A stretch of 64,000 nt of DNA. Origin: Schaalia suimastitidis DSM 15538 (lineage in GTDB: Bacteria > Actinomycetota > Actinomycetes > Actinomycetales > Actinomycetaceae). Below, one piece after another: positions 1 to 64,000 of the stretch. Numbering within the stretch: position 1 is the first letter of the stretch; each line of letters opens with the position of its first letter. The notes under the pieces were generated by a model. The model did no database searches. It was given only the letters and a program-made list of their open reading frames with translations, and was not told the DNA's origin. The stretch lies in assembly GCF_000429105.1 (NCBI RefSeq), contig NZ_AUBF01000009.1, positions 62,001 through 126,000 of the forward strand, read 5' to 3'. Both the position numbers and the translations under genes were made by a program.

Positions 1-1184
1 ACAAGGTTCGGCACACGCGAAATCCACTTAAAGCCCGTCAGCGTATGCTGGTAGGACACGCCGTGGTACTGTGCGATCTTGGCAAGTAGGCGCGATGACA
101 CCACAGAATTAGCCAATACTGCATCGTTATTGCCGCTGCATAGGCGTGCTGTCTGCTCACCCAGAAGGGAACCGACCTCGTCGCCGCTAAGCTGCCGCCA
201 CCCTTGGAGTATCGATGCGTCAGGAATAGCGACCGAACAACGATCCGCATCAGGGTCATTCGCTAATATCAGGTCAGCATCCACTTGCCGTGCCAACGCG
301 AACGCAAGGTCAAGTGCGCCTGGCTCCTCAGGATTAGGGAAAGACACCGTTGGGAACTCTGGATCGGGTTCGTGTTGCTCGGGGACAACGTGTACATCGG
401 TGAATCCAGCGCGATGAAGAACGTCAAGCATCGTCTGTCCGCCAACACCATGCATCGACGTCAATACGATCCTCAAATCGCGCGGGCCAGCATCAACAAG
501 GGCTGCAACGCAGGCAATATAGTTCTCCACAATATCTTCGCCGAGGATTTCCCAGCCCTGCTCGGCGCGCGGAACGGAAGCGACGGACTCTACCGCGACA
601 ATCGCATTGTGGATACGTGCATCAAAGGGGGGAACAATCTGCGTGCCCTGCCCCCAGTCGGAGACGGCACGGCCACCAAGATAAACCTTGTACCCATTGT
701 CGCGTGGGGGATTATGTGAGGCAGTGACCACCACAGCGGCGTCCGCGTGTAGAGCACGCAGGGCATAGGCGGCAACGGGCGTCGGCAGGCTACGCGGGAG
801 CAGCAGTGCGCGGCCACCAGCGGCGGTCACAACCGCAGCAGTGTCGGTCGCAAATTGTGCTGACCCATACCGTGCGTCGTAGCCGATCACGACGGTGAAT
901 CCGTCACCGACATCTTGTTTGAGTACGGATGAGATCCCAGCAGCAGCGCGTATCACGACGGCGCGGTTCATGCGCTTCGGGCCGCCGCCAAGTTCGCCGC
1001 GTAACCCTGCAGTACCAAATTCCAGTAGTCCACTGAAACGGTCCGCAAGGTCGGCCCGCGCGGCAGCGTCGCCACTGCGGGCAGCATCCAGCAGTGTGGC
1101 GATTTCCGAGGCGGTGTCAGGGTCGGGATCGTCTGCGATCCACGTTTCAATGGCAGTTTCGTCAAGCTTTCCGGTAGTAGTCAT
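1..1184 (-). CDS. Phosphoglucomutase/phosphomannomutase family protein, partial at left edge
   Basis: The reading frame starts at ATG 1184 and runs off the left edge, so about 394 N-terminal codons are visible. Alpha-D-phosphohexomutases move phosphate between C1 and C6 of hexoses. The N-terminal substrate loop reads FGTAGLRGELGGG near residue 55. The catalytic phosphoserine loop reads TASHNPPRDNGYK near residue 145, with the Ser that carries phosphate. The metal loop DPDADRC is also readable further on. The long type with an acidic N-terminal leader (about 550 aa expected) is usual for the PgcA/PmmB-like group, so it could act on glucose, mannose or amino-sugar phosphates. Its neighbours do not settle the substrate. 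It is divergent from tRNA-Gln and glmU. Confidence 0.9.
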   Translation of the reverse strand, partial: MTTTGKLDETAIETWIADDPDPDTASEIATLLDAARSGDAAARADLADRFSGLLEFGTAGLRGELGGGPKRMNRAVVIRAAAGISSVLKQDVGDGFTVVIGYDARYGSAQFATDTAAVVTAAGGRALLLPRSLPTPVAAYALRALHADAAVVVTASHNPPRDNGYKVYLGGRAVSDWGQGTQIVPPFDARIHNAIVAVESVASVPRAEQGWEILGEDIVENYIACVAALVDAGPRDLRIVLTSMHGVGGQTMLDVLHRAGFTDVHVVPEQHEPDPEFPTVSFPNPEEPGALDLAFALARQVDADLILANDPDADRCSVAIPDASILQGWRQLSGDEVGSLLGEQTARLCSGNNDAVLANSVVSSRLLAKIAQYHGVSYQHTLTGFKWISRVPNL

Positions 1185-1331
1185 GCCAATACGGTAGTGC
1201 CTTTAGGGTGAAGCCGCCCACTTATTGGCCGATGTTGCCTGTGAAAAAGCGCGAAATGACGCGGTGTGACGTAATCGCCGCCTCTGCCGATGCGGTGTGT
1301 CGGCAAAAAATATGGCACAATTAGAGAGCAT

Positions 1332-1403
1332 TCCGCCTTGGTGTAATTGGCAACACAGAGGTTTTTGGTGCCTTTATTCTAGGTTCGAGTCCTAGGGGCG
1401 GAG
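1332..1403 (+). tRNA. tRNA-Gln (anticodon TTG)
   Basis: The 7-bp acceptor stem TCCGCCT / GGGCGGA closes with one wobble pair. The T arm is CTAGG-TTCGAGT-CCTAG. The anticodon loop TTTTGGT carries TTG and is closed by GAGGT/GCCTT. The discriminator base is G and CCA is not encoded. The gene lies just upstream of glmU, a common actinobacterial arrangement. Confidence 0.93.
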
Positions 1404-1452
1404 CTCTCAAAGCGGGAATGAAATACCCGCTTTATGGTCTGTGGGAGGATCT

Positions 1453-2493
1453 GTGACTCAGCCAGCAGCCGTGATCGTACTTGCTGCGGGGCAGGGTACC
1501 CGCATGAAATCTGATCTCCCTAAGGTGCTGCATCCCGTCGCTGGTCTGTCAATGATCGGACACGCTCTGCGTGCAGCTGGCTCCTTACATCCCGCGCGCC
1601 TAGTGACGGTGGTCCGCCACCAGCGTGAAACGGTTGCCGCAGAAGTGCTGCGTGTGGCTCCCCATGCCTTACTTGCTGATCAAGATGAGATTCCAGGTAC
1701 CGGACGCGCCGTCCAATGTGGGCTTCAGGCGCTCGTTGATGCCGGTGCCGACATCGCGGGCACGATCGTCGTGACGTCAGGTGACGTACCGATGCTGTCG
1801 CACGATACCTTGGCTCGCCTCGTCACAACCCACGAAGATGCCGACAATGCCGTGACAGTCCTCACTTCCATCGCCCCAGATCCCACCGGGTATGGACGCA
1901 TTATCCGTGACGAGGCTGGAATAGTTACCCGCATTGTTGAACAGCGCGACGCCACTCAGGCACAGCGAGCCATCACTGAGGTGAATGCTGGCATATACGC
2001 TTTTGATGGGGCATTCCTACACCAAGCGCTCCAAGGCCTCGGCACAAATAATGACCAGGGCGAGGTCTACCTTACCGACGTACTGGCTGCTGCAGCCCCA
2101 TCGGGCCGCACCGCCGGGGCAGTACTCCTTGAGGACCCATGGCAAGCGGAAGGCTGTAACGACCGCGTGCAACTTGCTCAATTGGGTGCCGAATTCAATC
2201 GACGTATATGCGAGGCACATATGCGTGCAGGCGTATCCATCACTGACCCTGCCTCCACCTGGATTGATGTGGATGTCACCATCGGTGCTGATACGACGAT
2301 CCACCCAGGAACCCTACTACGTGGGCACACCACAGTTGGTTCACACTGCCACATTGGTCCCGGCGCGACCCTCACCAATGTGACGGTCGGCGATGGTGCT
2401 CATGTGCCAACAGTCTGGGCTGACAACACCACTGTCACACCGGGTGCGATGGTGACGCCATTTCTTGTCCTTGGGCAGTCCACTGGGGACTGA
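1453..2493 (+). CDS. glmU: GlmU-like N-acetylglucosamine-1-phosphate uridylyltransferase, C-terminally short
   Basis: GlmU makes UDP-GlcNAc for peptidoglycan. The N-terminal uridylyltransferase domain is complete: AAGQGTRMKSDLPKVLH near residue 9, GDVPML near residue 110, and EVNAGIYAF and NNDQGEVYLTD in the second half. GTG 1453 was chosen because GGGAGGA lies just upstream; GTG 1441 would precede that site. The protein is about 346 aa, whereas bifunctional GlmU is about 450-495 aa. It ends within the first coils of the left-handed beta-helix (WIDVDVTIGADTTIHPGT, then PFLVLGQSTGD). The acetyl-CoA-binding and catalytic His region (HLTYVGD-type motif) is absent. prs follows 36 nt later, so no remainder exists in another frame. 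Confidence 0.9.
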   Translation: MTQPAAVIVLAAGQGTRMKSDLPKVLHPVAGLSMIGHALRAAGSLHPARLVTVVRHQRETVAAEVLRVAPHALLADQDEIPGTGRAVQCGLQALVDAGADIAGTIVVTSGDVPMLSHDTLARLVTTHEDADNAVTVLTSIAPDPTGYGRIIRDEAGIVTRIVEQRDATQAQRAITEVNAGIYAFDGAFLHQALQGLGTNNDQGEVYLTDVLAAAAPSGRTAGAVLLEDPWQAEGCNDRVQLAQLGAEFNRRICEAHMRAGVSITDPASTWIDVDVTIGADTTIHPGTLLRGHTTVGSHCHIGPGATLTNVTVGDGAHVPTVWADNTTVTPGAMVTPFLVLGQSTGD

Positions 2494-2529
2494 CCGGAAA
2501 ACCGCGTAGGCAACAGGGAGGATAAACCC

Positions 2530-3510
2530 ATGAGCGGGTTGGTGACCAGCGGCGAAAAACGCCTCGTACTCGTGTCTGGACGGGCACATCTCGAACTTGC
2601 TCAGCAGGTAGGTGACGTCCTTGGCTGCGGCGTTTCTCCCACCACCGCCTACGACTTTGCTTCCGGCGAAATCTACGTGCGTTTCACCGAATCACTGCGT
2701 GGCGCCGACGTTTTCGTCCTTCAGTCCCACACTCAGCCGATTAACAAATGGCTGATGGAACAGCTCTTGATGATTGACGCCGCTAAACGTGCCTCCGCTA
2801 AACGCATCACGGCTGTCTCACCCTTCTACCCCTACTCGCGCCAAGACAAGAAACACCTTGGCCGTGAACCTATTTCGGCACGCCTCGTAGCTGATATGTA
2901 TAAAACAGCAGGTGCCGACCGAGTGATGAGCGTAGACCTGCACGCCTCCCAAGAACAAGGTTTCTTCGACGGTCCCGTCGACCACCTGTGGGCAATGCCG
3001 GTTCTCGTGGACTACGTGCGCACCCGCGTGGACCTGTCACAGGTCGTCATGGTGTCGCCCGATGCGGGCCGTATCCGAGTGGCAGAAAAATGGTCTGCGA
3101 AACTCGGCGGATGCCCGCTCGCATTCGTTCACAAGACACGGGATATGAGTCGCCCCAATGTTGCCGTCGCCAACCGTGTTGTCGGTGACGTGGCAGGCAA
3201 ACCCTGTGTTCTCGTCGACGACATGATCGACACCGCAGGTACTATCGCTGAGGCCGTTAAAGTCCTCTACAACGCGGGGGCACAATCGGTGATCGTGGCC
3301 GCAACCCACGGTATTTTGTCTGACCCAGCTAGCCGACGCCTCGCCGAATGCGGTGCCACAGAAGTGGTGGTGACTGACACACTGCCCATCACGCCGGAGA
3401 AACGCTTCCCCAGCCTGACGATACTGCCCATCGCGCCACTACTTGCAACGGCGATACATGAGGTCTTTGAAGACGGTTCGGTCACATCTTTATTTGACGG
3501 AGTGGCATAA
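2530..3510 (+). CDS. prs: Ribose-phosphate pyrophosphokinase (PRPP synthetase)
   Basis: This enzyme transfers pyrophosphate from ATP to ribose-5-phosphate, giving PRPP for purine, pyrimidine, His, Trp and NAD synthesis. It is 326 aa, the usual length. Visible motifs are the flexible-loop region PFYPYSRQDKKHLGREPIS near residue 98, the metal-binding stretch VDLHASQEQGFFDGPVDHL near residue 136, and the PRPP loop VLVDDMIDTAGT near residue 227. AGGGAGGAT precedes ATG 2530. It follows glmU closely, the conserved glmU-prs-rplY order of actinobacteria, so UDP-GlcNAc and PRPP supply are probably co-transcribed. Confidence 0.97.
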   Translation: MSGLVTSGEKRLVLVSGRAHLELAQQVGDVLGCGVSPTTAYDFASGEIYVRFTESLRGADVFVLQSHTQPINKWLMEQLLMIDAAKRASAKRITAVSPFYPYSRQDKKHLGREPISARLVADMYKTAGADRVMSVDLHASQEQGFFDGPVDHLWAMPVLVDYVRTRVDLSQVVMVSPDAGRIRVAEKWSAKLGGCPLAFVHKTRDMSRPNVAVANRVVGDVAGKPCVLVDDMIDTAGTIAEAVKVLYNAGAQSVIVAATHGILSDPASRRLAECGATEVVVTDTLPITPEKRFPSLTILPIAPLLATAIHEVFEDGSVTSLFDGVA

Positions 3511-3618
3511 GGACGTATCCACCCGCTAATCTAGAGGGGTTGCTCCGGCGAGGGCTGCGCTGTGCGTGGCCGTTATCGACAGAGTTTCCTCGACTGACAC
3601 AGTTGCGGGTTCTGGCGC

Positions 3619-3632
3619 GTCGGCGCGCCGAC
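3619..3632. promoter_or_regulatory. Palindrome in the prs-rplY spacer
   Basis: A perfect 14-bp palindrome (GTCGGCGCGCCGAC) sits about 30 nt before the rplY start in a 150-nt spacer, with short flanking complementarity (CGGGT/ACCCG). It could be a leader hairpin that lets bL25 control its own translation, or a weak attenuator. There is no T-tract, so a simple terminator is unlikely. The role is inferred. Confidence 0.35.
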
Positions 3633-3663
3633 CTGATGACCCGATTATGCGAGGAGACTCAAT

Positions 3664-3951
3664 ATGAGCGAAACCCCGATCTTGACCGCCCAAACACGTA
3701 CCGAATTCGGTAAGGGTGCTGCCCGCCGTGCGCGTCGCGCAGGCCTCATTCCTGCCGCCATTTACGGCGCTAAGCAGGAAACACTTCATGTCGATCTGCC
3801 CGGCCACGAACTCACCCTTGCTGTGCGTGACTTCCGTAACGAGGTGATGGAAATCAAACTGGACGGCACCTCGTACAAGGTGAAGGTCCAGGAAGCCCAG
3901 CGTCACCCAGTGAGCCGCGTTCTGCTTCACGTGGATTTTGTTATCGCCTGA
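3664..3951 (+). CDS. rplY: 50S ribosomal protein bL25, short form
   Basis: bL25 binds 5S rRNA in the large subunit. The 95-aa protein covers the RNA-binding domain: TEFGKGAARRARRAGLIPAA near residue 12, then LDGTSYKVKVQEAQRHPV and HVDFVIA at the end. GCGAGGAG precedes ATG 3664. Most actinobacterial homologues carry a second CTC-type domain and reach about 200 aa. Here the stop comes right after the core domain, giving an E. coli-like short form. It is third in the glmU-prs-rplY group. Confidence 0.93.
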   Translation: MSETPILTAQTRTEFGKGAARRARRAGLIPAAIYGAKQETLHVDLPGHELTLAVRDFRNEVMEIKLDGTSYKVKVQEAQRHPVSRVLLHVDFVIA

Positions 3952-4049
3952 TCCACGCTGGAGGCGGAAGAAATACTCGATTCAGTCTCTGCCGTCTATT
4001 GACACACTCAACTGAATCGACGGTATTTTCCACGCCCGAATGGCCCAAT

Positions 4050-4096
4050 AAAATGGCGGATTTTCAAGGGATAGTGCCTTGAAAATCCGCCATTTT
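4050..4096. repeat. Long perfect inverted repeat, copy 1 (in the 3952-4372 spacer)
   Basis: Two 20-nt arms pair perfectly (4050-4069 with 4077-4096) around a 7-nt loop. The arm core AAAATGGCGGATTTTC recurs at 18046-18094, also as a palindrome and also just downstream of a gene. The arm runs from A-rich to T-rich, so it could act as a bidirectional terminator between rplY and the convergent C39-like gene. Conservation of its sequence at two loci suggests a REP-like dispersed element. No gene is supported in the rest of the 421-nt spacer. Confidence 0.8.
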
Positions 4097-4372
4097 GGGT
4101 AAGTAATCGCCGTACGAGGTTGTAATGCAGTGTGGGGTAATAGGACAACGCGTGCTGGCGGGGGCCAGGCGATGCGGTTGACGGGACTCGAAAACTGACA
4201 ACACGGGCAAAATGTTGGTGGGGTGAGCCTCAAATGATGCAATTTCAGGTGATGTAGTCCTAGGTGATGTGGGCGCCGATAGTGCACGGCTATCCCGCCC
4301 GGATCGGCACAACGAGCGCGAGTACCCTTGGGGAACAACGACCACGGGTCCCCACGAGCGGTAGCCACGAGT

Positions 4373-4909
4373 TCACCCTGGAACAACTGCTGCGAGTACA
4401 TGACGCCAATTCCCAAAGGCCGCAACACCCGCAGAAGAACCATCACGGACGGTGGACACTGCGACGTCATACACAGCGCCCGAAGAAGGCTCGAAGACCG
4501 CATAGGAGCCGACACGCCCAGCAGACTCCGCACCAAGGACGACAACAACGTGACGCGGCACAAAGCGATCCAGTGGCCGCCCAGCCCCACCCACATAAAG
4601 GAAAGTATCGGCATTGGCTGCAACCGCCTCGTCAAGGAGGCAAGCAGTACGACCGTTCCACGGCACTGCCCGATACTGTACGCCACTAGCAGCCGAAGCC
4701 AAGTGTGCGAGCGCCCACGGTGAAGTCCCCAAAGCACGAGGCCACGGCACGCCGACGCGTGACGCCACCTGGTGAAGTCGCAGCTGGATCGCTTCAGCCT
4801 GCTTAGGATCGGCGTAGGCGGGTAACTGCCCACACCGAGCTGCAAAGGTGGCGAGGGCAGCAATACCGCAGGTTTGACCATTGACCTGCGGGTGAAAAAA
4901 ATGCTTCAC
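4373..4909 (-). CDS. C39-like papain-fold protein, function unknown
   Basis: This 178-aa protein starts at GTG 4909, 15 nt after the purine phosphorylase stop, with AAAGGCAGG upstream, so the two are probably one operon. The N-terminal stretch VNGQTCGIAALATFAAR (residues 9-25) resembles the Cys-containing Q/TCG motif of C39-type cysteine peptidases. A later PRHVVVVLG (near residue 118) and a following FEPSSGAVYDV resemble the catalytic His and Asp/Asn-Pro strands of that fold. There is no signal peptide and no transmembrane helix, so it should be cytoplasmic. It may be an active protease, a peptide-processing enzyme or a degenerate relative. The substrate is unknown. Confidence 0.6.
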   Translation of the reverse strand: MKHFFHPQVNGQTCGIAALATFAARCGQLPAYADPKQAEAIQLRLHQVASRVGVPWPRALGTSPWALAHLASAASGVQYRAVPWNGRTACLLDEAVAANADTFLYVGGAGRPLDRFVPRHVVVVLGAESAGRVGSYAVFEPSSGAVYDVAVSTVRDGSSAGVAAFGNWRHVLAAVVPG

Positions 4910-4924
4910 CGTCAGCGCCTGCCT

Positions 4925-5803
4925 TTAGGCGCGGGCGATGCGGGACACAATCGTGGCAAGAAGCTGCGAGATACGTTCCGCGTGATCGCGCCCAGCTTCC
5001 AAAACCTCGTCGTGAGACAGCGCCGACGACCCCACCCCTGCCGCAAGATTCGTCACCAGTGACAGTCCGAGGACTTCCATGCCTGACTGGCGTGCAGCAA
5101 TAGCCTCCAAGGTTGTGGACATGCCCACAAGGTCACCACCAAGTATGCCTGCCATTGTCACTTCAGCTGGCGTTTCATAGTGAGGACCACGGAACTGAAC
5201 GTACACACCTTCAGGTAAATCGGGGTCAACCTCGTGGGCAATGTCGCGCAGACGTTGCGCATACAGGTCAGTAAGATCAACAAAATGAGCGCCCTCGATG
5301 GGTGAAGCCCCCGTGAGATTAATGTGGTCGCGGATAAGAACTACCTGCCCGGGACCCCACTCCGGGTTCACAGAACCACAGCCATTGGTCAAAATGATGG
5401 TGCGCGCGCCGCAGGCGGCAGCGGTACGAATAGCATGTGCCACTGCACGAACCCCATACCCTTCGTAGTAGTGGGTGCGGGCCCCAATAACAAGCGCATG
5501 GGTGTCACTGTCGGCGATACGTACCGATTTCACGTTTCCACCATGCCCTGCAACCGCAGGTGCCCGGAAACCAGGTATTTGGCGTGCCGGTAACGTTGCC
5601 ACAGTTTCGCCCAACAGATCCGCGGCACCTGACCATCCTGACCCCAAAATGAGCGCGATATCGTGGGTATTCACCTGGGTACGGCCACGGATAGAGCGTG
5701 CTGCCGCCTCGGCCAGTTCAAATGGATCTGCCTGCGCCAAAGGCTCCGATGGTGAAATAGTGCGCTGTGCAGGCACGGATGACGGTGAGACATATTCAGA
5801 CAT
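4925..5803 (-). CDS. Purine nucleoside phosphorylase (PunA type)
   Basis: It splits inosine and guanosine with phosphate to the base and ribose-1-phosphate (purine salvage). The 292-aa protein fits the trimeric PNP family. The phosphate-site Ser lies in LILGSGWSG near residue 54. AGHGGN follows near 88, RTHYYEGYG near 106, ILTNGCGSVNPEWGPG near 132, and the purine-binding FRGPHYETPAEV then GMSTTLEAIAARQ near 200-226. Frames extend upstream to 5869, but ATG 5803 (MSEYV) is favoured: TACCTT lies 6 nt before it, a leaderless-type -10 box. It is divergent from dapE. Confidence 0.92.
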   Translation of the reverse strand: MSEYVSPSSVPAQRTISPSEPLAQADPFELAEAAARSIRGRTQVNTHDIALILGSGWSGAADLLGETVATLPARQIPGFRAPAVAGHGGNVKSVRIADSDTHALVIGARTHYYEGYGVRAVAHAIRTAAACGARTIILTNGCGSVNPEWGPGQVVLIRDHINLTGASPIEGAHFVDLTDLYAQRLRDIAHEVDPDLPEGVYVQFRGPHYETPAEVTMAGILGGDLVGMSTTLEAIAARQSGMEVLGLSLVTNLAAGVGSSALSHDEVLEAGRDHAERISQLLATIVSRIARA

Positions 5804-5883
5804 ACCGCTAAGGTATCGCGTGGGTGCATATTGGTCCACTGCTACCGTCAGAGCAGGTGTCACGACCACGGGAAGGTGAAGGC

Positions 5884-7014
5884 ATGGCAGCGCGTGACGT
5901 ATTGGCTCTTAAGGATCCGGTGGCATTGACCGCAGATCTCATCGACATTCCCTCGGTAAGCGGTGACGAAAAACGTATTGCGGATGCTGTCGAAGCAGCC
6001 TTACGCGGGGGCCGTCATCTTGAAGTGTTGCGTGACGGCGACGCAGTCATGGCGCGCACCAAACTGGGACACGGCAGGCGTGTCATCGTTGCCGGCCACC
6101 TGGACACGGTGCCAATAGGAGACAATATTCCACACCGTCGTGCCACAGTGCACGGTGTTGACACTCTGATTGGACGTGGCAGCGTTGACATGCTTGGCGG
6201 TGTAGCCGCAGCGCTCTATGCGGCGCTACAGGTAACGGAACCGACCTGCGACGTTACATGGATTTTCTACGACCACGAGGAAGTTGACGCCGCACTCAAT
6301 GGGCTTGGGCGTCTCGCAACGCGATACCCCCAGTGGATGGAGGCAGATTTTGCCGTCCTTTGTGAACCTACCAACGGCTTAGTCGAAGGAGGTTGTAATG
6401 GTACTGCACGTATCTGCGTGTCGTTTAGCGGCGTGGCAGCCCACACGGCACGTCCATGGCGAGGTGACAACGCCATACACCGCATGGCTGCCGCCATTGA
6501 CGCAGTCGCTGCCTACGGTAATCCCGACGTGTACGTCGATGGTCTTGCGTATAAAGAATCCATGTCGGTGGTTAAAGTTGACGGCGGTGTCGCTAGCAAT
6601 GTAGTGCCCGACAGTGCGCGTATGTGGGTGAATTACCGTTTCGCCCCCAGCCGCACTGAAGCCGAAGCCCACGCGCGCGTCGCACGCCTCGTCCATCGTG
6701 CAAGTGGGGGAGGGGTGGAGCTGCGTATCGACGATAGTGCACCCGGAGCACGCCCGGGCCTCGATTCGCCGCAAGCAGCCCCCTTCCTACGTGCCGTAGC
6801 GCGAGCGTATGGACGAGGCGACGGCACCCTTGACGGTCTCGTTGGGCCAAAATACGGGTGGACGGATGTGGCGCGCTTGAGCGCGCAGGGTGTACCAGCG
6901 GTGAACTATGGGCCCGGTGACCCTTTGCTGGCCCACACGCAGGACGAATACGTGCCGACCGCGCAGATCCGTACCTGCGCGCACACCCTCATTGATTGGC
7001 TATCCTCACAGTAA
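5884..7014 (+). CDS. dapE: Succinyl-diaminopimelate desuccinylase
   Basis: DapE hydrolyses N-succinyl-LL-diaminopimelate in lysine and peptidoglycan synthesis. It is an M20-family di-zinc amidohydrolase of 376 aa, normal for the family. Metal ligands appear in order: VAGHLDTVP near residue 75, GRGSVDMLGGVAA near 99, DHEEV near 127 and CEPTNG near 158. A dimerisation-domain GVAAHTARPWRGDNAIH near 184 and the C-terminal His in LLAHTQDEYV complete the set. ATG 5884 follows GGGAAGGTGAAGG; the frame opens upstream at 5824 but overlaps the divergent promoter. A LOG-family gene follows 30 nt later, as in other actinobacteria. Confidence 0.94.
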   Translation: MAARDVLALKDPVALTADLIDIPSVSGDEKRIADAVEAALRGGRHLEVLRDGDAVMARTKLGHGRRVIVAGHLDTVPIGDNIPHRRATVHGVDTLIGRGSVDMLGGVAAALYAALQVTEPTCDVTWIFYDHEEVDAALNGLGRLATRYPQWMEADFAVLCEPTNGLVEGGCNGTARICVSFSGVAAHTARPWRGDNAIHRMAAAIDAVAAYGNPDVYVDGLAYKESMSVVKVDGGVASNVVPDSARMWVNYRFAPSRTEAEAHARVARLVHRASGGGVELRIDDSAPGARPGLDSPQAAPFLRAVARAYGRGDGTLDGLVGPKYGWTDVARLSAQGVPAVNYGPGDPLLAHTQDEYVPTAQIRTCAHTLIDWLSSQ

Positions 7015-7044
7015 CGATCACTTTGACATGTAAAGGAAAAACCG

Positions 7045-7776
7045 ATGGCTGCACAAAAGAACAAAAATGGGTCATATCGGCGTGGGCCTGTGGTTCTACG
7101 TGGTGGACAAATCCCAGCTGAAACCTCTGACACCAGGCTCCTTCGTAGTCAGACCGATACGACGTGGCTCCACGAAGACCCATGGCGGGTATTGCGTATT
7201 CAAGCAGAATTCGTCGAAGGCTTCGGAGCATTGGCTGAGGTCGGCCCCGCGATCTCTGTTTTCGGTTCCGCACGGACAAAACCTGACGACGCTGACTATG
7301 TGAAAGCTGAAGAAATTGGTCGTCTCCTGGTTGAGGCGGGGCAGGCTGTGATCACCGGCGGCGGCCCCGGCGTGATGGAGGCAGCCAATAAGGGAGCGTG
7401 GGATGCAGGCGGAACCTCAATCGGCTTAGGCATTGAATTGCCCCACGAACAAGGGTTGAACCAGTGGATTAACCTTGGTATCAACTTCCGCTACTTTTTC
7501 GCACGAAAAACCATGTTTGTGAAGTACTCGCAGGGTTTCATTGTGATGCCTGGAGGCTTCGGCACGTTGGATGAGCTTTTTGAAGCTCTCACGTTGGTGC
7601 AGACACAGAAAGTCAATTCATTCCCGATCGTTCTTGTGGGTACACAGTACTGGTCAGGTTTGGCCACGTGGCTGCGGGAAACCATGCGCACTAACGGCAT
7701 GATTAGCGATGGTGATGCCGAGCTTTTCTCCATCGTTGATGACCCTGCTGAAGCGGTACGCTTGGTATTGGCTTAG
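7045..7776 (+). CDS. LOG-family protein (TIGR00730), cytokinin riboside 5'-monophosphate phosphoribohydrolase-like
   Basis: The Rossmann-fold LOG family cleaves ribose-5-phosphate from nucleoside monophosphates. The signature PGGFGTLDELFE is present near residue 172 together with the upstream GGGPGVMEAANKGAW near residue 106. The 243-aa length and N-terminal extension fit the longer actinobacterial type. TAAAGGAAAAACC precedes ATG 7045. It probably shares a transcript with dapE. The physiological substrate in bacteria is usually uncertain, so only the enzyme class is claimed. Confidence 0.88.
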   Translation: MAAQKNKNGSYRRGPVVLRGGQIPAETSDTRLLRSQTDTTWLHEDPWRVLRIQAEFVEGFGALAEVGPAISVFGSARTKPDDADYVKAEEIGRLLVEAGQAVITGGGPGVMEAANKGAWDAGGTSIGLGIELPHEQGLNQWINLGINFRYFFARKTMFVKYSQGFIVMPGGFGTLDELFEALTLVQTQKVNSFPIVLVGTQYWSGLATWLRETMRTNGMISDGDAELFSIVDDPAEAVRLVLA

Positions 7777-7878
7777 CTCCGTCGCATCTCAGGCTGAGAG
7801 AAACGCCGAAGACGGGTAGAATTGACGCTGAACATCGCCAAAATACCTGTGGCGACCCACTGTGGGAGGAGTCAGCAC

Positions 7879-8043
7879 ATGGCAGCTATGAAGCCGCGGA
7901 CCGGAGACGGCCCCCTTGAAGCAACGAAGGAAGGGCGTGGCATTGTCATGCGTATTCCCAGTGAAGGTGGTGGGCGTCTCGTTATCGAGCTGACCGCAGA
8001 CGAAGCGAAGGCATTGTCTGAAGCACTCGCTGAAGCACTCTGA
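7879..8043 (+). CDS. DUF3117 family small protein
   Basis: This 54-aa protein begins MAAMKPRTGDGPLEATKEGR and ends in a TADEAKALSEALAEAL helix, the full length of the actinobacterial DUF3117 family. TGGGAGGAG precedes ATG 7879 at good spacing; the frame opens earlier at 7822 but without an initiation signal. The function of the family is unknown. Placement downstream of a LOG-family gene and near an O-methyltransferase and Mrp is like that in mycobacteria. Confidence 0.9.
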   Translation: MAAMKPRTGDGPLEATKEGRGIVMRIPSEGGGRLVIELTADEAKALSEALAEAL

Positions 8044-8153
8044 CCGCCCCTTCGCCGCAGCGATGTGATCGTTTCGATTGCCGAGGCGACGCGATCGTCC
8101 GGCATGTCAGCCACTGATTCACGTGGCGTCACGACGAAGCACCGCGAATACTT

Positions 8154-8188
8154 GTAGCCCCGCTCCTCTTTCCGAGGGCGGGGCTACG
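8154..8188. terminator. Stem-loop after the DUF3117 gene
   Basis: Arms GTAGCCCCGC (8154-8163) and GCGGGGCTAC (8179-8188) pair perfectly around a 15-nt loop. There is no T-tract on either strand. It sits between convergent genes (DUF3117 on plus, O-methyltransferase on minus) and may stop both. No gene is seen in the rest of 8044-8306. Confidence 0.6.
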
Positions 8189-8306
8189 TGTCCGTATCGA
8201 CGCTGACAAGCGGTGTGCATTGGAGGGCATGCGCCGTCAAGCGGTGTGTATTGGGGGCTTTCCCCGTTGCGGGCTGGAGGGCGGGGCATCGCGTGGTCGG
8301 CGGCAC

Positions 8307-8942
8307 CTACATGCGGCGCACTGCCGCCAGCAAACCGTCACCTACAGGCAGCAAACAGGGAATGAAATCATCCGAGGCTCCAAGGAAACGGACAACTTCA
8401 CGGGCGACGACCGTCTCCGGATCACGGCGTGCCGGGTCAGCAACTTGGTCGTTCCACAACGCGTGAGCTACTGCGACAAGACCTCCAGGACGCAGGACAC
8501 GTAAGGCATGGTCCAAATAGTCTGGGGTTTCCATAATGTCAGCGTCGATCAGCATCATGTCGTATCCGCGGGCAGCCATTCGCGGTAAAACGTCAAGGGC
8601 ACGACCAGCGATCAGGCGCGTGCGTTGGGTTGACACACCTGCTGACATATACGCGCGACGTGCGTGTTTTTGGAACTCAACTTCGTGGTCAATGGTGGTG
8701 AGTACGCCGTCGGATGCCATCCCATCGAGCAGCCACAAGCCCGATACGCCAGCACCTGTGCCTACTTCAAGTACTGCACGAGCACCAGATACTGCGGCAA
8801 GCAGACGCAACGCAGCACCCGTTCCAGGAGACACAGGGTGGGCGCCCAACTCAATGGCTGTTTCCCTGGCTTTGGCTACAATTTCGCGTTCGGGAAGAAA
8901 ATCCTCGGCATAGACCCAGGCCTGTGCTTTGTCTACCGTCAT
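8307..8942 (-). CDS. SAM-dependent O-methyltransferase (family 3, caffeoyl-CoA type)
   Basis: This 211-aa class I methyltransferase has a glycine-rich SAM motif VLEVGTGAGVSGLWLLDG near residue 57, an acidic residue in LTTIDHEVEFQ that binds ribose, and MLIDAD near residue 127, typical of the metal-dependent O-methyltransferase family. ATG 8942 follows GGAAGGACCAGG; a frame open to 9062 has no good signal and would run into mrp. A family-3 O-methyltransferase close to mrp is also found in mycobacteria. The acceptor substrate is unknown. Confidence 0.87.
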   Translation of the reverse strand: MTVDKAQAWVYAEDFLPEREIVAKARETAIELGAHPVSPGTGAALRLLAAVSGARAVLEVGTGAGVSGLWLLDGMASDGVLTTIDHEVEFQKHARRAYMSAGVSTQRTRLIAGRALDVLPRMAARGYDMMLIDADIMETPDYLDHALRVLRPGGLVAVAHALWNDQVADPARRDPETVVAREVVRFLGASDDFIPCLLPVGDGLLAAVRRM

Positions 8943-9000
8943 TATTCCTGGTCCTTCCATATATCCCACTGCTACTACCAGCCTAGCGCTCCAGTAGCAA

Positions 9001-10125
9001 TTAGTGGTGGATTGGAGCAACACCAAGTGGTCGGCCAGCCAGACCACGCTGCGCTCCACCAAGTGCGCGGGCCAGTGCCGTCAATGCGCTGGCAGATGGG
9101 CCTTGGCCAAGGGCGACAGGTTCACCAGCGTCACCGCCTTCACGCAGCGCAATATCGAGAGGGACTTGGGCTAAAAGCGGAATTGTGTATCCCAGTTGCG
9201 CGCTGAGGCGTTGGGACACCGACTGGCCACCACCGGTGCCGAAGATCTCCAAACGGCTACCATCTGCCTGTTCAAGGTAGGACATGTTTTCCACAACACC
9301 GACCACTTTTTGATGAGTCTGCGTGGCGATCGAACCAGCACGTTCAGCAACTTCAGCGGCGGCAACCTGCGGCGTAGTAACGACAAGGATCTGCGAGTTG
9401 GGTAGCAATTGAGCAATGGAAATTGCCACATCACCCGTGCCCGGAGGCATATCGATGAGCAAAATATCCAAATCACCCCAAAATACGTCGGCAAGAAATT
9501 GTTGGAGTGCACGGTGCAGCATCGGGCCACGCCAAATCACCGGTTGCCCGTCAGGGACGAACATGCCGATCGACATGACTTTAACGCCCCCAGCACCAAC
9601 GGGCGGGATAATCATCCCATCAAGAACCTGCGGCTCATGGGTGACGCCAAGCATACGGGGGATAGAAAAACCGTAGATATCGGCATCCATCACACCGACT
9701 TTGAGTCCGGTGGCGGCCAGAGCAGCCGCGAGGTTAGCGGTCATCGACGATTTTCCAACACCACCTTTGCCAGAGGTCACCGCAATGACGCGCGTCAGCG
9801 ACGATGGCTGCGCAAAAGGTATTTCACGTTCAGGGCGCCCACCGTTGAGTTTTTCCCTCAACGCTTTCTTTTGCTCGTCGTTCATCACACCCATCACCAC
9901 AGAAACGGTGGAAACACCGTCGATTGCGCCAACGGCCCGTTCAACGTCAGCAGTGATCCGATTGCGCAGCGGGCAACCTGCAGTGGTCAGCAGGACAGTC
10001 ACCGTGACCGCCTCACCCTCAATTGCAATGGAATCAACCATATTGAGGTCAGTAATAGGGCGGTGAATCTCCGGGTCTTCAACAGTGGCCAGAGCTTCCA
10101 TAACAAGTTTTTCGGTGACAGACAT
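9001..10125 (-). CDS. mrp: Mrp/NBP35-type iron-sulfur cluster carrier ATPase
   Basis: Mrp/ApbC proteins bind and deliver Fe-S clusters to apoproteins. Residues 1-95 form a MIP18/DUF59 domain (VEDPEIHRPITDLNMV, TTAGCPLR). A deviant Walker A of the SIMIBI class, TSGKGGVGKSS, follows near residue 116, then DADIYGFSIPRML near 145 and LIDMPPGTGDV near 225. A typical CxxC near the C terminus is not seen; the region reads VGVVENMSYLEQADGS. ATG 10125 is preceded after 7 nt by TACGAT and has no Shine-Dalgarno, so the mRNA is probably leaderless. Confidence 0.93.
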   Translation of the reverse strand: MSVTEKLVMEALATVEDPEIHRPITDLNMVDSIAIEGEAVTVTVLLTTAGCPLRNRITADVERAVGAIDGVSTVSVVMGVMNDEQKKALREKLNGGRPEREIPFAQPSSLTRVIAVTSGKGGVGKSSMTANLAAALAATGLKVGVMDADIYGFSIPRMLGVTHEPQVLDGMIIPPVGAGGVKVMSIGMFVPDGQPVIWRGPMLHRALQQFLADVFWGDLDILLIDMPPGTGDVAISIAQLLPNSQILVVTTPQVAAAEVAERAGSIATQTHQKVVGVVENMSYLEQADGSRLEIFGTGGGQSVSQRLSAQLGYTIPLLAQVPLDIALREGGDAGEPVALGQGPSASALTALARALGGAQRGLAGRPLGVAPIHH

Positions 10126-10138
10126 AGCCACTATCGTA
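10126..10138 (-). promoter_or_regulatory. Leaderless-type promoter of mrp
   Basis: Read on the minus strand, TACGAT (10138-10133) is followed by 7 nt and then the mrp ATG, so transcription would start at or next to the start codon. No clear -35 box is seen. Nothing gene-like is visible in the remaining spacer up to 10407. Confidence 0.55.
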
Positions 10139-10407
10139 GTCTGCCTTATGCCGTGGTGGCGCCCGCAGTACTGCACAGCCCGCAGATGCGCACAGACACG
10201 AGCTCACCTAGGCACAGTGTCACGCTGTATTGATGGGGCCCGCCTGATTTGCAGTGCGCAAGAAAGGTCACACCCGCGTCAGCCTCAGGTCCGTTGCCTT
10301 ATTTGCGCGTGTGGCAAGAAAACACGGTGTGCAAGCCAAATAACCCACAACGACGTGCTTTACTTACTCCGCGTGGGAAACTTGGTGCCTGTTCTGCGAT
10401 GGCTCAA

Positions 10408-10947
10408 CTAGTCGTGTGCTTCACCTTTACTGTCTGCTTGAGGACTTTCATCCGCAATGGGGGTGAGGCGTTCAATATCTTCACGCAGATCCTCAAGAAT
10501 TGACCGCAACTCTGAACGCACAAAGTCACGAGTCGCCATATCCTGCATGGCGATGCGCAGCGAGGCGATCTCTCGGGTCAGATACTCTGTGTCGGTAAGG
10601 TTGCGTTCAGCACGCTGGCGATCCTGTTGAGCTTGGACGCGGTCACGATCATCCTGACGGTTTTGAGCGAGCAAGATAAGTGGTGCGGCGTACGACGCCT
10701 GCAAGGACAGCATAAGAGTCAGAGCAGTAAACCCAAGGTCTGCCCGGTCAAACTGCCACGCAGACGGCGCCCACGTATTCCACGCGAGCCAGGCAAAGAC
10801 GAAGGCCGACAAGTACACAAGGAACTGGGGTGTGCCCGAGAAACGCGCGATGAGTTCTGCACCTCGCGCCACCTTTTCTGACTCCAGATTGATGCGAGGG
10901 AAGGTAAAACCTTTCCGTTCCGCTGGGGTATCAAGCCGTTCAGCCAT
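10408..10947 (-). CDS. DUF1003 membrane protein
   Basis: This 179-aa protein has the DUF1003 layout: a short basic N terminus, two transmembrane helices (about residues 40-58 with FVFAWLAWNTW, and 72-94), the AAPLILLAQNRQDDRDR motif just after the second helix, then a charged helical tail (about residues 95-160) likely to be a coiled coil. Function is unknown. It overlaps the upstream PRC/MgtE-N/CBS gene by 8 nt, so the two are translationally coupled. The same pair next to mrp occurs in mycobacteria, pointing to a shared ion-related or envelope role. Confidence 0.88.
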   Translation of the reverse strand: MAERLDTPAERKGFTFPRINLESEKVARGAELIARFSGTPQFLVYLSAFVFAWLAWNTWAPSAWQFDRADLGFTALTLMLSLQASYAAPLILLAQNRQDDRDRVQAQQDRQRAERNLTDTEYLTREIASLRIAMQDMATRDFVRSELRSILEDLREDIERLTPIADESPQADSKGEAHD

Positions 10948-12244
10948 CTATACTCCTCGCCATCAGTCGGTCGGTGACCTCGTCATCGAGATTACGCCAG
11001 TCAGCTGGCAGCAACTCGTCAAGGACGTCGTCAGCGGATACAGCCCCATGCAGGTGTCCATCTTGATCCACCACGGGGATCACCATGAGGTTATAGGTTG
11101 CCAGTAGACGCGTCACCTTCGCAATGTGATCTTCTGGTGCCACCACCTCAACATCGGAGTCAACAATTGTGCCCAGAAGTGTATGCGGTGGTTCACGTAA
11201 GGCACGTTGAATATGGACCATGCCAAGGAAATGTCCGGTCGGCGTTTCTAGTGGAGGACGAGTAATGAAAGCGGCTGTTGCAAGCGAGACCGACAGGTCC
11301 TCCCTACGCACCGAAGCAAGCATCTGCGCCACCGTGGCATCAGGAGGCAAAATCACAGGCTCAGTCGTCATCAAAGCGCCAACAGTGGATTCGTGGTAGC
11401 GCATCAGACGACGCACATCCTCGGCTTCCTCCGGTTCCATCAGGCCCAACAGTTTTTGTGCCTGATCGTCTGGCAGTTCAGCAACAAGGTCGGCAGCATC
11501 GTCTGGCTGCATGACATCAAGAACGTCAGCAGCGCGTTTAGCGTCAAGGCCAGAAAGTATTGCAACACGCACGTCTTCGCCGAGCTCTTCCAGTACGTCA
11601 GCCAAGCGCGCGTCCGTCAGGGACTGTGCCACTGCAAGACGCCTTTCGTGCGGCAAATCGTGAATGAAATCTGCAAGGTCAGCAGCTTTCATATCCTCTG
11701 TGTGTTGGAGTAAAGCAGTGGCAGCCTGGTTCGTATCTGTACGCAAAAGGCCCGATACGTCAGAAATATTGACGGTAAGTGTTTCCCCGGCGCGCCTAAA
11801 GCCCAGCGAAGACATGCGGAAGCGTTGAACGTGAAGTTTTTCAATGACCCAGTCACGTGGGCGACGCTGTCGCATGGCGACGTCAAGGACACGAACAGTC
11901 GTGCCATCTTCATTAAGCGTGACGTCGCGGTCGAAAAGCTCCGAAACGACGAGCGTTTCGATGGGGCGCCTCGTAAATGAACGAATATTAAGCAAACCCG
12001 TGGTGATAACCGATCCCGATTCGATGGCCGTGACGCGCGTGAGAGGAAGAAAAACACGTTTACGTGGGCCAACTTCAACCACAAAACCAATGACATTGGC
12101 AACAGTGTTGAGACGGAAGGTGACGACCACGTCGTGGATTTTTCCCACCTTATCGCCCAGTGGATCAAAGACAGAGGTGCCCGCAAGCTTGCCGATATAG
12201 ATGCGTCGGCCGCCTGTGGAGACATCAATTGGTGCATTGCTCAC
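10940..12244 (-). CDS. PRC-barrel / MgtE N-domain / CBS protein without transporter domain
   Basis: The 434-aa protein has three parts. Residues 1-180 hold PRC-barrel-like beta-rich segments (YIGKLAGTSVFDPLGDKVG, then a second one after RPRDWVIEKL). Residues about 185-290 form an MgtE intracellular N domain of helical repeats (LPDDQAQKLLGLMEPEEAEDVRRLM). Residues 295-425 hold two CBS domains (AGALMTTEP-like GALMTTEPVILPPDATV, and IPVVDQDGHLHGAVSADDVLDELL). The magnesium-channel transmembrane domain of MgtE is missing, so this is probably a soluble Mg2+/nucleotide sensor acting with the coupled DUF1003 protein. GTG 12244 lies 6 nt after TAGGCT, a leaderless start. Confidence 0.87.
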   Translation of the reverse strand: MSNAPIDVSTGGRRIYIGKLAGTSVFDPLGDKVGKIHDVVVTFRLNTVANVIGFVVEVGPRKRVFLPLTRVTAIESGSVITTGLLNIRSFTRRPIETLVVSELFDRDVTLNEDGTTVRVLDVAMRQRRPRDWVIEKLHVQRFRMSSLGFRRAGETLTVNISDVSGLLRTDTNQAATALLQHTEDMKAADLADFIHDLPHERRLAVAQSLTDARLADVLEELGEDVRVAILSGLDAKRAADVLDVMQPDDAADLVAELPDDQAQKLLGLMEPEEAEDVRRLMRYHESTVGALMTTEPVILPPDATVAQMLASVRREDLSVSLATAAFITRPPLETPTGHFLGMVHIQRALREPPHTLLGTIVDSDVEVVAPEDHIAKVTRLLATYNLMVIPVVDQDGHLHGAVSADDVLDELLPADWRNLDDEVTDRLMARSIDG

Positions 12245-12336
12245 AGGAACAGCCTAGGCTGAATACAGACATAAGGCAGTATTCTTTGCGAGATTCGTCA
12301 AAGAACCCCGGCGTAAGCGTGCAAGAGAGGATAAAT

Positions 12337-13017
12337 GTGGCCAGACGAGCAATGATATTGGCTCCCCAAATGCCCAGCGGAGTAGAGGTGGGCTCGTATA
12401 AAACGTACCTTGAAGCGCAGGCTGCAGTGGACTACCTTTCTGACAGCCACTTTGATGTGAAAGCTATCACTATTGTGGGTACGGATCTGCATATGGTTGA
12501 GCGCGTCACGGGCCGTATGACGGTGGGGCGCGCCGCCTTATCCGGTGCAGGTACCGGGATGCTGTGGGGCGGGTTCGTTGGTGTCATGATGTCTTTTGGC
12601 AATACTGCCACGACACCTATTCCGTGGTTTGTCCTCGGTGTGGGCGGAGGCGCGCTGCTGGGGATAGTGATGGCAGTCCTGGGATACGCCCTGTCAGGTG
12701 GCCGACGTGACTTCACGTCTCATTCGCAGGTAGTGGCATCGCGTTATGCCGTGCTGGCCTCAGCGCAGGTGGATCGCGCGTTCGAATTACTTCAGAATAC
12801 GCGCGGCAACCAGATGCGCCCAGCCCCCAAGCGCTCGCGGCGGGCCGAGGCCAATGGTGGGCCAACAGAATACGGTTCGCGTGCGGATGAGGAGCCTCGT
12901 TTCGGCGTGAGACTCAGCGACGCCTCGACGATGCCTGAAAATGGTGCAACGGTCAGTGAAGCGCCGACAATACCGACGGTTGACCAGTCAGAAAAGCCAG
13001 CAAGCCCCGGGGAGTAG
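12337..13017 (+). CDS. General stress protein 17M (YflT)-like membrane protein
   Basis: This 226-aa protein starts at GTG 12337 behind AGAGAGGA. Residues 12-65 (VGSYKTYLEAQAAVDYLSD, then VKAITIVGTDL) match the YflT/general stress 17M domain. Two hydrophobic Gly-rich helices follow (about residues 70-125), and then a disordered, charged, Thr/Pro/Glu-rich tail of about 80 aa. It is divergent from the PRC/CBS gene; the same divergent pair flanks the mrp region of mycobacteria. Role unknown, probably envelope stress related. Confidence 0.8.
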   Translation: MARRAMILAPQMPSGVEVGSYKTYLEAQAAVDYLSDSHFDVKAITIVGTDLHMVERVTGRMTVGRAALSGAGTGMLWGGFVGVMMSFGNTATTPIPWFVLGVGGGALLGIVMAVLGYALSGGRRDFTSHSQVVASRYAVLASAQVDRAFELLQNTRGNQMRPAPKRSRRAEANGGPTEYGSRADEEPRFGVRLSDASTMPENGATVSEAPTIPTVDQSEKPASPGE

Positions 13018-13168
13018 GAGCTGCAGACTTGACCATCCGCAGTAATCGGCAGCGTCTGCGAACGTCGCTGGCGGCGCTGGAGTGGGGGGATGGCCGGGGC
13101 TGCGTGAGCAGGTATGCTTATCGCCCTTTGCTGATGCCCTTTCGGTGGCCGTGGTCTAGGCTAGTGAT

Positions 13169-14218
13169 ATGACATTCCTCACCAAGGCGCTGCAAAAAAC
13201 CGGCCCCGATGCTCCGTTTAAAGTTGTCACTATTGAACGCCGTAGTCCGCGCGCTGATGATGTTGTGATCGCCATTCGCGCGGCCGGGATCTGCCACTCG
13301 GATATTCATACGATTCGCAATGAATGGGGACAGGCGCATTTTCCCCTCACCGTTGGCCACGAGATTGCCGGAGTGGTCACCGAAGTTGGGCCTGCGGTCA
13401 CCAAATTCGCCGTGGGAGACCGTGTGGGCGTGGGGTGCATGGTCAACGCCTGCGGTCATTGTGAGCAATGTGAAGCAGGGCAAGAGCAGGATTGTCTGAA
13501 CGGTAATGTTGGCACCTACGACTCTATTGACGTTGACGGGACAGTGACACAAGGGGGCTATGCCCAGCATGTCGTCGTCAACGAAAACTTTGTCTGTTCC
13601 CTTCCCGATGATCTTGATTTTGATCATGCGGCGCCACTGCTGTGCGCAGGTATTACCACATACTCTCCGTTGAAACGTTGGGGCATTAAAGCAGGCGACA
13701 AAGTGGCTGTTGTGGGTCTTGGGGGTCTGGGGCACATGGGTGTCCAGATTGCTGCGGCTCTTGGTGCTGAGGTGACGGTACTGTCCCGTTCGCTTGCCAA
13801 GGCTGACGAAGCCAAGGGTCTTGGTGCTGTGGACACATTGGCGACAACCGAGGCGGTTTTTTTTGTTACCCATCGTGGCACTTTCGATTTCATCTTGTCG
13901 ACGATTTCTGCGCCGTATGATGTGGATGCCTATCTTGGCTTGCTCAAGCCTCATGGCGTAATGAGTGTTGTGGGGCTGCCGCCAGATGCAATGCCTGTTT
14001 CAATGGCGGCCTTGATTCTGGGCGGCAAGGTGCTGACCGGATCCAATATTGGTGGTATTGCGCAAACTCAGGAGATGCTCGACTTTTGTGCGGCGCACGG
14101 CATTGGCGCGGTGATTGAAAAAATCCCTGTAGATCAGGTCGACGATGCCTATGATCGTGTGGTGGCTGGGGATGTGAACTTCCGCTTCGTTATCGACATA
14201 TCTACCTTCGACCGGTAA
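13169..14218 (+). CDS. Zinc-dependent alcohol dehydrogenase (CAD/YahK type)
   Basis: An NAD(P)-dependent medium-chain dehydrogenase of 349 aa. Catalytic zinc ligands lie in AGICHSDIHTIRNEWG (near residue 38) and VGHEIAG (near 61). The structural zinc site is CGHCEQCEAGQEQDC (near 94). The cofactor motif is VVGLGGLGHMGVQ (near 178). The SRS sequence after the second beta strand suggests NADP(H), as in cinnamyl-alcohol dehydrogenase-like enzymes that reduce aldehydes broadly. ATG 13169 follows TAGGCT by 6 nt with no Shine-Dalgarno, so it appears leaderless. An 8-T run near 13856-13864 lies in frame and is a site prone to slippage or sequencing error. Confidence 0.92.
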   Translation: MTFLTKALQKTGPDAPFKVVTIERRSPRADDVVIAIRAAGICHSDIHTIRNEWGQAHFPLTVGHEIAGVVTEVGPAVTKFAVGDRVGVGCMVNACGHCEQCEAGQEQDCLNGNVGTYDSIDVDGTVTQGGYAQHVVVNENFVCSLPDDLDFDHAAPLLCAGITTYSPLKRWGIKAGDKVAVVGLGGLGHMGVQIAAALGAEVTVLSRSLAKADEAKGLGAVDTLATTEAVFFVTHRGTFDFILSTISAPYDVDAYLGLLKPHGVMSVVGLPPDAMPVSMAALILGGKVLTGSNIGGIAQTQEMLDFCAAHGIGAVIEKIPVDQVDDAYDRVVAGDVNFRFVIDISTFDR

Positions 14219-14485
14219 GCAGATATTGAATCTTGTGATATCGGCGACTAGGCAGAAGTTACCAATAGGTAAGTAATTGTCCGCTGTGTGCGCTACGCCT
14301 TTTGGAGTTGCGTGGTTTTCTGATAAGTGTTGCCGGTGCTGCTGATACGTCGCCCTATGTGGGGTGTCCTCATTGTGAGAATAGCGATTGTTTAAATCTG
14401 TGAAACAGTGGGGTAACCGTGTACGCTTGACCGCTTGTAATATGAACTCTTTTGAGTTTGGTCAACACCGTGTAGTGGAGGATGA

Positions 14486-17400
14486 ATGTTCCACCGTGTC
14501 GACGGTAACCGATTCACGCGTCGAGCAGCCACAGTCTTTGCCATGCTGCTTATCGCATTACTGGTGACAATCGGTTCTGTTTTTGTTGCAACCCCGGCCC
14601 AAGCAGCCGACGATCCTAATATTTCCTTCCTATCAATGAAATTGGACAAGACGGATGCCTCAGGTAACGTCTTGACGGGCGCACTTGCTCAATGGAATAT
14701 CGCGACGCTGGCATTCCAATGGCAAGTACCTCAAAACGAAGAAACCAATATCCAAGCTGGCGATAGCTTCTCAATTCAATTCCCCGCCGAACTGACGGCG
14801 CGCGTCCCCAACCAAACGAAACCTTTCAAAGTTGTCTATGGTGGGGAAGAAGTCGAAGTTGGTACCTGCCTCATTCTGTCAACGAGTATGGAATGCACCT
14901 TCGACGACTTCATACCTAGCCGCGTGGCTGACCAGGGGTGGAAGAACTTTGGTGGTTCCGGCACGCTACAACTGGTTGCCTCACAGACCACGACCGAAGA
15001 AGTACTGACTTTTACTACGTCAGGCACACCCTCGGCTGTCACCGTTGATCTGCCTGGTACGGGTGGCATCACTGCTCCAATCTCCGCAGGCTACACCGCG
15101 CTGGACGTCACCAAAGGCATGTACGGCATCTCAGAGGCCTCCAAGAATGTCACCTACCCACTCGGCTTTAACACCAAAAAGGTCGCCGAGCATTTCACTG
15201 CCGCTGGCATGACCATGACATTTGACGGAGTAACTAATCAAACCCTGACCTTCGTCGATACCTTGGGCCCTGGACAGACCTTTAGCGACCCTGCAACGTG
15301 GAGCTTCAGGTGGATGTATGACCAAGCATCCTTCGCTCAAACACCACGTCCTGCCCCGATTCAACTCGCCACTGGCAGTGGTGTCGCCATGACAACCGAC
15401 AAAGGCACCTTCACCGTTAATGTTGAGCTGGGCACAGCAACGCCGGACGGGCAAAGTGCACGTATCTCCATTACCGGTCCCTTCGAAAAAGAGGTCCAGT
15501 ACGAATTGCTCTACACGGCAACGCCAACGGCGAGTACGAACCTCCTTCCAGGGGTAACCTACGGTAACGCCGCGAAACTTGTGGCTGACGTCAACAATGA
15601 CGGCGTTGAAGACACGCTTCGCTCAGTCGAAGTGAAAAAGTCCTTCATTGAGTCATTCTCGATGAGTGTGACGATGGAACCAGCCTACGGAACTTTCAAA
15701 GTCCTTAAAACGCTTGAAGGTCCCGGTTCGACCCTGATATCGCCAACCCAGACCTACCGTGTCAAAGTTGACTACACGCTGCCAATGGATGCATCCTCCT
15801 ATCATCCCAATGACACCACCTACCCAGGTGGCTGGGAGGCCTATGCTCCCGGCACATTGAATGCCGACAACCGCACCGGTACCGCATATTTCGATGTCAC
15901 CCAAGGTAAGCAAACCCTTTTCCTTGGTCAATATCCACCAATCACCTTCCCGCGAGGTACGGTTGTCACCCTCAGTGAAGTGACATCGGCAAGTGCAGCC
16001 CCCGCAGGGTATCGCTGGGCAACACCCGTCTTTAAGGTGGGGTCGGCTACTACCAACACATTCACCATTGGTGACGAAACTATTACGTCGGTTGAACTGA
16101 CCAACCGCCTTGAGCAAATCAATGGCACCTTCACTGTGTCGAAGACCTTGAATGCCGCCTCGCAAGCAGGTGCAGGTAAGACCTTCACCTTTGCTTATGC
16201 CTGTAATGACCTGCGCCAAACCACGGGCACAATTACTGGCGTGCCAGCGGACGGCTCCCAGGTAGCCTCCAATGTGACATTGCCAGTGAATACGCAGTGC
16301 ACGATCAGCGAAAATGCCGCCACTGCAGCCATCGATGGATACGATCTTGCAGCACCTGCCTCACAGACTGTGACCATCACCGAACCTGCGGCACAAAATC
16401 CCGCTGTGAACGCCGCCTTTGAAAACAATTACACTCGTCAAACGGGGAGCTTCAGTGTTGCCAAGACGGTGACCGGCGACCTCGTAGGTGATGCAACACA
16501 AGTGTTCCCCGTGACCTATGTGTGTAATGATGCTTCAGGCACCACCGGCAAACTGCAGCTCACGGGTGACGGCGCGCGCGTACAAGGACCAACCCTGCCG
16601 GTTGGTACCAACTGCACCATTACCGAAGATCCGGTAAGCCTTGACGGTTACGCAATCACCACGTCGTACTCGGCAAGTGCAGTGACGATCACAAAAGACT
16701 CCAATGAACTGGTGACCGTGACCAATGCCTATAAGAAACTCGCAGGTGGTCTGACTGTCACGAAATCTGTCACCGGTAACGGCGCCGCGCTAGCGCCGTC
16801 CTCCTTCACCTTTACCTACACCTGCAGCCGTGCAGGCGCAGTTGTGAAAGAAGGAAGCATCGAACTGAACGCCGCCAATAACTTCATCGCAACAGTTGCC
16901 GACATGCCTGTGGGTACCTGCGAACTGAGTGAAGATGACGCGCGCGTTGCAGGCGCTGATGTCACATCAACCCTAACCATGGGGACTACTAGCGTGACCG
17001 ACGCTCCCATCACCTTCGAGGTGACTGACGGTTCGTCCACTGCCATTTCCGCCACCAATACCTACACGCGCCACAAGGTTTCCGTTGGAAATTACGTGTG
17101 GTTCGATGCAAATGGTGACGGGCTGCAAGATGCAACCGACGAGCCTATGGGCGGTGTGACGCTTGCCCTGACAGGTCCGAACGGGCAAGCTGTCGTCGAT
17201 ATCCACGGCAACCCTGTCGCACCAGCCATCACCGACGTTGATGGACGATACCTATTCGAGAACCTGCCAACGCTTGCGCCGGGCGAGTCCTACACCGTGA
17301 CCGTGACCGACACTGGCCGTTTCGGCTATGTGGCGACACTGCCAGATGTAGGCGCAGACCGCAGCGTTGATTCCTCGGACACAGCAGCATCCTCAACTGC

Positions 17401-18013
17401 TGACCTGAGCATTGACGGTGCTGAGGATCTGACACTGGACTTTGGCTTTGTGAAAGCCAAAGTGTCGGTTGGTGACTTCGTGTGGCTCGATACCGACCGT
17501 GACGGTAAGCAGGACGACGATGAACCAGGTCTTGGTGGCGTCACCCTCACTGTGACTGGGCCGGACGGCAATCCCGTGACCGATGTCTATGGCAACGAAG
17601 TGACACCCGTCAAGACTGACGAGAACGGAAAATATTCCTTCGATAACCTGCCGTTGCTTCCGAACTCCCAAAGCTACCGCGTGAGTGTCACCACGCCGGA
17701 TGGCTACTTGCCAACTCGCGCGGGCGCAGATGACACGACGCGTGAAGATGACTCTTCCGACGCTTATGCCGACTCAGAGGGACTGAATACGGATGGCGAC
17801 CGAGATGCCACGCTGGACTTCGGTTTTGTCGCTATCGAAAAACCTGCAGCAGACACCTCGGGTACCGCTGCACAACCGGTTACCCGCCCCTCAAACACCA
17901 AGGGTGCCCTTGCGTCGACCGGCACTAGTGCTCCCATCATCCTCGGTGGCGCAGTGCTTGCCGCCATCCTTGGTGGAACGGTGCTGGTTCTTCGCCGCAA
18001 ACAGGTGAAGTAG
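14486..18013 (+). CDS. Large cell-wall-anchored surface adhesin (MSCRAMM-like)
   Basis: This 1175-aa secreted protein has a signal peptide with a hydrophobic core and AQA cleavage site near residue 40. Residues about 45-380 form an adhesin-like N-terminal region. Several DUF5979-type Ig-like modules follow (about residues 400-860), each opening with a variant of FTVSKTL / FSVAKTV and containing paired Cys (YACND...QCTISE). Two SdrD B-type calcium-binding repeats follow (about 864-1115; WFDANGDGLQD, WLDTDRDGKQD). The C terminus has the sorting signal LASTG, a hydrophobic helix and RRKQVK. LAxTG is the motif preferred by class E sortases. GGAGG precedes ATG 14486. A role in host or biofilm adhesion is inferred. 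Nothing certain is seen in the 267-nt spacer upstream. Confidence 0.88.
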   Translation: MFHRVDGNRFTRRAATVFAMLLIALLVTIGSVFVATPAQAADDPNISFLSMKLDKTDASGNVLTGALAQWNIATLAFQWQVPQNEETNIQAGDSFSIQFPAELTARVPNQTKPFKVVYGGEEVEVGTCLILSTSMECTFDDFIPSRVADQGWKNFGGSGTLQLVASQTTTEEVLTFTTSGTPSAVTVDLPGTGGITAPISAGYTALDVTKGMYGISEASKNVTYPLGFNTKKVAEHFTAAGMTMTFDGVTNQTLTFVDTLGPGQTFSDPATWSFRWMYDQASFAQTPRPAPIQLATGSGVAMTTDKGTFTVNVELGTATPDGQSARISITGPFEKEVQYELLYTATPTASTNLLPGVTYGNAAKLVADVNNDGVEDTLRSVEVKKSFIESFSMSVTMEPAYGTFKVLKTLEGPGSTLISPTQTYRVKVDYTLPMDASSYHPNDTTYPGGWEAYAPGTLNADNRTGTAYFDVTQGKQTLFLGQYPPITFPRGTVVTLSEVTSASAAPAGYRWATPVFKVGSATTNTFTIGDETITSVELTNRLEQINGTFTVSKTLNAASQAGAGKTFTFAYACNDLRQTTGTITGVPADGSQVASNVTLPVNTQCTISENAATAAIDGYDLAAPASQTVTITEPAAQNPAVNAAFENNYTRQTGSFSVAKTVTGDLVGDATQVFPVTYVCNDASGTTGKLQLTGDGARVQGPTLPVGTNCTITEDPVSLDGYAITTSYSASAVTITKDSNELVTVTNAYKKLAGGLTVTKSVTGNGAALAPSSFTFTYTCSRAGAVVKEGSIELNAANNFIATVADMPVGTCELSEDDARVAGADVTSTLTMGTTSVTDAPITFEVTDGSSTAISATNTYTRHKVSVGNYVWFDANGDGLQDATDEPMGGVTLALTGPNGQAVVDIHGNPVAPAITDVDGRYLFENLPTLAPGESYTVTVTDTGRFGYVATLPDVGADRSVDSSDTAASSTADLSIDGAEDLTLDFGFVKAKVSVGDFVWLDTDRDGKQDDDEPGLGGVTLTVTGPDGNPVTDVYGNEVTPVKTDENGKYSFDNLPLLPNSQSYRVSVTTPDGYLPTRAGADDTTREDDSSDAYADSEGLNTDGDRDATLDFGFVAIEKPAADTSGTAAQPVTRPSNTKGALASTGTSAPIILGGAVLAAILGGTVLVLRRKQVK
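17075..17833 (+). repeat. Two SdrD_B-type domain repeats inside the adhesin gene
   Basis: Two diverged tandem copies of about 380 nt (17075-17458 and 17459-17833) encode B domains that begin KVSVG[ND][YF]VW[FL]D and end LDFGFV. Each has an EF-hand-like DxNxDGxxD or DxDRDGxxD loop. They are stiff, calcium-stabilised stalk units. Confidence 0.8.
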
Positions 18014-18045
18014 TTGGTGGCGCTCTAGCGCTGTAGGCCAAACCC

Positions 18046-18094
18046 CAAAATGGCGGATTTTCAGGATGTCATTCCTAGAAAATCCGCCATTTTG
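18046..18094. repeat. Inverted repeat, copy 2 (in the 18014-18359 spacer)
   Basis: Arms of 17 nt (18046-18062 and 18078-18094) pair perfectly; the loop holds AGGA/TCCT that extends the stem. The core AAAATGGCGGATTTTC is identical to copy 1 at 4050-4096. It lies 33 nt after the adhesin stop and may end that transcript. The rest of the 346-nt spacer has no gene. It carries two direct copies of ACTATTGT (18244-18251, 18269-18276) upstream of the next gene, possibly a regulator site. Confidence 0.8.
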
Positions 18095-18359
18095 TATCGG
18101 CATTTCAGGGCGCAATATCTTTGATATAGCCCTCATTTTGTCGCGTGCGCCCATCTTGGTGTGCCCGCCGGTCGTTATCGGAGACGTCGTGGTCAATGCA
18201 CAACAAAAGTGGCGCCATCGCGTTTAGGAGAGAAACTCTGTGAACTATTGTCTAAAGGTTATCTGGTAACTATTGTTGGGGGTGGAAGGTAATTGCGTCA
18301 ATATGACGTTGACCCTTCCTTTCATCAAATAGCTCAATACCAGCAATTAGGAGGAGACA

Positions 18360-18767
18360 ATGAAGACTCTCATGCGAACGCTAGTGGTGACTATGACCAC
18401 ACTTGCTCTTTGTGTAGCAACAGGTGTAGGAGCCGGGGCTGTTCCACGACAAGAAGTATCGGTGATACCACCGCAGACATCTTTTGTGCTTGAAGGGGAG
18501 GAGCCGGAAGCGCAACCAGCCGCGGCGTCAGGCGTTGTGGTCGCAGTCCTTGCGGTTCTCTCTTTGGGGTATGCGGTGGCAAGGGATGACGGTATAGCTC
18601 GTGCTGCCGCCGGACAAATCACATGGAGTCAGTGGAATGGAAGCATCGGGTGGGCGATTTTCACCGGCGCCAACTCGCTGGGTGTTGCTGGTGTAGTGGG
18701 GTATCAGGGCTGGAAGAATGGCTTCGTTAGCGAATGTCCAAAGCATCGCCATTGCTGGAACCGATGA
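18360..18767 (+). CDS. Small secreted protein, possibly bacteriocin-like
   Basis: The 135-aa protein has a strong AGGAGGAG site before ATG 18360. Residues 1-27 form a Sec signal peptide (LVVTMTTLALCVATGVGAGA). The mature part has a Gln/Pro/Glu-rich spacer, a first hydrophobic stretch (ASGVVVAVLAVLSLGYAVA), a Gly-rich amphipathic region (WNGSIGWAIFTGANSLGVAG) and a basic Cys-containing end (SECPKHRHCWNR). No family is recognised. Size, Gly/hydrophobic content and the adjacent small two-helix membrane protein resemble a bacteriocin plus immunity pair, but this is inference. It could equally be a small membrane-associated protein of unknown role. Confidence 0.55.
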   Translation: MKTLMRTLVVTMTTLALCVATGVGAGAVPRQEVSVIPPQTSFVLEGEEPEAQPAAASGVVVAVLAVLSLGYAVARDDGIARAAAGQITWSQWNGSIGWAIFTGANSLGVAGVVGYQGWKNGFVSECPKHRHCWNR

Positions 18768-18774
18768 GGGGTAC

Positions 18775-18978
18775 ATGATGAAGGCTGTGGTTCTGCTACG
18801 TACAGTCATGATGTGGGGAGCAGTCGTTCTTTCAGGCACCGCACTCCTGTACGCAATGTTTGCCCAGCAAGCGATTCCTCAATGGACGGTGTGGGCAACT
18901 TTTCTTCTGTATGGCGTAGGTTCCACTCTGCCGGATGGGAAGCAGCCACGACCTGAAGACACCACTGACGGCCACTAG
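18775..18978 (+). CDS. Small two-helix membrane protein, candidate immunity partner
   Basis: This 67-aa protein starts at ATG 18775 (GAGGGG upstream), 7 nt after the preceding stop, so it is translationally linked to it. It has two hydrophobic helices (about residues 9-28, and 34-50 with WTVWATFLLYGVGS) and a short hydrophilic tail. No family is recognised. In small-secreted-protein plus small-membrane-protein pairs the second partner is often an immunity factor. A longer frame from 18718 would overlap the upstream gene and has no start signal. Confidence 0.55.
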   Translation: MMKAVVLLRTVMMWGAVVLSGTALLYAMFAQQAIPQWTVWATFLLYGVGSTLPDGKQPRPEDTTDGH

Positions 18979-18999
18979 AGGGCAGCGGATTGCCGCCGC

Positions 19000-20598
19000 T
19001 CATGCCTTACGTTGTGCGGCGGCAATCCACGCTTCAACATCCTCGATAGTACGTGGAATGCGCTCAGATAAACGTGTCACCGTTCCGTCAGCATTGACCA
19101 CCACGTCGTCTTCGATGCGCACACCGATTCCGCGGAACTCTTCAGGGATGAGCATGTCGTCGGCACGGAAATACAAGCCTGGTTCGATGGTGAAACACAT
19201 CCCCGGCGTCAACTCGGCTTCCTGATACATTTCGCGGCGCGCCTGCGCGCAATCGTGCACATCAAGACCCAGGTGATGGCTGGTTCCATGTGGCATCCAG
19301 CGTCGATGCTGTTGACCAGCAGGGGAGAGGGCCTCCTCTTTCGATACAGGAAGTAGACCCCAAGCTTCGAGGCGATCCACTATGACCTCCATAGCCGCCT
19401 CGTGAAGGTGTCTGAAACGTGCACCAGGTTGATTCGCGCGAGCAAGGGAGGCCTCGCACGCATCCAATACTGCCTGGTACACCTTGGCTTGAACCGGAGT
19501 GAAGCGGCCAGACACAGGAAGGGTTCGGGTAATATCGGCGGTGTAGAGCGAATCAACCTCGACACCAGCATCAACCAGCACCAGATCACCGTCATTGACA
19601 GGGCCGTCATTGTCAATCCAATGCAATGTGTTGGCATGGTTTCCCGAGGCGGCAATCGTGTCATACCCCAAGCCGTTACCTTCTTCACGGGCTCTGGCCC
19701 CGAATGCTCCCTCGATCACACGTTCGCCACGCTGGTGGCCCACCGCTCGCGGCAAAGCCAGCAAAATCTGGTCAAAACCACTGTGTGTAGCATCGACTGC
19801 ACGCTGTAATTGTTCAATCTCCCACTGGTCTTTTAATAGTCGGATCTCAGATAGGTGCTCTTCGAAATGTTCATCCTCGCTGCGGGCTTCCTCGCCTGAC
19901 GGCAAACCCGCCTGCTCACGTACCTGATCCACAAGTGCCTGCACGTGTACATCCACATCGCGCAAAACCCTCAAATTCACCCGCCCAGCATCCTTGGCCA
20001 ACGCGTCAGGCAGAGTGTCGATATGGGCGCAGCGCAGACCTGTCTCGGTGGCGACTTCCTCCAGGGAAGGACGCGCGCCCACCCAAAACTCACCGTAACG
20101 TGCGTCTGCGTAAAACTCTTCGGAGGAACGGGATGATCGTGGTTTGAAATACAGGACCGCTTCGTGAGGACCTACTGCCTGGCCATCCTCGTCAAGAGGG
20201 GCTGGCTCAAGGACCAGCACAGCATCCGGCTCGCGTTCCCCACCCAGACCTGATAGGTGGGCGAAGGCCGAATGGGCGCGGAAACGGTACGCGCAGTCGT
20301 TATTGCGGGTTTTATACGTGCCGGCAGGGATTACGAGGCGTTGACCGGCAAAGGGTTCCCCTGCGGCGCGTGCACGAGAGGGAAGGTAATCGGCAACGGC
20401 CATGCGTGTCACGCCTCGGTCGGTCCGTGGCCCCCAATTGGCTCCCATAAAGGCGCGGAATGCCTCTGAATCTGGTCGGTGAGACCGTTGTGACCCGCGG
20501 TCGGCCATTGACTGTGTGGTCTGATCAGCACTTTCAGTGGCGGTCATTGCAGGGTCGCAAGGGGTGGTGGATGAAGCGGCGTCGCAGTGATCAGTCAT
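19000..20598 (-). CDS. pepP: Xaa-Pro aminopeptidase (aminopeptidase P)
   Basis: It removes N-terminal residues before proline and is an M24 metallopeptidase with two Mn2+. At 532 aa it is longer than E. coli PepP (about 440 aa) because of a polar N-terminal extension. The AMP_N domain covers about residues 60-230. Metal ligands are VLVDAGVEVDSLYTADITR (near 345), HGTSHHLGLDVHD (near 440), TIEPGLYF (near 471) and GVRIEDDVVV (near 492). The start at ATG 20598 has only a near-start AGGA and may be read from a leader-poor mRNA. It is convergent with the small membrane gene and divergent from the PHP gene. Confidence 0.9.
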   Translation of the reverse strand: MTDHCDAASSTTPCDPAMTATESADQTTQSMADRGSQRSHRPDSEAFRAFMGANWGPRTDRGVTRMAVADYLPSRARAAGEPFAGQRLVIPAGTYKTRNNDCAYRFRAHSAFAHLSGLGGEREPDAVLVLEPAPLDEDGQAVGPHEAVLYFKPRSSRSSEEFYADARYGEFWVGARPSLEEVATETGLRCAHIDTLPDALAKDAGRVNLRVLRDVDVHVQALVDQVREQAGLPSGEEARSEDEHFEEHLSEIRLLKDQWEIEQLQRAVDATHSGFDQILLALPRAVGHQRGERVIEGAFGARAREEGNGLGYDTIAASGNHANTLHWIDNDGPVNDGDLVLVDAGVEVDSLYTADITRTLPVSGRFTPVQAKVYQAVLDACEASLARANQPGARFRHLHEAAMEVIVDRLEAWGLLPVSKEEALSPAGQQHRRWMPHGTSHHLGLDVHDCAQARREMYQEAELTPGMCFTIEPGLYFRADDMLIPEEFRGIGVRIEDDVVVNADGTVTRLSERIPRTIEDVEAWIAAAQRKA

Positions 20599-20661
20599 AG
20601 TTCCTAATTATCCACCCGAGCCGATGTGTAGTGCACGCCAGGTTTCAGATACCCTCAACCT

Positions 20662-21507
20662 ATGCTCCGAATTGACCCCCACACGCATACGTCGCTATCT
20701 GACGGTACCGACACCCCTGCGCAGCTTATGGCCGTTGCGGCTCGTGTGGGTCTTGACGTTATCGGATTGACAGATCACGACACGACAGCGGGTTGGGCTG
20801 AGGCAGCAGCGAACGTGGAAAATACCGGTGTAGCGCTGATACGTGGCGTGGAAATGTCCTGTTCTTCCCAGGGGATCACCGTTCATTTGCTGGGCTACCT
20901 TTTTGACCCTACGCACCCAAGCCTGGTGGCCATGTGGGAGAAAACGAAACAGGACCGTATCAGACGTGCCGAAGAACTGGTGTCGCGTGTTGCGCAGGAC
21001 TATCCCATCACCTATGAGGATGTCCTTGTTCACGCAGGGCAGAGTCATACTATCGGGCGCCCACATATCGCTGATGCTTTGGTTGCCGCAGGATGCTTTG
21101 CGGATCGCAATGGTGCTTTTGAGCACGTTCTTCATCCGCGTGGACCTTACTACGTGCGCTACCATGCGCCGGACCCAGTTGAGGCAGTCCAAGTTATTCG
21201 CGAGGCGGGAGGTGTTCCCGTTTTGGCGCATCCACGCGCTTCAGCTCGCCAACGCCTCTTACCTGAAGACGTTATTGCCGAGATGGCCCAGGCGGGTCTT
21301 TTTGGTATCGAAAGAGATCATCGTGAGCATGACGAGGCTGCGCGTGCCGATGTCGACCGTATTGCCTATCGCCTTGGATTAGCACTGACCGGGGCGTCGG
21401 ATTATCACGGGAGTGGGAAGCCAAATATCCTTGGCGAGAATCTCACCCCAGAACATGTGTATCGAGCAATTGAAGAACAAGGCCACCTGGAGGTTGTGCG
21501 TCCGTGA
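20662..21507 (+). CDS. PHP-domain phosphoesterase (TrpH/RnaAM-like)
   Basis: PHP-fold phosphoesterases of this type hydrolyse 3',5'-nucleoside bisphosphates and short 5'-phosphorylated oligonucleotides. The 281-aa protein has the trinuclear-metal motifs DPHTHTSLSDG (residues 5-15), GLTDHDTT (near 34), EMSC (near 68), GRPHIADAL (near 133), VLAHP (near 190) and a terminal SDYHG (near 252). ATG 20662 lies 6 nt after TACCCT, a leaderless pattern. It overlaps the MarC gene by 4 nt (GTGA), indicating co-translation. Confidence 0.87.
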   Translation: MLRIDPHTHTSLSDGTDTPAQLMAVAARVGLDVIGLTDHDTTAGWAEAAANVENTGVALIRGVEMSCSSQGITVHLLGYLFDPTHPSLVAMWEKTKQDRIRRAEELVSRVAQDYPITYEDVLVHAGQSHTIGRPHIADALVAAGCFADRNGAFEHVLHPRGPYYVRYHAPDPVEAVQVIREAGGVPVLAHPRASARQRLLPEDVIAEMAQAGLFGIERDHREHDEAARADVDRIAYRLGLALTGASDYHGSGKPNILGENLTPEHVYRAIEEQGHLEVVRP

Positions 21508-22145
21508 GTATGTCACTGTCGTCTTTCATAGATCTCACCCTGTTGGCGACAACGTTTACCACGCTGATCGTGATCTTGGATCCGCCGGGAACTATTCCGG
21601 TTTTTTTGGGACTCACTGGCCGTTACTCGCCTGCGGGACAACGTAAAGCAGCACGTCAGGCGACCTTTGTATCCCTTGGTGTGATCCTCATATTTGCGTT
21701 CCTTGGGCATCGGATACTGGCTCTCCTGCAAATCTCTGTTGAAGCCTTGCAGCTGTCGGGCGGTGTATTACTGTTCCTTGTTGCAATGGAACTGTTGATG
21801 GGCAAGGACAGTGAAGAGCCTGATACGGGTGACCCCAGGGTGAATGTGGCTCTTGTTCCGCTGGGTACCCCGCTCCTTGCTGGGCCTGGTGCCATCGTTG
21901 CGGTCATGGTGTCGGTGGGGCAGGCGAATGGTTTCCCAGGGTGGGTTGCCGTGGTGCTGGCCGTGATCCTCGGTCATGCGGTGATGTGGGCGACGATGCG
22001 TTTCTCGCTGACGCTGTCTCGCCTATTGGGTCCGGGCGGCATTATGTTGCTCACGAAAATTGCTGGTTTGCTACTTGCTGCGATTGCGACGCAGTTGGTG
22101 ATGGGTGCTGTCTTCCTCTTCATTGAGGCCTCGTCACTCGCATAA
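21504..22145 (+). CDS. MarC family integral membrane protein
   Basis: This 213-aa protein has six hydrophobic helices and the family signatures LDPPGTIPVF (near residue 25), a LSGGVLLFLVAMEL helix (near 82) and PLGTPLLAGPGAI (near 119). MarC proteins are conserved inner-membrane proteins; the old link to multiple antibiotic resistance has been withdrawn and the function is unclear. The start is GTG 21504 overlapping the PHP stop, or ATG 21510. Confidence 0.9.
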   Translation: MSMSLSSFIDLTLLATTFTTLIVILDPPGTIPVFLGLTGRYSPAGQRKAARQATFVSLGVILIFAFLGHRILALLQISVEALQLSGGVLLFLVAMELLMGKDSEEPDTGDPRVNVALVPLGTPLLAGPGAIVAVMVSVGQANGFPGWVAVVLAVILGHAVMWATMRFSLTLSRLLGPGGIMLLTKIAGLLLAAIATQLVMGAVFLFIEASSLA

Positions 22146-22330
22146 TGACGCGCGCGCACAAGAGATGTAACTTGCAGTAATATTTTCCATTAGTGGGGTG
22201 CCTCGCCCCACTGAGAAGACTTTCACAGCCACGTGAACCATACGCGGTGATAGAAAAGTACCAAGGTCACCATTGGCCGATCCATGCTTTTGGGTGTGGG
22301 TGCACAATGACTCCGAATTGGGGACACAAC

Positions 22331-24697
22331 ATGACGCAAAATCTGACCGAGACTCTGGCATACCAGGTTCGCGCAACCTCCGGTCGGCCAGCCCGAGCAT
22401 CTACCGCCATGGAAGTGTGGCAGGGATTATCTGCCGCTGTTGTCGATCGCATCGCTGACCGCTGGCACGCAACTGACCGCACCTACGCGGCAGGACGCCA
22501 AGAGCATTACTTCTCGGCAGAGTTCCTCATGGGTCGCGCCCTCCTTAACAACCTGTCCAACCTGGGCATGGTTGACGAGGCGCGTGAAGCTTTGGCTGCT
22601 ATCGGCCAAGACCTGAGTGTCGTTCTTGAAGAAGAACCAGATGCTGCCCTTGGAAACGGTGGCCTCGGCCGCCTCGCCGCATGTTTCCTTGACTCATGCG
22701 CAACCCTGGACCTCCCAGTGGCGGGCTACGGTATCCTCTACCGCTACGGCCTGTTCAAGCAGCTCTTTGACAACGGATTCCAAACCGAGCACCCTGACCC
22801 GTGGATGGAAGAAGGCTATCCGTTCGTTATCCGCCGTGAGCACGAGCAACGCATTGTCCGCTATGCGGATCTGGATGTGCGTGCTATCCCTTATGACATG
22901 CCGATCACCGGATACGGCACGCAGAATGTCAATACTTTGCGCCTGTGGCGAGCAGAACCAATCGAAGAATTTGACTACGACGCCTTTAACTCACAGCGCT
23001 TCACAGATGCCATTATCGACCGTGAACGCACCAACGATATTTCTCGTGTCCTCTACCCCAACGACACGACCTATGAAGGCAAGGTTTTGCGTGTACGCCA
23101 GCAGTACTTCTTCTGCTCTGCGTCCCTGCAAGCCATTGTTGATAACTACGTTGCACACCACGGCACAGATCTGTCTGATTTTGCGACCTACAACGCAATC
23201 CAGCTCAACGACACTCACCCGGTTCTGGCAATTCCCGAACTTATGCGTCTGCTGATGGATGAACATGACATGGGATGGGACGAGGCATGGGCAGTCGTTA
23301 CCAAGACCTTTGCGTACACCAACCACACCGTATTGGCCGAGGCGCTAGAAACCTGGGAGATGTCGATCTTTGACCGGCTCTTCCCTCGCATCGTCGAGAT
23401 TGTGCGCGAAATTGATCGCCGGTTCCGCCTAGAAATGGCTGAGCGTGGCCTCGACGAAGGCACCATTGAGTATATGGCACCCGTTTCAGGCAACCACGTG
23501 CGTATGGCTTGGATTGCCTGCTACGCCTCGTACTCCATCAACGGTGTCGCTGCACTGCACACCGAAATCATTAAACGTGAAACCTTGGGACACTGGCATG
23601 CCATTTGGCCCGAGCGTTTCAATAATAAGACCAATGGCGTGACGCCGCGTCGTTGGCTCAAACAATGCAACCCACGCTTGGCTGCCCTCCTTGACGAAGT
23701 GACAGGCTCAGACGCGTGGGTGAGGGACCTTTCGGTGCTTGCGGACTATGTCGACGCTGCGGATGACGTGGTGCTTGACCGACTGAGTGCCATCAAACAC
23801 GCCAATAAGGTTGATTTTGCAGCGTGGGTCAAGGCGCGTGAAGGTGTCGATATTGACCCTGATGCGATCTTCGATGTGCAGATCAAACGACTACACGAAT
23901 ATAAGCGTCAGCTGTTGAACGCCCTCTACATCCTTGACCTGTATTTCCGCATCAAGGATGAGCCGACACTGGATGTGCCTAAGCGCGTCTTCATCTTTGG
24001 CGCTAAGGCCGCTCCTGGTTATATCCGCGCCAAGGGCATTATTAAACTCATCAATGCCATTGCTGACATGGTGAATAATGATACGGATATTGACGGACGC
24101 ATCAAGGTGGTATTCATCCACAACTACAATGTGTCGCCCGCGGAACACATTATTCCTGCAGCCGACATTTCCGAACAGATCTCCACTGCAGGTAAAGAAG
24201 CATCAGGCACCTCGAATATGAAGTTCATGATGAACGGTGCACTGACGCTGGGCACGCTCGACGGGGCGAATGTCGAGATTCTCGATGCTGTGGGCCACGA
24301 CAATGCGTATATCTTCGGTGCGACCGAAGAGGAACTGCCGCAGCTGCGTAAGAACTACGATCCGCGTTGGCATTACGAGAATGTGCCTGGCTTGCGTCGC
24401 GTCCTTGATGCCTTGGTTGACGGCACTTTGGACGATAATGGCTCTGGATGGTTCCATGACCTGCGCTGGTCGCTTCTCGAGGCGGGCTACGAGCCAGCGG
24501 ACGTGTACTACGTTCTGGGTGACTTTGCTGCATACCGTGAGGCGAAAGACCGCATGGCATTCGACCACGCCGATACGCGCGCATGGGCACGCAAAGCCTG
24601 GGTCAATATCGCGCGTTCAGGACGTTTCTCGTCGGACCGCACGATACGTGACTACGCGCAGGACGTGTGGAAATTGGATGCGACCCCAATCCAATGA
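22331..24697 (+). CDS. glgP: Glycogen/maltodextrin phosphorylase
   Basis: It releases glucose-1-phosphate from the ends of alpha-1,4-glucans. The 788-aa GT35 enzyme matches family length. It shows SAEFLMGRALLNNL (near residue 60), ALGNGGLGRLAACFLDS (near 102), QLNDTHPVLAIPELMR (near 290), HEYKRQLLNALYIL (near 520) and the PLP site EASGTSNMKFMMNG (Lys near residue 630). ATG 22331 is preferred (GGGGACACAAC upstream); ATG 22307, eight codons earlier, is possible. No other glycogen gene is in the window. A terminator follows at once, so it is probably monocistronic. Confidence 0.95.
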   Translation: MTQNLTETLAYQVRATSGRPARASTAMEVWQGLSAAVVDRIADRWHATDRTYAAGRQEHYFSAEFLMGRALLNNLSNLGMVDEAREALAAIGQDLSVVLEEEPDAALGNGGLGRLAACFLDSCATLDLPVAGYGILYRYGLFKQLFDNGFQTEHPDPWMEEGYPFVIRREHEQRIVRYADLDVRAIPYDMPITGYGTQNVNTLRLWRAEPIEEFDYDAFNSQRFTDAIIDRERTNDISRVLYPNDTTYEGKVLRVRQQYFFCSASLQAIVDNYVAHHGTDLSDFATYNAIQLNDTHPVLAIPELMRLLMDEHDMGWDEAWAVVTKTFAYTNHTVLAEALETWEMSIFDRLFPRIVEIVREIDRRFRLEMAERGLDEGTIEYMAPVSGNHVRMAWIACYASYSINGVAALHTEIIKRETLGHWHAIWPERFNNKTNGVTPRRWLKQCNPRLAALLDEVTGSDAWVRDLSVLADYVDAADDVVLDRLSAIKHANKVDFAAWVKAREGVDIDPDAIFDVQIKRLHEYKRQLLNALYILDLYFRIKDEPTLDVPKRVFIFGAKAAPGYIRAKGIIKLINAIADMVNNDTDIDGRIKVVFIHNYNVSPAEHIIPAADISEQISTAGKEASGTSNMKFMMNGALTLGTLDGANVEILDAVGHDNAYIFGATEEELPQLRKNYDPRWHYENVPGLRRVLDALVDGTLDDNGSGWFHDLRWSLLEAGYEPADVYYVLGDFAAYREAKDRMAFDHADTRAWARKAWVNIARSGRFSSDRTIRDYAQDVWKLDATPIQ

Positions 24698-24710
24698 GTG
24701 ATCACTAATG

Positions 24711-24743
24711 CTGGGAGCTGCACGATACCCGTGCGGCTCCCAG
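24711..24743 (+). terminator. Terminator of glgP
   Basis: CTGGGAGC (24711-24718) pairs with GCTCCCAG (24736-24743), and GCACG/CGTGC extends the stem inside. It lies 14 nt after the glgP stop. There is only a weak T-tract. Confidence 0.7.
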
Positions 24744-24789
24744 TGCTATTGTGGCGCAGTGTGGTGACACCACAGTGAAAGGACTATTT

Positions 24790-25740
24790 GTGGACGGTGT
24801 TTATTTCGAATCCACGCCAGCAAATCCTGATCTATTGCTGATGGTGTTTGTGCAGCAGGTCTTGCTGCTCATTGCCTTTATCCTTGGTCTCTTTGTGCGA
24901 TACCTTCTTCGCGGTCGTGCGCGCATTTCAGTACCTGCAGCAACCTTGACTGCCCTGATCGGTCTGTGGATCGGCTTGTACTGTGTTGGCTGGGTTTTCG
25001 ACACCTCCCAGGAATGGTCTTTCGGGATGATTGGCACCGCCTCGCTCGTTGCGATGTTCGTCGTGGCGATTGTTGCACTGGTGCTGACTGCCGTGCAGCA
25101 CGAAAAGCCTTTGCCTCCCATTGCAGAGGTGGCGCGTGGTGGCGAATCGGATCGCCTTGAATTTAAGTCCACTGCTCGTTGGAATATCCGTGAAAATAAG
25201 CGCGACGAAGCTATGGAGACAGTGATAGCGAAAACTGTGACCGCTTTCTTGAATTCGGCGGGCGGCACCTTGCTTATTGGTGTGGATGACGATGGGCGCC
25301 TGATCGGCCTTGATTCGGATTACGCGACGTTGAAACAGCCTGATGCAGATCGCTTTGAGTTGTGGATACGCGATATGTTGGGGCAGCGTGTGGGGGCAAA
25401 TGCTGCTGCGTTGCCGTGTTTAGATTTTGCGCCTGCGCACGACGGTAGCGGTGAGGTATGCCGCGTGACTGTGCCGCCAAGTCCCTTCCCTGTCTTTCTT
25501 CTTGGTCCCAAGGGCAAAGGGGTCCCTGAGCTGTGGGTGCGTGTTGGTAATTCGACGAGGCGTCTCGAAGTTGACGATGCGGTGACCTATGTTGCGCATC
25601 GCTGGCCATCGGTAGCGCGGCCTTCTCTTCGTGTGCGCCTCGCTGGTTTCCTTCTTCGTCGCAGGGTGCACTTTCAGGGGGCGGCCTTGCCTGGGGCTGT
25701 GGCATCGTCACAGTCCAAGCCTCGTACTGTCAGGGAGTAG
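24790..25740 (+). CDS. Membrane-anchored AlbA_2 (Schlafen-like) domain protein
   Basis: Start GTG 24790 follows GAAAGGA at good spacing; GTG 24751 is possible but lacks a signal. The roughly 316-aa product has three transmembrane helices in its first 105 residues (for example MVFVQQVLLLIAFILGLFV). An AlbA_2/Schlafen core follows: ESDRLEFKSTARWN (near residue 118), FLNSAGGTLLIGVDDDGRLIG (near 150) and a C-terminal VPELWVRVGNSTR (near 245). AlbA_2 domains are nucleic-acid-binding and often ATPase- or nuclease-like. Tethering to the membrane by three helices is uncommon in what I know. Function is unknown; a role at the membrane-nucleoid interface or in defence are both guesses. Confidence 0.72.
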   Translation: MDGVYFESTPANPDLLLMVFVQQVLLLIAFILGLFVRYLLRGRARISVPAATLTALIGLWIGLYCVGWVFDTSQEWSFGMIGTASLVAMFVVAIVALVLTAVQHEKPLPPIAEVARGGESDRLEFKSTARWNIRENKRDEAMETVIAKTVTAFLNSAGGTLLIGVDDDGRLIGLDSDYATLKQPDADRFELWIRDMLGQRVGANAAALPCLDFAPAHDGSGEVCRVTVPPSPFPVFLLGPKGKGVPELWVRVGNSTRRLEVDDAVTYVAHRWPSVARPSLRVRLAGFLLRRRVHFQGAALPGAVASSQSKPRTVRE

Positions 25741-25746
25741 CACGGT

Positions 25747-25874
25747 TAGGTTCCGCCAATTGACGCGTACTGCAAAGGAGTAGTGGGCTAGGTTCCGCCA
25801 ATTGCCGCATGCTGTCGATAAGTGGTGCGGCGAGGTTTTGCTAACTGCCACGTGCTGCCAAAGAGTAGTGTGGC
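25747..25874. repeat. Three imperfect 42-43-bp tandem repeats
   Basis: Units start at 25747, 25789 and 25832 and follow the pattern TAGGTTCCGCCAATTG then CGCRTRCTG and AGTRGTG. Units 1 and 2 are closest (the first 16 nt are identical) and unit 3 is diverged. They fill the spacer between the AlbA_2 gene and the GntR promoter. They are not spaced like CRISPR repeats. Possible roles are protein-binding iterons or a decayed repetitive element. Confidence 0.7.
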
Positions 25875-25904
25875 CGGGCCTTGTCAAGATTTTTTCGCAG
25901 GGGG

Positions 25905-25961
25905 TTGACATAAACCACCCACTGTGTCACTGTATTAGTGTATTAATACACCGACACAGTG
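25905..25961 (+). promoter_or_regulatory. Promoter and nested palindromic operator of the GntR-ABC operon
   Basis: A -35-like TTGACA lies at 25905-25910. Downstream, a perfect 9-bp inverted repeat CACTGTGTC (25920-25928) / GACACAGTG (25953-25961) encloses a perfect 12-bp palindrome TGTATTAATACA (25939-25950). The palindromes cover the expected -10 and start region just before the GntR gene, so the regulator probably represses its own operon. The exact -10 is unclear (TATTAG or TATTAA give long spacers). Confidence 0.7.
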
Positions 25962-25974
25962 GGGAGTGCGAGGA

Positions 25975-26355
25975 ATGCGCATTGACGACTCGCGACCGAT
26001 ATGGGTTCAACTTGTTGAAACCTTTCGGAAAAACATTGCTTCTGGACAATGGGCCCCCGGAAGCAAAATCCCCAGCGTCAGAGAACTGGCCATTGACGCT
26101 GGCGTTAACCCCAACACCGTCCAACGCGCCCTTGCTGAACTCGACCGAGATGGCCTCACCATTCCAGAACGCACACAAGGACGCTTCGTCACATCTGATG
26201 CGACGGTGATCCACACAATCCGTCACGACCTTGCTCAAGGCGCCACCGACGATCACATCACCACACTCAAAGCCATCGGCATGGACATCGACGAAGCAAC
26301 AGCACTGTTGCTTAAACGATGGCCACATGCCTCAAGCCACGGAGCACCACAATGA
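25975..26355 (+). CDS. GntR-family (YtrA subfamily) transcriptional regulator
   Basis: This 126-aa protein has a winged-helix domain (residues 8-75: PIWVQLVETFRKNIASGQWA, GSKIPSVRELAIDAGVNPNTVQRAL) and only a short helical tail, the YtrA pattern. Such regulators repress adjacent ABC transporter genes and in several Firmicutes respond to cell-wall-active antibiotics. ATG 25975 is the likely start, with GGGGAG 9 nt upstream; GTG 25966 is possible. Its stop overlaps the ABC ATPase start (ATGA), so the three genes form an operon behind the palindromic operator. Confidence 0.9.
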   Translation: MRIDDSRPIWVQLVETFRKNIASGQWAPGSKIPSVRELAIDAGVNPNTVQRALAELDRDGLTIPERTQGRFVTSDATVIHTIRHDLAQGATDDHITTLKAIGMDIDEATALLLKRWPHASSHGAPQ

Positions 26356-27065
26356 GCCCAAATGAATCCACCGATGCGTTGATTCACATCAACAATCTCA
26401 CCAAGAAATATCGCACCCAAACAGCCATTGACGACTTCAGCGTCACACTGAAGGCCGGACGAATCATTGGTCTGATGGGAGCAAATGGCTGCGGCAAGAC
26501 CTCCCTACTGAAAATCCTGGCAGGCGTCCTTACTGACTGGGAAGGAACGGTGAAAATCTGCGGCACCGTGCCAGGCGTGGCAAGCAAGGCAAATGTTGCC
26601 TTCCTGCCAACAGCAGACTTTCTTGACCCGAAACTCACCCCTGCCTCGGCAATCGACCTGTACCAGCGTTTCTTCGCTGACTTCGACGCACGCAAAGCCC
26701 ACGACATGGTCACCTTCTTTGACCTGCCCAAAGACCGGCAGCTCAAAGAAATGTCCAAAGGCATGGGAGAAAAACTGCAGATCGCACTGGTGATGTCTCG
26801 GAAAGCACGGATCTACCTGCTTGATGAACCTATATCAGGCGTAGACCCGGCTGCACGAGACCTCATCCTCAGCGGCATCCTCAAGGACTTTAACGAAGAT
26901 GCCCTCATGTTGATCTCAACTCACCTCATCGCTGACGTCGAAACCATCGTTGACGAAGTCATCTTTATGAAAGATGGGCGCCTGTTACTGCACGAAAATG
27001 CTGACGATCTGCGCCAGGAACGGTCGATGACCATTGACGCCATCTTCAGGAAGGAATACCGCTGA
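26352..27065 (+). CDS. ABC transporter ATP-binding protein (YtrB-like)
   Basis: A 237-aa ATPase with Walker A GANGCGKTS (near residue 41), a signature region reading EMSKGMGEK instead of LSGGQ (near residue 135), Walker B IYLLDEPISGVDP (near 155) and the switch His in LISTHLI (near 193). This signature form is common in ABC-2 type exporters of the YtrB group. It overlaps the GntR stop and the permease start by a few bases. The substrate is unknown; the operon type suggests envelope stress or antimicrobial peptide response. Confidence 0.9.
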   Translation: MSPNESTDALIHINNLTKKYRTQTAIDDFSVTLKAGRIIGLMGANGCGKTSLLKILAGVLTDWEGTVKICGTVPGVASKANVAFLPTADFLDPKLTPASAIDLYQRFFADFDARKAHDMVTFFDLPKDRQLKEMSKGMGEKLQIALVMSRKARIYLLDEPISGVDPAARDLILSGILKDFNEDALMLISTHLIADVETIVDEVIFMKDGRLLLHENADDLRQERSMTIDAIFRKEYR

Positions 27066-27880
27066 TGTTTGCTCAACTATGTGCGCAAGAATGGCGCGAT
27101 AATGGTGCCACTACCACGGCTGTGCTCGGCATCCACGCCCTCATTGGGGCAACATCGCTAGGTGTGGCGCAATTAGACGTGCCAGTACTGTCGTTTCTTC
27201 TGCAAGCAGTTGCTATCGGCACATTTATTTCAGCCCCAATAGTCGTGCTGATTCGACTCCACGTTGCCTATTGGCAGTCAATGTACGGCTCACGTGGATA
27301 TTTCACCATGACACTGCCCGTAAAAGGCCGCTGTTTGTATTGGGCCAAGAGTATCTTCGCCTTTCTTTTCATTCTGCTTGCCCTGGTACTGACGGCAACT
27401 GGACTCGTCGCTGTGGCATGGTCTGTTGCACACAGCAACGGCATGACGCTAGGAGAGTTCTTCCAACCATTGCGTGACAGCATCGCAAATATGCCTTCGT
27501 GGATCCTTCTCCACGTGCTGATCAGTTTCCTTGTCAGTATTGCCTTCCTCGTTTTTCCGGTGATGGCAGTGATGAGTATTGGTGCACAAAGCCAATGGAA
27601 TCATATGGGCTTTGGTGCACCAATGATCGGCCTGGTCCTGCTGTATCTGGTTGGGCAGATTGCCGTGCTGATTGGCATGATCCTTCCAGGCGCCGTTGAT
27701 CTGCAAACAGGGCAATTTACCTGGGACAGTATGCTTTTTCAACTGATCAATGCCATGGGTGACAATGGGGCACAGCCGAGTATCGTTGGACTTGGCAGCG
27801 TAGTGGCCAGTGCGGCACTCACCTCTGTAATGGCATGGTGGGGGATTCGCTCCATCGAAAGGCACACCTCACTGCGATAA
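27065..27880 (+). CDS. ABC-2 type permease of the GntR operon
   Basis: This 271-aa protein has about six hydrophobic segments (for example IFAFLFILLALVLTATGLVA near residue 97). The start ATG 27065 overlaps the ATPase stop (TGATG). It forms the membrane part of the GntR-ATPase-permease system. There is no distinct family motif beyond the layout, so substrate and direction of transport are inferred. A bidirectional hairpin ends the operon. Confidence 0.82.
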   Translation: MFAQLCAQEWRDNGATTTAVLGIHALIGATSLGVAQLDVPVLSFLLQAVAIGTFISAPIVVLIRLHVAYWQSMYGSRGYFTMTLPVKGRCLYWAKSIFAFLFILLALVLTATGLVAVAWSVAHSNGMTLGEFFQPLRDSIANMPSWILLHVLISFLVSIAFLVFPVMAVMSIGAQSQWNHMGFGAPMIGLVLLYLVGQIAVLIGMILPGAVDLQTGQFTWDSMLFQLINAMGDNGAQPSIVGLGSVVASAALTSVMAWWGIRSIERHTSLR

Positions 27881-28102
27881 GGGAAACACTTCAGTAACAC
27901 TGTGGTGTCCATACGCGCAGGCGATCATCACCAACCTGCATGGCACAGCTTGCTTGCGCGTAGTGCGACCACGCATGAGCTGAATTGCGCAGCGAACATC
28001 GGTGTTGGCCGCAGCGTGGCGTGCCCGACCATAGTGCCGCCAGGCAGCCCCTGCAGCACGACTACCCTGCGCAGCGTGGCCTACCCACAGCGCGACCAGC
28101 GC

Positions 28103-28145
28103 ACAAAGGGGTGCGGTGAATACGCCATCACCGCACCCCCCTTTG
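28103..28145. terminator. Bidirectional terminator between the permease and DEAD-helicase genes
   Basis: CAAAGGGG-TGCGGTGA (28103-28119) pairs with TCACCGCACCCC-CTTTG (28128-28145) around an 8-nt loop. A-rich and T-rich stem ends allow action on both strands. No gene is supported elsewhere in the 315-nt spacer 27881-28195. Confidence 0.7.
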
Positions 28146-28195
28146 CACACGGCCACGGACAGTAAAGTTACGTGTCTACGGCAACGTGTCTAAAG

Positions 28196-29848
28196 CTATG
28201 CATCCGACGATGGCTTCCGACGTCGAATCCGCTTACGTGCTGCCCTCGGCGCTGCGGAACCTTCACGATGCTCCGACGAATGCTCGCCGCGTCCGCGTCC
28301 GCGTGACCCACGATCCTGACGTCCCTGCCTCCCCGGGGTGACCTCACGATCTCCATCCTTGGCACGCCGATTTCGCTGGCCGGAATGCACACGAGTACGA
28401 CCGCCTCGTGAAATGGCTGCAGAACGCGCTGAACGGCGACGTGACGGGCTGAGATCCTCAATTTCTTCGGCCTCAAGACCAGCGCGCGTCCGTTTCGCTC
28501 GCGGCAACCGGTCAGTGACCGACGGGTCAATATTAAGGTCGGTAAATAAATGAGCGGACGTATGGTAGGTTTCCAGCGGCTGTTCAACACCCAAGCCAAG
28601 AGCTTTAGAAATCAAGGACCACCGCGGCTGATCGTCCCAATCGACAAAGGTCACAGCCGTGCCCGATTGGCCTGCACGTCCAGTGCGTCCAATCCGGTGG
28701 ATATAGGTCTTCTCATCCTCTGGACACTGGTAGTTGATCACGTGCGTGACATCGTCAACGTCAATGCCTCGCGCAGCCACATCAGTTGCCACGAGCACAT
28801 CAATTTTCCCCTTGCGGAAAGCACGCATGGCCTGCTCACGCGCCCCTTGGCCAAGGTCGCCGTGTAGCGAACCGACGGCAAAACCGCGATCGGTGAGATC
28901 TTCCCCGAGATGGGCGGCTGTGCGTTTTGTTCGACAGAAAATCACTGTGCGGCCACGCCCTTCGGCTTGAAGGATACGCGCGACAACCTCCACCTTATTC
29001 ATCGCATGAACACGGTAGATCACCTGTTTGACGCTGTTGACCGTGGCTCCTTGATCAAGGGGGTCCTGAGCACGTATATGGGTGGGTTGGACCATGAATT
29101 TGCGAGCCAAAGCAACAACTGGGCCCGGCATGGTGGCTGAAAACAGCATTGTGTGACGATTCGCTGGTACACGTGACAGCAGCGTCTCCACATCGGGCAG
29201 GAACCCTAGGTCCAGCATTTCGTCTGCTTCATCCAACACCACCGTTTCAGCGCCGTTGAGGTGAAGAACACCTTTGCGCAGCAAGTCGATCAGACGGCCA
29301 GGTGTCCCCACGACAATATCGGCCCCTTTTTCCAAGGCGGCGATTTGTGGTTCGAAAGGCACACCACCGTAGATTTCAACGATGCGGGTTGACAGATATT
29401 TCGCTGCAGCACGCAAATCGTCCGCCACCTGCTTTGTCAGCTCACGAGTCGGCAAAATAATGAGCGCCTGAGGTTTTCCTGGATTGAGGAGCTCGTCGTA
29501 TCCCTCTTCATCGGGCGCAATGACGTCCTCAAGTACGGGAATACCAAAACCCAATGTTTTGCCGGTACCGGTTTTGGCTTGTCCGATGATGTCGTGACGG
29601 TCGAGGGCAGGCCCAAGGGTAAGGGCCTGAATAGGGAAGGGATGTGTGATGCCGCGTTCGGCAAGGGCATCCACGATGGGGTCGGTGACACCGAAGTCAG
29701 CGAAGGATTTGAGTATCACATCTGAAGCGCTCGCCTCAACGTCCGCAGGTACCTCGTCGTTTTCCGGTGTCACAATATTGCCGAGGCGGACGACGCCAGC
29801 GGAGTACTGTGCAGCAGGAAGGGGGTCATTATTGTGCAAATCGGTCAC
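28196..29848 (-). CDS. DEAD-box RNA helicase
   Basis: This 550-aa ATP-dependent RNA helicase has a Q motif (SFADFGVTDPIVDALAERGI, near residue 49), motif I AKTGTGKT (near 89), motif II VLDEADEMLDLGF (near 207), motif III FSATMPG, and IHRIGRTGRAGQ (near 388). The basic, Arg/Gly-rich tail of about 80 residues resembles RhlE/CsdA types used in ribosome assembly and mRNA decay. GTG 29848 has AAGG upstream. It is divergent from the MiaE_2 gene, as Rv3211 and Rv3210c are in mycobacteria. Confidence 0.93.
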   Translation of the reverse strand: MTDLHNNDPLPAAQYSAGVVRLGNIVTPENDEVPADVEASASDVILKSFADFGVTDPIVDALAERGITHPFPIQALTLGPALDRHDIIGQAKTGTGKTLGFGIPVLEDVIAPDEEGYDELLNPGKPQALIILPTRELTKQVADDLRAAAKYLSTRIVEIYGGVPFEPQIAALEKGADIVVGTPGRLIDLLRKGVLHLNGAETVVLDEADEMLDLGFLPDVETLLSRVPANRHTMLFSATMPGPVVALARKFMVQPTHIRAQDPLDQGATVNSVKQVIYRVHAMNKVEVVARILQAEGRGRTVIFCRTKRTAAHLGEDLTDRGFAVGSLHGDLGQGAREQAMRAFRKGKIDVLVATDVAARGIDVDDVTHVINYQCPEDEKTYIHRIGRTGRAGQSGTAVTFVDWDDQPRWSLISKALGLGVEQPLETYHTSAHLFTDLNIDPSVTDRLPRAKRTRAGLEAEEIEDLSPSRRRSARSAAISRGGRTRVHSGQRNRRAKDGDREVTPGRQGRQDRGSRGRGRGEHSSEHREGSAAPRAARKRIRRRKPSSDA

Positions 29849-30098
29849 GATCGGCCTTGTCTCGGGGCAAACCCCGTGTTGGATGAGCAGCCGATCGCGC
29901 AGTTACAGGTGGCGCGCCATGCGCGCAAAGAAAATGGTCAAAGCGACCGGGCAGCTATATGGTCACCCTCAGTGTACGGGCTTTGGCTTGCGTGTGGGTA
30001 CTGCAACGGCCGTGGGGTTTCACCGCCACCACGATCACTTTGCAACTTTACGTGTCGAGGTGACACGAAGTTGACTCTAGATGACTAGGCTGTCAGGC

Positions 30099-30728
30099 AT
30101 GGAGCATGTACATGAGCCTGTGACCACGCAGGATGGAGAACTTGTCGGTTTACTTGCCTACAGTGCGCTCGCGGCAATGACTCGTTTGGCAAAAGACGGC
30201 GACCAAGCCCCCACGATCCTTGCACACGTCGAACATGCCCGCATGTCGTCAGCGGCTTTTGGTGTATTTGAACAGCTTGAAAAGTGGTCTGATGCGCGTG
30301 GCCTTGACCTGCTTGAAGTAGCGGGACGCTACTCGGGGCTATTTGATGATCTTGATGCCCGCACCCGGCCTACAACGTGGCGGGAACGCTCGGTGAAAAC
30401 CTATGTCACCGTAGGTATTTTTGCTGACCTTTTGCGTGAGGTGGTGCGTCGACGCGAGTTATTTGGTGGGTCAATCGACGACTGGCATTTCGGTCAACAG
30501 GCGTGGGTCCTTCAGCATCTTGCTCCTGAACTTGCCTCAGACGAGGAAGGAGCCGCTCGGCTCTCGCTGTGGGCACGACGGGTCGCTGGCGAAGCTTTGG
30601 GGCTGGTGCGTTCGACGCTTTTCACGCACCCGCACCTGGTGAGTGACCCCGATGCGGTTGACGAGATCGTGGCGCATGTGACGGCGCGTCACGGCGAGCG
30701 GATGGCAGCGATCCACCTGCGGGCGTAG
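30099..30728 (+). CDS. Ferritin-like MiaE_2 family protein
   Basis: This 209-aa helical protein has Glu/His positions expected of a ferritin-like di-iron fold (HVEHARMSSAAFGVFEQLEK near residue 44, and RHGERMAAIHLRA at the end). The family is related in sequence to tRNA hydroxylase MiaE, but actinobacterial members have no proven role. ATG 30099 (MEHVHEP) lies 7 nt after TAGGCT, a leaderless pattern; the frame opens six codons earlier. The DEAD-helicase, MiaE_2 and DUF3107 order is conserved in actinobacteria. Confidence 0.8.
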   Translation: MEHVHEPVTTQDGELVGLLAYSALAAMTRLAKDGDQAPTILAHVEHARMSSAAFGVFEQLEKWSDARGLDLLEVAGRYSGLFDDLDARTRPTTWRERSVKTYVTVGIFADLLREVVRRRELFGGSIDDWHFGQQAWVLQHLAPELASDEEGAARLSLWARRVAGEALGLVRSTLFTHPHLVSDPDAVDEIVAHVTARHGERMAAIHLRA

Positions 30729-30846
30729 CGTGGCGCTGGAACAGCTCACTACGCTGGCAAGGCGCAGCTGACTGACGTCGCCAGTGCACCTGACTAACGT
30801 CGCCAGTGGCGACCGATATTGCTGGTGGCGCGGGTCTGCCAGCTGC

Positions 30847-31071
30847 TTAGGTGAGGGAGAAACCGACGCGACGCTGTTGAGGTGCAGCGATTTGAATGTA
30901 CCCAATGGCCTGCGGTGCAATGAAGGTTTTCTCACCGCGGCTGTCGGTAAGACGAAGCAAGGTTCCCGCACCGAGTGCAATGTTGACTTCCATGAAAAGG
31001 TCGTCTTCACTCATGTCAAGGTCGAGGGTGAGTTCGCGGGCGACATTGCGCAGACCAATGGTGACGTTCAT
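30847..31071 (-). CDS. DUF3107 family small protein
   Basis: The 74-aa protein begins MNVTIGLRNVARELTLDLD and ends YIQIAAPQQRRVGF, matching the short actinobacterial DUF3107 family (mycobacterial TB9.4). AAAGGAG precedes ATG 31071. It sits between the MiaE_2 and AdnA genes. Function unknown. Confidence 0.9.
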   Translation of the reverse strand: MNVTIGLRNVARELTLDLDMSEDDLFMEVNIALGAGTLLRLTDSRGEKTFIAPQAIGYIQIAAPQQRRVGFSLT

Positions 31072-31150
31072 ACGGCAACTCCTTTGTGTTGTGATCTGGT
31101 GACCATGCTACGCGTACACAGATGTTGGTGCTGTCTGAGACGATTAATCT

Positions 31151-34100
31151 ATGAGCGAAACGAAGGTCAGACTGCAGATACGGTCAACGGTGCCGTATCA
31201 GCTTCCACGCCTGGGGGCCCAGCAGCAGCTGGTGCGTGAACGAGCGCAGGAAGGACACTGCGTGGTCCGAGGCGCACCCGGGTCTGGGCGCACCACCACG
31301 GCCTTGGCAATTTTCGCTGATGCTATTGCGTCAGGACGCAGCGCCATCATCCTCGTTCCCGATCGCCTTCGGGCAGACAATCTCCTTGCCCGCGCCCAAA
31401 GTCTGGCCCCCAATGAACTTCGTCCCGTACGCAGCTTGGCATCATTCGCCTACCGTGTCGTTTCCACATGGCGTGTCGAACGCACTGATCCGCTTGGCCC
31501 CGTTGAACTGGTCACGGGCGCCCGAATGGACCAACTCCTTACCGACCTCATTGCATCGGACACCGGGCCCTGGCCCGCACACCTGAATGCTGACATGCGT
31601 GCGCTGCCAGCATTTCGTACCGATATGCGTAACCTTTTCGCTCGTGCAGGTGAAACAGGTATTGATGCGGCGGAACTGGCACGGCTTGGCGCGGCTCATG
31701 GTCGCGACGAATGGGTTGCTGCCGCGCGGATATTCCAACGATGGTGCGACGACAAAGGTTTCGCGGTGACCACACGGGAAGTGATGCAAGCGGACCTGTC
31801 GCGTTTACAACATGAAGCCGCGGCCATCCTCGAAGGTTGGGATGATGCAGCCAATGCTGCGGGCGTAACTGCTCAACGTCCCTTACCTCAGGTGATTGTC
31901 GTCGACGACCTCCAAGACTGCACGGCCTCGACCATTGAATTGCTACGTGCTGCTGCTGCATGCGGTAGCCGGATTGTGGCAATGTCTGACCCGGATGTTG
32001 CAGTGGCCACATACCGTGGTGGCGAGCCACAACTTGACGGGCGTTTGGCGGCCTGCCTTGATGTGCCAATCCTGGACTTAGGTGACGTTTATGTGGGGAC
32101 GCCTGCCTTGCGTAAACTCACACAACACATGCTCGGCGGAATCGCGCAAAGCGGCTCTGTTGCGCGCCGTCACGTAGGGGTACACACCACGGCATCCCTG
32201 GAGACTCCAATTCCCGACGCAACCCTGCCAGTGAGTGATGCAAATGATGAACAACAACACAATGAATCCGAACAGGCAGACGATCCTGCGGTACTGCTCA
32301 ATGCTGCTGGGAAGCAGGCCTTGACGCCAGGAACAGAGCATATCCGCCTGCATTTCGCGGCAACGTCGGCACAACTTGGCGCAGCCATCAGCCGCCAATT
32401 GCGCGCACACTACGTCCACGGTGACGTATCACGTTGGGACCAGCAGGTCGTGATAGTGAAAACCAACGCGCAGGTCGAAATGATGCGTCGCCACTTAAGA
32501 CGCGCAGGCATACCCCTTGCAGGCGGGCAGCGTGCCTTCTCATTCTCTCAGGACCCCGTCAGTCGCACGTTGCTGACATTGATTGTCAACGGCCACGTCC
32601 GAGGCGTCATGCAACATCCGGCGAAGGACAATGCGCCAGTGCCAGGTGAGGTGACACAAGGTGCAGATCACGACGCGGACAAGTGGAGGGTGACGCAGGT
32701 ACAGGCCGCACATGACCTTGTTGACTCGCAGTGGGCCGACATTGACATTTTGGATCTGTCGCGCCTTTTGCGCCGACTCAACATCCACAAGACCCGGCTG
32801 GGGGCAGTCCCCTTGGTGGGCATGGAGCCCTGCCCACTCAACGCGACCTCATCCTTGGAGCACGTACCGCATGTCACCACAGAAGCAACACCCGCCTCGG
32901 CAGATGCAGCGCCTCTCAACACGGGTGCCGTGACGAATCACAGGCCGTTCGATGTGTTGGATCTGCTGGAAAATCCTGCGCTTATCGACGCCCACGCCAC
33001 TAAGGACCTACGCCGCGGACTGAAGCGCGCCTCGGCAATGTGGCTGACTTCGGCCACCGTGGGACACATGGCTCCCTACGAGGCGCTGTGGGCACTGTGG
33101 CAGAAGGCAGAAGTTGCTGAGCTGTGGCGCCACAACGCTGTGGAAGGTGGTCCTCAGGCTGCCCACTACGATGATCGACTTGACTTGATATCTGCACTTT
33201 TCCGCGTCGCTGATATCTGGCAACAACGTCACATTGACGCGAAAGCAATAGACTTCGCCCAGCAAATACTTGACGAAGAAGTCCCTTTGGACACTCTGGC
33301 CACTACGGGACACAGGCCGCCGGGTGTAGAAGTGCTCACACCGGCCCAAGCTGTTGGGCGTCATTGGCCCGTCGTAGTCATCGCCGGGCTCCAAGACGGA
33401 AGTTGGCCAGACCTGCGCCTACGTGACCGGCTGCTACGGGCGGATCTCCTTGTCGACCTGACCCAAGGTCGGGCACTCCTCAACGACGATGGACGCCTTA
33501 TCGCTGGCACCCACCCACATGCCGCACGTCAAGCGGTATACCAGGACGAATTACGGCTTTATGTGGCGGCGATTACGCGGTCGACACGGCACCTTCACCT
33601 TGGAGCGGTTAGCGCCGAAGAACAAGCCCCGTCCCCATTCCTTGACGCGGCACTGGCACTGACCAACTATCCGCGCACCGACGATGGTGACATTGACGTC
33701 CAACTTGTGCCACCTCCGCTTGATCTTTCCGGCCACATCGGCACGCTGAGGCACATGGCCGCTTCCGAGGAAGAGCCCGCCACAGCAGACTTGGCACTGA
33801 CATTACTTGCCCTCGCAGCGAAAGAAGGGATTGCCTCGGCACACCCAGCGCGCTGGGCAGGGGCTGGCGGCGTAAGTTCAGATCAACCCATCGCTGACCC
33901 CAACGCCGTGACCATCAGCCCGTCAAGCTTCGACGACGTACGCCTGTGCCCGCTGCGCTGGTTCCTGGGATCGCACGGAGGAAAAGTGCAAGAAAGTGGA
34001 GCGCAGAACCTGGGTACACTCATCCATGCCATCGCCGAACAGTATCCACATGGGACACGCGAAGAACTAGCAGCCGTATTTGACCAACGCGTAGGTGAAC

Positions 34101-34633
34101 TTGGCTATGACATGGATACCGGCGTTGGCAAGAAACAGATGCAGCACGCTCGGGCTGTCCTTGAGGCGCTGGCCACCTATATTGAAGGCGTACCAGGACG
34201 GGTGGATGTCGAAGTACCCCTGAACGTCACCATCGACGGAGTACACCTACGCGGCCGTATTGACCGCGTCGAATATGTTGATGACGGCGTTCGTGTCACC
34301 GACCTTAAAACTGGAAAAGGTGGCAATAAAAACAGACCCAAGGATGCTACTGAGAATCCTCAACTTGCCCTGTATCAGCTTGGACTGTCCGAGATGGGCT
34401 ATACCGTGGTGGGTGCAACCTTGCAGTACTTTGGCAATGAAGACGTTCGTTCGGCCAGCCAACCAGCACTGACCGATGACCGTTCTGCCTACTGGAAAGC
34501 AGAAATTCAGCGTGTCGCTGACATTATGCGTGGACCTACCTATGAGGCAACGCCCTCATCCGAGGTGTGTCGACTCTGTCCACATACCGCGGTGTGCCCG
34601 GCCACAGAAAGCGGTGAAAGGACGATCCAATGA
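31151..34633 (+). CDS. adnA: AdnA-type helicase-nuclease subunit
   Basis: AdnAB is the actinobacterial motor-nuclease that resects double-strand breaks. This 1160-aa subunit has a UvrD-like N-terminal motor and a C-terminal PD-(D/E)xK nuclease. Walker A reads APGSGRTTTA (residues 42-51) with Arg in place of the usual Lys. Walker B reads VVDDLQD (near 253) with Asp where Glu is usual. These changes suggest a weak motor, consistent with AdnB being the main ATPase in mycobacteria. The nuclease reads GRIDRVEY (near 1035) and VTDLKTGKGG (near 1050). Cysteines at about 932 and in CRLCPHTAVC (near 1139) form the Fe-S cluster typical of AddB/AdnA nucleases. It overlaps adnB by 4 nt. Confidence 0.92.
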   Translation: MSETKVRLQIRSTVPYQLPRLGAQQQLVRERAQEGHCVVRGAPGSGRTTTALAIFADAIASGRSAIILVPDRLRADNLLARAQSLAPNELRPVRSLASFAYRVVSTWRVERTDPLGPVELVTGARMDQLLTDLIASDTGPWPAHLNADMRALPAFRTDMRNLFARAGETGIDAAELARLGAAHGRDEWVAAARIFQRWCDDKGFAVTTREVMQADLSRLQHEAAAILEGWDDAANAAGVTAQRPLPQVIVVDDLQDCTASTIELLRAAAACGSRIVAMSDPDVAVATYRGGEPQLDGRLAACLDVPILDLGDVYVGTPALRKLTQHMLGGIAQSGSVARRHVGVHTTASLETPIPDATLPVSDANDEQQHNESEQADDPAVLLNAAGKQALTPGTEHIRLHFAATSAQLGAAISRQLRAHYVHGDVSRWDQQVVIVKTNAQVEMMRRHLRRAGIPLAGGQRAFSFSQDPVSRTLLTLIVNGHVRGVMQHPAKDNAPVPGEVTQGADHDADKWRVTQVQAAHDLVDSQWADIDILDLSRLLRRLNIHKTRLGAVPLVGMEPCPLNATSSLEHVPHVTTEATPASADAAPLNTGAVTNHRPFDVLDLLENPALIDAHATKDLRRGLKRASAMWLTSATVGHMAPYEALWALWQKAEVAELWRHNAVEGGPQAAHYDDRLDLISALFRVADIWQQRHIDAKAIDFAQQILDEEVPLDTLATTGHRPPGVEVLTPAQAVGRHWPVVVIAGLQDGSWPDLRLRDRLLRADLLVDLTQGRALLNDDGRLIAGTHPHAARQAVYQDELRLYVAAITRSTRHLHLGAVSAEEQAPSPFLDAALALTNYPRTDDGDIDVQLVPPPLDLSGHIGTLRHMAASEEEPATADLALTLLALAAKEGIASAHPARWAGAGGVSSDQPIADPNAVTISPSSFDDVRLCPLRWFLGSHGGKVQESGAQNLGTLIHAIAEQYPHGTREELAAVFDQRVGELGYDMDTGVGKKQMQHARAVLEALATYIEGVPGRVDVEVPLNVTIDGVHLRGRIDRVEYVDDGVRVTDLKTGKGGNKNRPKDATENPQLALYQLGLSEMGYTVVGATLQYFGNEDVRSASQPALTDDRSAYWKAEIQRVADIMRGPTYEATPSSEVCRLCPHTAVCPATESGERTIQ

Positions 34634-37600
34634 CGCAGATGGGCAGTTACGACCGTTATGACGCCAACGGACTTGCCCAACTCCTCGCTGACGAGGGGCG
34701 GGCGGTGCACTATCCCACCCAAGAACAGGCGACCGTCATTGAAGCACCATGTCGCCCACTGCTGGTGGTAGCGGGAGCTGGCGCAGGCAAAACGACGACC
34801 ATGTCTCAACGTGTGCTCTGGCTGATTGCCCACGAAGGATATGCGCCTGAAAGTATCCTGGGCCTGACATTTTCGCGTAAAGCTGCAGCAGAACTCGGCG
34901 CCAAAATGCGTAATGATTTGGCGCGCTTTCGCGCACGCACCGGATGTGCAATCGAGGGCGACCCGCAGGCGGCAACATATAATTCTTTCGCACACCGGAT
35001 CGTCAGTGAATACGGGATGCGCATTGGTCTTGACCCCGATGTCACCCTGCTTGGACAGGCACGCTCCCATGAAATCATGACCCAGATTGTCGCCACCTGG
35101 CCCGGTGACCTCCCAGAATCAGGGGCAGTCACGACCTTCGTGTCGCAGGCCTTGTCGCTGTCGAGTCAACTGGGGGATCACCGACTAAGCGTGACACAGG
35201 CACGACGTGAATTGACTGAACTGTCGGATGATATTGCCAATATTGGGGACGCATCGCCATCCAGCATTTTAGGTAGGATGCTCGCCGCAAATAATACGCG
35301 TCTCCTATTGCTAGACATCGTGCAGGCATACCAGGCGCATAAACGTGCCATCGGTGCGATCGACTACGCTGACCAGCTTGTCCTTGCGCACCAGATCATC
35401 ACAACGTGTCCCGATGTCGTCGACAGTATCCGGCAGGAGTATCAGGCAGTGCTGCTTGACGAATTCCAAGATACCTCTGTGATTCAGATGGATCTGCTCG
35501 CCACCTTGTTCCACGACACGACAGTAACTGCTGTGGGGGATCCCAATCAGGCAATATACGGGTGGCGAGGCGCATCGGCCGCATCGCTGGAATCCTTCCT
35601 GTCGCGTTTCAATACCGCGTCGGCACCTGAAGCTTGTCAAACACTGACCTTATCAACCGCCTGGCGTAACGATCACAGCATTCTCGTCGTCGCCAATGCG
35701 GTCGCACAGCCCTTGCGTGAACACTCCGAACACGCCAAATCGCCGATCTTGCGTCCACGAGCGGGTGCCGGTGTGGGAAGTGTCGACATTGCTTACGGCG
35801 CTGACATCGACGCACAGGTGCGCGCAGTCGTTCACTTCGTAAAAACACACCGCATCCGCCAAGGTAAAGCCTGGAAAAAAGTTGCGGTACTTAGTCGCCG
35901 TCGCAATGAAATACACCAGATTGACTTAGCGTTGCGACAAGCAGGCATCCCCACACACGTGGTCGGAATTGGCGGCCTATTGGAACAAAGCGCAGTAGCT
36001 GATGTGCGTGCCGCCCTGGCCATCAGTGCAAATATCGGCGACTCGCCTTCGCTCCTGCGTCTGATTGACGCTCAAGATATTGGCGCTTCGGATATTTCTG
36101 TGCTGTGGGATTGGGCCAAACACCTGGCTCAGCGACACGACGGCGGACATGTCGACGCCTACCTGGTGGAAGCTGTTGACACGCCACCGCCTCCAGGGTG
36201 GTCCTCCCGCGATGATGGTCCAGTGTTTTCGTCGGCGGCACATCAACGTATCAGCATCCTGGGGGCGCGACTGCGCGCCATTCGTGCCGCACACGGTCTT
36301 AGCGTTGTTGACCAGGTGGAACGCTGTATTCATCTGCTGGGTATCGTGGAAGACATTATTGCGGATCCGCTTGATAACAACGGAAGGGTTGCCCTTGACG
36401 CTTTTGTAGATGTGGCACTGACCTACACGCAGGAGGTTCCAGGCGCAAGCCTGCGCGGTTTCCTCACGTGGATGGACACTGCGATCGCTGAGGAACGCGG
36501 CCTACCGCTGCCAGTAACACCGCCCGAACCGGGTGCCGTGGAGCTCCTCACCATCCATGCCTCCAAAGGCTTGGAATGGGATGCGGTGGCAGTCGTGGGG
36601 ATGTGTGACGGCATATTTCCTAGTCATCGCAGCGACAGTGTGCCCTGGACCGAGGCGCCGCCATCTCAAAAGGGCTGGCTCATCTCCGCTTCGGAATTGC
36701 CTACTCCGTTACGGGGCGACCAAGAGCAACTGCCTCCCCTGGTGGCGGACCTTCCTCCGGGGGAAGAACTGGCAAACTATTTCGCTTCCGCCTTCGCTCA
36801 AGCCCAAGCTGGAGGGGAGCGTGTGCGAAAAATTGGAGCCTTTGCCAGCAATTACCTTGGCGACGTCACGTGCCGCGCCATCGGTGCGCACAATGAGTTA
36901 GAGGAACGACGCCTCGCCTACGTTGCCCTCACACGCGCACGTTCAGCAATGCTTCTCACCGGTGCGTGGCACACCAATGGGGCGACCAAACTGCGGGAAC
37001 CGTCACGTTACCTGATGGAGGCGCTAACAGCCTTACGCGATGAATATCGGCGTATGAGCGCCCAGAAGGGGTCGAAAGAACTACAAGCAGCACTGCACGG
37101 CCTTGAACAAGCGATAACGCCAAAGCCCGAGGCACACGACCTCAACACTGTTTTGCCGACGGCTCTCTACCCGAAAACGCCAGGGCCAACACGCCAGCGG
37201 GTTGCTGCCTGTGCCCACCTCGTTGAGGATCGATTGCACGCGTTGCCCCCAGGGGTGGATCCTCTTGCCGCACTCCACACAATGGAGTCACACCCATTGG
37301 TTGACGAGGCGAAGGCACTATTCGAAGAACGCCGAAGTGCGCGCTCTGACGAGGTTGTCGACCTGTCTCTTGAACGCTTGTCAGCGACAGCCTTATCTCG
37401 TCTGATCGAAACCCCTGCCGAATTCGCCGAAGGCTATCGCCGACCGATGCCAACACCACCATCGGCGCAGGCAACACTGGGCACACTCCTTCACACGTGG
37501 ATTGAACGCGAACTACGAACCGCTAGCGAAACTCTGTGGGAAGAACCCCTGGTGGGAATAGCGGCGCTGAACCAGGACGATCGCGCGAAACTGAAGACGA

Positions 37601-38037
37601 TACAGAAGAATTTTGCTGAACTTGAACTGTTGACCACCCACGTGCCCGTTGCAGTAGAACAGAGTTTCACTGTGGATATTGCCGGTATTTCCATACAGGG
37701 ACGTATTGACGCCGTGATGCAGCGGCGCAGTGATGGGCGTGCTTGCGTGATCGACTGGAAAACGGGGCGCCCTGTGGGTGCACACAGTAGCATCGAACAA
37801 CTCAACGCTTTCGCGACACAGCTGCGCCTCTATCGCACAGCTTGGGCGCGGCACACTGGCACAGATGAATCTGATATTGACGCCGTGCTCGTATTCCTTT
37901 CCGCGCCCAGTATCGTCACCCTGGAACAACTGGAAGCAATGCTTCGCACGCGCGAGGCGTGGTACAGCCTTGAGGAAGCTGCCGCCGCCGCTCTGGGTGA
38001 ATCAAGGGCGGGAAGGAGTGTGGAAGGAAACCGGTGA
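34630..38037 (+). CDS. adnB: AdnB-type helicase-nuclease subunit
   Basis: This 1135-aa partner of AdnA carries an intact UvrD-type motor: Walker A GAGAGKTTT (near residue 49), motif Ia TFSRKAAAELG (near 80), motif II LLDEFQDT (near 275), QAIYGWRGAS (near 300), TIHASKGLEWDAVAVVG (near 638) and YVALTRAR (near 764). The C-terminal PD-(D/E)xK nuclease has HTWIERE, GRIDAVMQ (near 1023) and VIDWKTGRP (near 1040). Together the two subunits make a two-motor, two-nuclease complex on DNA ends. ATG 34630 overlaps the adnA stop. Confidence 0.94.
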   Translation: MTQMGSYDRYDANGLAQLLADEGRAVHYPTQEQATVIEAPCRPLLVVAGAGAGKTTTMSQRVLWLIAHEGYAPESILGLTFSRKAAAELGAKMRNDLARFRARTGCAIEGDPQAATYNSFAHRIVSEYGMRIGLDPDVTLLGQARSHEIMTQIVATWPGDLPESGAVTTFVSQALSLSSQLGDHRLSVTQARRELTELSDDIANIGDASPSSILGRMLAANNTRLLLLDIVQAYQAHKRAIGAIDYADQLVLAHQIITTCPDVVDSIRQEYQAVLLDEFQDTSVIQMDLLATLFHDTTVTAVGDPNQAIYGWRGASAASLESFLSRFNTASAPEACQTLTLSTAWRNDHSILVVANAVAQPLREHSEHAKSPILRPRAGAGVGSVDIAYGADIDAQVRAVVHFVKTHRIRQGKAWKKVAVLSRRRNEIHQIDLALRQAGIPTHVVGIGGLLEQSAVADVRAALAISANIGDSPSLLRLIDAQDIGASDISVLWDWAKHLAQRHDGGHVDAYLVEAVDTPPPPGWSSRDDGPVFSSAAHQRISILGARLRAIRAAHGLSVVDQVERCIHLLGIVEDIIADPLDNNGRVALDAFVDVALTYTQEVPGASLRGFLTWMDTAIAEERGLPLPVTPPEPGAVELLTIHASKGLEWDAVAVVGMCDGIFPSHRSDSVPWTEAPPSQKGWLISASELPTPLRGDQEQLPPLVADLPPGEELANYFASAFAQAQAGGERVRKIGAFASNYLGDVTCRAIGAHNELEERRLAYVALTRARSAMLLTGAWHTNGATKLREPSRYLMEALTALRDEYRRMSAQKGSKELQAALHGLEQAITPKPEAHDLNTVLPTALYPKTPGPTRQRVAACAHLVEDRLHALPPGVDPLAALHTMESHPLVDEAKALFEERRSARSDEVVDLSLERLSATALSRLIETPAEFAEGYRRPMPTPPSAQATLGTLLHTWIERELRTASETLWEEPLVGIAALNQDDRAKLKTIQKNFAELELLTTHVPVAVEQSFTVDIAGISIQGRIDAVMQRRSDGRACVIDWKTGRPVGAHSSIEQLNAFATQLRLYRTAWARHTGTDESDIDAVLVFLSAPSIVTLEQLEAMLRTREAWYSLEEAAAAALGESRAGRSVEGNR

Positions 38038-38126
38038 GCGAGCAGCAGTTCCGACGAGGCAGCGGCGAGTAGCGAACGTTGTGACGAGTAAAGCAGGGGA
38101 GGGCTGAGTGTTTCTTACTGCGCGTG

Positions 38127-39221
38127 CTACGGCTCATCCGACAGGTAAAACAGGCGCTCGGTGGGTCGCTCAGCACCGTCATCTGCATCTGCCACATCCG
38201 CTGCGTCCTGGTCTGCATCCGTCTGAGGAGCCTGCAGGGCACTCTCAGATTGGACAGGTTCCGTTGTCCCCGCCTGGCCGTGCAAGGTCGTGCCGACGAG
38301 CTGATCATTGCCTAGGTCATGCGACAGATCAGCAAGCATAGCCTCGGCCTCGCGCTGAATCTGCCGATCCTGTGCATGTACGCCGTGTACATACCAGCGC
38401 ACTAAAGCCAATTCAGAGAGTAGCTGCGCACGAGTCAACAAATGCAGATCTGTCGCATCACGCTCCATCACGTAGGCTTCATTGAACCTGTCAAGGAACT
38501 CATCGCTCGCCTGTGCCAATACCCATGCAATATCGGTAGCAGGATCTCCCACATGCGCACCGTGAAAACCCGACATGGCTACCACGGTGCCATCCGACAC
38601 AGTAATGGAGGTCGCCGCCAAATCGGCATGTATCGGCGCAGCTGGGAAACGCCACAGCGAAACGTCCTCCAGTGCAGCCTCCCACCGGTTCCACAAATTG
38701 GCGGGGATCACGGTAGCTCGGGCTGCCTCGTCAAGCACGGCCAGGTGCCGCTGCCTGCACTGCTCAGCGCTATACGACGGCAAGCCCGCACCCGTGTAGG
38801 CACGCTCGGGAAGGTTATGGAGTGCAGCGAGAGCACGCCCAAGGGAGGCAGGGAGAAGTTGAGAATCTGAAAAATCGTCCTCCGTGAGGGATCGCCCGCC
38901 AAGGTCCTTGTAGACCATCACGCGATCACCTTCAGGGGTGAGGGTTGAGCCAGCAGGTCGTGGCACGTCGAAAGGGATTCGGCGATAGTCGTAGGCTTGC
39001 GATAAGCGATACAAAACCGTCGACTGTGACTCAAGGTCAAGGCCACCAATAGAATCATGTGGGCATACAACAGTCCACTTATTACCTTTAGAGTCAACAA
39101 TCCCTGTCTGTGACATGACCTCATCGCAGTGAGACGGTTGGCGGATCGCCACCACTTTCATCCCCGGCACGGCCACCGTTGCCAAGGCTGCTAACTCGAA
39201 GGCGTTCTTTGTGCGCGTCAC
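38127..39221 (-). CDS. APH-fold phosphotransferase-like protein, probably catalytically impaired
   Basis: This protein has an aminoglycoside-phosphotransferase (kinase-like) fold. GTG 39221 lies 7 nt after TACGGT, a leaderless pattern, and gives about 364 aa; GTG 39230 is also possible, and frames reach up to 39434 with no signal. The Brenner motif reads HADLAATS where H-x-D-x-x-x-x-N is expected, so the metal-binding Asn is Ser. The following DFG-equivalent region reads MSGFHGAHVGDPATDIAW, where ID/FD before the Gly-Asp-Pro is expected, so the second metal-binding Asp is missing. The last 70 residues are acidic and low-complexity. The gene is convergent with adnB. Function unknown; pseudokinase or regulator are possible. 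Confidence 0.7.
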   Translation of the reverse strand: MTRTKNAFELAALATVAVPGMKVVAIRQPSHCDEVMSQTGIVDSKGNKWTVVCPHDSIGGLDLESQSTVLYRLSQAYDYRRIPFDVPRPAGSTLTPEGDRVMVYKDLGGRSLTEDDFSDSQLLPASLGRALAALHNLPERAYTGAGLPSYSAEQCRQRHLAVLDEAARATVIPANLWNRWEAALEDVSLWRFPAAPIHADLAATSITVSDGTVVAMSGFHGAHVGDPATDIAWVLAQASDEFLDRFNEAYVMERDATDLHLLTRAQLLSELALVRWYVHGVHAQDRQIQREAEAMLADLSHDLGNDQLVGTTLHGQAGTTEPVQSESALQAPQTDADQDAADVADADDGAERPTERLFYLSDEP

Positions 39222-39361
39222 GGTATCCACCGTACCGTGTTGGCTGCCTCGGCGTGTAACCGTGGATGTTCTTTCCACAGATTTGTCCAAATGCGTGACA
39301 AAAGGGGTGCCAATGTAGTTATCTGCCTGTAGCAGTATCTTTCTGGTCACAGGAGGGCGAT

Positions 39362-40576
39362 ATGGCAGATCAGTGGATTGATCAACTATTGCCCTATGTG
39401 CGTGAACAGCTTGCACGCGCGGGCATCGACCCATTTGCTTCCAGCGAAAAAGCCCGGTATGTCATCGAAGCGGCATTGGATAGCACCGGGCGTCCGCTCC
39501 CGCCTGATGACCGTACTGACGCCGTCGCCCACCTTTTAGCGGAGGTATCTGGACTTGGTCCACTTCAGGCACTCCTGGACGATGACGACATTGAAGAAAT
39601 CTGGATCAACGCTCCCACCAGGGTTTTTGTTGCGCGTCACGGTGTGCCCGAACTGACGACTATCATCCTGTCCGACACACAGGTGCGGGACCTCGTTGAA
39701 CGGATGCTGCATTTTTCGGGGAGGCGTCTCGACATTTCGCAGCCCTTTGTTGACGCGATGTTACGTGGAGGGGAAAGGCTCCACGTGGTGATCCCACCGG
39801 TGGCAGGCACGCACTGGTCAGTCAATATTCGGAAGCATATCCAGCAAGCCCACAGCCTGCGTGACCTTGAAGCGGTTGATATGGTTGCCCCGCCCATTGC
39901 CCGGTTCTTGCGGGCCGCAGTGCAGGTGGGTCTGTCCATTATTGTGTCTGGCGCAACTCAAGCTGGGAAAACCACGCTGCTGCGCGCATTGGCAGGTGAA
40001 GTCCCACGTACTCGCCGTATCATCACCTGTGAAGAGGTTTTCGAACTTGGGCTGCTCCATCGTGACTGTGTTGCTCTACAAACCAGGCCTGGCAACCTCG
40101 AAGGGCGCGGTGAAGTAAAACTGCGCGACCTTGTGCGCGAAAGCCTTCGTATGCGGCCAGAAACCTTGATCGTCGGCGAAGTGCGTGGCCCAGAAGCCCT
40201 TGATTTGCTTCTCGCACTCAACGCTGGGGTGCCAGGCATGGCAACCGTTCACGGTAATAGTGCAAAAGAAGCGCTGTCTAAGCTGACGATGCTACCGCTA
40301 CTGGCAGGAGGTAATGTCACCACCGGCTTCGTCCTGCCCACCTTGGCTTCTTCCGTTGACTTGGTGTGCCACGTTAACCGGGAGCGTTCGGGGCATCGCC
40401 GCATCACGGAGGTGCTTGCCTTGCCTGGCCGTGTGGAAGGCGAATCCATTGAAACGTCATTGCTATGGACCGTTGATGATGCCCGGATCCATCGCGGTGG
40501 CGGCACACTGGATGCGCACGAGCGTTTCGCAGCAGCAGGCTTTGATCTTGGGCAGCTTCTGGCAGGAGGCGCGTGA
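39362..40576 (+). CDS. tadA: TadA/CpaF secretion ATPase of the Tad pilus
   Basis: This 404-aa type II/IV secretion ATPase powers assembly or retraction of Tad pili. The N-terminal domain has LLDDDDIEEIWINAPTRVFV (near residue 73). Walker A is SGATQAGKTT (near 197), the Asp box CEEVFELGLL (near 223), Walker B RMRPETLIVGEVRGPEA (near 262) and the His box ATVHGNSAKEAL (near 295). ACAGGAGGG precedes ATG 39362. It heads a tadA-tadB-tadC-pilin-tadE series with small overlaps. A prepilin peptidase and a TadZ-like gene are not in the window. Confidence 0.92.
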   Translation: MADQWIDQLLPYVREQLARAGIDPFASSEKARYVIEAALDSTGRPLPPDDRTDAVAHLLAEVSGLGPLQALLDDDDIEEIWINAPTRVFVARHGVPELTTIILSDTQVRDLVERMLHFSGRRLDISQPFVDAMLRGGERLHVVIPPVAGTHWSVNIRKHIQQAHSLRDLEAVDMVAPPIARFLRAAVQVGLSIIVSGATQAGKTTLLRALAGEVPRTRRIITCEEVFELGLLHRDCVALQTRPGNLEGRGEVKLRDLVRESLRMRPETLIVGEVRGPEALDLLLALNAGVPGMATVHGNSAKEALSKLTMLPLLAGGNVTTGFVLPTLASSVDLVCHVNRERSGHRRITEVLALPGRVEGESIETSLLWTVDDARIHRGGGTLDAHERFAAAGFDLGQLLAGGA

Positions 40577-41436
40577 TGTTCGCAATTATGCTTGGTGTCC
40601 TTTTCGCCGCCGGTGTCCTGCTAATGGCATCCGTTTTCGTTGGCACACCACACGTGGGTATTCGCGTGCCGAGGTGGTGGCTGGCGTGGTCCGACCAGAT
40701 CATCCGCAGTCGGATCACGTGGCTTACACCATGGCGACTGGTCGCCTTGAGCATCATCGTTGCTGTCGTTGTGGGACTTGCTGTTGGCGTGTGGACAAGG
40801 GTGTGGGTTGTCAGCATTACTTTGATGGTGTTGTCTTTGCCTGCCTTGCCGTTGGTGGTGGCCCAGCGGGCACGGGCCCACAGTCGTTTGATGCAACGCG
40901 CTTGGCCTGATGTTGTTGACGCGTTGGTATCGGGCGTGCGCGCTGGTGCAGGTTTGCCTGACCTGTTGTGTGAGCTTGCTGTCAGTGGGCCGGAGGTGTT
41001 GCGGCCCCATTTTTCGGTTTTTGTTAGTCACTACCGTGCGCATGGAAAATTCAGTGAAGCACTTGATCGTGTGAAAGAGCGCTGTGCTGACCCTGTGGCA
41101 GACCGCATTATTGAGGCTTTGCGTCTGGCCCGTGAGGTCGGTGGTGCTGACCTTGGGGTTGTGTTGCGTGATCTTGGGGTGTTGCTGCGCGAAGAAGCGC
41201 GCACTCGAGGTGAATTGGAGGCTCGCCAGTCGTGGACCGTTAACGCTGCCCGCCTTGCCGTCGTTGCCCCGTGGCTGGTGCTTGTCATGGTGTCAGCACA
41301 GCCAGGTGCAGCTGCCGCGTGGAATACGCCTCATGGTGCGATTGTCTTATTCATTGGCGCTGTGTGCTGTGCGGGCGCCTACGGCTTGATGCACCTGTTG
41401 GGTCGCCTCCCCACAGAGAAACGGGGTTTGCGGTGA
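40576..41436 (+). CDS. tadB: TadB-like pilus membrane protein
   Basis: This 286-aa GspF-family protein has transmembrane helices near the N terminus (two) and near the C terminus (WLVLVMVSAQ, IVLFIGAVCCAGAYG). The conserved cytoplasmic helical domain starts at RAWPDVVDALVSGVRAGAGL. It anchors the Tad platform with TadC. ATG 40576 overlaps the tadA stop (TGATG), with AGGAGG upstream. Confidence 0.88.
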   Translation: MFAIMLGVLFAAGVLLMASVFVGTPHVGIRVPRWWLAWSDQIIRSRITWLTPWRLVALSIIVAVVVGLAVGVWTRVWVVSITLMVLSLPALPLVVAQRARAHSRLMQRAWPDVVDALVSGVRAGAGLPDLLCELAVSGPEVLRPHFSVFVSHYRAHGKFSEALDRVKERCADPVADRIIEALRLAREVGGADLGVVLRDLGVLLREEARTRGELEARQSWTVNAARLAVVAPWLVLVMVSAQPGAAAAWNTPHGAIVLFIGAVCCAGAYGLMHLLGRLPTEKRGLR

Positions 41437-42326
41437 GCGAAAATCTTTTGTCGGTCGTATTTGCTCTGGGTGTTTGTGGCGGAATCATACTGATAATCGC
41501 CGCTGTGCGTCTGCGTTACCCCAGTTTGGCACAACGTGTTGCCCAAGCTCAGCCCCAGGCGTGGTCACCGTCAGGCTCCGCTTCGCGTCGATTACCCACC
41601 TGGTTGACCTCCGTGTTAGAAACCATAGGGTCAACCCACGGCAGCGTTGAACGACGCCTCACACTTTTGGGTTCTCCTGATTCGGTGGTGAACTTTCGTC
41701 TTCAACAGGTTGGTATCGCAGTGGTGACCAGTGCGCTCAGTGCAACTATGGTCGCCCCGTTACTGTGGTCCAAACATCCAGAACGTGCAGTTTTGCTGTT
41801 GCTGCTTGGGGTTACCCTTGGTGCGCTCGCGGGTGCTGCACTGGTGGATTGGCTGTTGTCGGTGCGTGCCAAAGCACGCCAAAAGGCTATCGAGCAGCAG
41901 GTTCCTGATGCTTCAGAACTGATGGCGCTTGCGGTCAGTGCAGGTGAATCTGTGCCCGATGCGCTTGCCCGGGTGGCCCGAGCGTGTTCTTCCCCTATTG
42001 CTGGCGAATTCCACCGTGCGGTGCGCCATATCCATTTGGGTGAATCCACCACTCAAGCCCTTGCCGATCTTGCGGCACGCAACGACTCGCCTGCCCTTGA
42101 TCGTTTGGCACGCACTCTGATTGCTGCCATAGAGCGGGGCTCACCTTTGACGCAAATCCTCCACGACCAAGCCCGTGATATTCGGGAGCATTCCCGCGCA
42201 GCCCTTATGGAGGAAGGAGGAAAAAGAGAAATCGCCATGCTCTTTCCCGTGGTTTTCCTGATTTTGCCCATCACAGTGCTGTTTGCACTGTATCCCGGGC
42301 TGGTAGCCCTCTCCTTTTCGCCGTAG
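41433..42326 (+). CDS. tadC: TadC-like pilus membrane protein
   Basis: This 297-aa GspF-family protein has an N-terminal helix (VVFALGVCGGIILIIAAVRL), a central platform domain (IEQQVPDASELMALAVSAGES near residue 152) and a C-terminal helix pair ending FPVVFLILPITVLFALYPG. GTG 41433 overlaps the tadB stop (GTGA). It pairs with TadB in the inner-membrane platform. Confidence 0.88.
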   Translation: MSENLLSVVFALGVCGGIILIIAAVRLRYPSLAQRVAQAQPQAWSPSGSASRRLPTWLTSVLETIGSTHGSVERRLTLLGSPDSVVNFRLQQVGIAVVTSALSATMVAPLLWSKHPERAVLLLLLGVTLGALAGAALVDWLLSVRAKARQKAIEQQVPDASELMALAVSAGESVPDALARVARACSSPIAGEFHRAVRHIHLGESTTQALADLAARNDSPALDRLARTLIAAIERGSPLTQILHDQARDIREHSRAALMEEGGKREIAMLFPVVFLILPITVLFALYPGLVALSFSP

Positions 42327-42485
42327 TGTGGAAGACGTTGTCGGTGTCGACAACCCCGCCTAGGCGCCTTTCGCCCGCAACCTGTTTTCCTTGTCCACAA
42401 TCTACTCTCGTCTTCTACGATCGGCTTTCGTTCCGATCCCGATTTTCCACACGCCGACCCCCATCAACACTTCAAGGAGCTTCCC

Positions 42486-42677
42486 ATGGTAATCATCACC
42501 GCAATTTTTGCGTTCTTCTTCCCAGCTCGTGGCGACGATACTGAACGAGGTGACGTCCCTGGGTGGGTACTTGTTACGCTCATGACAGCCGCCTTGGTGG
42601 TGGCCATATGGACGGTGGCTCAAACACAACTCGTGCAGGTATTTGAAAGTGCGATCAACAAAATCGCCGTCATCTAA
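42486..42677 (+). CDS. Flp-like pilin peptide of the Tad cluster
   Basis: This 63-aa peptide has AAGGAG before ATG 42486. After a polar leader (FFPARGDDTERGDVPGW) comes one hydrophobic helix (VLVTLMTAALVVAIWTVA) and a short amphipathic end. The layout fits an actinobacterial Flp/DUF4244-like pilin cleaved after Gly. The Glu usually at position +5 of the mature pilin is not seen, so it may be an unusual or minor pilin. Its place directly after tadC supports the call. Confidence 0.65.
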   Translation: MVIITAIFAFFFPARGDDTERGDVPGWVLVTLMTAALVVAIWTVAQTQLVQVFESAINKIAVI

Positions 42678-43083
42678 CGGCCGGGCAGCAAGTCATGGCT
42701 GGTGCCGCGACGAGGAAGGGTCCGAAGTGGTATCCCATGTCCTCGTCCAGGTACTTGTCGTTGTCCTTTTCCTTGGGCTTATCCAACTTGGCCTTGCACT
42801 TCACTGCCGAAACATGGCGACACTGGCTGCTGTTGAAGGAGCGCGCCGCGCTGCTTTGGTAGGAAGTAGCGATGAAGAGGGCCGTCAACGTGTCCACGCC
42901 ATGCTCGACACTATGCTTTCCCCCGCAGTGAGTGAAGTGACTGTGTCACGTGTGGGTAGCGCAGGTCAGCAGGTCGTGGAAGTCAGTGTACGCACCAGCG
43001 TGCCGCTTGTAGCTACGTGGGGACCGCAGTGGTTGCGTGTGACGGGCCGTGCACCGGTAGAGGTGACGCAGCATGACGAATAG
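42649..43083 (+). CDS. TadE-like minor pilin, copy 1
   Basis: The start is uncertain: GTG 42649 or TTG 42643, both overlapping the pilin gene, or GTG 42727, which would remove the leader. A prepilin-like junction DEEG-SEVVSHVLVQ is followed by a single N-terminal helix (LVVVLFLGLIQLGLALH) and a beta-rich extracellular part. The 144-aa size fits TadE-family proteins, which assemble with Flp pili. It lies between the pilin and the second TadE-like gene. Confidence 0.7.
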   Translation: MRSTKSPSSNGRAASHGWCRDEEGSEVVSHVLVQVLVVVLFLGLIQLGLALHCRNMATLAAVEGARRAALVGSSDEEGRQRVHAMLDTMLSPAVSEVTVSRVGSAGQQVVEVSVRTSVPLVATWGPQWLRVTGRAPVEVTQHDE

Positions 43084-43489
43084 AGCGTCCACCAATGGGG
43101 AAAAGGGTGAGGCCACCATTGAGTTTGTTGGACTCGTCGTTGTCCTGGTGGTGCCACTGTTCTATTTCATTCTCACGCTCGCTCAAGTGCAGGCAACGGT
43201 ATTTGCAGCGGAATCGGCCAGTGCCTCGGCCAGCAAATTAGTGGCGCGTAATGCCGAGGCTACAGCTGGCGCGCACGAGCAGATTACGATGACCTTCGCT
43301 GATTTTGGGTTACAAGCGCCGCAGTCGGTAGATATTGGGTGCACTGTCTGTGAGGGGCCAGAGCGCAATATTACGGTGACAGTGCAAGCAATGGTGCAGT
43401 GGCCGTTGGTACCACAGTGGATGAATGTTGCACAGATTCCCATTTCAGCCAGTGCCACCACCTTGGTCGAGCAGGTGAGTGTCCAATGA
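43073..43489 (+). CDS. TadE-like minor pilin, copy 2
   Basis: This 138-aa protein has an N-terminal NGEKGEATIEFVG, with Gly followed by a Glu at +5 of the mature part, the class III prepilin signature. One helix follows (LVVVLVVPLFYFILTLAQVQ). Two Cys (CTVC) occur near residue 88. ATG 43073 overlaps the end of the first TadE-like gene, and GAGGTGACGCAGC lies upstream. Confidence 0.8.
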   Translation: MTNRASTNGEKGEATIEFVGLVVVLVVPLFYFILTLAQVQATVFAAESASASASKLVARNAEATAGAHEQITMTFADFGLQAPQSVDIGCTVCEGPERNITVTVQAMVQWPLVPQWMNVAQIPISASATTLVEQVSVQ

Positions 43490-43929
43490 GGCCACAGCCT
43501 GACGCCGAAGAAGGCCGCGTGAGTTTATTAATGCTCCTCGTGTTGGTTATCGTGCTCTCTCTGGTGCTGGTCGGGGCGGCAGTTAGTGCTCTTGAAGTGC
43601 AGCGAATGCGTTTACTGTCGTGCGCCGACACCGTGGCTAATGCGGCCGCGCAGGTAGGTGACGCCGATGCGTTTTACCGAGGCGGTGCCTCGGATCGCTT
43701 ACCGATACACGTTGTTGGCGCTACACAACGGGCCGAGGCGACACTTAGTCGTGCGCGGCAGGCGAATTGTCGCGTGGGAGAAGGTGTGACACTGCAGTCA
43801 GTCAATATCGAAGGTGGCGATGTTGTGGTACGTGTGACTACGCAGGCAGTGATCCCTGTGTTTCCTGAGATTGTTGGTGACGTTGTGGCTCCCCGGTTGG
43901 ATATTACGGCTGCTGCGCGGCTTTACTGA
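43486..43929 (+). CDS. TadG-like / Rv3654c-type secreted pilus protein
   Basis: This 147-aa protein has one N-terminal helix after EEGRVSLLM (LLVLVIVLSLVLVGAAVSALE) and a beta-rich periplasmic domain with two Cys. ATG 43486 overlaps the preceding stop (ATGA). Position and layout match the last gene of actinobacterial Tad clusters. No catalytic motif is seen. A minor-pilin or pilus-anchor role is inferred. Confidence 0.7.
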   Translation: MRPQPDAEEGRVSLLMLLVLVIVLSLVLVGAAVSALEVQRMRLLSCADTVANAAAQVGDADAFYRGGASDRLPIHVVGATQRAEATLSRARQANCRVGEGVTLQSVNIEGGDVVVRVTTQAVIPVFPEIVGDVVAPRLDITAAARLY

Positions 43930-43998
43930 CCTGACGATAGGGTCATATTGGCAGGTCCACATACTGGAAAGGTAATGCGGTGGTAAAATAATGCTTGA

Positions 43999-45372
<1,374 letters not shown>

Positions 45373-45386
45373 TCCACGCCACTTTA

Positions 45387-45425
45387 AGCGGGGCAGCCAC
45401 TTGGGACAACCAGGGCTGCCCCGCT
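45387..45425 (+). terminator. Terminator of gdhA
   Basis: A perfect 12-bp stem, AGCGGGGCAGCC (45387-45398) with GGCTGCCCCGCT (45414-45425), lies 15 nt after the gdhA stop. The T-tract is weak. Confidence 0.8.
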
Positions 45426-45548
45426 GCCTGTATGCGCAGTGCGCCGTAATCTACAGCGGACCGTTATGTGCAGTGGAGCGCACCATAGTGGGGCCTAACA
45501 CCGGCGCCGAGGGCGACTAAAGGCATGCCCCTCGCGTAGGCTATAGGG

Positions 45549-46679
45549 GTGGCAATTGAGTACTCAGAAGAGATCCAGTCCCTGCGCACCACGATGGACA
45601 ATATCGTGGCCGTTGTGCAGCCCGAAAAACTGCGCAGCGAAATTGCGCAGTTAACGGAGAAAGCCGCAGCCCCCGACCTATGGGATGACCCTGCGAAAGC
45701 ACAGGAAGTCACCTCGGCACTCAGTCACCGGCAAAGTGAATTGGATCGTGTCACCAGCATGACCAGCCGCATCGATGACCTTGAGGCGATGGTGGATATG
45801 GCTGGCGAAATTGCGCAAGATGACGCTGACGAAGCCGCAGAGATCCTTGCCGAAACCGAAAAAGACTTGGCGAAACTACGGGCGGACCTGTCGGATCTAG
45901 AAATTCGCACCCTCCTTGATGGCGAGTATGACGAACGAAACGCGGTGATCACCATCCGCTCAGGTGCAGGTGGTGTCGATGCCGCAGATTTCGCTGAAAT
46001 ACTCCTCCGCATGTACCTGAGGTGGGCCGAACGCCACGGGTATCCCACAAAGGTTATGGACACGTCATACGCTGAAGAAGCCGGGCTAAAATCGGCCACC
46101 TTCGAAGTGCAAGCCCCTTACGCATACGGCACCTTGTCGGTCGAAGCAGGCACGCACCGCCTCGTCCGTATCAGCCCATTTGATAACCAAGGGCGTCGGC
46201 AAACCTCGTTTGCAGCAGTGGAAGTAATCCCTCTGATTGAATCCACTGACCACATTGAAATCCCAGAACATGAACTCAAAGTAGATGTTTTCCGTTCCTC
46301 AGGGCCGGGCGGACAGTCAGTCAATACCACTGACTCTGCGGTGCGGATGACCCACATCCCCACAGGCATTGTGGTGTCCATGCAGGACGAAAAATCACAG
46401 ATTCAAAACCGTGCTGCCGCGCTACGTGTCCTTCAGTCCCGTCTGCTCATGCGTCGCCATGAAGAAGAGCAGGCAATGAAGAAAGAACTGGCGGGTGACG
46501 TCAAAGCATCGTGGGGTGATCAGATGCGCTCCTATGTGCTGCAGCCTTATCAGATGGTCAAGGATCTGCGCACCGAATATGAATCGGGCAATCCGCAGTC
46601 GGTATTTGATGGGGATATTGACGGCTTCATTAACGCCGGTATTCGCTGGCGTAAGAACCAGGCAGCCGAAGAACGCTGA
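45549..46679 (+). CDS. prfB: Peptide chain release factor 2
   Basis: RF2 ends translation at UGA and UAA. The 376-aa protein has the SPF anticodon-like tripeptide in [18 protein letters not shown] (near residue 207) and the catalytic GGQ in [17 protein letters not shown] (near 252). The gene is read in one frame with no internal UGA, so it lacks the programmed frameshift of E. coli prfB. GTG 45549 lies 6 nt after TAGGCT, so the mRNA is probably leaderless. It begins the prfB-ftsE-ftsX-M23-smpB-ssrA series. Confidence 0.96.
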
Positions 46680-46795
46680 GAGTCACCAGCACCATAGGGC
46701 ACATATCGTGAATTAGGCGTGTCGCCACCTGCGAACGGACAAAGGCGCGCCTAACCTGAAGTGGACCATGTCCCCGAATTGGATGGCCCCACGAT

Positions 46796-47485
46796 ATGAT
46801 CCGCTTCGACGATGTTTCGATGGTGTACGCCAAAGGCGCACGCCCCGCACTTGACCACGTGAGTTTAGAAGTCGAGCGCGAAGAATTTGTGTTCCTTGTG
46901 GGCAAATCCGGGTCAGGTAAATCCACCTTCCTTCAGCTAGTCATGCGTGAACACAAGGCCACGTCAGGCAAGGTGTGGGTCCTTGGTCAAGATGTTGGGA
47001 AATTGTCCCGCTGGTCAGTGCCGAAACTACGCCGCCAGGTCGGCACAGTATTTCAAGATTTTCGCCTCCTGCCGTCCAAATCGGTGTACGAAAATGTCGC
47101 TTTGGCAATGCAGGTAATTGGCAAGCCGCGTCACGCCATTGAAACGTCAGTACCTGACGTCCTCGACATGGTGGGGCTGAAAGGTAAAGAACGGCGTCTA
47201 CCGCATGAACTTTCCGGCGGTGAAGAACAGCGTGTAGCAATTGCGCGCGCCATGGTGAACCGTCCGCAACTGTTGCTGGCTGACGAACCGACCGGGAACC
47301 TCGACCCGGATACGTCTCTTGGCATTATGCGACTGCTGGATCGTATTAACCGCACGGGGACGACCGTTGTCATGGCAACTCACGATGCAGCGATCGTCAA
47401 CCAGATGCGTAAACGTGTCATTGAGCTGGATAACGGGCACGTGGTGCGTGACCAACAGCGTGGCGTGTACGGAGAAGGGAACTGA
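46796..47485 (+). CDS. ftsE: Cell division ATP-binding protein FtsE
   Basis: FtsE drives FtsX to activate cell-wall hydrolases at the septum. This 229-aa ABC ATPase has Walker [13 protein letters not shown] (near residue 38), the Q-loop [20 protein letters not shown] (near 87), signature [15 protein letters not shown] (near 138), Walker [15 protein letters not shown] and MATHD (near 194). ATG 46796 has only a weak upstream signal. ftsX begins 4 nt after its stop. Confidence 0.95.
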
Positions 47486-47489
47486 CACG

Positions 47490-48404
47490 ATGAAACTCCG
47501 TTTTATCCTCGCCGAGGTCGGCAAAGGCCTGTCCCGCAACCGCGCTATGACAATCGCCGTGATCTTGGTGACCTTCGTGTCGCTCCTATTTGTGGGTGTC
47601 GCAGGACTATCTCAAATGCAGATTTCTCGGATGAAATCACAGTGGTACGACAAAATTGAAGTGTCAGTGTACATGTGCGCCCAAGACGACGAAATGCCGC
47701 AGTGCAATGGCCTCGAAGCCACTGAAGAACAAATTGCCGCAGTACGCACACGCCTACAATCAGCTGAACTTGCGCCACTGGTCAAAGAAGTTTACGAGGA
47801 ATCCAAAGCTGAGGCTTTCAAAAACTTCACTGAACTTTTCGGCAATACCACCATTTACCAGTGGACCACTGAAGACATGATGGCCGTGTCATTCCGCGTC
47901 AAACTTGTTGACCCCGAACAGTACACGGTGATTCAAGAAGAATTCTCAGGCACAGCTGGTGTGGCGGTCGTCAAAGACCAACGAGAAATCGTCGAGCCAC
48001 TGTTTAAAGTGATCGACACGGCGAAATTGTGGGCCCTTGGATTGGCCGCGGTGATGATTGTGGCCGCCGTTTTGCTGATCACCACAACGATTCGTCTATC
48101 GGCCCTGAGTCGTGAACGCGAAACCTCCATTATGCGTCTCGTGGGTGCTTCCTCCTTGTTTATCCAAGCCCCCTTCATGATTGAAGGCGCCTTGGCGGCA
48201 GTGACGGGCGCGATACTTGCCGTGGGCACCTTGTTCCTTGGCGTCCACCTGCTGATCGACGGCTGGTTGGCTAAAGCATTCCAATGGACCAGTTTTATTG
48301 GGACTGCGGAGGTATGGATTATTACGCCGCTGCTCATTGGCGCAGCCGTGCTCCTGGCCTTATTTGCCTCAATGTTCTCACTTGCGAAGTACACGAAGAT
48401 CTGA
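47490..48404 (+). CDS. ftsX: Cell division protein FtsX
   Basis: This 304-aa four-helix membrane protein has a helix near residues 20-45 (MTIAVILVTFVSLLFVGVAG), a large extracellular loop with two Cys (YMCAQDDEMPQCNG) of the type that binds the hydrolase partner, then three helices (ALGLAAVMIVAAVLLITTT near 175). GGAGAAGGG precedes ATG 47490. The M23 hydrolase gene 11 nt downstream is the likely target of FtsEX. Confidence 0.94.
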   Translation: MKLRFILAEVGKGLSRNRAMTIAVILVTFVSLLFVGVAGLSQMQISRMKSQWYDKIEVSVYMCAQDDEMPQCNGLEATEEQIAAVRTRLQSAELAPLVKEVYEESKAEAFKNFTELFGNTTIYQWTTEDMMAVSFRVKLVDPEQYTVIQEEFSGTAGVAVVKDQREIVEPLFKVIDTAKLWALGLAAVMIVAAVLLITTTIRLSALSRERETSIMRLVGASSLFIQAPFMIEGALAAVTGAILAVGTLFLGVHLLIDGWLAKAFQWTSFIGTAEVWIITPLLIGAAVLLALFASMFSLAKYTKI

Positions 48405-48415
48405 GCGGAGGAATC

Positions 48416-49789
48416 ATGATGCGTCATCGCCGCCACCGGTCCACCCTATCGCTTGGGGCTCGCACGTCTGTTGCGCGACGAGGCGTTGCAGCGCTTGCGC
48501 TGGTCCTGGCCGTTCCGCTGTCGCTGCTTTCTGTCACTCCTGCGTCGGTTGCTGACGAACGTGACGACGCGGTGGCGCGGCAGCAAGCAGCGCAGGCGCG
48601 TGCTGACCAGTTACGCATTGACCTTCAAGGCATTGGTACGGAATTGGCGCAGATCTACATTGATCTTGATGCTCTCAATCAGCAGATTCCACTAGCAGAA
48701 GGTGACCTTGCCGCAGCGCAGGTGAGGCGTGACAATGCGGAACGTGAACATCAGATCGCTGTTGAGCAACTTGAAGCGTCCCGTGGCGAACAGGAGCGAC
48801 TGGAGGCTGAGGTCGCTTCGTCACAGGACCGACAAGAACAAGCGACGAAAACAATTGGCGGTATGGCACGCGAAATGTACCGAGGTGGTATGACCTCGCC
48901 GATGGCGTTGGTCTTGTCCGCCGAAGGTAGCCAAGAGATTGGACAGCGTGCTGCTGCCGCGGAAGTCCTTGCCAAAAGCCAAGATCAGGCGCTCCAACAA
49001 GCGTTGAACTCAGAGTCCACACAACGTAATCAGGCTGCGCGACAAGAAGCAATCACTGCGCGTGTTACTCAACTGGAAGAAACGGCGCGTGCTGCCGCGG
49101 AAGCCGCAGCTCAGGCAGAGCGTGATGCCGAAGCGAAGGTACTTGAGCTCGCGTCACTACGTGAACAGGCTCAGGCAAAACAGGAAGAATGGAACGGACG
49201 TCAAGCTGAAGCCACTGCTCAACTTGCTCAAGCCGACCGCGAATTTGCTGACGCTGCTGCACAGGTGCAACGCCTCGACGCTGAACGTGAAGCGCAGCTT
49301 GCTCGGGAACGCGCGGCAGCAGCGGCAGCAGCAAGCAGTGGCAGCTCAGGTTCGTCGGGGTCTTCCGGTTCTTCTTCGGTGTCGTCATCCTCTGGTTTTG
49401 TCTACCCGTTGCCGTCGTACTATCCGGTGACCTCGCCTTTCGGGTGGCGTATCCATCCCATTACAGGGGTGCGTACCATGCACCAGGGAACTGATTTCGG
49501 TGCTCCTTGCGGTGTTCCAGTGTATTCGGTGGCAAGTGGTTACGTCACTGATGTGAAGTGGTGGGGCACTGGTGGCCAGACGGTGTGGGTGAACCACGGG
49601 ACGATTAATGGCACTCCGATGGTGTCGCACTACCTGCACTTATCGGCCTACTCTGTGTCTGTCGGCCAGTATGTGCGTGCTGGACAGCAGGTAGGTTTGG
49701 TGGGCACGACGGGTGGCTCAACCGGGTGCCACCTTCACCTAGGGTTTATCGCCAACGGTAGTTACGTCAACCCGATGAACTACCTGTGA
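48416..49789 (+). CDS. Secreted M23 peptidase with coiled coil (FtsEX-linked cell-wall hydrolase)
   Basis: This 457-aa protein has an Arg-rich N terminus, signal helix (ALALVLAVPLSLLS) and a VADE cleavage site near residue 40. A long coiled coil (about residues 45-305, Ala/Glu/Gln rich) and a Ser/Gly linker follow. The C-terminal LytM domain (about 330-455) has HQGTDFGAPCG with zinc ligands His and Asp, and HLHLG at the end. The design matches EnvC/PcsB proteins, whose coiled coil docks on FtsX. GCGGAGGAATC precedes ATG 48416. The complete zinc set suggests an active endopeptidase, unlike EnvC. Confidence 0.92.
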   Translation: MMRHRRHRSTLSLGARTSVARRGVAALALVLAVPLSLLSVTPASVADERDDAVARQQAAQARADQLRIDLQGIGTELAQIYIDLDALNQQIPLAEGDLAAAQVRRDNAEREHQIAVEQLEASRGEQERLEAEVASSQDRQEQATKTIGGMAREMYRGGMTSPMALVLSAEGSQEIGQRAAAAEVLAKSQDQALQQALNSESTQRNQAARQEAITARVTQLEETARAAAEAAAQAERDAEAKVLELASLREQAQAKQEEWNGRQAEATAQLAQADREFADAAAQVQRLDAEREAQLARERAAAAAAASSGSSGSSGSSGSSSVSSSSGFVYPLPSYYPVTSPFGWRIHPITGVRTMHQGTDFGAPCGVPVYSVASGYVTDVKWWGTGGQTVWVNHGTINGTPMVSHYLHLSAYSVSVGQYVRAGQQVGLVGTTGGSTGCHLHLGFIANGSYVNPMNYL

Positions 49790-49937
49790 ACTGACGCTAC
49801 CACTGCTTGCGAATGGTCACGCGGTGCTGCTACTCAGGTAGCGGCGCTGGCCATCCCGTTTTGGTGCGATGAAGATGCACGGCGGGCGCGCCTCGTCTAT
49901 CGTAGGTGTGCTGGAGTCAAGAAGGGAGGAAGCACCG

Positions 49938-50465
49938 ATGCCCAAAGAGTGGAAAAAGCCGAAGATGACCGAGGCGGAGCGCCGCAAAGCAGAAGCGGAC
50001 TCGAAAAAAGTTGTTGCTCGCAACAAGAAAGCACGCCACGACTATCTTATCGAAGACACGTGGGAGGCAGGTCTGGTGCTTTCGGGAACCGAGGTGAAAG
50101 CGCTACGAATGGGGCGCGCGTCGCTAGTTGACGCGTGGGTGGAAACCAAGGATGGTGAAGCGTGGCTGTACGGTGCCAATATCCCCATGTATGCGCAAGG
50201 CTCGTGGAATAATCACGCGCCGACACGTAAACGGAAACTGCTGCTTCACAAGGCAGAAATTGTGCGTCTCGCGCAGAAAGTTGCGGCCAAAGGCTATACG
50301 ATTGTGCCTTTGGAACTGTACTTTATCGGTGGAAAAGCCAAGGTCGAGATTGCTTTGGCCAAAGGTAAACAAGAGTTCGACAAGCGTCATGCCTTGCGTG
50401 AAGCGCAAGATAAGCGTGAGGCGGAACGTGCGATGAGTCGTTACGTTAAGCGGCCTCAGCGTTAA
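49938..50465 (+). CDS. smpB: SsrA-binding protein SmpB
   Basis: SmpB carries tmRNA to stalled ribosomes. The 175-aa protein is longer than usual because of a basic N-terminal extension (MPKEWKKPKMTEAERRKAE). The core has NKKARHDYLIEDTWEAGLVL (near residue 30), GTEVKALRMGRASL and the C-terminal KGKQEFDKRHALREAQDKRE tail that enters the mRNA channel. GGGAGGA precedes ATG 49938. ssrA lies just downstream. Confidence 0.95.
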   Translation: MPKEWKKPKMTEAERRKAEADSKKVVARNKKARHDYLIEDTWEAGLVLSGTEVKALRMGRASLVDAWVETKDGEAWLYGANIPMYAQGSWNNHAPTRKRKLLLHKAEIVRLAQKVAAKGYTIVPLELYFIGGKAKVEIALAKGKQEFDKRHALREAQDKREAERAMSRYVKRPQR

Positions 50466-50659
50466 CAAGCGCTTTTGACTGCCTTGGGTGAGATGTGGAA
50501 GGGCGCGTGTGAGGATTTCGTTGTGTGCGGCTTCTGTGCGTTGCGCTGTTTCGCTGCACATGCGTAGCCGGTGGTCTGCTGCGTTGTATTGACTGGTGCT
50601 GCCTGGGCATACATAGCGTCGCGACTGGCTTGTCGGAGGATCAACCAGTCATTGATCTC

Positions 50660-50689
50660 TTGCGAGTAGGGGCGTAGGCAGCGTAGAAT
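50660..50689 (+). promoter_or_regulatory. Promoter of ssrA
   Basis: TTGCGA (50660-50665) and TAGAAT (50684-50689) are 18 bp apart. Transcription would start near 50696, giving a pre-tmRNA leader of about 35 nt to be trimmed by RNase P. The rest of 50466-50730 contains no convincing gene. Confidence 0.65.
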
Positions 50690-50730
50690 GACGTGTTGCC
50701 CCGGTAGGGGAGTGAGTTGTGAACTCAATA

Positions 50731-51103
50731 GGGGATGATCGGTTTCGACGACGGTTGTCGATCGAGGGGAAGCGGGCCGAGGATGTGCGTTCAACTCGTT
50801 AACGATACGCGCAAACCAATAGGTGCCGAACAGAACCGCACCGACTACGTTCTCGCCGCCTGATTGCCGCGTGAACCTTTAGTCCGTCAGCCCGGGTGGT
50901 GCTCTCAGCCCGGTTCCTGGCGTCGTTCAGAGAGCCACTGGTTGCGAGTTGCGTTGGCCGACTCGCTTCGACATTCAGTCAACTGAGCCTATCCGGTAGC
51001 AGGTCTGCATGACGCCGGGGGCTGAGAAATAATCCAGCAGACTGCGCCCGGAGAAGACCTCGGGGCCAGCCGTCGGACCGGGGTTCGATTCCCCGCATCT
51101 CCA
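50731..51103 (+). ncRNA. ssrA: tmRNA
   Basis: tmRNA rescues stalled ribosomes and tags the peptide for degradation. The 5' end GGGGATGATCGGTTTCGACG and 3' end GGGTTCGATTCCCCGCATCTCC form the tRNA-like domain, with acceptor stem GGGGATG/CATCTCC. The tag frame starts at GCC 50825 and reads AEQNRTDYVLAA then TGA. CCA is not encoded (CTA follows the discriminator A). The terminator at 51155 follows. Confidence 0.95.
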
Positions 51104-51154
51104 CTAGAAGGCTCTTTCTTCACGAATCTGTGTCGAAGAAATTGCTTTGGGTCG

Positions 51155-51178
51155 CTCCCCCGGCGCGTGCCGGGGGAG
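51155..51178 (+). terminator. Terminator of ssrA
   Basis: CTCCCCCGGC (51155-51164) pairs with GCCGGGGGAG (51169-51178) around GCGT and is followed by TTTTCGTTT: a strong intrinsic terminator on plus. Confidence 0.92.
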
Positions 51179-51186
51179 TTTTCGTT

Positions 51187-51447
51187 TGTCAGGCGGCGGC
51201 TGTTCTGCCGACTTGGGTGAGTTCGGGGCTGGTGAACTGCTCGAAGGGTAGTGTGGGCGGGGATGTAGATCGGCGAGGCGGCGAGGATCCGCACGACGGA
51301 GTAGATGGTGGTCATCTGCATCGCCCTACGGTCGGTCACTGTCTGCCCCGATGTGCTGGGACCGAACAGGAACGCCTACTGGCCCGACAGCTCGTGATTG
51401 TCGGCGTGGCGGGTGTTCTCACCACGGATCCAGTTGTCAAGGCCCAT
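51187..51447 (-). pseudogene. Remnant of a phage portal protein
   Basis: Read on minus from ATG 51447 (GAAGGAAACACAGAC upstream), the frame gives MGLDNWIRGEN, an in-frame stop (TAG), then FGPSTSGQTVTDRRAMQM and TTIYSVVRILAASP. The pattern of small N-terminal leader, T-x-x-x-AM-xx-T-xIY-x-VRILA is that of HK97-type portal proteins. After about residue 80 the frame shifts to read FEQFTSPELTQVGRTAAA and a stop, so the rest of the gene was lost by deletion. The remnant is on the same strand and in the usual gene order after the terminase remnant at 52824-53112. Confidence 0.72.
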
Positions 51448-51505
51448 GTCTGTGTTTCCTTCTCGAGATAACATGAGTTGACAGTGTTTTGTTACCGATG
51501 GCATC

Positions 51506-51535
51506 TTGACTGACGTACCATGTGCTTCATATACA
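51506..51535 (+). promoter_or_regulatory. Promoter of the EcsC/TerB-like gene
   Basis: TTGACT (51506-51511) and TATACA (51530-51535) are 18 bp apart, directly upstream of ATG 51549. The gene thus carries its own promoter, independent of the phage genes read the other way. Confidence 0.65.
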
Positions 51536-51548
51536 AGGTGGTTAGGGA

Positions 51549-52760
51549 ATGGACCGTACCGATGGTGATGCCAACGAGGTCTTCGTTGTAGATCCGATTG
51601 ACGAGGAGATCGTTACCTCTGACGAAGATAGGAATCACGTCAAGCGAGAGGTTGCGCGTATTCGAGAGTTCGTGTCGAACCTTTCGATAGACGATCTCAA
51701 AAGCGGAGACTGGTTCGTTAAGCTTCTAGCGTTCTCGCTCAATCAATATGTGACGCAGGTTGATGCGAATTACTTCAAGAAAAAGTACCCAAATCTTCCT
51801 CCTGACGCTGTTGTCGATGCGCGTATCAAGATGGCCGCAAACTACGCCGCCATCGAAGGTGCTCTCAGTTCATTTGCCTACACAGGTGTCGTTGCCGCCA
51901 CGATTGGCACCGGTGGTGGTGCTTCCCCGCTGACGCTACCCGCAGGCGGAGCGAGCTTCGCCATTGACCTGAGTTACACGTCCTACTTGCAGCTACGCAT
52001 GACCCATGACATCTCCGTTCTTTATGGCGTCCCGCTAGATCTCAATGACCCAGATGACACGTGGAAGCTGGTGAAACTGGCTTTCGGTGTCAAGGCAGGT
52101 GAGACCGCAGGCGGCGCGGTCATGAAGGGACTGCCCGCTTTCATACGTCCCGTCATGAAGAAGGTATTCAGCGGCGCAACTCTCGCGGCGCTCAAGAGTC
52201 TGCCAGTCGTCGGAAAGTACCTTCTTCAACGCAATATCATCAAGTTTACCATCCCTGGTGTCACTGTCCCCTTGACGACTGCAGTCAATCGATGGATGAC
52301 CAAGGCGGCAGGCGAACGGGCCAAGATCTCGCTTTGCAGGGAAGCCCAAATCATCGAGGCCTCTCGGCGAATTGTGGCCCAAGCAGAGAACGTTGAGGCA
52401 GTTCTTGCAGTTCTGTGGTGGATCATCAACATTGACAAGACCGTCCAGGACAAAGAGCGACTTCTCCTGCACTACCTCACGGTGTCTGCCGAGCAAAGCG
52501 GTAATAACAGTGAGGACTACCAGCACTACATCGAGTCCTTCAAAAGCCAGATCGAAGTAGATGAAGAGGATCTTTGGGAACGAATCAGCTCGATGTCCGC
52601 TGAGGGCGCTCCATATCTCTACCGGGCAGCTGTCATCGCATCCGCGGTCGATGGCAAGATCAACAAGCAGGAGCTTGATCTCCTGGAAATTCTTGCTGAG
52701 CGTCTAGGGCTCCAACATGACAAGAAACTGATCTATGAAATCGAGTGTCAGTGGAAGTAA
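51549..52760 (+). CDS. EcsC-like plus TerB-like protein carried in a prophage remnant
   Basis: This intact 403-aa protein is soluble apart from Gly/Ala-rich stretches. Residues about 65-190 resemble EcsC (AAIEGALSSFAYTGVVAATI, GGASFAIDLSYTSYLQLRM, HDISVLYG). The C-terminal 60 residues resemble TerB (YRAAVIASAVDGKINKQELDLLEILAERLGL, given here in part as AVIASAVDGKINKQELDLL). It lies on plus between terminase and portal remnants on minus. It has its own promoter and probably SD GGTGG. Gene order suggests a phage cargo gene (moron). EcsC/TerB combinations occur with toxin, stress or defence loci, but no function is proven. Neighbouring genes give no other partner. Confidence 0.72.
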   Translation: MDRTDGDANEVFVVDPIDEEIVTSDEDRNHVKREVARIREFVSNLSIDDLKSGDWFVKLLAFSLNQYVTQVDANYFKKKYPNLPPDAVVDARIKMAANYAAIEGALSSFAYTGVVAATIGTGGGASPLTLPAGGASFAIDLSYTSYLQLRMTHDISVLYGVPLDLNDPDDTWKLVKLAFGVKAGETAGGAVMKGLPAFIRPVMKKVFSGATLAALKSLPVVGKYLLQRNIIKFTIPGVTVPLTTAVNRWMTKAAGERAKISLCREAQIIEASRRIVAQAENVEAVLAVLWWIINIDKTVQDKERLLLHYLTVSAEQSGNNSEDYQHYIESFKSQIEVDEEDLWERISSMSAEGAPYLYRAAVIASAVDGKINKQELDLLEILAERLGLQHDKKLIYEIECQWK

Positions 52761-52823
52761 GCCCCCTCCGAACCGACCAATTGAACTGACGAGATATCTC
52801 GTTACGCTGCGCCTCATGGTGAC

Positions 52824-53112
52824 CTAGAAAACCAGTATGTCGTGCTCGTCGTGCACCGAAGCCCCGGTGCTGGTGCTGCATCTATGGATGGTGCGGTCGA
52901 GGCTATGATGGTGGCGACGGTGCTGTCGATTTCTTGATGGATTTCTACTTGTCGAGTTTGATATTCCCGGCCGGGTCGGTGTGCACATGAATGTTGTCGA
53001 CCATCCGGCCGAGTACCGGGTATCCACCGTGGGCCAGCCTTCCCTCTATCGCGAGTTTCATCAGTTCTTTCGAGGGCGGGACATGTGGCTCACCGCAATC
53101 GACGTTGTACCG
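52824..53112 (-). pseudogene. Remnant of a phage terminase large subunit C terminus
   Basis: Read on minus, the frame gives VPPSKELMKLAIEGRLAHGG, YPVLGRMVDNIHVHTDPAGN, IKLDK then an in-frame TAG. Continuing through two frameshifts it gives EIDSTVATIIA and SLDRTIHRCSTSTGASVHDE ending ILVF and a stop at 52824. These are the final segments of HK97-type TerL nuclease domains (KELMR..EGR.AHGG.PVLRWM..N, EKIDG.VA..MALDRAI). No active gene remains. It lies upstream of the portal remnant, in normal phage order. Confidence 0.78.
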
Positions 53113-53206
53113 CGAGCGTGATCGGGGCGATGCGTCGGTGCTAGGGTGGGGGTCTGGGTCTTCCGATGATGGAGGTTCTTACGCCTTCCACCTGAAAGAC
53201 CTCGAC

Positions 53207-53347
53207 GTGCTTCACGTTACCTTTACCCGCCCTGACCTTACCAGGTTAACGCGTCTCAATGAGCTCGGTCTGGAAGTCGTCGGCCAACACGTTGAGTCCA
53301 AAAGGGCGGTGCTTGCCCGCCGGGTCGTTGATGATGAAAGAGCATGA
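53207..53347 (+). pseudogene. Fragment of an ISL3-type transposase N terminus
   Basis: The open frame reads VLHVTFTRPDLTRLTRLNEL then GLEVVGQHVESKRAVLARRV and VDDERA with a stop. This resembles the first 45 residues of ISL3-family transposases (LGLEVTGQ....RAVLACRVVE). Nothing further of the transposase is found downstream. 53348-53653 holds no supported gene. Confidence 0.55.
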
Positions 53348-53653
53348 CCACAGCAACCCACCAAGCTGCATAACCTGTATCACCTCGCCCTGCAGCACGC
53401 CTACAATCTTCTGGCCGACAAGGTCGCTAAGATTCCTTGACGCCCATGCGAGGTGACTCCCTGGCTGCGTGAGTATTCCTCGTCTAGCTGACGACACCCG
53501 ATGTGGTACCGACACACCAACTCGTGACCGAAGTGTGCATTCCATTGGAGTAAACACGCACGGGCAATCAAGGCACACCCAAACGTGCATACACCGATGA
53601 GCGCCATAACGCCACGAGGCCGACAAAAGGTGCCCAACACGTGCCGCCATACG

Positions 53654-53687
53654 CCCGCAGGAGCGATGTGTTATTCGCTCCTGCGGG
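53654..53687 (+). terminator. Orphan intrinsic terminator
   Basis: CCCGCAGGAGCGA (53654-53666) and TCGCTCCTGCGGG (53675-53687) form a perfect 13-bp stem followed by TTTTGTT on plus. No intact plus-strand gene lies just upstream, so it probably belonged to a gene lost from the remnant region. Confidence 0.85.
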
Positions 53688-53776
53688 TTTTGTTCTGTGA
53701 TGAAAAATCAGATGGTGGCAGAAAAGCCACGACGCACGGTCGCGTCACCTGCGCAACAAGTGCGGGAGAAAAGCCT

Positions 53777-54085
53777 TTAGCCCACCGCCTTTTTGTTATC
53801 AGTCATCTTGTTATCGCTCATCTTGTCGTCGGTCATTTTAGTGTCGCTCATTTTGTCGTCGCCGGTCTTTCCGTCGCTCATCTTCCCGTCACTCATTTTG
53901 TCGTCGCCGGTCTTTCCGTCGCTCATCTTTCCATCACTCATTCTGTCGTCCGTCGTATTCGACACCGCTGGCTGATTTTTATTGCTGTTGTTCATAGAAC
54001 CTGAACCAGAGGTGCCACACGCGGCCAATCCCAGTGCGGTGACGATAGCGAGAGAAGATGCTGCGACAAATTTCAAGGTTTTCAT
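53777..54085 (-). CDS. Repeat-containing Met/Lys/Asp-rich lipoprotein
   Basis: This 102-aa protein has a lipoprotein signal peptide (KFVAASSLAIVTALGLAAC, Cys at residue 23) and a short Ser/Asn linker. Its tail is built of 5-residue units of the type DKMSD, GKMSD, GKTGD, about 11 copies, rich in Met, Lys and Asp. Rapid coding repeats with a 15-nt unit can change length without breaking the frame. It is divergent from the DipZ-like gene. Met-rich tails can bind copper or be oxidised and reduced; either fits the redox neighbours, but this is inference. Confidence 0.8.
   Translation of the reverse strand: MKTLKFVAASSLAIVTALGLAACGTSGSGSMNNSNKNQPAVSNTTDDRMSDGKMSDGKTGDDKMSDGKMSDGKTGDDKMSDTKMTDDKMSDNKMTDNKKAVG
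53796..53945. repeat. Tandem 15-nt coding repeats in the lipoprotein gene
   Basis: About ten 15-nt units with a higher-order period of 45 nt: TTTTGTCGTCGCCGGTCTTT is identical at 53851 and 53896. This is a likely hot spot for copy-number change. Confidence 0.85.
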
Positions 54086-54275
54086 GGAGGATGTGTCCTT
54101 TCACTGATGGAGGTATCAGGCGATACCGTCACGAGCTATTCGAAGCACAGCCCCACCGTGGATTGCTCAATAACCTGTGATTCATGTAACGCGCGGAAAC
54201 GAACCTTCGGCCAATCCGAATGAGCATTGGCATCGAACCCTGCATAAGTCATCAGTTCGAAGGAAGAAGGAAAAT

Positions 54276-56129
54276 ATGACGTCATTAATCCTTGTTGGCC
54301 TCCTTGGAGGGTTAATTACGGGAATATCGCCGTGTATTCTCCCGGTTCTACCCGTGATTTTCTTATCGGGTGGTGCGCAATCGGCGCGGCAGGGCGCCAA
54401 GGTTGGAAACATCAATATGGGTGTTGCTCCGGGCATTAACCTGGGTGGTCAGGGTGCTTTACGAGGCCAGGGTGCGTCCGTCGCCCAAAGTGCTTCCGGC
54501 AGCCCAGGCGTGTCGGGCGCACTGGGGACACTCCCAGCACAAGGCAGCCCTGAGGCTCAGCAACGCGCATCCCGGTGGCGACCCTACCTTGTCGTCGCCG
54601 GCCTCGTCCTGAGCTTCACCACATTTACCTTGCTTGGCTCGACGCTGCTCAATCTTTTGCGTCTACCTCAAGACTTCATTCGCTGGACCGGCGTTGTCCT
54701 ATTGGCGTTGATTGGCGTGGGAATGCTCTTCCCCCAAGTGATGGAGATCCTCGAACGTCCTTTCGCTCGCTTCGGCAAAGCTGACACAGGAAAATCGTCC
54801 AACGGGTTCCTCCTCGGCCTGGTTCTTGGCACAGCCTACGTGCCATGCGCCGGTCCTGTGCTTGCTGCCGTGTCAGTCGCAGGTACAACAGGAATGATCG
54901 GAACTGACACAGTCCTCCTTGCAATCTCATTTGGTATAGGTACCGCTATCCCGCTGCTATTTTTTGCGCTCGCAGGGCGACGCCTCACCGAACGTATCGC
55001 CGCATTCCGCACACGTCAGCGCGCTATTCGACTGACCGCTGGTATCGCAATGATCGCGCTTGCTGTCGGCATCGTTTTTGATCTTCCTGCCGTGATTCAA
55101 CGTGCACTGCCTGACTACACTGCTTCGCTCCAAAAGAGCACGGGAGAACTCCTTCGAGGTGGTAGCGCCCCATCGGCCGCTGCTAACGGCACATTGAGAA
55201 ACTGTGTAGATGGTGCAACAGAACTAGCTGATTGTGGTCCACTGCCAAAGATCGACGGGATCCACGCCTGGTTCAATACGCCTAACGGTGCGGCAATTGA
55301 CGAAACCGCACGTCAAGGAAAAGTGACGCTGGTGGATTTTTGGGCCTACTCGTGCATTAACTGCCAACGCTCAATACCGGGAATTGAGCGTCTCCATCAG
55401 ACCTACGCACAATCGGGTCTGCAAGTCATTGGTGTTCACTCACCTGAATACGCTTTCGAAAAAGAGGTGGCGAATGTACAGGCAGGTGCCGAAAAACTGG
55501 GCATCACATATCCGGTGGCGGTCGACTCAGATTTGGTGACGTGGCGTAATTTTGATAATCACTACTGGCCTGCTCATTATCTGGCCGACGCCTCGGGGCG
55601 CCTGCGTCAAATTAAATACGGCGAAGGCGGAGAAGCTAATACTGAGAAGCTCATCCGAGAACTTCTTGTTGCCGCCAACCCGCAAGTGACCTTGCCTGCA
55701 CCGATCTTTGCCACTGAGGATGCCACCGCCTCGCACATTCGTCGTACCCCCGAAACCTATTTGGGAGCGTGGCGTGCCCAGCGGGTGGCGAATGGGATGC
55801 TCACGCAGGGTGAACATCGCTTCGCCTTCCCAGAAAACCTCGATCAGGACCATGTTGCTTTTGATGGGAACTGGCAGGTTGAACACCAGCACATTACGCC
55901 AGCAGGCACGCCTGCCCGTTTGCGCCTGGCCTGGCAAGGGTCTCAGGTGAATGTGGTGGCGTCGGGCGAAGGGAAACTCACGTGGAACAGCAATGGTGTG
56001 CAAAAGACAATGGATGTGGGTGGTGTGCCCAATGCACTGGAACTAGTGCGCACCATGGAGCCAACATCGGGCGTGCTTGAACTAGAAGTTTCCCCAGGGG
56101 TGCAACTGTACTCCTTCACATTTGGGTGA
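54276..56129 (+). CDS. DipZ-like CcdA-thioredoxin membrane protein
   Basis: It is expected to pass electrons across the membrane to extracellular thiols. The 617-aa protein has a CcdA domain (SPCILPVLPVIFLSGG near residue 16; GTAYVPCAGPVLAAV near 190) with six or more helices. Residues about 32-105, between the first two helices, are a Gly/Ala/Gln/Ser-rich insertion not typical of CcdA. An extracellular thioredoxin-like domain has WAYSCINCQRSIPG (CINC near 360). A C-terminal beta-rich domain (about 480-617) follows. This matches mycobacterial DipZ. ATG 54276 has GAAGGAAGAAGG upstream. It lies next to a SigK/RskA-like pair. Confidence 0.9.
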   Translation: MTSLILVGLLGGLITGISPCILPVLPVIFLSGGAQSARQGAKVGNINMGVAPGINLGGQGALRGQGASVAQSASGSPGVSGALGTLPAQGSPEAQQRASRWRPYLVVAGLVLSFTTFTLLGSTLLNLLRLPQDFIRWTGVVLLALIGVGMLFPQVMEILERPFARFGKADTGKSSNGFLLGLVLGTAYVPCAGPVLAAVSVAGTTGMIGTDTVLLAISFGIGTAIPLLFFALAGRRLTERIAAFRTRQRAIRLTAGIAMIALAVGIVFDLPAVIQRALPDYTASLQKSTGELLRGGSAPSAAANGTLRNCVDGATELADCGPLPKIDGIHAWFNTPNGAAIDETARQGKVTLVDFWAYSCINCQRSIPGIERLHQTYAQSGLQVIGVHSPEYAFEKEVANVQAGAEKLGITYPVAVDSDLVTWRNFDNHYWPAHYLADASGRLRQIKYGEGGEANTEKLIRELLVAANPQVTLPAPIFATEDATASHIRRTPETYLGAWRAQRVANGMLTQGEHRFAFPENLDQDHVAFDGNWQVEHQHITPAGTPARLRLAWQGSQVNVVASGEGKLTWNSNGVQKTMDVGGVPNALELVRTMEPTSGVLELEVSPGVQLYSFTFG

Positions 56130-56231
56130 GCCGCACCAGATGCCCGGTTCGGTGAGGCGGTAAGGCCCCCGGGCTGGGGGAAAGGCGGTAAGGCCCCCGA
56201 GCTGGGGGAGTCGCGCCATGTGCCCGACGTC

Positions 56232-56293
56232 ATATGCTCGCGGTGGGTGCGAGGGTATCCCACGTGCTCACCGTGAGCATATCGCCCTATGAT
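56232..56293 (+). promoter_or_regulatory. Inverted repeat and leaderless promoter of the ECF sigma gene
   Basis: ATATGCTCGCGGTG (56232-56245) and CACCGTGAGCATAT (56269-56282) are inverted repeats with one mismatch and a 23-nt gap. TATGAT (56288-56293) lies 6 nt before GTG 56300. The right arm covers the region expected for a -35 element, so a dimeric regulator could control this promoter. Nearer to dipZ lie two GGTAAGGCCCCCGGGCTGGG-like direct copies. Confidence 0.65.
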
Positions 56294-56299
56294 AACTAA

Positions 56300-56854
56300 G
56301 TGAGTTTTCGAGTAACTACTGTCGATGAGATGCTCCTCGTTCGTATCGGACGAGGTGACACGGAGGCATTCGAGCGCTTTTACGACGCATGGTCCGGACG
56401 CCTATTCGCGCTCATCCTCCAAATCCTTGTGGATCACGCACAATCTGAGGAAGTCTTACAGGAAGTGTTTCTGGAAGTATGGAGGCAAGCATCATCATAT
56501 GATCCGCAGCGAGGAAGCGCCCAGGCATGGGTGGTGACCCTGGCTCGCCGCCGCGCAATCGACCGCGTGCGGGCGAGCCAAGCTCACCGCGACCGTGAAG
56601 CAAAAATCCCACACGCCAGTGCCGACTATGATCAAACGGTAGAAAAGGTTGAAGAACGTATGGTCCAAGAAGAAGTACGACATATGCTCAAAGAACTGGG
56701 TGAACCCTACCGTTCGACAATTATCCTGGCTTACTTCACGGGTCTGAGCCACGCACAAATTGCACAGGTCACGCACACTCCGCTTGGCACAGTGAAAACA
56801 CGGATACGGGACGGTCTGTCCCGAATGAGACAATGGATGGAGGCGCAACGATGA
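56300..56854 (+). CDS. ECF sigma factor (SigK-like)
   Basis: This 184-aa RNA polymerase sigma factor has region 2 (residues 14-85: RGDTEAFERFYDAWSGRLFA, SEEVLQEVFLEVWRQ) and region 4 (about 125-178: GEPYRSTIILAYFTGLSHAQ, GTVKTRIRDGLSRMRQW). The latter recognises -35 elements by helix-turn-helix. GTG 56300 lies 6 nt after TATGAT, so the mRNA is leaderless. It overlaps the anti-sigma gene (ATGA). Association with DipZ and a lipoprotein recalls the SigK-RskA-DipZ-MPT83 set of mycobacteria. Confidence 0.9.
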   Translation: MSFRVTTVDEMLLVRIGRGDTEAFERFYDAWSGRLFALILQILVDHAQSEEVLQEVFLEVWRQASSYDPQRGSAQAWVVTLARRRAIDRVRASQAHRDREAKIPHASADYDQTVEKVEERMVQEEVRHMLKELGEPYRSTIILAYFTGLSHAQIAQVTHTPLGTVKTRIRDGLSRMRQWMEAQR

Positions 56855-57690
56855 GCGACGAATTTGACGACATCACGAACGAGGCGGCCGCTGCCTTAGG
56901 CGCCTCACTGCGCCCGGTCGCCCCACCCCCTGCGATCAAAGCTGCACTGATGCGGGCCGTCACTTCAAGTGGGCAAGACGAGGCGTCGCCTCGTCAGGCA
57001 GCCCAGGCGGACGAAGCACGGCAGACGGACGGGGTAACAGAGCAGATGGATGGAGCAACGCTGACGGACGAAGCAGGGCAGACGGACAGTATCGGGCAGG
57101 CAAATGAGTCAGGGCGAATGGCTGAGCCAGCACAGACAGCCGAGTTAGCACAGGCGGATCGGTCAGCGGCCCAAGGTGCGCCTGCGCCCGTTACGCCACT
57201 GCGGCCTCGGCAATTCCGAACCTTTGCATTACGAGGCGTAGCCGCGGTCCTGCTTCTCCTTGCCGGTGCGGGCATTGGCCGGTGGAGCGCAATGGACTCA
57301 ATGGAACCGTCAATGCACTACGCGAAACTGAATCAAGCGCAAGACGTCGAACGTGTGGCTGACGTGATGCCTGATGGACACGTGGCAACACTGACATGGT
57401 CTCGTGGAATGGAGATGACTGCGCTGACACTACCGGCCGAACTTCAACAGTCTCACGGTTTGGCTCTACAGTTGTGGCGACGCCAAAACGGAGTGGTCAC
57501 ACCCTTAGGAATGTATTCACCCAGCAAAGGAACATCATTTTCCTTTATCGACATCATGCCCGAACCAGGTCTGGAAATCCTGGTCACAATTGAACCTGAA
57601 GGAGGCTCAGCACAGCCTTCAGGGGAGCCTGTAGTGGTACTCCGCGTGGCCGACGATACTCAGAAAGAGTCAACACTGGTGACAGCATAA
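56851..57690 (+). CDS. RskA-like membrane anti-sigma factor
   Basis: This 279-aa protein has a short N-terminal segment (about 45 aa) without the Cys/His zinc motif of many anti-sigma domains. A 55-residue disordered linker of Gln/Asp/Ala-rich degenerate repeats (QTDGVTEQMDGATLTDEAGQ) follows. It then has one transmembrane helix (FALRGVAAVLLLLAGAGIG, near 125) and an RskA C-terminal domain (LTLPAELQQSHGLALQLWR near 195, FIDIMPEPGLEILVTIEPEG near 235). It should bind its sigma at the membrane and be cleaved on signal. The very short sigma-binding part is unusual. Confidence 0.82.
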   Translation: MSDEFDDITNEAAAALGASLRPVAPPPAIKAALMRAVTSSGQDEASPRQAAQADEARQTDGVTEQMDGATLTDEAGQTDSIGQANESGRMAEPAQTAELAQADRSAAQGAPAPVTPLRPRQFRTFALRGVAAVLLLLAGAGIGRWSAMDSMEPSMHYAKLNQAQDVERVADVMPDGHVATLTWSRGMEMTALTLPAELQQSHGLALQLWRRQNGVVTPLGMYSPSKGTSFSFIDIMPEPGLEILVTIEPEGGSAQPSGEPVVVLRVADDTQKESTLVTA

Positions 57691-57821
57691 GCACATGAAG
57701 TGCCACAAAGGGTGCATGAGACAGCGTGACATGAGAGGCAGCGTTTTGTGGGAGGGGGGACTTTTGTGAAAGATAGGGGAGTTTCGTGGGAGATGGGGAC
57801 CTTTGTGGCAGGTGAGGCACT

Positions 57822-57862
57822 CGTGCTGGGTGGGAATGCCGTAGCAATGCCCACCCAGCACG
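57822..57862. terminator. Shared terminator between the RskA-like and GH16 genes
   Basis: CGTGCTGGGTGGG (57822-57834) pairs with CCCACCCAGCACG (57850-57862), a perfect 13-bp stem with a 15-nt loop. It lies between convergent genes; AGTTT follows on plus. Confidence 0.75.
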
Positions 57863-57866
57863 CAGT

Positions 57867-59189
57867 TTAGTTGCCTGAGTCGGCAAGATGCTCAATGACG
57901 TGTAAAGAACCAAGGTCAGGCGCATCCCCCGTTGGATTGGAGAAATGAACCGTGTTCCACCCTGCTTTTAGTGGTGCCTCGAAACCAACTTCGGCATAGT
58001 TTCCACCAAAGCTCCCAGAGTATAGACCTCGTAGAACAATCGGACTATCGTCGTTGACCGTGATGTGAACATCGCGGCGCTCGCCGCTACGGAAATCCAC
58101 GGCAAGACGGTAATTCCCGTCGGCTGGTGCCCATACTTGAGTGAGCGTCGCATCATTGCCTTCTCCGCCAAGCCAACGTGTTGAACCTTTTTCGGCGACC
58201 GTTTGGCCGCGTAGGAATCCATTATTGACTTGAACAGCGTAAGGAAGTGTCGGTTGTGCCTGGTATGCCCGGAAGTAATCGACCTCAAAGGTTTTCGGAT
58301 AGGGGGTGTGAGGGTCGAAAGGTCCTGTCCACGAACTCCCCATTTTTTCGTAGACACCTATGAATGTCATCATCGGGTAATCAGGAGATTGCCACGTGGA
58401 GTGCACGAGTTTGCCGTCGACGTACAGTTTCATGCCTGAGGGAAGCCATTCGAAACCGTAGGTATGCCACTGGCTGGTGAAATCTGAGCCGTCACCAAAA
58501 TGTGCTCGACTTGGCCAGAGTTTGAAGTAGTCTCCCCACGTGTGGGTGCTAAAGAGAGCTTCCTTTCCGCCGTACCGGCCCAGGATCTCAAAAATATCAA
58601 CCTCACCGGACTGTCGTGCCTGCGTATTGGCCCCGATAGGCTGATCTTGGTTGACGCCGGTCATCCACCACGCAGAGTGGACGCCACCGCCTGGTGCTGC
58701 TTTTGCTCGTAACTCAAAGTAGCCGTATTTTTGCAGATGCCCGCGGAATGGTTCGACGTGCTGCGCAACATTGGGATAGGAGGTCCAGCGGTGGATGTAA
58801 TCCTTGTTGAAAGTCTGGATGGACGAGATTTTGGTGTCGCCGTCTCTGGCGGGGTCCCACGGTGCGTCCTCGCGATTAATCGTGAGTTTAAGGGTACCGT
58901 TGTCAACCTGATAGCGCGCTTTCGTCCCCGGTGACGTTGACCAATGTGGAAGATATTCGTCACTAAATAGTTGGCGATTGATATCTGTCGAATTGAACTC
59001 TTCTGATGCTGTAATGACATAACCTGGCCGCTCAGGGGTCTGTGGGTCAATCAGCGAGGATGTAGGTGGGGGAAGTGGGCCGTTGATCGGTGCGCTATTT
59101 GCCGAGGCGGCATGCGGCAGGAGCGGTAGGGCAAGTGCACTTACGGCCAGCGTCGTGATCAGTGTGAAATGCCATTGTCTGGAGTGCAT
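57867..59189 (-). CDS. Secreted glycoside hydrolase family 16 protein with C-terminal CBM-like domain
   Basis: The 440-aa protein starts at ATG 59189 (AAAGGACACC upstream) with a signal peptide (LITTLAVSALALPLLPHAAS). The GH16 catalytic domain (about residues 50-310) has the nucleophile/acid motif GEVDIFEILG near residue 195 (ExDxxE). It also has HSAWWMTG and WHTYGFEWLPSGMKLYVDGK. GH16 enzymes cut beta-1,3 or 1,3-1,4-glucans, xyloglucans or galactans; the residues seen do not fix the substrate. A C-terminal beta-sandwich (about 330-440; PADGNYRLAVDF, LKAGWNTVHFSNP) looks like a CBM6/35 module. It lies downstream of the ROK gene. Confidence 0.88.
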   Translation of the reverse strand: MHSRQWHFTLITTLAVSALALPLLPHAASANSAPINGPLPPPTSSLIDPQTPERPGYVITASEEFNSTDINRQLFSDEYLPHWSTSPGTKARYQVDNGTLKLTINREDAPWDPARDGDTKISSIQTFNKDYIHRWTSYPNVAQHVEPFRGHLQKYGYFELRAKAAPGGGVHSAWWMTGVNQDQPIGANTQARQSGEVDIFEILGRYGGKEALFSTHTWGDYFKLWPSRAHFGDGSDFTSQWHTYGFEWLPSGMKLYVDGKLVHSTWQSPDYPMMTFIGVYEKMGSSWTGPFDPHTPYPKTFEVDYFRAYQAQPTLPYAVQVNNGFLRGQTVAEKGSTRWLGGEGNDATLTQVWAPADGNYRLAVDFRSGERRDVHITVNDDSPIVLRGLYSGSFGGNYAEVGFEAPLKAGWNTVHFSNPTGDAPDLGSLHVIEHLADSGN

Positions 59190-59263
59190 ATAGGTGTCCT
59201 TTCGTGACGACATTGTCGGTAGTGGTGTGTGCGAGGCACACGGCTTGGCGCGCATCGACTCAT

Positions 59264-60439
59264 TTAGTACTCACCTTCCCAAAGGGAACCTGGAGTGGGG
59301 GAGGGGAAATAATCGGCCTCATGGACGAGGCGCGCCAAGGCATCGTTGATTGCATCAAGCCCGTAGCGGGCTGCGCCGAGAATGATTTCTTTACCGGCGA
59401 GCTGTGAGGCGGTGATCGTCGGCATAAAGGGGCATATTTGTGAGAGTCGTTCCTCTAGGCCCGGCACAATGAGTTCTGAGTATGCGGCGAAACGGCCACC
59501 AAGGACAACGCATTGTGGGGCGAGCGCCAAGATCATGGCGGCTGTCCCCAGGCTGAGCACATCAATGTAGGCATCGATGGCAGCCAGTGCTTGCTGATCG
59601 CCTGCCTGTGCCGCTGGGAAGAGTTCGACCCGTGGAGGCTGACCCTTCGGGTACAGGTGTGTGGCAAAACATTCATTTTCGAGGTCGCGCCACTGTAACG
59701 CTGGAAGTTCCCCAATGAGCCCGGCGCTTCCTTGAAAGCCTCCGTGGACGCGGCCCGAGATTACGGCGGCGGCGCCTGTGCGTCGCCCAGCAAGGATATA
59801 TAGGACGTTGTCGAGACCTGCTGCCGCGCCTTTCCATGATTCGCCGCGCGCGCCAAGGGCGCAGTCACCAGCCACAATCGTTTTGGTTGACAGGGCGTGC
59901 GAGAGTGCCGAGGCAAGGTTTGTACCGACCCAGCCAGGCATTCCGTGACCGCCGAAGTAGGTGACTGTGCCGTCATGAACGATGCCTGGTGTGGCGACGG
60001 AGCAGATAAGGGTGCTTCCGGGAGCTGCTTCCTGTGCGTGCTTCGCTAAGGTGATGCCACGATCGAGGCGTTGCTGGGTTGGTGTCTCTTCCTGGCAGCT
60101 TTCCTCGTAATCGGTGAGGATCTCGCCATTCAGGGTTGTAGTCATTACGCCAATGTGGTGGGCACCAAAAGAGATGGCCAGAACATGTCCCGATGATGGT
60201 GCCAGGTGGTAGTAGCTAGCTGGACGGCCAAGTGACGACAAGGTGTCAGGTGGTGCTGTTTCACTGATCCAGCCCAGTGCCTTAAGGTCTGAGACCACTG
60301 CTTCGGCGCCGGGGCGCGTTAAATCACTCAGACGTGCTAGCTCGCTGATTGTTTGGGCAGATTGCGTGCAATGTGACAGGACGGAAGCCATATTTGCTCG
60401 GCGTTGAATACGTCGGCGAGCGGTGGGTGTGGTCGTCAT
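59264..60439 (-). CDS. ROK-family transcriptional regulator
   Basis: This 391-aa protein has an N-terminal winged helix (about residues 10-70: ISELARLSDLTRPGAEAVVS) and a ROK sugar-binding domain (about 90-385). The latter has GAHHIGVMTTTLNGEIL near 105, VATPGIVHDGTV near 155 and VLGGRFAAYSELIVPG near 330. The canonical CxCGxxGC zinc motif is replaced by LQWRDLENECFATHL, so the zinc site is largely missing. ATG 60439 has AAGGGGG upstream; longer frames are unsupported. It is divergent from the ABC importer and upstream of GH16, so it probably represses both. Confidence 0.85.
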   Translation of the reverse strand: MTTTPTARRRIQRRANMASVLSHCTQSAQTISELARLSDLTRPGAEAVVSDLKALGWISETAPPDTLSSLGRPASYYHLAPSSGHVLAISFGAHHIGVMTTTLNGEILTDYEESCQEETPTQQRLDRGITLAKHAQEAAPGSTLICSVATPGIVHDGTVTYFGGHGMPGWVGTNLASALSHALSTKTIVAGDCALGARGESWKGAAAGLDNVLYILAGRRTGAAAVISGRVHGGFQGSAGLIGELPALQWRDLENECFATHLYPKGQPPRVELFPAAQAGDQQALAAIDAYIDVLSLGTAAMILALAPQCVVLGGRFAAYSELIVPGLEERLSQICPFMPTITASQLAGKEIILGAARYGLDAINDALARLVHEADYFPSPTPGSLWEGEY

Positions 60440-60450
60440 TGTCGGCCCCC

Positions 60451-60481
60451 TTTTGACATACAAAAGAAACTTGCATAATAA
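60451..60481 (+). promoter_or_regulatory. Promoter and candidate ROK operator of the sugar importer
   Basis: TTGACA (60453-60458) and TAATAA (60476-60481) are 17 bp apart, a near-consensus promoter. An inverted repeat TTTTG-N5-CAAAA (60451-60465) overlaps the -35. It lies 11 nt from the ROK start in the divergent spacer, so it may control both directions. Confidence 0.65.
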
Positions 60482-60512
60482 TATCAGCACTGTTGACGGA
60501 ATGGGGATATCA

Positions 60513-61439
60513 ATGACGACTATTCTTTCACCCGCCTCCAAGAAGACGAGGAAAACGCGCACCAATGCGCGCGCACGGCATGAAAGCCTAGTGGCATTAG
60601 CTTTTATTGCACCCGCCTGCCTGGGATTCATCGTGTTCTACCTATTCCCAATGATGCGCGGTGTACAGATCAGTTTCACCGACTGGGACCTGTTGACTGC
60701 GCCGAAGTGGGTGGGCCTGGATAATTACACAACGCTGCTGGCCGACACCCATTTCCACAACGCCCTCCTCATCACCGCCACCTACGTGGTGGTCAATATC
60801 AGCACACAGACAGCCGCAGGTTTCGGTATTGCCCTACTGATGCAACGCATCAGCCAGTCAACCCTGGTCCGTTCGCTGCTCCTCGTGCCGTGGCTAGTAC
60901 CAAATGTCACCATCGCCGTGATCACACTGTTCATCCTTGACCCCAACGTTGGGCTACTCAACCACCTCATGGGATATATCGGCGTTGGCCCCATTGCCTT
61001 TTATGGGAACCCTGATATCGCCATCATCACGGTAGCTCTGGTGAACTCCTGGCGAAATATGGGCTACACAGCACTCCTCATCTTCGCGGGCATGCAGATC
61101 ATACCCAAGATGGTTTACGAAGCCGCTGAACTAGATGGCGCCAGTACGCTCCGCACCACCTTCTCAATCACACTGCCGCTAATCCGGCCCGTGCTGGTCA
61201 TGGTCGTCGTAGTGTCCATGATCGGTTCGTTCCAAATATTCGACACCGTGGCTGTCGCAACGAAAGGCGGGCCAATCGGCTCCACACGCGTCATCTACTT
61301 CTATATCTACGAAAAAGCCTTCCAACAAGGCCAAATGGGCTACGCCGCAGCCATGGCAGTCGCGCTGCTCATCATCATCCTTGCCATGACGTTGCTTCAA
61401 CTTCGTCTAACCCGCGCAACCGAAACAGACTTGGACTGA
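60513..61439 (+). CDS. Carbohydrate ABC transporter permease (MalF-like)
   Basis: This 308-aa protein has six transmembrane helices and a MalF-type EAA loop (YEAAELDGASTLRTTFSITL, near residue 210) that contacts the ATPase. The start is ATG 60513; ATG 60501 is also possible. It is first in a permease-permease-binding protein operon. No ATPase is encoded here, so a shared MsiK-type ATPase elsewhere is likely. Confidence 0.9.
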   Translation: MTTILSPASKKTRKTRTNARARHESLVALAFIAPACLGFIVFYLFPMMRGVQISFTDWDLLTAPKWVGLDNYTTLLADTHFHNALLITATYVVVNISTQTAAGFGIALLMQRISQSTLVRSLLLVPWLVPNVTIAVITLFILDPNVGLLNHLMGYIGVGPIAFYGNPDIAIITVALVNSWRNMGYTALLIFAGMQIIPKMVYEAAELDGASTLRTTFSITLPLIRPVLVMVVVVSMIGSFQIFDTVAVATKGGPIGSTRVIYFYIYEKAFQQGQMGYAAAMAVALLIIILAMTLLQLRLTRATETDLD

Positions 61440-61441
61440 CA

Positions 61442-62335
61442 ATGACACGTGGACAAAAGATCACAATAAAGCCGGGCAAAGTCATTGGATGGGCTACGCT
61501 TATCCTGCTCCTCGTCATCACACTCATCCCGTTTGTGTGGACTATTCGAACGGCATTTGTTCCCAACGCGCAGATTTTCAGCGGAGACTACTCGCTTATC
61601 CCGCAGGACGCGACCCTCGTCAACTTCAAACGTGTACTGGGTTTGGTGTCTGCAGAAGAAGACCTCGCAGCCGGCGGTGCAGGCGCCAAAATGTACTTCT
61701 GGTTGTACCTGCGAAACTCGATGATTTTTACAGCACTGCTGGTAATTGGGCAGGTCGTGACATCCTCGATGGCCGCCTATGCGTTCGCCCGCCTGCGCTT
61801 CCCCGGACGCGACAAGATCTTCGCAGTGCTGCTGACAGGCATGATGATTCCGCCAATCTTCATTGTGCTACCAAACTTTGTGCTCATTAAAAACCTTGGG
61901 CTACTCAACAGTTTCCTTGGATTACTTGCGCCGTATTTCTTCGTCAGCCCATTTGCCATCTTCTTCCTGCGGCAATTCTTCTTGTCAATTCCGCGTGAAG
62001 TAGAAGAAGCCGCCAAAGTTGACGGCGCCGGATACTGGCGCACTTTCCTTCGCATCATCCTCCCGATGAGTTCAGCACCGATCGCCACTATTTCCATCAT
62101 CCAAGCCGTTTTCGCTTGGAACGAGTACCTGTGGCCACAGTTGATTGGCAAAGACCACGCTGTGCGACTCCTCAACGTCGCGTTGGCGGTATTCCAACAA
62201 GCCTCACCATCGACCAGTCCAGACTGGGCAGGCCTCATGGCAGCGGCAACGCTGCAAACACTTCCAATGCTCATCGTCCTTCTACTTGTCGGAAAGAAAC
62301 TCGTGGGCTCCATTGGACTGACATCTGCCAAATAA
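61442..62335 (+). CDS. Carbohydrate ABC transporter permease (MalG-like)
   Basis: This 297-aa partner has six helices and the EAA loop REVEEAAKVDGAGYWRTFLR (near residue 185). A periplasmic loop follows helix 1. ATG 61442 begins 2 nt after the first permease stop, so the two are translationally coupled. Confidence 0.9.
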   Translation: MTRGQKITIKPGKVIGWATLILLLVITLIPFVWTIRTAFVPNAQIFSGDYSLIPQDATLVNFKRVLGLVSAEEDLAAGGAGAKMYFWLYLRNSMIFTALLVIGQVVTSSMAAYAFARLRFPGRDKIFAVLLTGMMIPPIFIVLPNFVLIKNLGLLNSFLGLLAPYFFVSPFAIFFLRQFFLSIPREVEEAAKVDGAGYWRTFLRIILPMSSAPIATISIIQAVFAWNEYLWPQLIGKDHAVRLLNVALAVFQQASPSTSPDWAGLMAAATLQTLPMLIVLLLVGKKLVGSIGLTSAK

Positions 62336-62364
62336 AAAACAAGAACCCCTCAAAGGAGAGACAC

Positions 62365-63729
62365 ATGAAAATCAGGCGAACACTTCTCGCATGTGCGGCA
62401 GTTACCGCGCTGGGCCTTGCTGCCTGCACGCCAGCAGAATTGCAAAACACCAGCGGTGGCGGTGGCTCCAGCGAAAGCGGCGGCACAACTATCACTTACA
62501 CGCTGTGGGACCCCAACCAAAAACCCGCATATGAAAAATGCGCTGCGAAATTCACTCAAAGCACAGGCATTAACGTCAATATTGAACAATCCGGTTGGGA
62601 TGACTACTGGCAAAACCTCACCACGTCACTGAACGCGGGAACTGCACCAGATGTTTTCACTAACCACGTTGCCTACTACCCGGAACTTGCCACCAAAGGC
62701 GTGCTACTGGACCTCAACCCGTTCTTAGAAAAAGACCCTGTCGACTTCAGTCAATATACCGGTGACCTTGCCAGCTTGTGGGAATATGACGGCCAACGTT
62801 TCGGCATTCCACAAGACTGGGACACCATCGCCCTGGTCTACAACGTCGAGGCAGTCAAAGCTGCCGGCATCGACCCCGGAACCTTAAAGGACCTCGACTG
62901 GAACCCCACCGACGGAGGCTCCTTCGGTAAACTCATTTCCCACCTGACGATTGACAAAAACGGTGTACGCGGCGACGAACCAGGCTTCGACAAAACACAG
63001 GTAGAAACCTACGGGTGGGGCTTGGAAACCGGAGGCGGCGTCGTCGGACAAGGCCCATGGTCGTGGTTGGCAATGTCCAATGGTTTCACCTACCTTGACA
63101 AGAACCCATTCGGTACTCGTTACCAGCTGGATGACCCGAAGCTTTCCGAAGCGCTGACCTGGTGGCAACAACAAATTGAAGCTGGTTTCGTCACCCCCGT
63201 TGAAGAGGCCGGTAACCTGGGCCTAGAACCGATGATGGAACAGAAGAAAGCGGCGCTTGTGCCCGATGGATCGTGGCGTATCAACTCTTGGGCCAACTCC
63301 CAAGCGCAGGATTTCGCATTCGCTCCGCTGCCGAAGGGACCTGAAGGCCGCAAGACCATTATTAACGGCATCGCTCCATCCATCACGAAAGACACCAAGC
63401 ATCCTGAGGAAGCATGGAAGTGGGTCCGTTTCCTTACCTCCAGCGAATGCCAAAGCATCATCGCCGACGAGGCCGTGGTCTTCCCCTCCATCACCGCCTA
63501 CTCCGAGGCTGCAGCTAAGGCACATGAAGCCAAGGGTGTTGACGTATCGGCTTATCTCGATATTGCGCGTGATCCCAACGCGCTGGAATACTACCCGATC
63601 ACCTTCAAAGCAGCTGAAATCAATGCCGAAGCAGGGCTTGTCATAGAACAAATCCAACGCGGTCAAGTCAAACCTGCCGACGCTTTGCCAGCGCTCAACG
63701 AGAAGATTAACGCGATCCTCGCCCAGTAG
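62365..63729 (+). CDS. Sugar-binding lipoprotein of the ABC importer
   Basis: This 454-aa family 1 extracellular solute-binding protein has a lipoprotein signal (LLACAAVTALGLAAC, Cys at residue 22), a Ser/Gly linker and a two-lobe binding fold (ITYTLWDPNQKPAYEK near 49; GTAPDVFTNHVAYYPELA near 95; KHPEEAWKWVRFLTS near 345). AAGGAGAGACAC precedes ATG 62365. It follows the second permease by 29 nt. The ligand is unknown, probably oligosaccharides released by the GH16 enzyme. Confidence 0.9.
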   Translation: MKIRRTLLACAAVTALGLAACTPAELQNTSGGGGSSESGGTTITYTLWDPNQKPAYEKCAAKFTQSTGINVNIEQSGWDDYWQNLTTSLNAGTAPDVFTNHVAYYPELATKGVLLDLNPFLEKDPVDFSQYTGDLASLWEYDGQRFGIPQDWDTIALVYNVEAVKAAGIDPGTLKDLDWNPTDGGSFGKLISHLTIDKNGVRGDEPGFDKTQVETYGWGLETGGGVVGQGPWSWLAMSNGFTYLDKNPFGTRYQLDDPKLSEALTWWQQQIEAGFVTPVEEAGNLGLEPMMEQKKAALVPDGSWRINSWANSQAQDFAFAPLPKGPEGRKTIINGIAPSITKDTKHPEEAWKWVRFLTSSECQSIIADEAVVFPSITAYSEAAAKAHEAKGVDVSAYLDIARDPNALEYYPITFKAAEINAEAGLVIEQIQRGQVKPADALPALNEKINAILAQ

Positions 63730-63737
63730 CGCACGGT

Positions 63738-63802
63738 GGTGCGGTGTACGCAACGAGTGTACGTGCACCGCACCCCACGCGCAGCGGCCTGTGTGCAGGC
63801 CG
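63738..63802. terminator. Two hairpins after the binding-protein gene
   Basis: GGTGCGGTG (63738-63746) pairs with CACCGCACC (63766-63774). CGGCCTG (63785-63791) pairs with CAGGCCG (63796-63802). Neither has a T-tract. The first may end the importer transcript. Nothing else is seen before 63925. Confidence 0.5.
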
Positions 63803-63924
63803 CGCGTTAGTGCGGCCAATGCTTTTCGCCTCGTCTGCGCCGCCAACGCACGACGGCCCAACCGTGCCGCACCTTTCCCACCTTCCACAGCTTCGCCTCG
63901 ATACGCACGGAGAAGTGCACGACG

Positions 63925-64000
63925 ATGAATATTCAACTCAGCCAATGTGATGGCATATGGCAACTGACCGGTGACATTGCCCTCGCCTATGACAGCGCTG
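63925..64000 (+). CDS. Start of an unidentified gene, cut by right edge
   Basis: ATG 63925 opens MNIQLSQCDGIWQLTGDIAL and continues to the edge. The W-x-L-x-G beginning resembles the N-terminal sugar-binding domain of GH2-type glycosidases, which would fit the carbohydrate locus, but 25 residues are not enough to decide. Confidence 0.4.
   Translation, partial: MNIQLSQCDGIWQLTGDIALAYDSA

Follow-up and report, generated by a model that had tools for sequence, protein, structure and literature searches.

Within a 64,000-nucleotide stretch of Schaalia suimastitidis DSM 15538 (contig NZ_AUBF01000009.1; hereafter the window), a gene for a Met/Asp/Lys repeat lipoprotein (lpp) lies divergent from dipZ, which is followed by the genes for an ECF sigma factor and a membrane anti-sigma factor (Table 1). 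All four genes named in the preliminary description of this DNA are present at exactly the coordinates it gave, and domain searches bear out its assignment of a SigK/RskA-like pair and a DipZ protein.

Table 1 Genes and predicted regulatory features of the lpp-dipZ locus (window coordinates)
Feature	Position	Strand	Description	Basis
lpp	53777..54085	-	Met/Asp/Lys repeat lipoprotein, 102 aa, lipobox LAAC	ORF, tandem repeat, relatives, composition
Predicted SigK-type promoter of lpp	54139..54165	-	CAATCC -35 (54160-54165), N17, CGAA -10 (54139-54142)	matrix
Candidate CRP/GlxR-like palindrome	54177..54190	.	GTGATTCATGTAAC, 7/8 match to GTGA-N6-TCAC	mainly relatives
Predicted SigK-type promoter of dipZ	54212..54237	+	CAATCC, N16, CGAA	matrix
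dipZ	54276..56129	+	CcdA-type membrane part, TlpA-like thioredoxin (SCINCQ), C-terminal domain; preferred start ATG 54276	
Inverted repeat, about 20 bp, between dipZ and sigma gene	56230..56282	+	ends approximate	folding z -3.98
Sigma gene	56300..56854	+	SigK-like ECF sigma factor, no cysteines	Pfam, NF007228
Anti-sigma gene	56833..57690	+	RskA-like; ATG 56851 is the likely start by the sequence and overlaps the sigma stop	PF10099, 39.6 bits (cut-off 29.4)

DipZ exceeded the Pfam cut-offs for DsbD_TM, AhpC/TSA and Thioredoxin_10, and it has the parts that define the family, namely the CcdA membrane part, a thioredoxin CxxC motif (read from the sequence) and the C-terminal domains. It matched M. 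tuberculosis DipZ (2hyx) with an E value of 4.2e-83, and its outer domains (query residues 301-617) are alignable to that protein (2hyx, 5cyy), whereas the gene context differs. The C-terminal parts of the nine DipZ proteins examined hold 0-4 Met. In the sigma factor, sigma-70 regions 2 and 4 both scored over the Pfam cut-offs. NF007228 (SigK) was the best among 95 families, but its 208.4 bits lie below the cut-off of 226, and we therefore call the protein SigK-like rather than SigK. Positions 133 and 183, which form the redox pair of M. tuberculosis SigK, are occupied by M and W, and among 22 such sigma factors, a set that includes near-duplicates and a Corynebacterium protein, none has a cysteine at either position. 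Natural SigK proteins without this cysteine pair are known (PMC7509140). The anti-sigma factor carries the RskA_C domain (Table 1) and scored below the cut-off of the NCBIfam anti-sigma model NF052375 (78.7 vs 100).

The tail of the lipoprotein is hydrophilic and of low complexity, with MSDGK-like pentapeptides encoded by a DNA-level tandem repeat of 45-bp period (score 188). Nine of the 80 residues of the mature protein are Met (11%), and the lipobox supplies its single Cys. Searches of Pfam and NCBIfam gave no family above cut-off. The tail pattern M-x-D-x-K is unlike the MXKDX of the known family, whose model (TIGR02953, MXKDX repeat / MrpX; cut-off 41 bits) was reached in none of 12 genomes, the best score being 20.6 for the lpp of G031; the HvfA RiPP metallophore model NF050188 gave 18.5 bits against a cut-off of 95. 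The earlier view that the lipoprotein is unlike MPT83 holds up as well: it is conserved, and no Pfam match over cut-off places it with the fasciclin-domain proteins MPT70/MPT83. Its absence from related loci, which the preliminary description had named as grounds for giving up its reading, was not seen, as 12 of 35 genus genomes contain a strong match. These are the same 12 that carry a full-length dipZ, and 11 of them retain the sigma gene. A further match in G015 (E 2.4e-10) was not counted; it contains two stops and, by eye, has an SmpB-like neighbour. The lipoprotein-dipZ-sigma arrangement, with a short and highly conserved control region, occurs in a limited set of Gram-positive bacteria. 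In another family, a comparable cluster was seen at one locus, with Met-rich lipoproteins of its own. A crude regular-expression search across 39 loci (L064-L102) found neither a fasciclin nor an Msr gene nearby.

The preliminary description had further proposed that a sigma motif be sought before both divergent genes. Indeed, CAATCC-N16/17-YCGAA lies upstream of lpp and dipZ alike, and it was found again in the majority of related loci as well as in those retrieved later. Scored with a leave-one-out matrix, the predicted lpp promoter (53 bp from the ATG) reached 18.1 bits and that of dipZ (38 bp from the ATG) 18.8 bits, each equalled by none of 150 shuffles. Among related loci, which are not independent of one another, the strict form CMATCC-N16/17-CGAA occurred on the dipZ side in 6 and on the lpp side in 9 of 17 regions, with a shuffle mean of 0.05 for the sides combined; the matrix, applied to 19 loci, scored on both strands in the window and nine others, where no more than one shuffle in 150 did as well. 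Loci retrieved after the motif had been fixed carried NVATCC-N16/17-CGAA on 8/8 lpp strands and 5/6 dipZ strands, the dipZ strand of L210 being left out because it duplicates A. oris L091. Near-duplicates (L072-L074, L093, L094) were removed from the motif, matrix, palindrome and phasing counts, and L095 and L101 also from the strict count over 17 regions. L085, L086, L088, L092 and L096-L098 repeat contigs already present among L064-L074. The regions of L087, L089, L095 and L102 were truncated to a set length, and for these the lpp start distances are approximate. A weak or missing motif on the dipZ side of L089 and L095 and on the lpp side of L065 counts against the circuit proposed below.

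Single matches mean little, since the pattern exceeds its backward control genome-wide (16 vs 3 in G000 among the matches listed), which also counts against the circuit. A scan of the window's own genome for a wider regulon gave 35 matches to CAATCC (spacer 14-19) and 16 to CCATCC (spacer 16-17). Gene context was examined for 45 of these 51, and seven lie outside ORFs longer than 150 aa, namely the lpp and dipZ promoters, L036, L043, L051, L157 and L171; those of L043 and L171 might be genuine sites, as they lie 62 and 64 bp ahead of an ORF. A loose form of the pattern before msrA or msrB in 3 of 24 loci was in no case judged a promoter.

The motif might be real and yet serve a different sigma factor or a repressor, the neighbourhood being misleading. 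Such a reading would draw on the sigma gene itself, which lacks the motif in all six upstream regions tested, on L077, which has none before dipZ, and on L075, where dipZ has the motif and no SigK homologue occurs within the 13 kb examined. We consider it very improbable, since the motif tracks the module: it is missing before six of six short dipZ genes without an adjoining sigma gene, and it precedes both the dipZ of L076, a locus of another family, and the lipoprotein gene of L077, each in the presence of a SigK homologue. The sigma factor shares with SigK an adjoining RskA-type anti-sigma gene and, by computational prediction, a conserved motif before dipZ. SigK sites are reported to be highly conserved in Actinobacteria (PMC7509140). 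A promoter-level circuit, as predicted from the sequences, is well supported computationally.

Between the two predicted promoters lies the palindrome, separated from the -35 element by 11 bp on the lpp side and by 21 bp on the dipZ side. Taken alone, it is equalled by 2% of shuffles, and the case for it depends on the relatives, in which a palindrome of at least 7/8 was present in 18 of 20 two-promoter loci compared to 0.21 expected from shuffles. The palindrome-to-promoter spacings cluster at 0, 10-12 and 20-23 bp, in steps of about one DNA turn; this phasing test left out L102 (4/8, gap 46) and the lpp sides of L090, which is without the lipoprotein, and of L065, L091 and L101, which have no site. 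L064 and L067 reach 6/8 and L102 has no palindrome, which counts against the circuit. We infer a candidate site of the CRP/GlxR type. The inverted repeat downstream of dipZ, whose folding score covers the entire 170-nt gap to the sigma gene, was seen in no other genome among those then compared and may possibly act as an attenuator.

What the lipoprotein does was approached through the composition of 19 measured relatives. Their tails vary widely and hydrophobic residues are nearly absent from all of them, as would suit a charged surface spacer or anti-sigma partner in which Met is incidental to a flexible polyampholyte. The dipZ-linked lipoproteins of A. oris and A. johnsonii, with 0-1 Met and a Gln/Gly-rich tail, point the same way. 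Their low Met content and the lack of a promoter motif before their genes count against the proposed circuit, as does the L065 tail with only 4 Met. Nevertheless, we regard a spacer or partner as quite unlikely: Met is maintained at 7-31% in 15 of the 19, A. oris carries, besides its dipZ-linked gene, an unlinked Met-rich one with the same SigK-type promoter and palindrome, and Met-rich lipoproteins again adjoin a SigK homologue in the other family. Two genomes have Met-rich lpp genes that are preceded by both motif and palindrome and have no DipZ, sigma or anti-sigma gene within the surrounding 18 kb.

The outer domain of the anti-sigma factor is Met-rich as well, each of 19 proteins having 5-11 Met over 121-134 residues, and its conserved residues include Met154, 157, 179, 193, 195 and 242, His183 and Trp189; a possible link between such Met-rich domains and the missing SigK cysteines spans three lineages only, which counts against the circuit. 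This raises a copper/silver module, in which the outer domain would sense Cu(I)/Ag(I) by Met, His and Trp, the lipoprotein would be a metal sponge and DipZ would keep outer thiols reduced during copper stress. SilF uses His63, Trp71, Met74 and Met76 to bind Ag(I)/Cu(I), and the same paper cites a silver sponge of the periplasm that is disordered (PMC10656224). His was found in 12 of the 19 lipoproteins (10/15 Met-rich, 2/4 Met-poor; none in the window's lpp), M-x2-H or H-x2-M in six and adjacent MM in three. MxxM, on the other hand, was found in none of the 19 and MxM in just two (L064, L069). The sponge cited alongside SilF is known as SilE. A SilF-like metal site in the anti-sigma factor was considered and is not supported: the window has H-x5-W-x3-MxM, which differs from SilF, and His183 and Met193 fall at opposite ends of one strand in the predicted strand list. 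Foldseek gave no match to the outer domain at E ≤0.001; in a fold search the best Z was 6.6, and FetP copper proteins (Z 4.6-5.2) fell under the stated background. A copper/silver module is, in our judgement, unlikely.

Of the methionine redox sink and the copper-binding sink that the preliminary description suggested for the tail, either may apply; an oxidant sink is our first choice for the role of the lipoprotein. Recycling of an oxidised tail is hard to account for, as MsrP was not found in any of 12 genomes, which counts against the circuit. Each of the 12 has one MsrA and one MsrB, and in the window's genome neither shows a signal peptide by eye.

The locus appears to protect the cell surface from oxidants or copper. 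With a confidence just short of even, we propose a self-contained envelope stress circuit of a SigK-like/RskA-like pair, two divergent promoters, a Met-rich sink and DipZ. The RskA-like protein would tether the sigma factor at the membrane and sense the cell surface with its Met-rich outer domain; surface oxidation by hypohalous acid or peroxide would release the sigma factor, which would then activate the two predicted promoters. A CRP-family protein bound midway may act on both from one face of the DNA. The lipoprotein would present many oxidisable methionines at the surface, to be consumed as a sink, and DipZ, judging from its family, would transfer electrons through the membrane to thiols on its outer side. 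As no motif of their own was seen in the six sigma-gene upstreams, transcription from dipZ probably continues past the hairpin into the sigma and anti-sigma genes, which would close a positive feedback. A tentative possibility is that the circuit runs from Met to Met, with an outer-Met anti-sigma sensor, a cysteine-less sigma factor, a Met-rich sink and a CRP-family activator phased to both promoters; its origin would then be independent of the Brucella/Azospira system and perhaps repeated within Actinobacteria.

A literature search, with subscription papers mostly outside its reach, found no account of this lipoprotein circuit; its closest counterparts lie in known systems of mycobacteria, Corynebacterium and Brucella/Azospira. 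In Azospira, an ECF sigma factor governs the yedYZ-mrpX genes. The Brucella/Azospira systems differ from the locus described here in their ECF16 sigma factor, the motif GTAAC-N17-CGAA, MsrPQ in place of DipZ and a Met-rich protein of the MXKDX family, whose cut-off the lipoproteins here do not reach. What is shared with Brucella BcrS/AbcS-bcrXQP is an ECF sigma factor that drives a Met-rich repeat peptide together with an envelope reductase (MsrQP), there inducible by HOCl (PMC8315932). The Corynebacterium cskE-sigK-dipZ block (L090) has contiguous dipZ, sigma and anti-sigma genes, with no Met-rich lipoprotein recognised beside it. The preliminary description had set a contiguous block here against separate loci in mycobacteria; that SigK genes occupy two loci there is in accord with PMC10540498 and the layout here is confirmed, whereas contiguity is not new, because the three genes already stand side by side in C. 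pseudotuberculosis (PMC3078919). Its interpretation is partly supported, namely in the SigK/RskA-like pair, DipZ, the common motif and the conserved lipoprotein.

With the mycobacterial SigK-RskA regulon (mpt83-dipZ-mpt70), the locus shares the SigK-like sigma factor, the RskA-like anti-sigma factor, DipZ and a surface lipoprotein. To our knowledge, neither the signal sensed by the mycobacterial system nor its purpose is settled. Control of two ECF promoters through one CRP-like site in phase with both would, if true, be uncommon. Unlike the mycobacterial regulon, the genes here form a single block, both SigK redox cysteines are missing, a CRP-like site lies between the divergent promoters, and the lipoprotein is Met-rich and repetitive, without a fasciclin domain. 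In another branch, the entire SigK-RskA-DipZ circuit would occupy 4 kb and act through an effector quite unlike the mycobacterial one. This suggests that the stress is methionine oxidation at the surface or copper, an idea testable in an oral Actinomyces.

All four genes of the contiguous set proposed in the preliminary description, encoding a lipoprotein, a DipZ-like protein, a sigma factor and an anti-sigma factor, were found in the 2.29-Mb genome of S. suimastitidis at the positions listed in the table. DipZ exceeded the cut-offs for its membrane, thioredoxin and C-terminal domains, and M. tuberculosis DipZ aligned with its outer part (E 4.2e-83). The closest DipZ proteins among named genomes include those of Arcanobacterium, Actinomyces, Schaalia and one Corynebacterium, which assigns the window to the Actinomycetaceae; the divergent arrangement of the lipoprotein gene (lpp) and dipZ occurs in named genomes too. 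The assumed kinship of the regulatory pair with SigK/RskA held as well: RskA_C was above cut-off in the anti-sigma factor, and the top family match of the sigma factor was SigK, though its 208.4 bits lie below the model cut-off of 226.

Positions of the genes and neighbouring features in the window and in related loci
Feature	Sequence	Position	Strand	Remark
lpp	window	53777-54085	-	Met-rich repeat lipoprotein
dipZ	window	54276-56129	+	ATG start at 54276
dipZ-sigK gap	window	56130-56299		28-bp GC-rich direct repeat and ~20-bp inverted repeat, seen in this genome alone among the sequences compared; predicted folding strong (z -3.98)
SigK-like sigma gene	window	56300-56854	+	
RskA-like anti-sigma gene	window	56833-57690	+	
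anti-sigma linker	window	57004-57087		Gln/Thr/Asp-rich, encoded by 18-bp repeats
adjoining genes	window	57867-61439		GH16 glycosidase, ROK regulator, sugar-type ABC permease; probable glucan-use locus
second DipZ after rskA	L066 (genome G001)	10008-11867		55% identical to that of the window; no SigK motif of its own
second DipZ after rskA	L069 (genome G002)	10016-11875		52% identical to that of the window; no SigK motif of its own
dipZ-sigK-rskA block	L090 (Corynebacterium sp. HS2168-gen11)	7995-11276		apparently within a cell-division/cell-wall cluster, murD-like and ftsW-like genes flanking (by eye)
two small Met-rich lipoproteins	L077 (other family)	7925-8428		between dipZ and the sigma gene

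The contiguity pointed out in the preliminary description is already known: according to PMC3078919, Corynebacterium carries contiguous dipZ, sigK and anti-sigma genes. Our literature search, outside which most subscription papers fell, returned no report of a Met-rich lipoprotein as a SigK-type target, of the phased palindrome or of a Met-rich anti-sigma factor. The case rests on loci fetched later, on phasing and on unlinked copies of lpp.

A SigK-type motif (strict form CMATCC-N16/17-CGAA) was first spotted by eye in the divergent promoters and tested afterwards. Of 17 regions, 6 carried the strict form on the dipZ strand and 9 had it on the lpp strand, with 0.05 in shuffles for both strands; as related loci are not independent, this and the following motif counts are not probabilities. 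A leave-one-out matrix gave good sites on both strands (≤1/150 shuffles) in 10 of 19 loci, namely the window and nine others; the shared sigma motif envisaged earlier is predicted upstream of both genes. In 16 of the 19 loci, the matrix puts the dipZ site at a distance of 29-44 bp from the ATG, and in A. oris and A. johnsonii at 69 bp; the ATG of locus L095 is not pinned. On the dipZ side, the motif is weak in A. massiliensis and A. dentalis; on the lpp side, it is weak in A. mediterranea. With this matrix, no convincing lpp-side site was obtained in A. oris, A. johnsonii, A. bovis or Corynebacterium, and no lipoprotein was recognised next to dipZ in the latter two. In loci fetched after the motif had been set, a slightly looser form (NVATCC-N16/17-CGAA) was present on 8/8 lpp strands and 5/6 dipZ strands, L210 being excluded as a repeat of A. 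oris. None of six short dipZ genes was preceded by the motif; in other families, it precedes dipZ in L075 and L076 but not in L077. The module of Actinomyces culturomici (L074/L098) is decayed, with a stop interrupting dipZ, lpp and the motif still there, and no sigma or anti-sigma homologue found.

Between both -35 elements, 18 of 20 two-promoter loci carry the palindrome GTGA-N6-TCAC with 7 or 8 of 8 positions matching (0.21 expected from shuffles). It was first noticed by eye in part of the loci, and later loci had it too; the window's copy (7/8), taken alone, is equalled by 2% of shuffles. Sites were chosen by score, not phase. The palindrome lies 0, 10, 11 or 21 bp from the lpp -35 (22 loci) and 0, 10-12 or 20-23 bp from the dipZ -35 (24 loci), with 11 and 21 bp, respectively, in the window. 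At locus L100 it abuts both elements, and in Corynebacterium (L090) GTGATTTATTTCAC is located 20 bp from a weak dipZ -35. On each side, the distinct spacings keep phase with a period of 10.5 bp (p 0.0001 each, simple random draw; L102, which has no palindrome, left aside). Such spacings are the trace that a dimer contacting RNA polymerase from one fixed DNA face would leave. By consensus, we take CRP/GlxR to be the natural candidate for the binding protein.

The reading in the preliminary description depended on the lipoprotein being present in related loci, and it is kept there: a strong profile match (E 2.6e-18 or better) was obtained in 12 of 35 genomes of the genus, which are the same 12 that encode full-length DipZ (the DipZ of G013 has an internal stop). 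Eleven of these 12 also have the sigma gene, whereas no match to it at E 1e-20 was obtained in the remaining 23. A weaker match in genome G015 (E 2.4e-10) was rejected, having two stops and an adjoining SmpB-like gene (by eye). At E 1e-12, the lipoprotein was present in 10 of 396 genomes sampled from the order, and all 10 belong to the same family. Composition was measured for 19 lipoproteins, L087, L089 and L095 falling outside the set as they were missed by the lipobox pattern. In fifteen, Met accounts for 7-31% of the mature chain (4-19 residues), the lipobox Cys is the only cysteine and there are almost no hydrophobic residues; the other four, three from A. oris and one from A. johnsonii, have 0-1 Met and are rich in Gln and Gly.

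The dipZ-linked lipoprotein gene of genome G214 (L210), identical letter for letter to that of A. oris CCUG 34288 (L091), lacks both methionines and motif, whereas a second gene on another contig encodes a Met-rich product and has CCATCC-N16-CCGAA with a GTGA-N6-TCAC palindrome 10 bp upstream. Genome G339 shows the same layout with ACATCC-N16-CCGAA, and within 18 kb around either unlinked gene no DipZ, sigma or anti-sigma homologue was found. Promoter and Met-rich tail therefore travel together even apart from dipZ, although the two unlinked copies may represent one evolutionary event.

For M. tuberculosis SigK, PMC7509140 reports that the oxidation state of a cysteine pair changes RskA binding. 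Neither pair position is Cys in any of the 22 sigma factors compared, some of which have Cys elsewhere. In the outer domain of 19 RskA proteins, Met179, Trp189 and Met242 are invariant, Met157 and His183 are conserved in 18, Met193 and Met195 in 17 and Met154 in 16; an AlphaFold2 model of this domain was confident (mean pLDDT 86.9). In nine DipZ proteins examined, the C-terminal part holds 0-4 Met per ~300 residues. Locus L076 combines a SigK homologue retaining both cysteines with a Met-poor RskA, and L077 a cysteine-free SigK homologue with a very Met-rich RskA; of the two L077 lipoproteins, one contains DSMED repeats and is immediately preceded by a SigK motif. As a lead from these three lineages, a Met-rich anti-sigma factor may be tied to loss of the SigK cysteines.

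By analogy with Brucella BcrS/AbcS (see below), we favour the view that the lipoprotein may act as an oxidant sink, with DipZ helping; the main rival has copper in place of the oxidant. Two findings count against an oxidant sink: MsrP is absent from all 12 genomes searched, and the window genome has a single MsrA and a single MsrB, both cytoplasmic-looking by eye. The oxidised tail may thus simply be spent. The closest tested system that we found is Brucella BcrS/AbcS, which PMC8315932 describes as an ECF pair that is induced by HOCl and drives MsrQP along with a Met-rich peptide.
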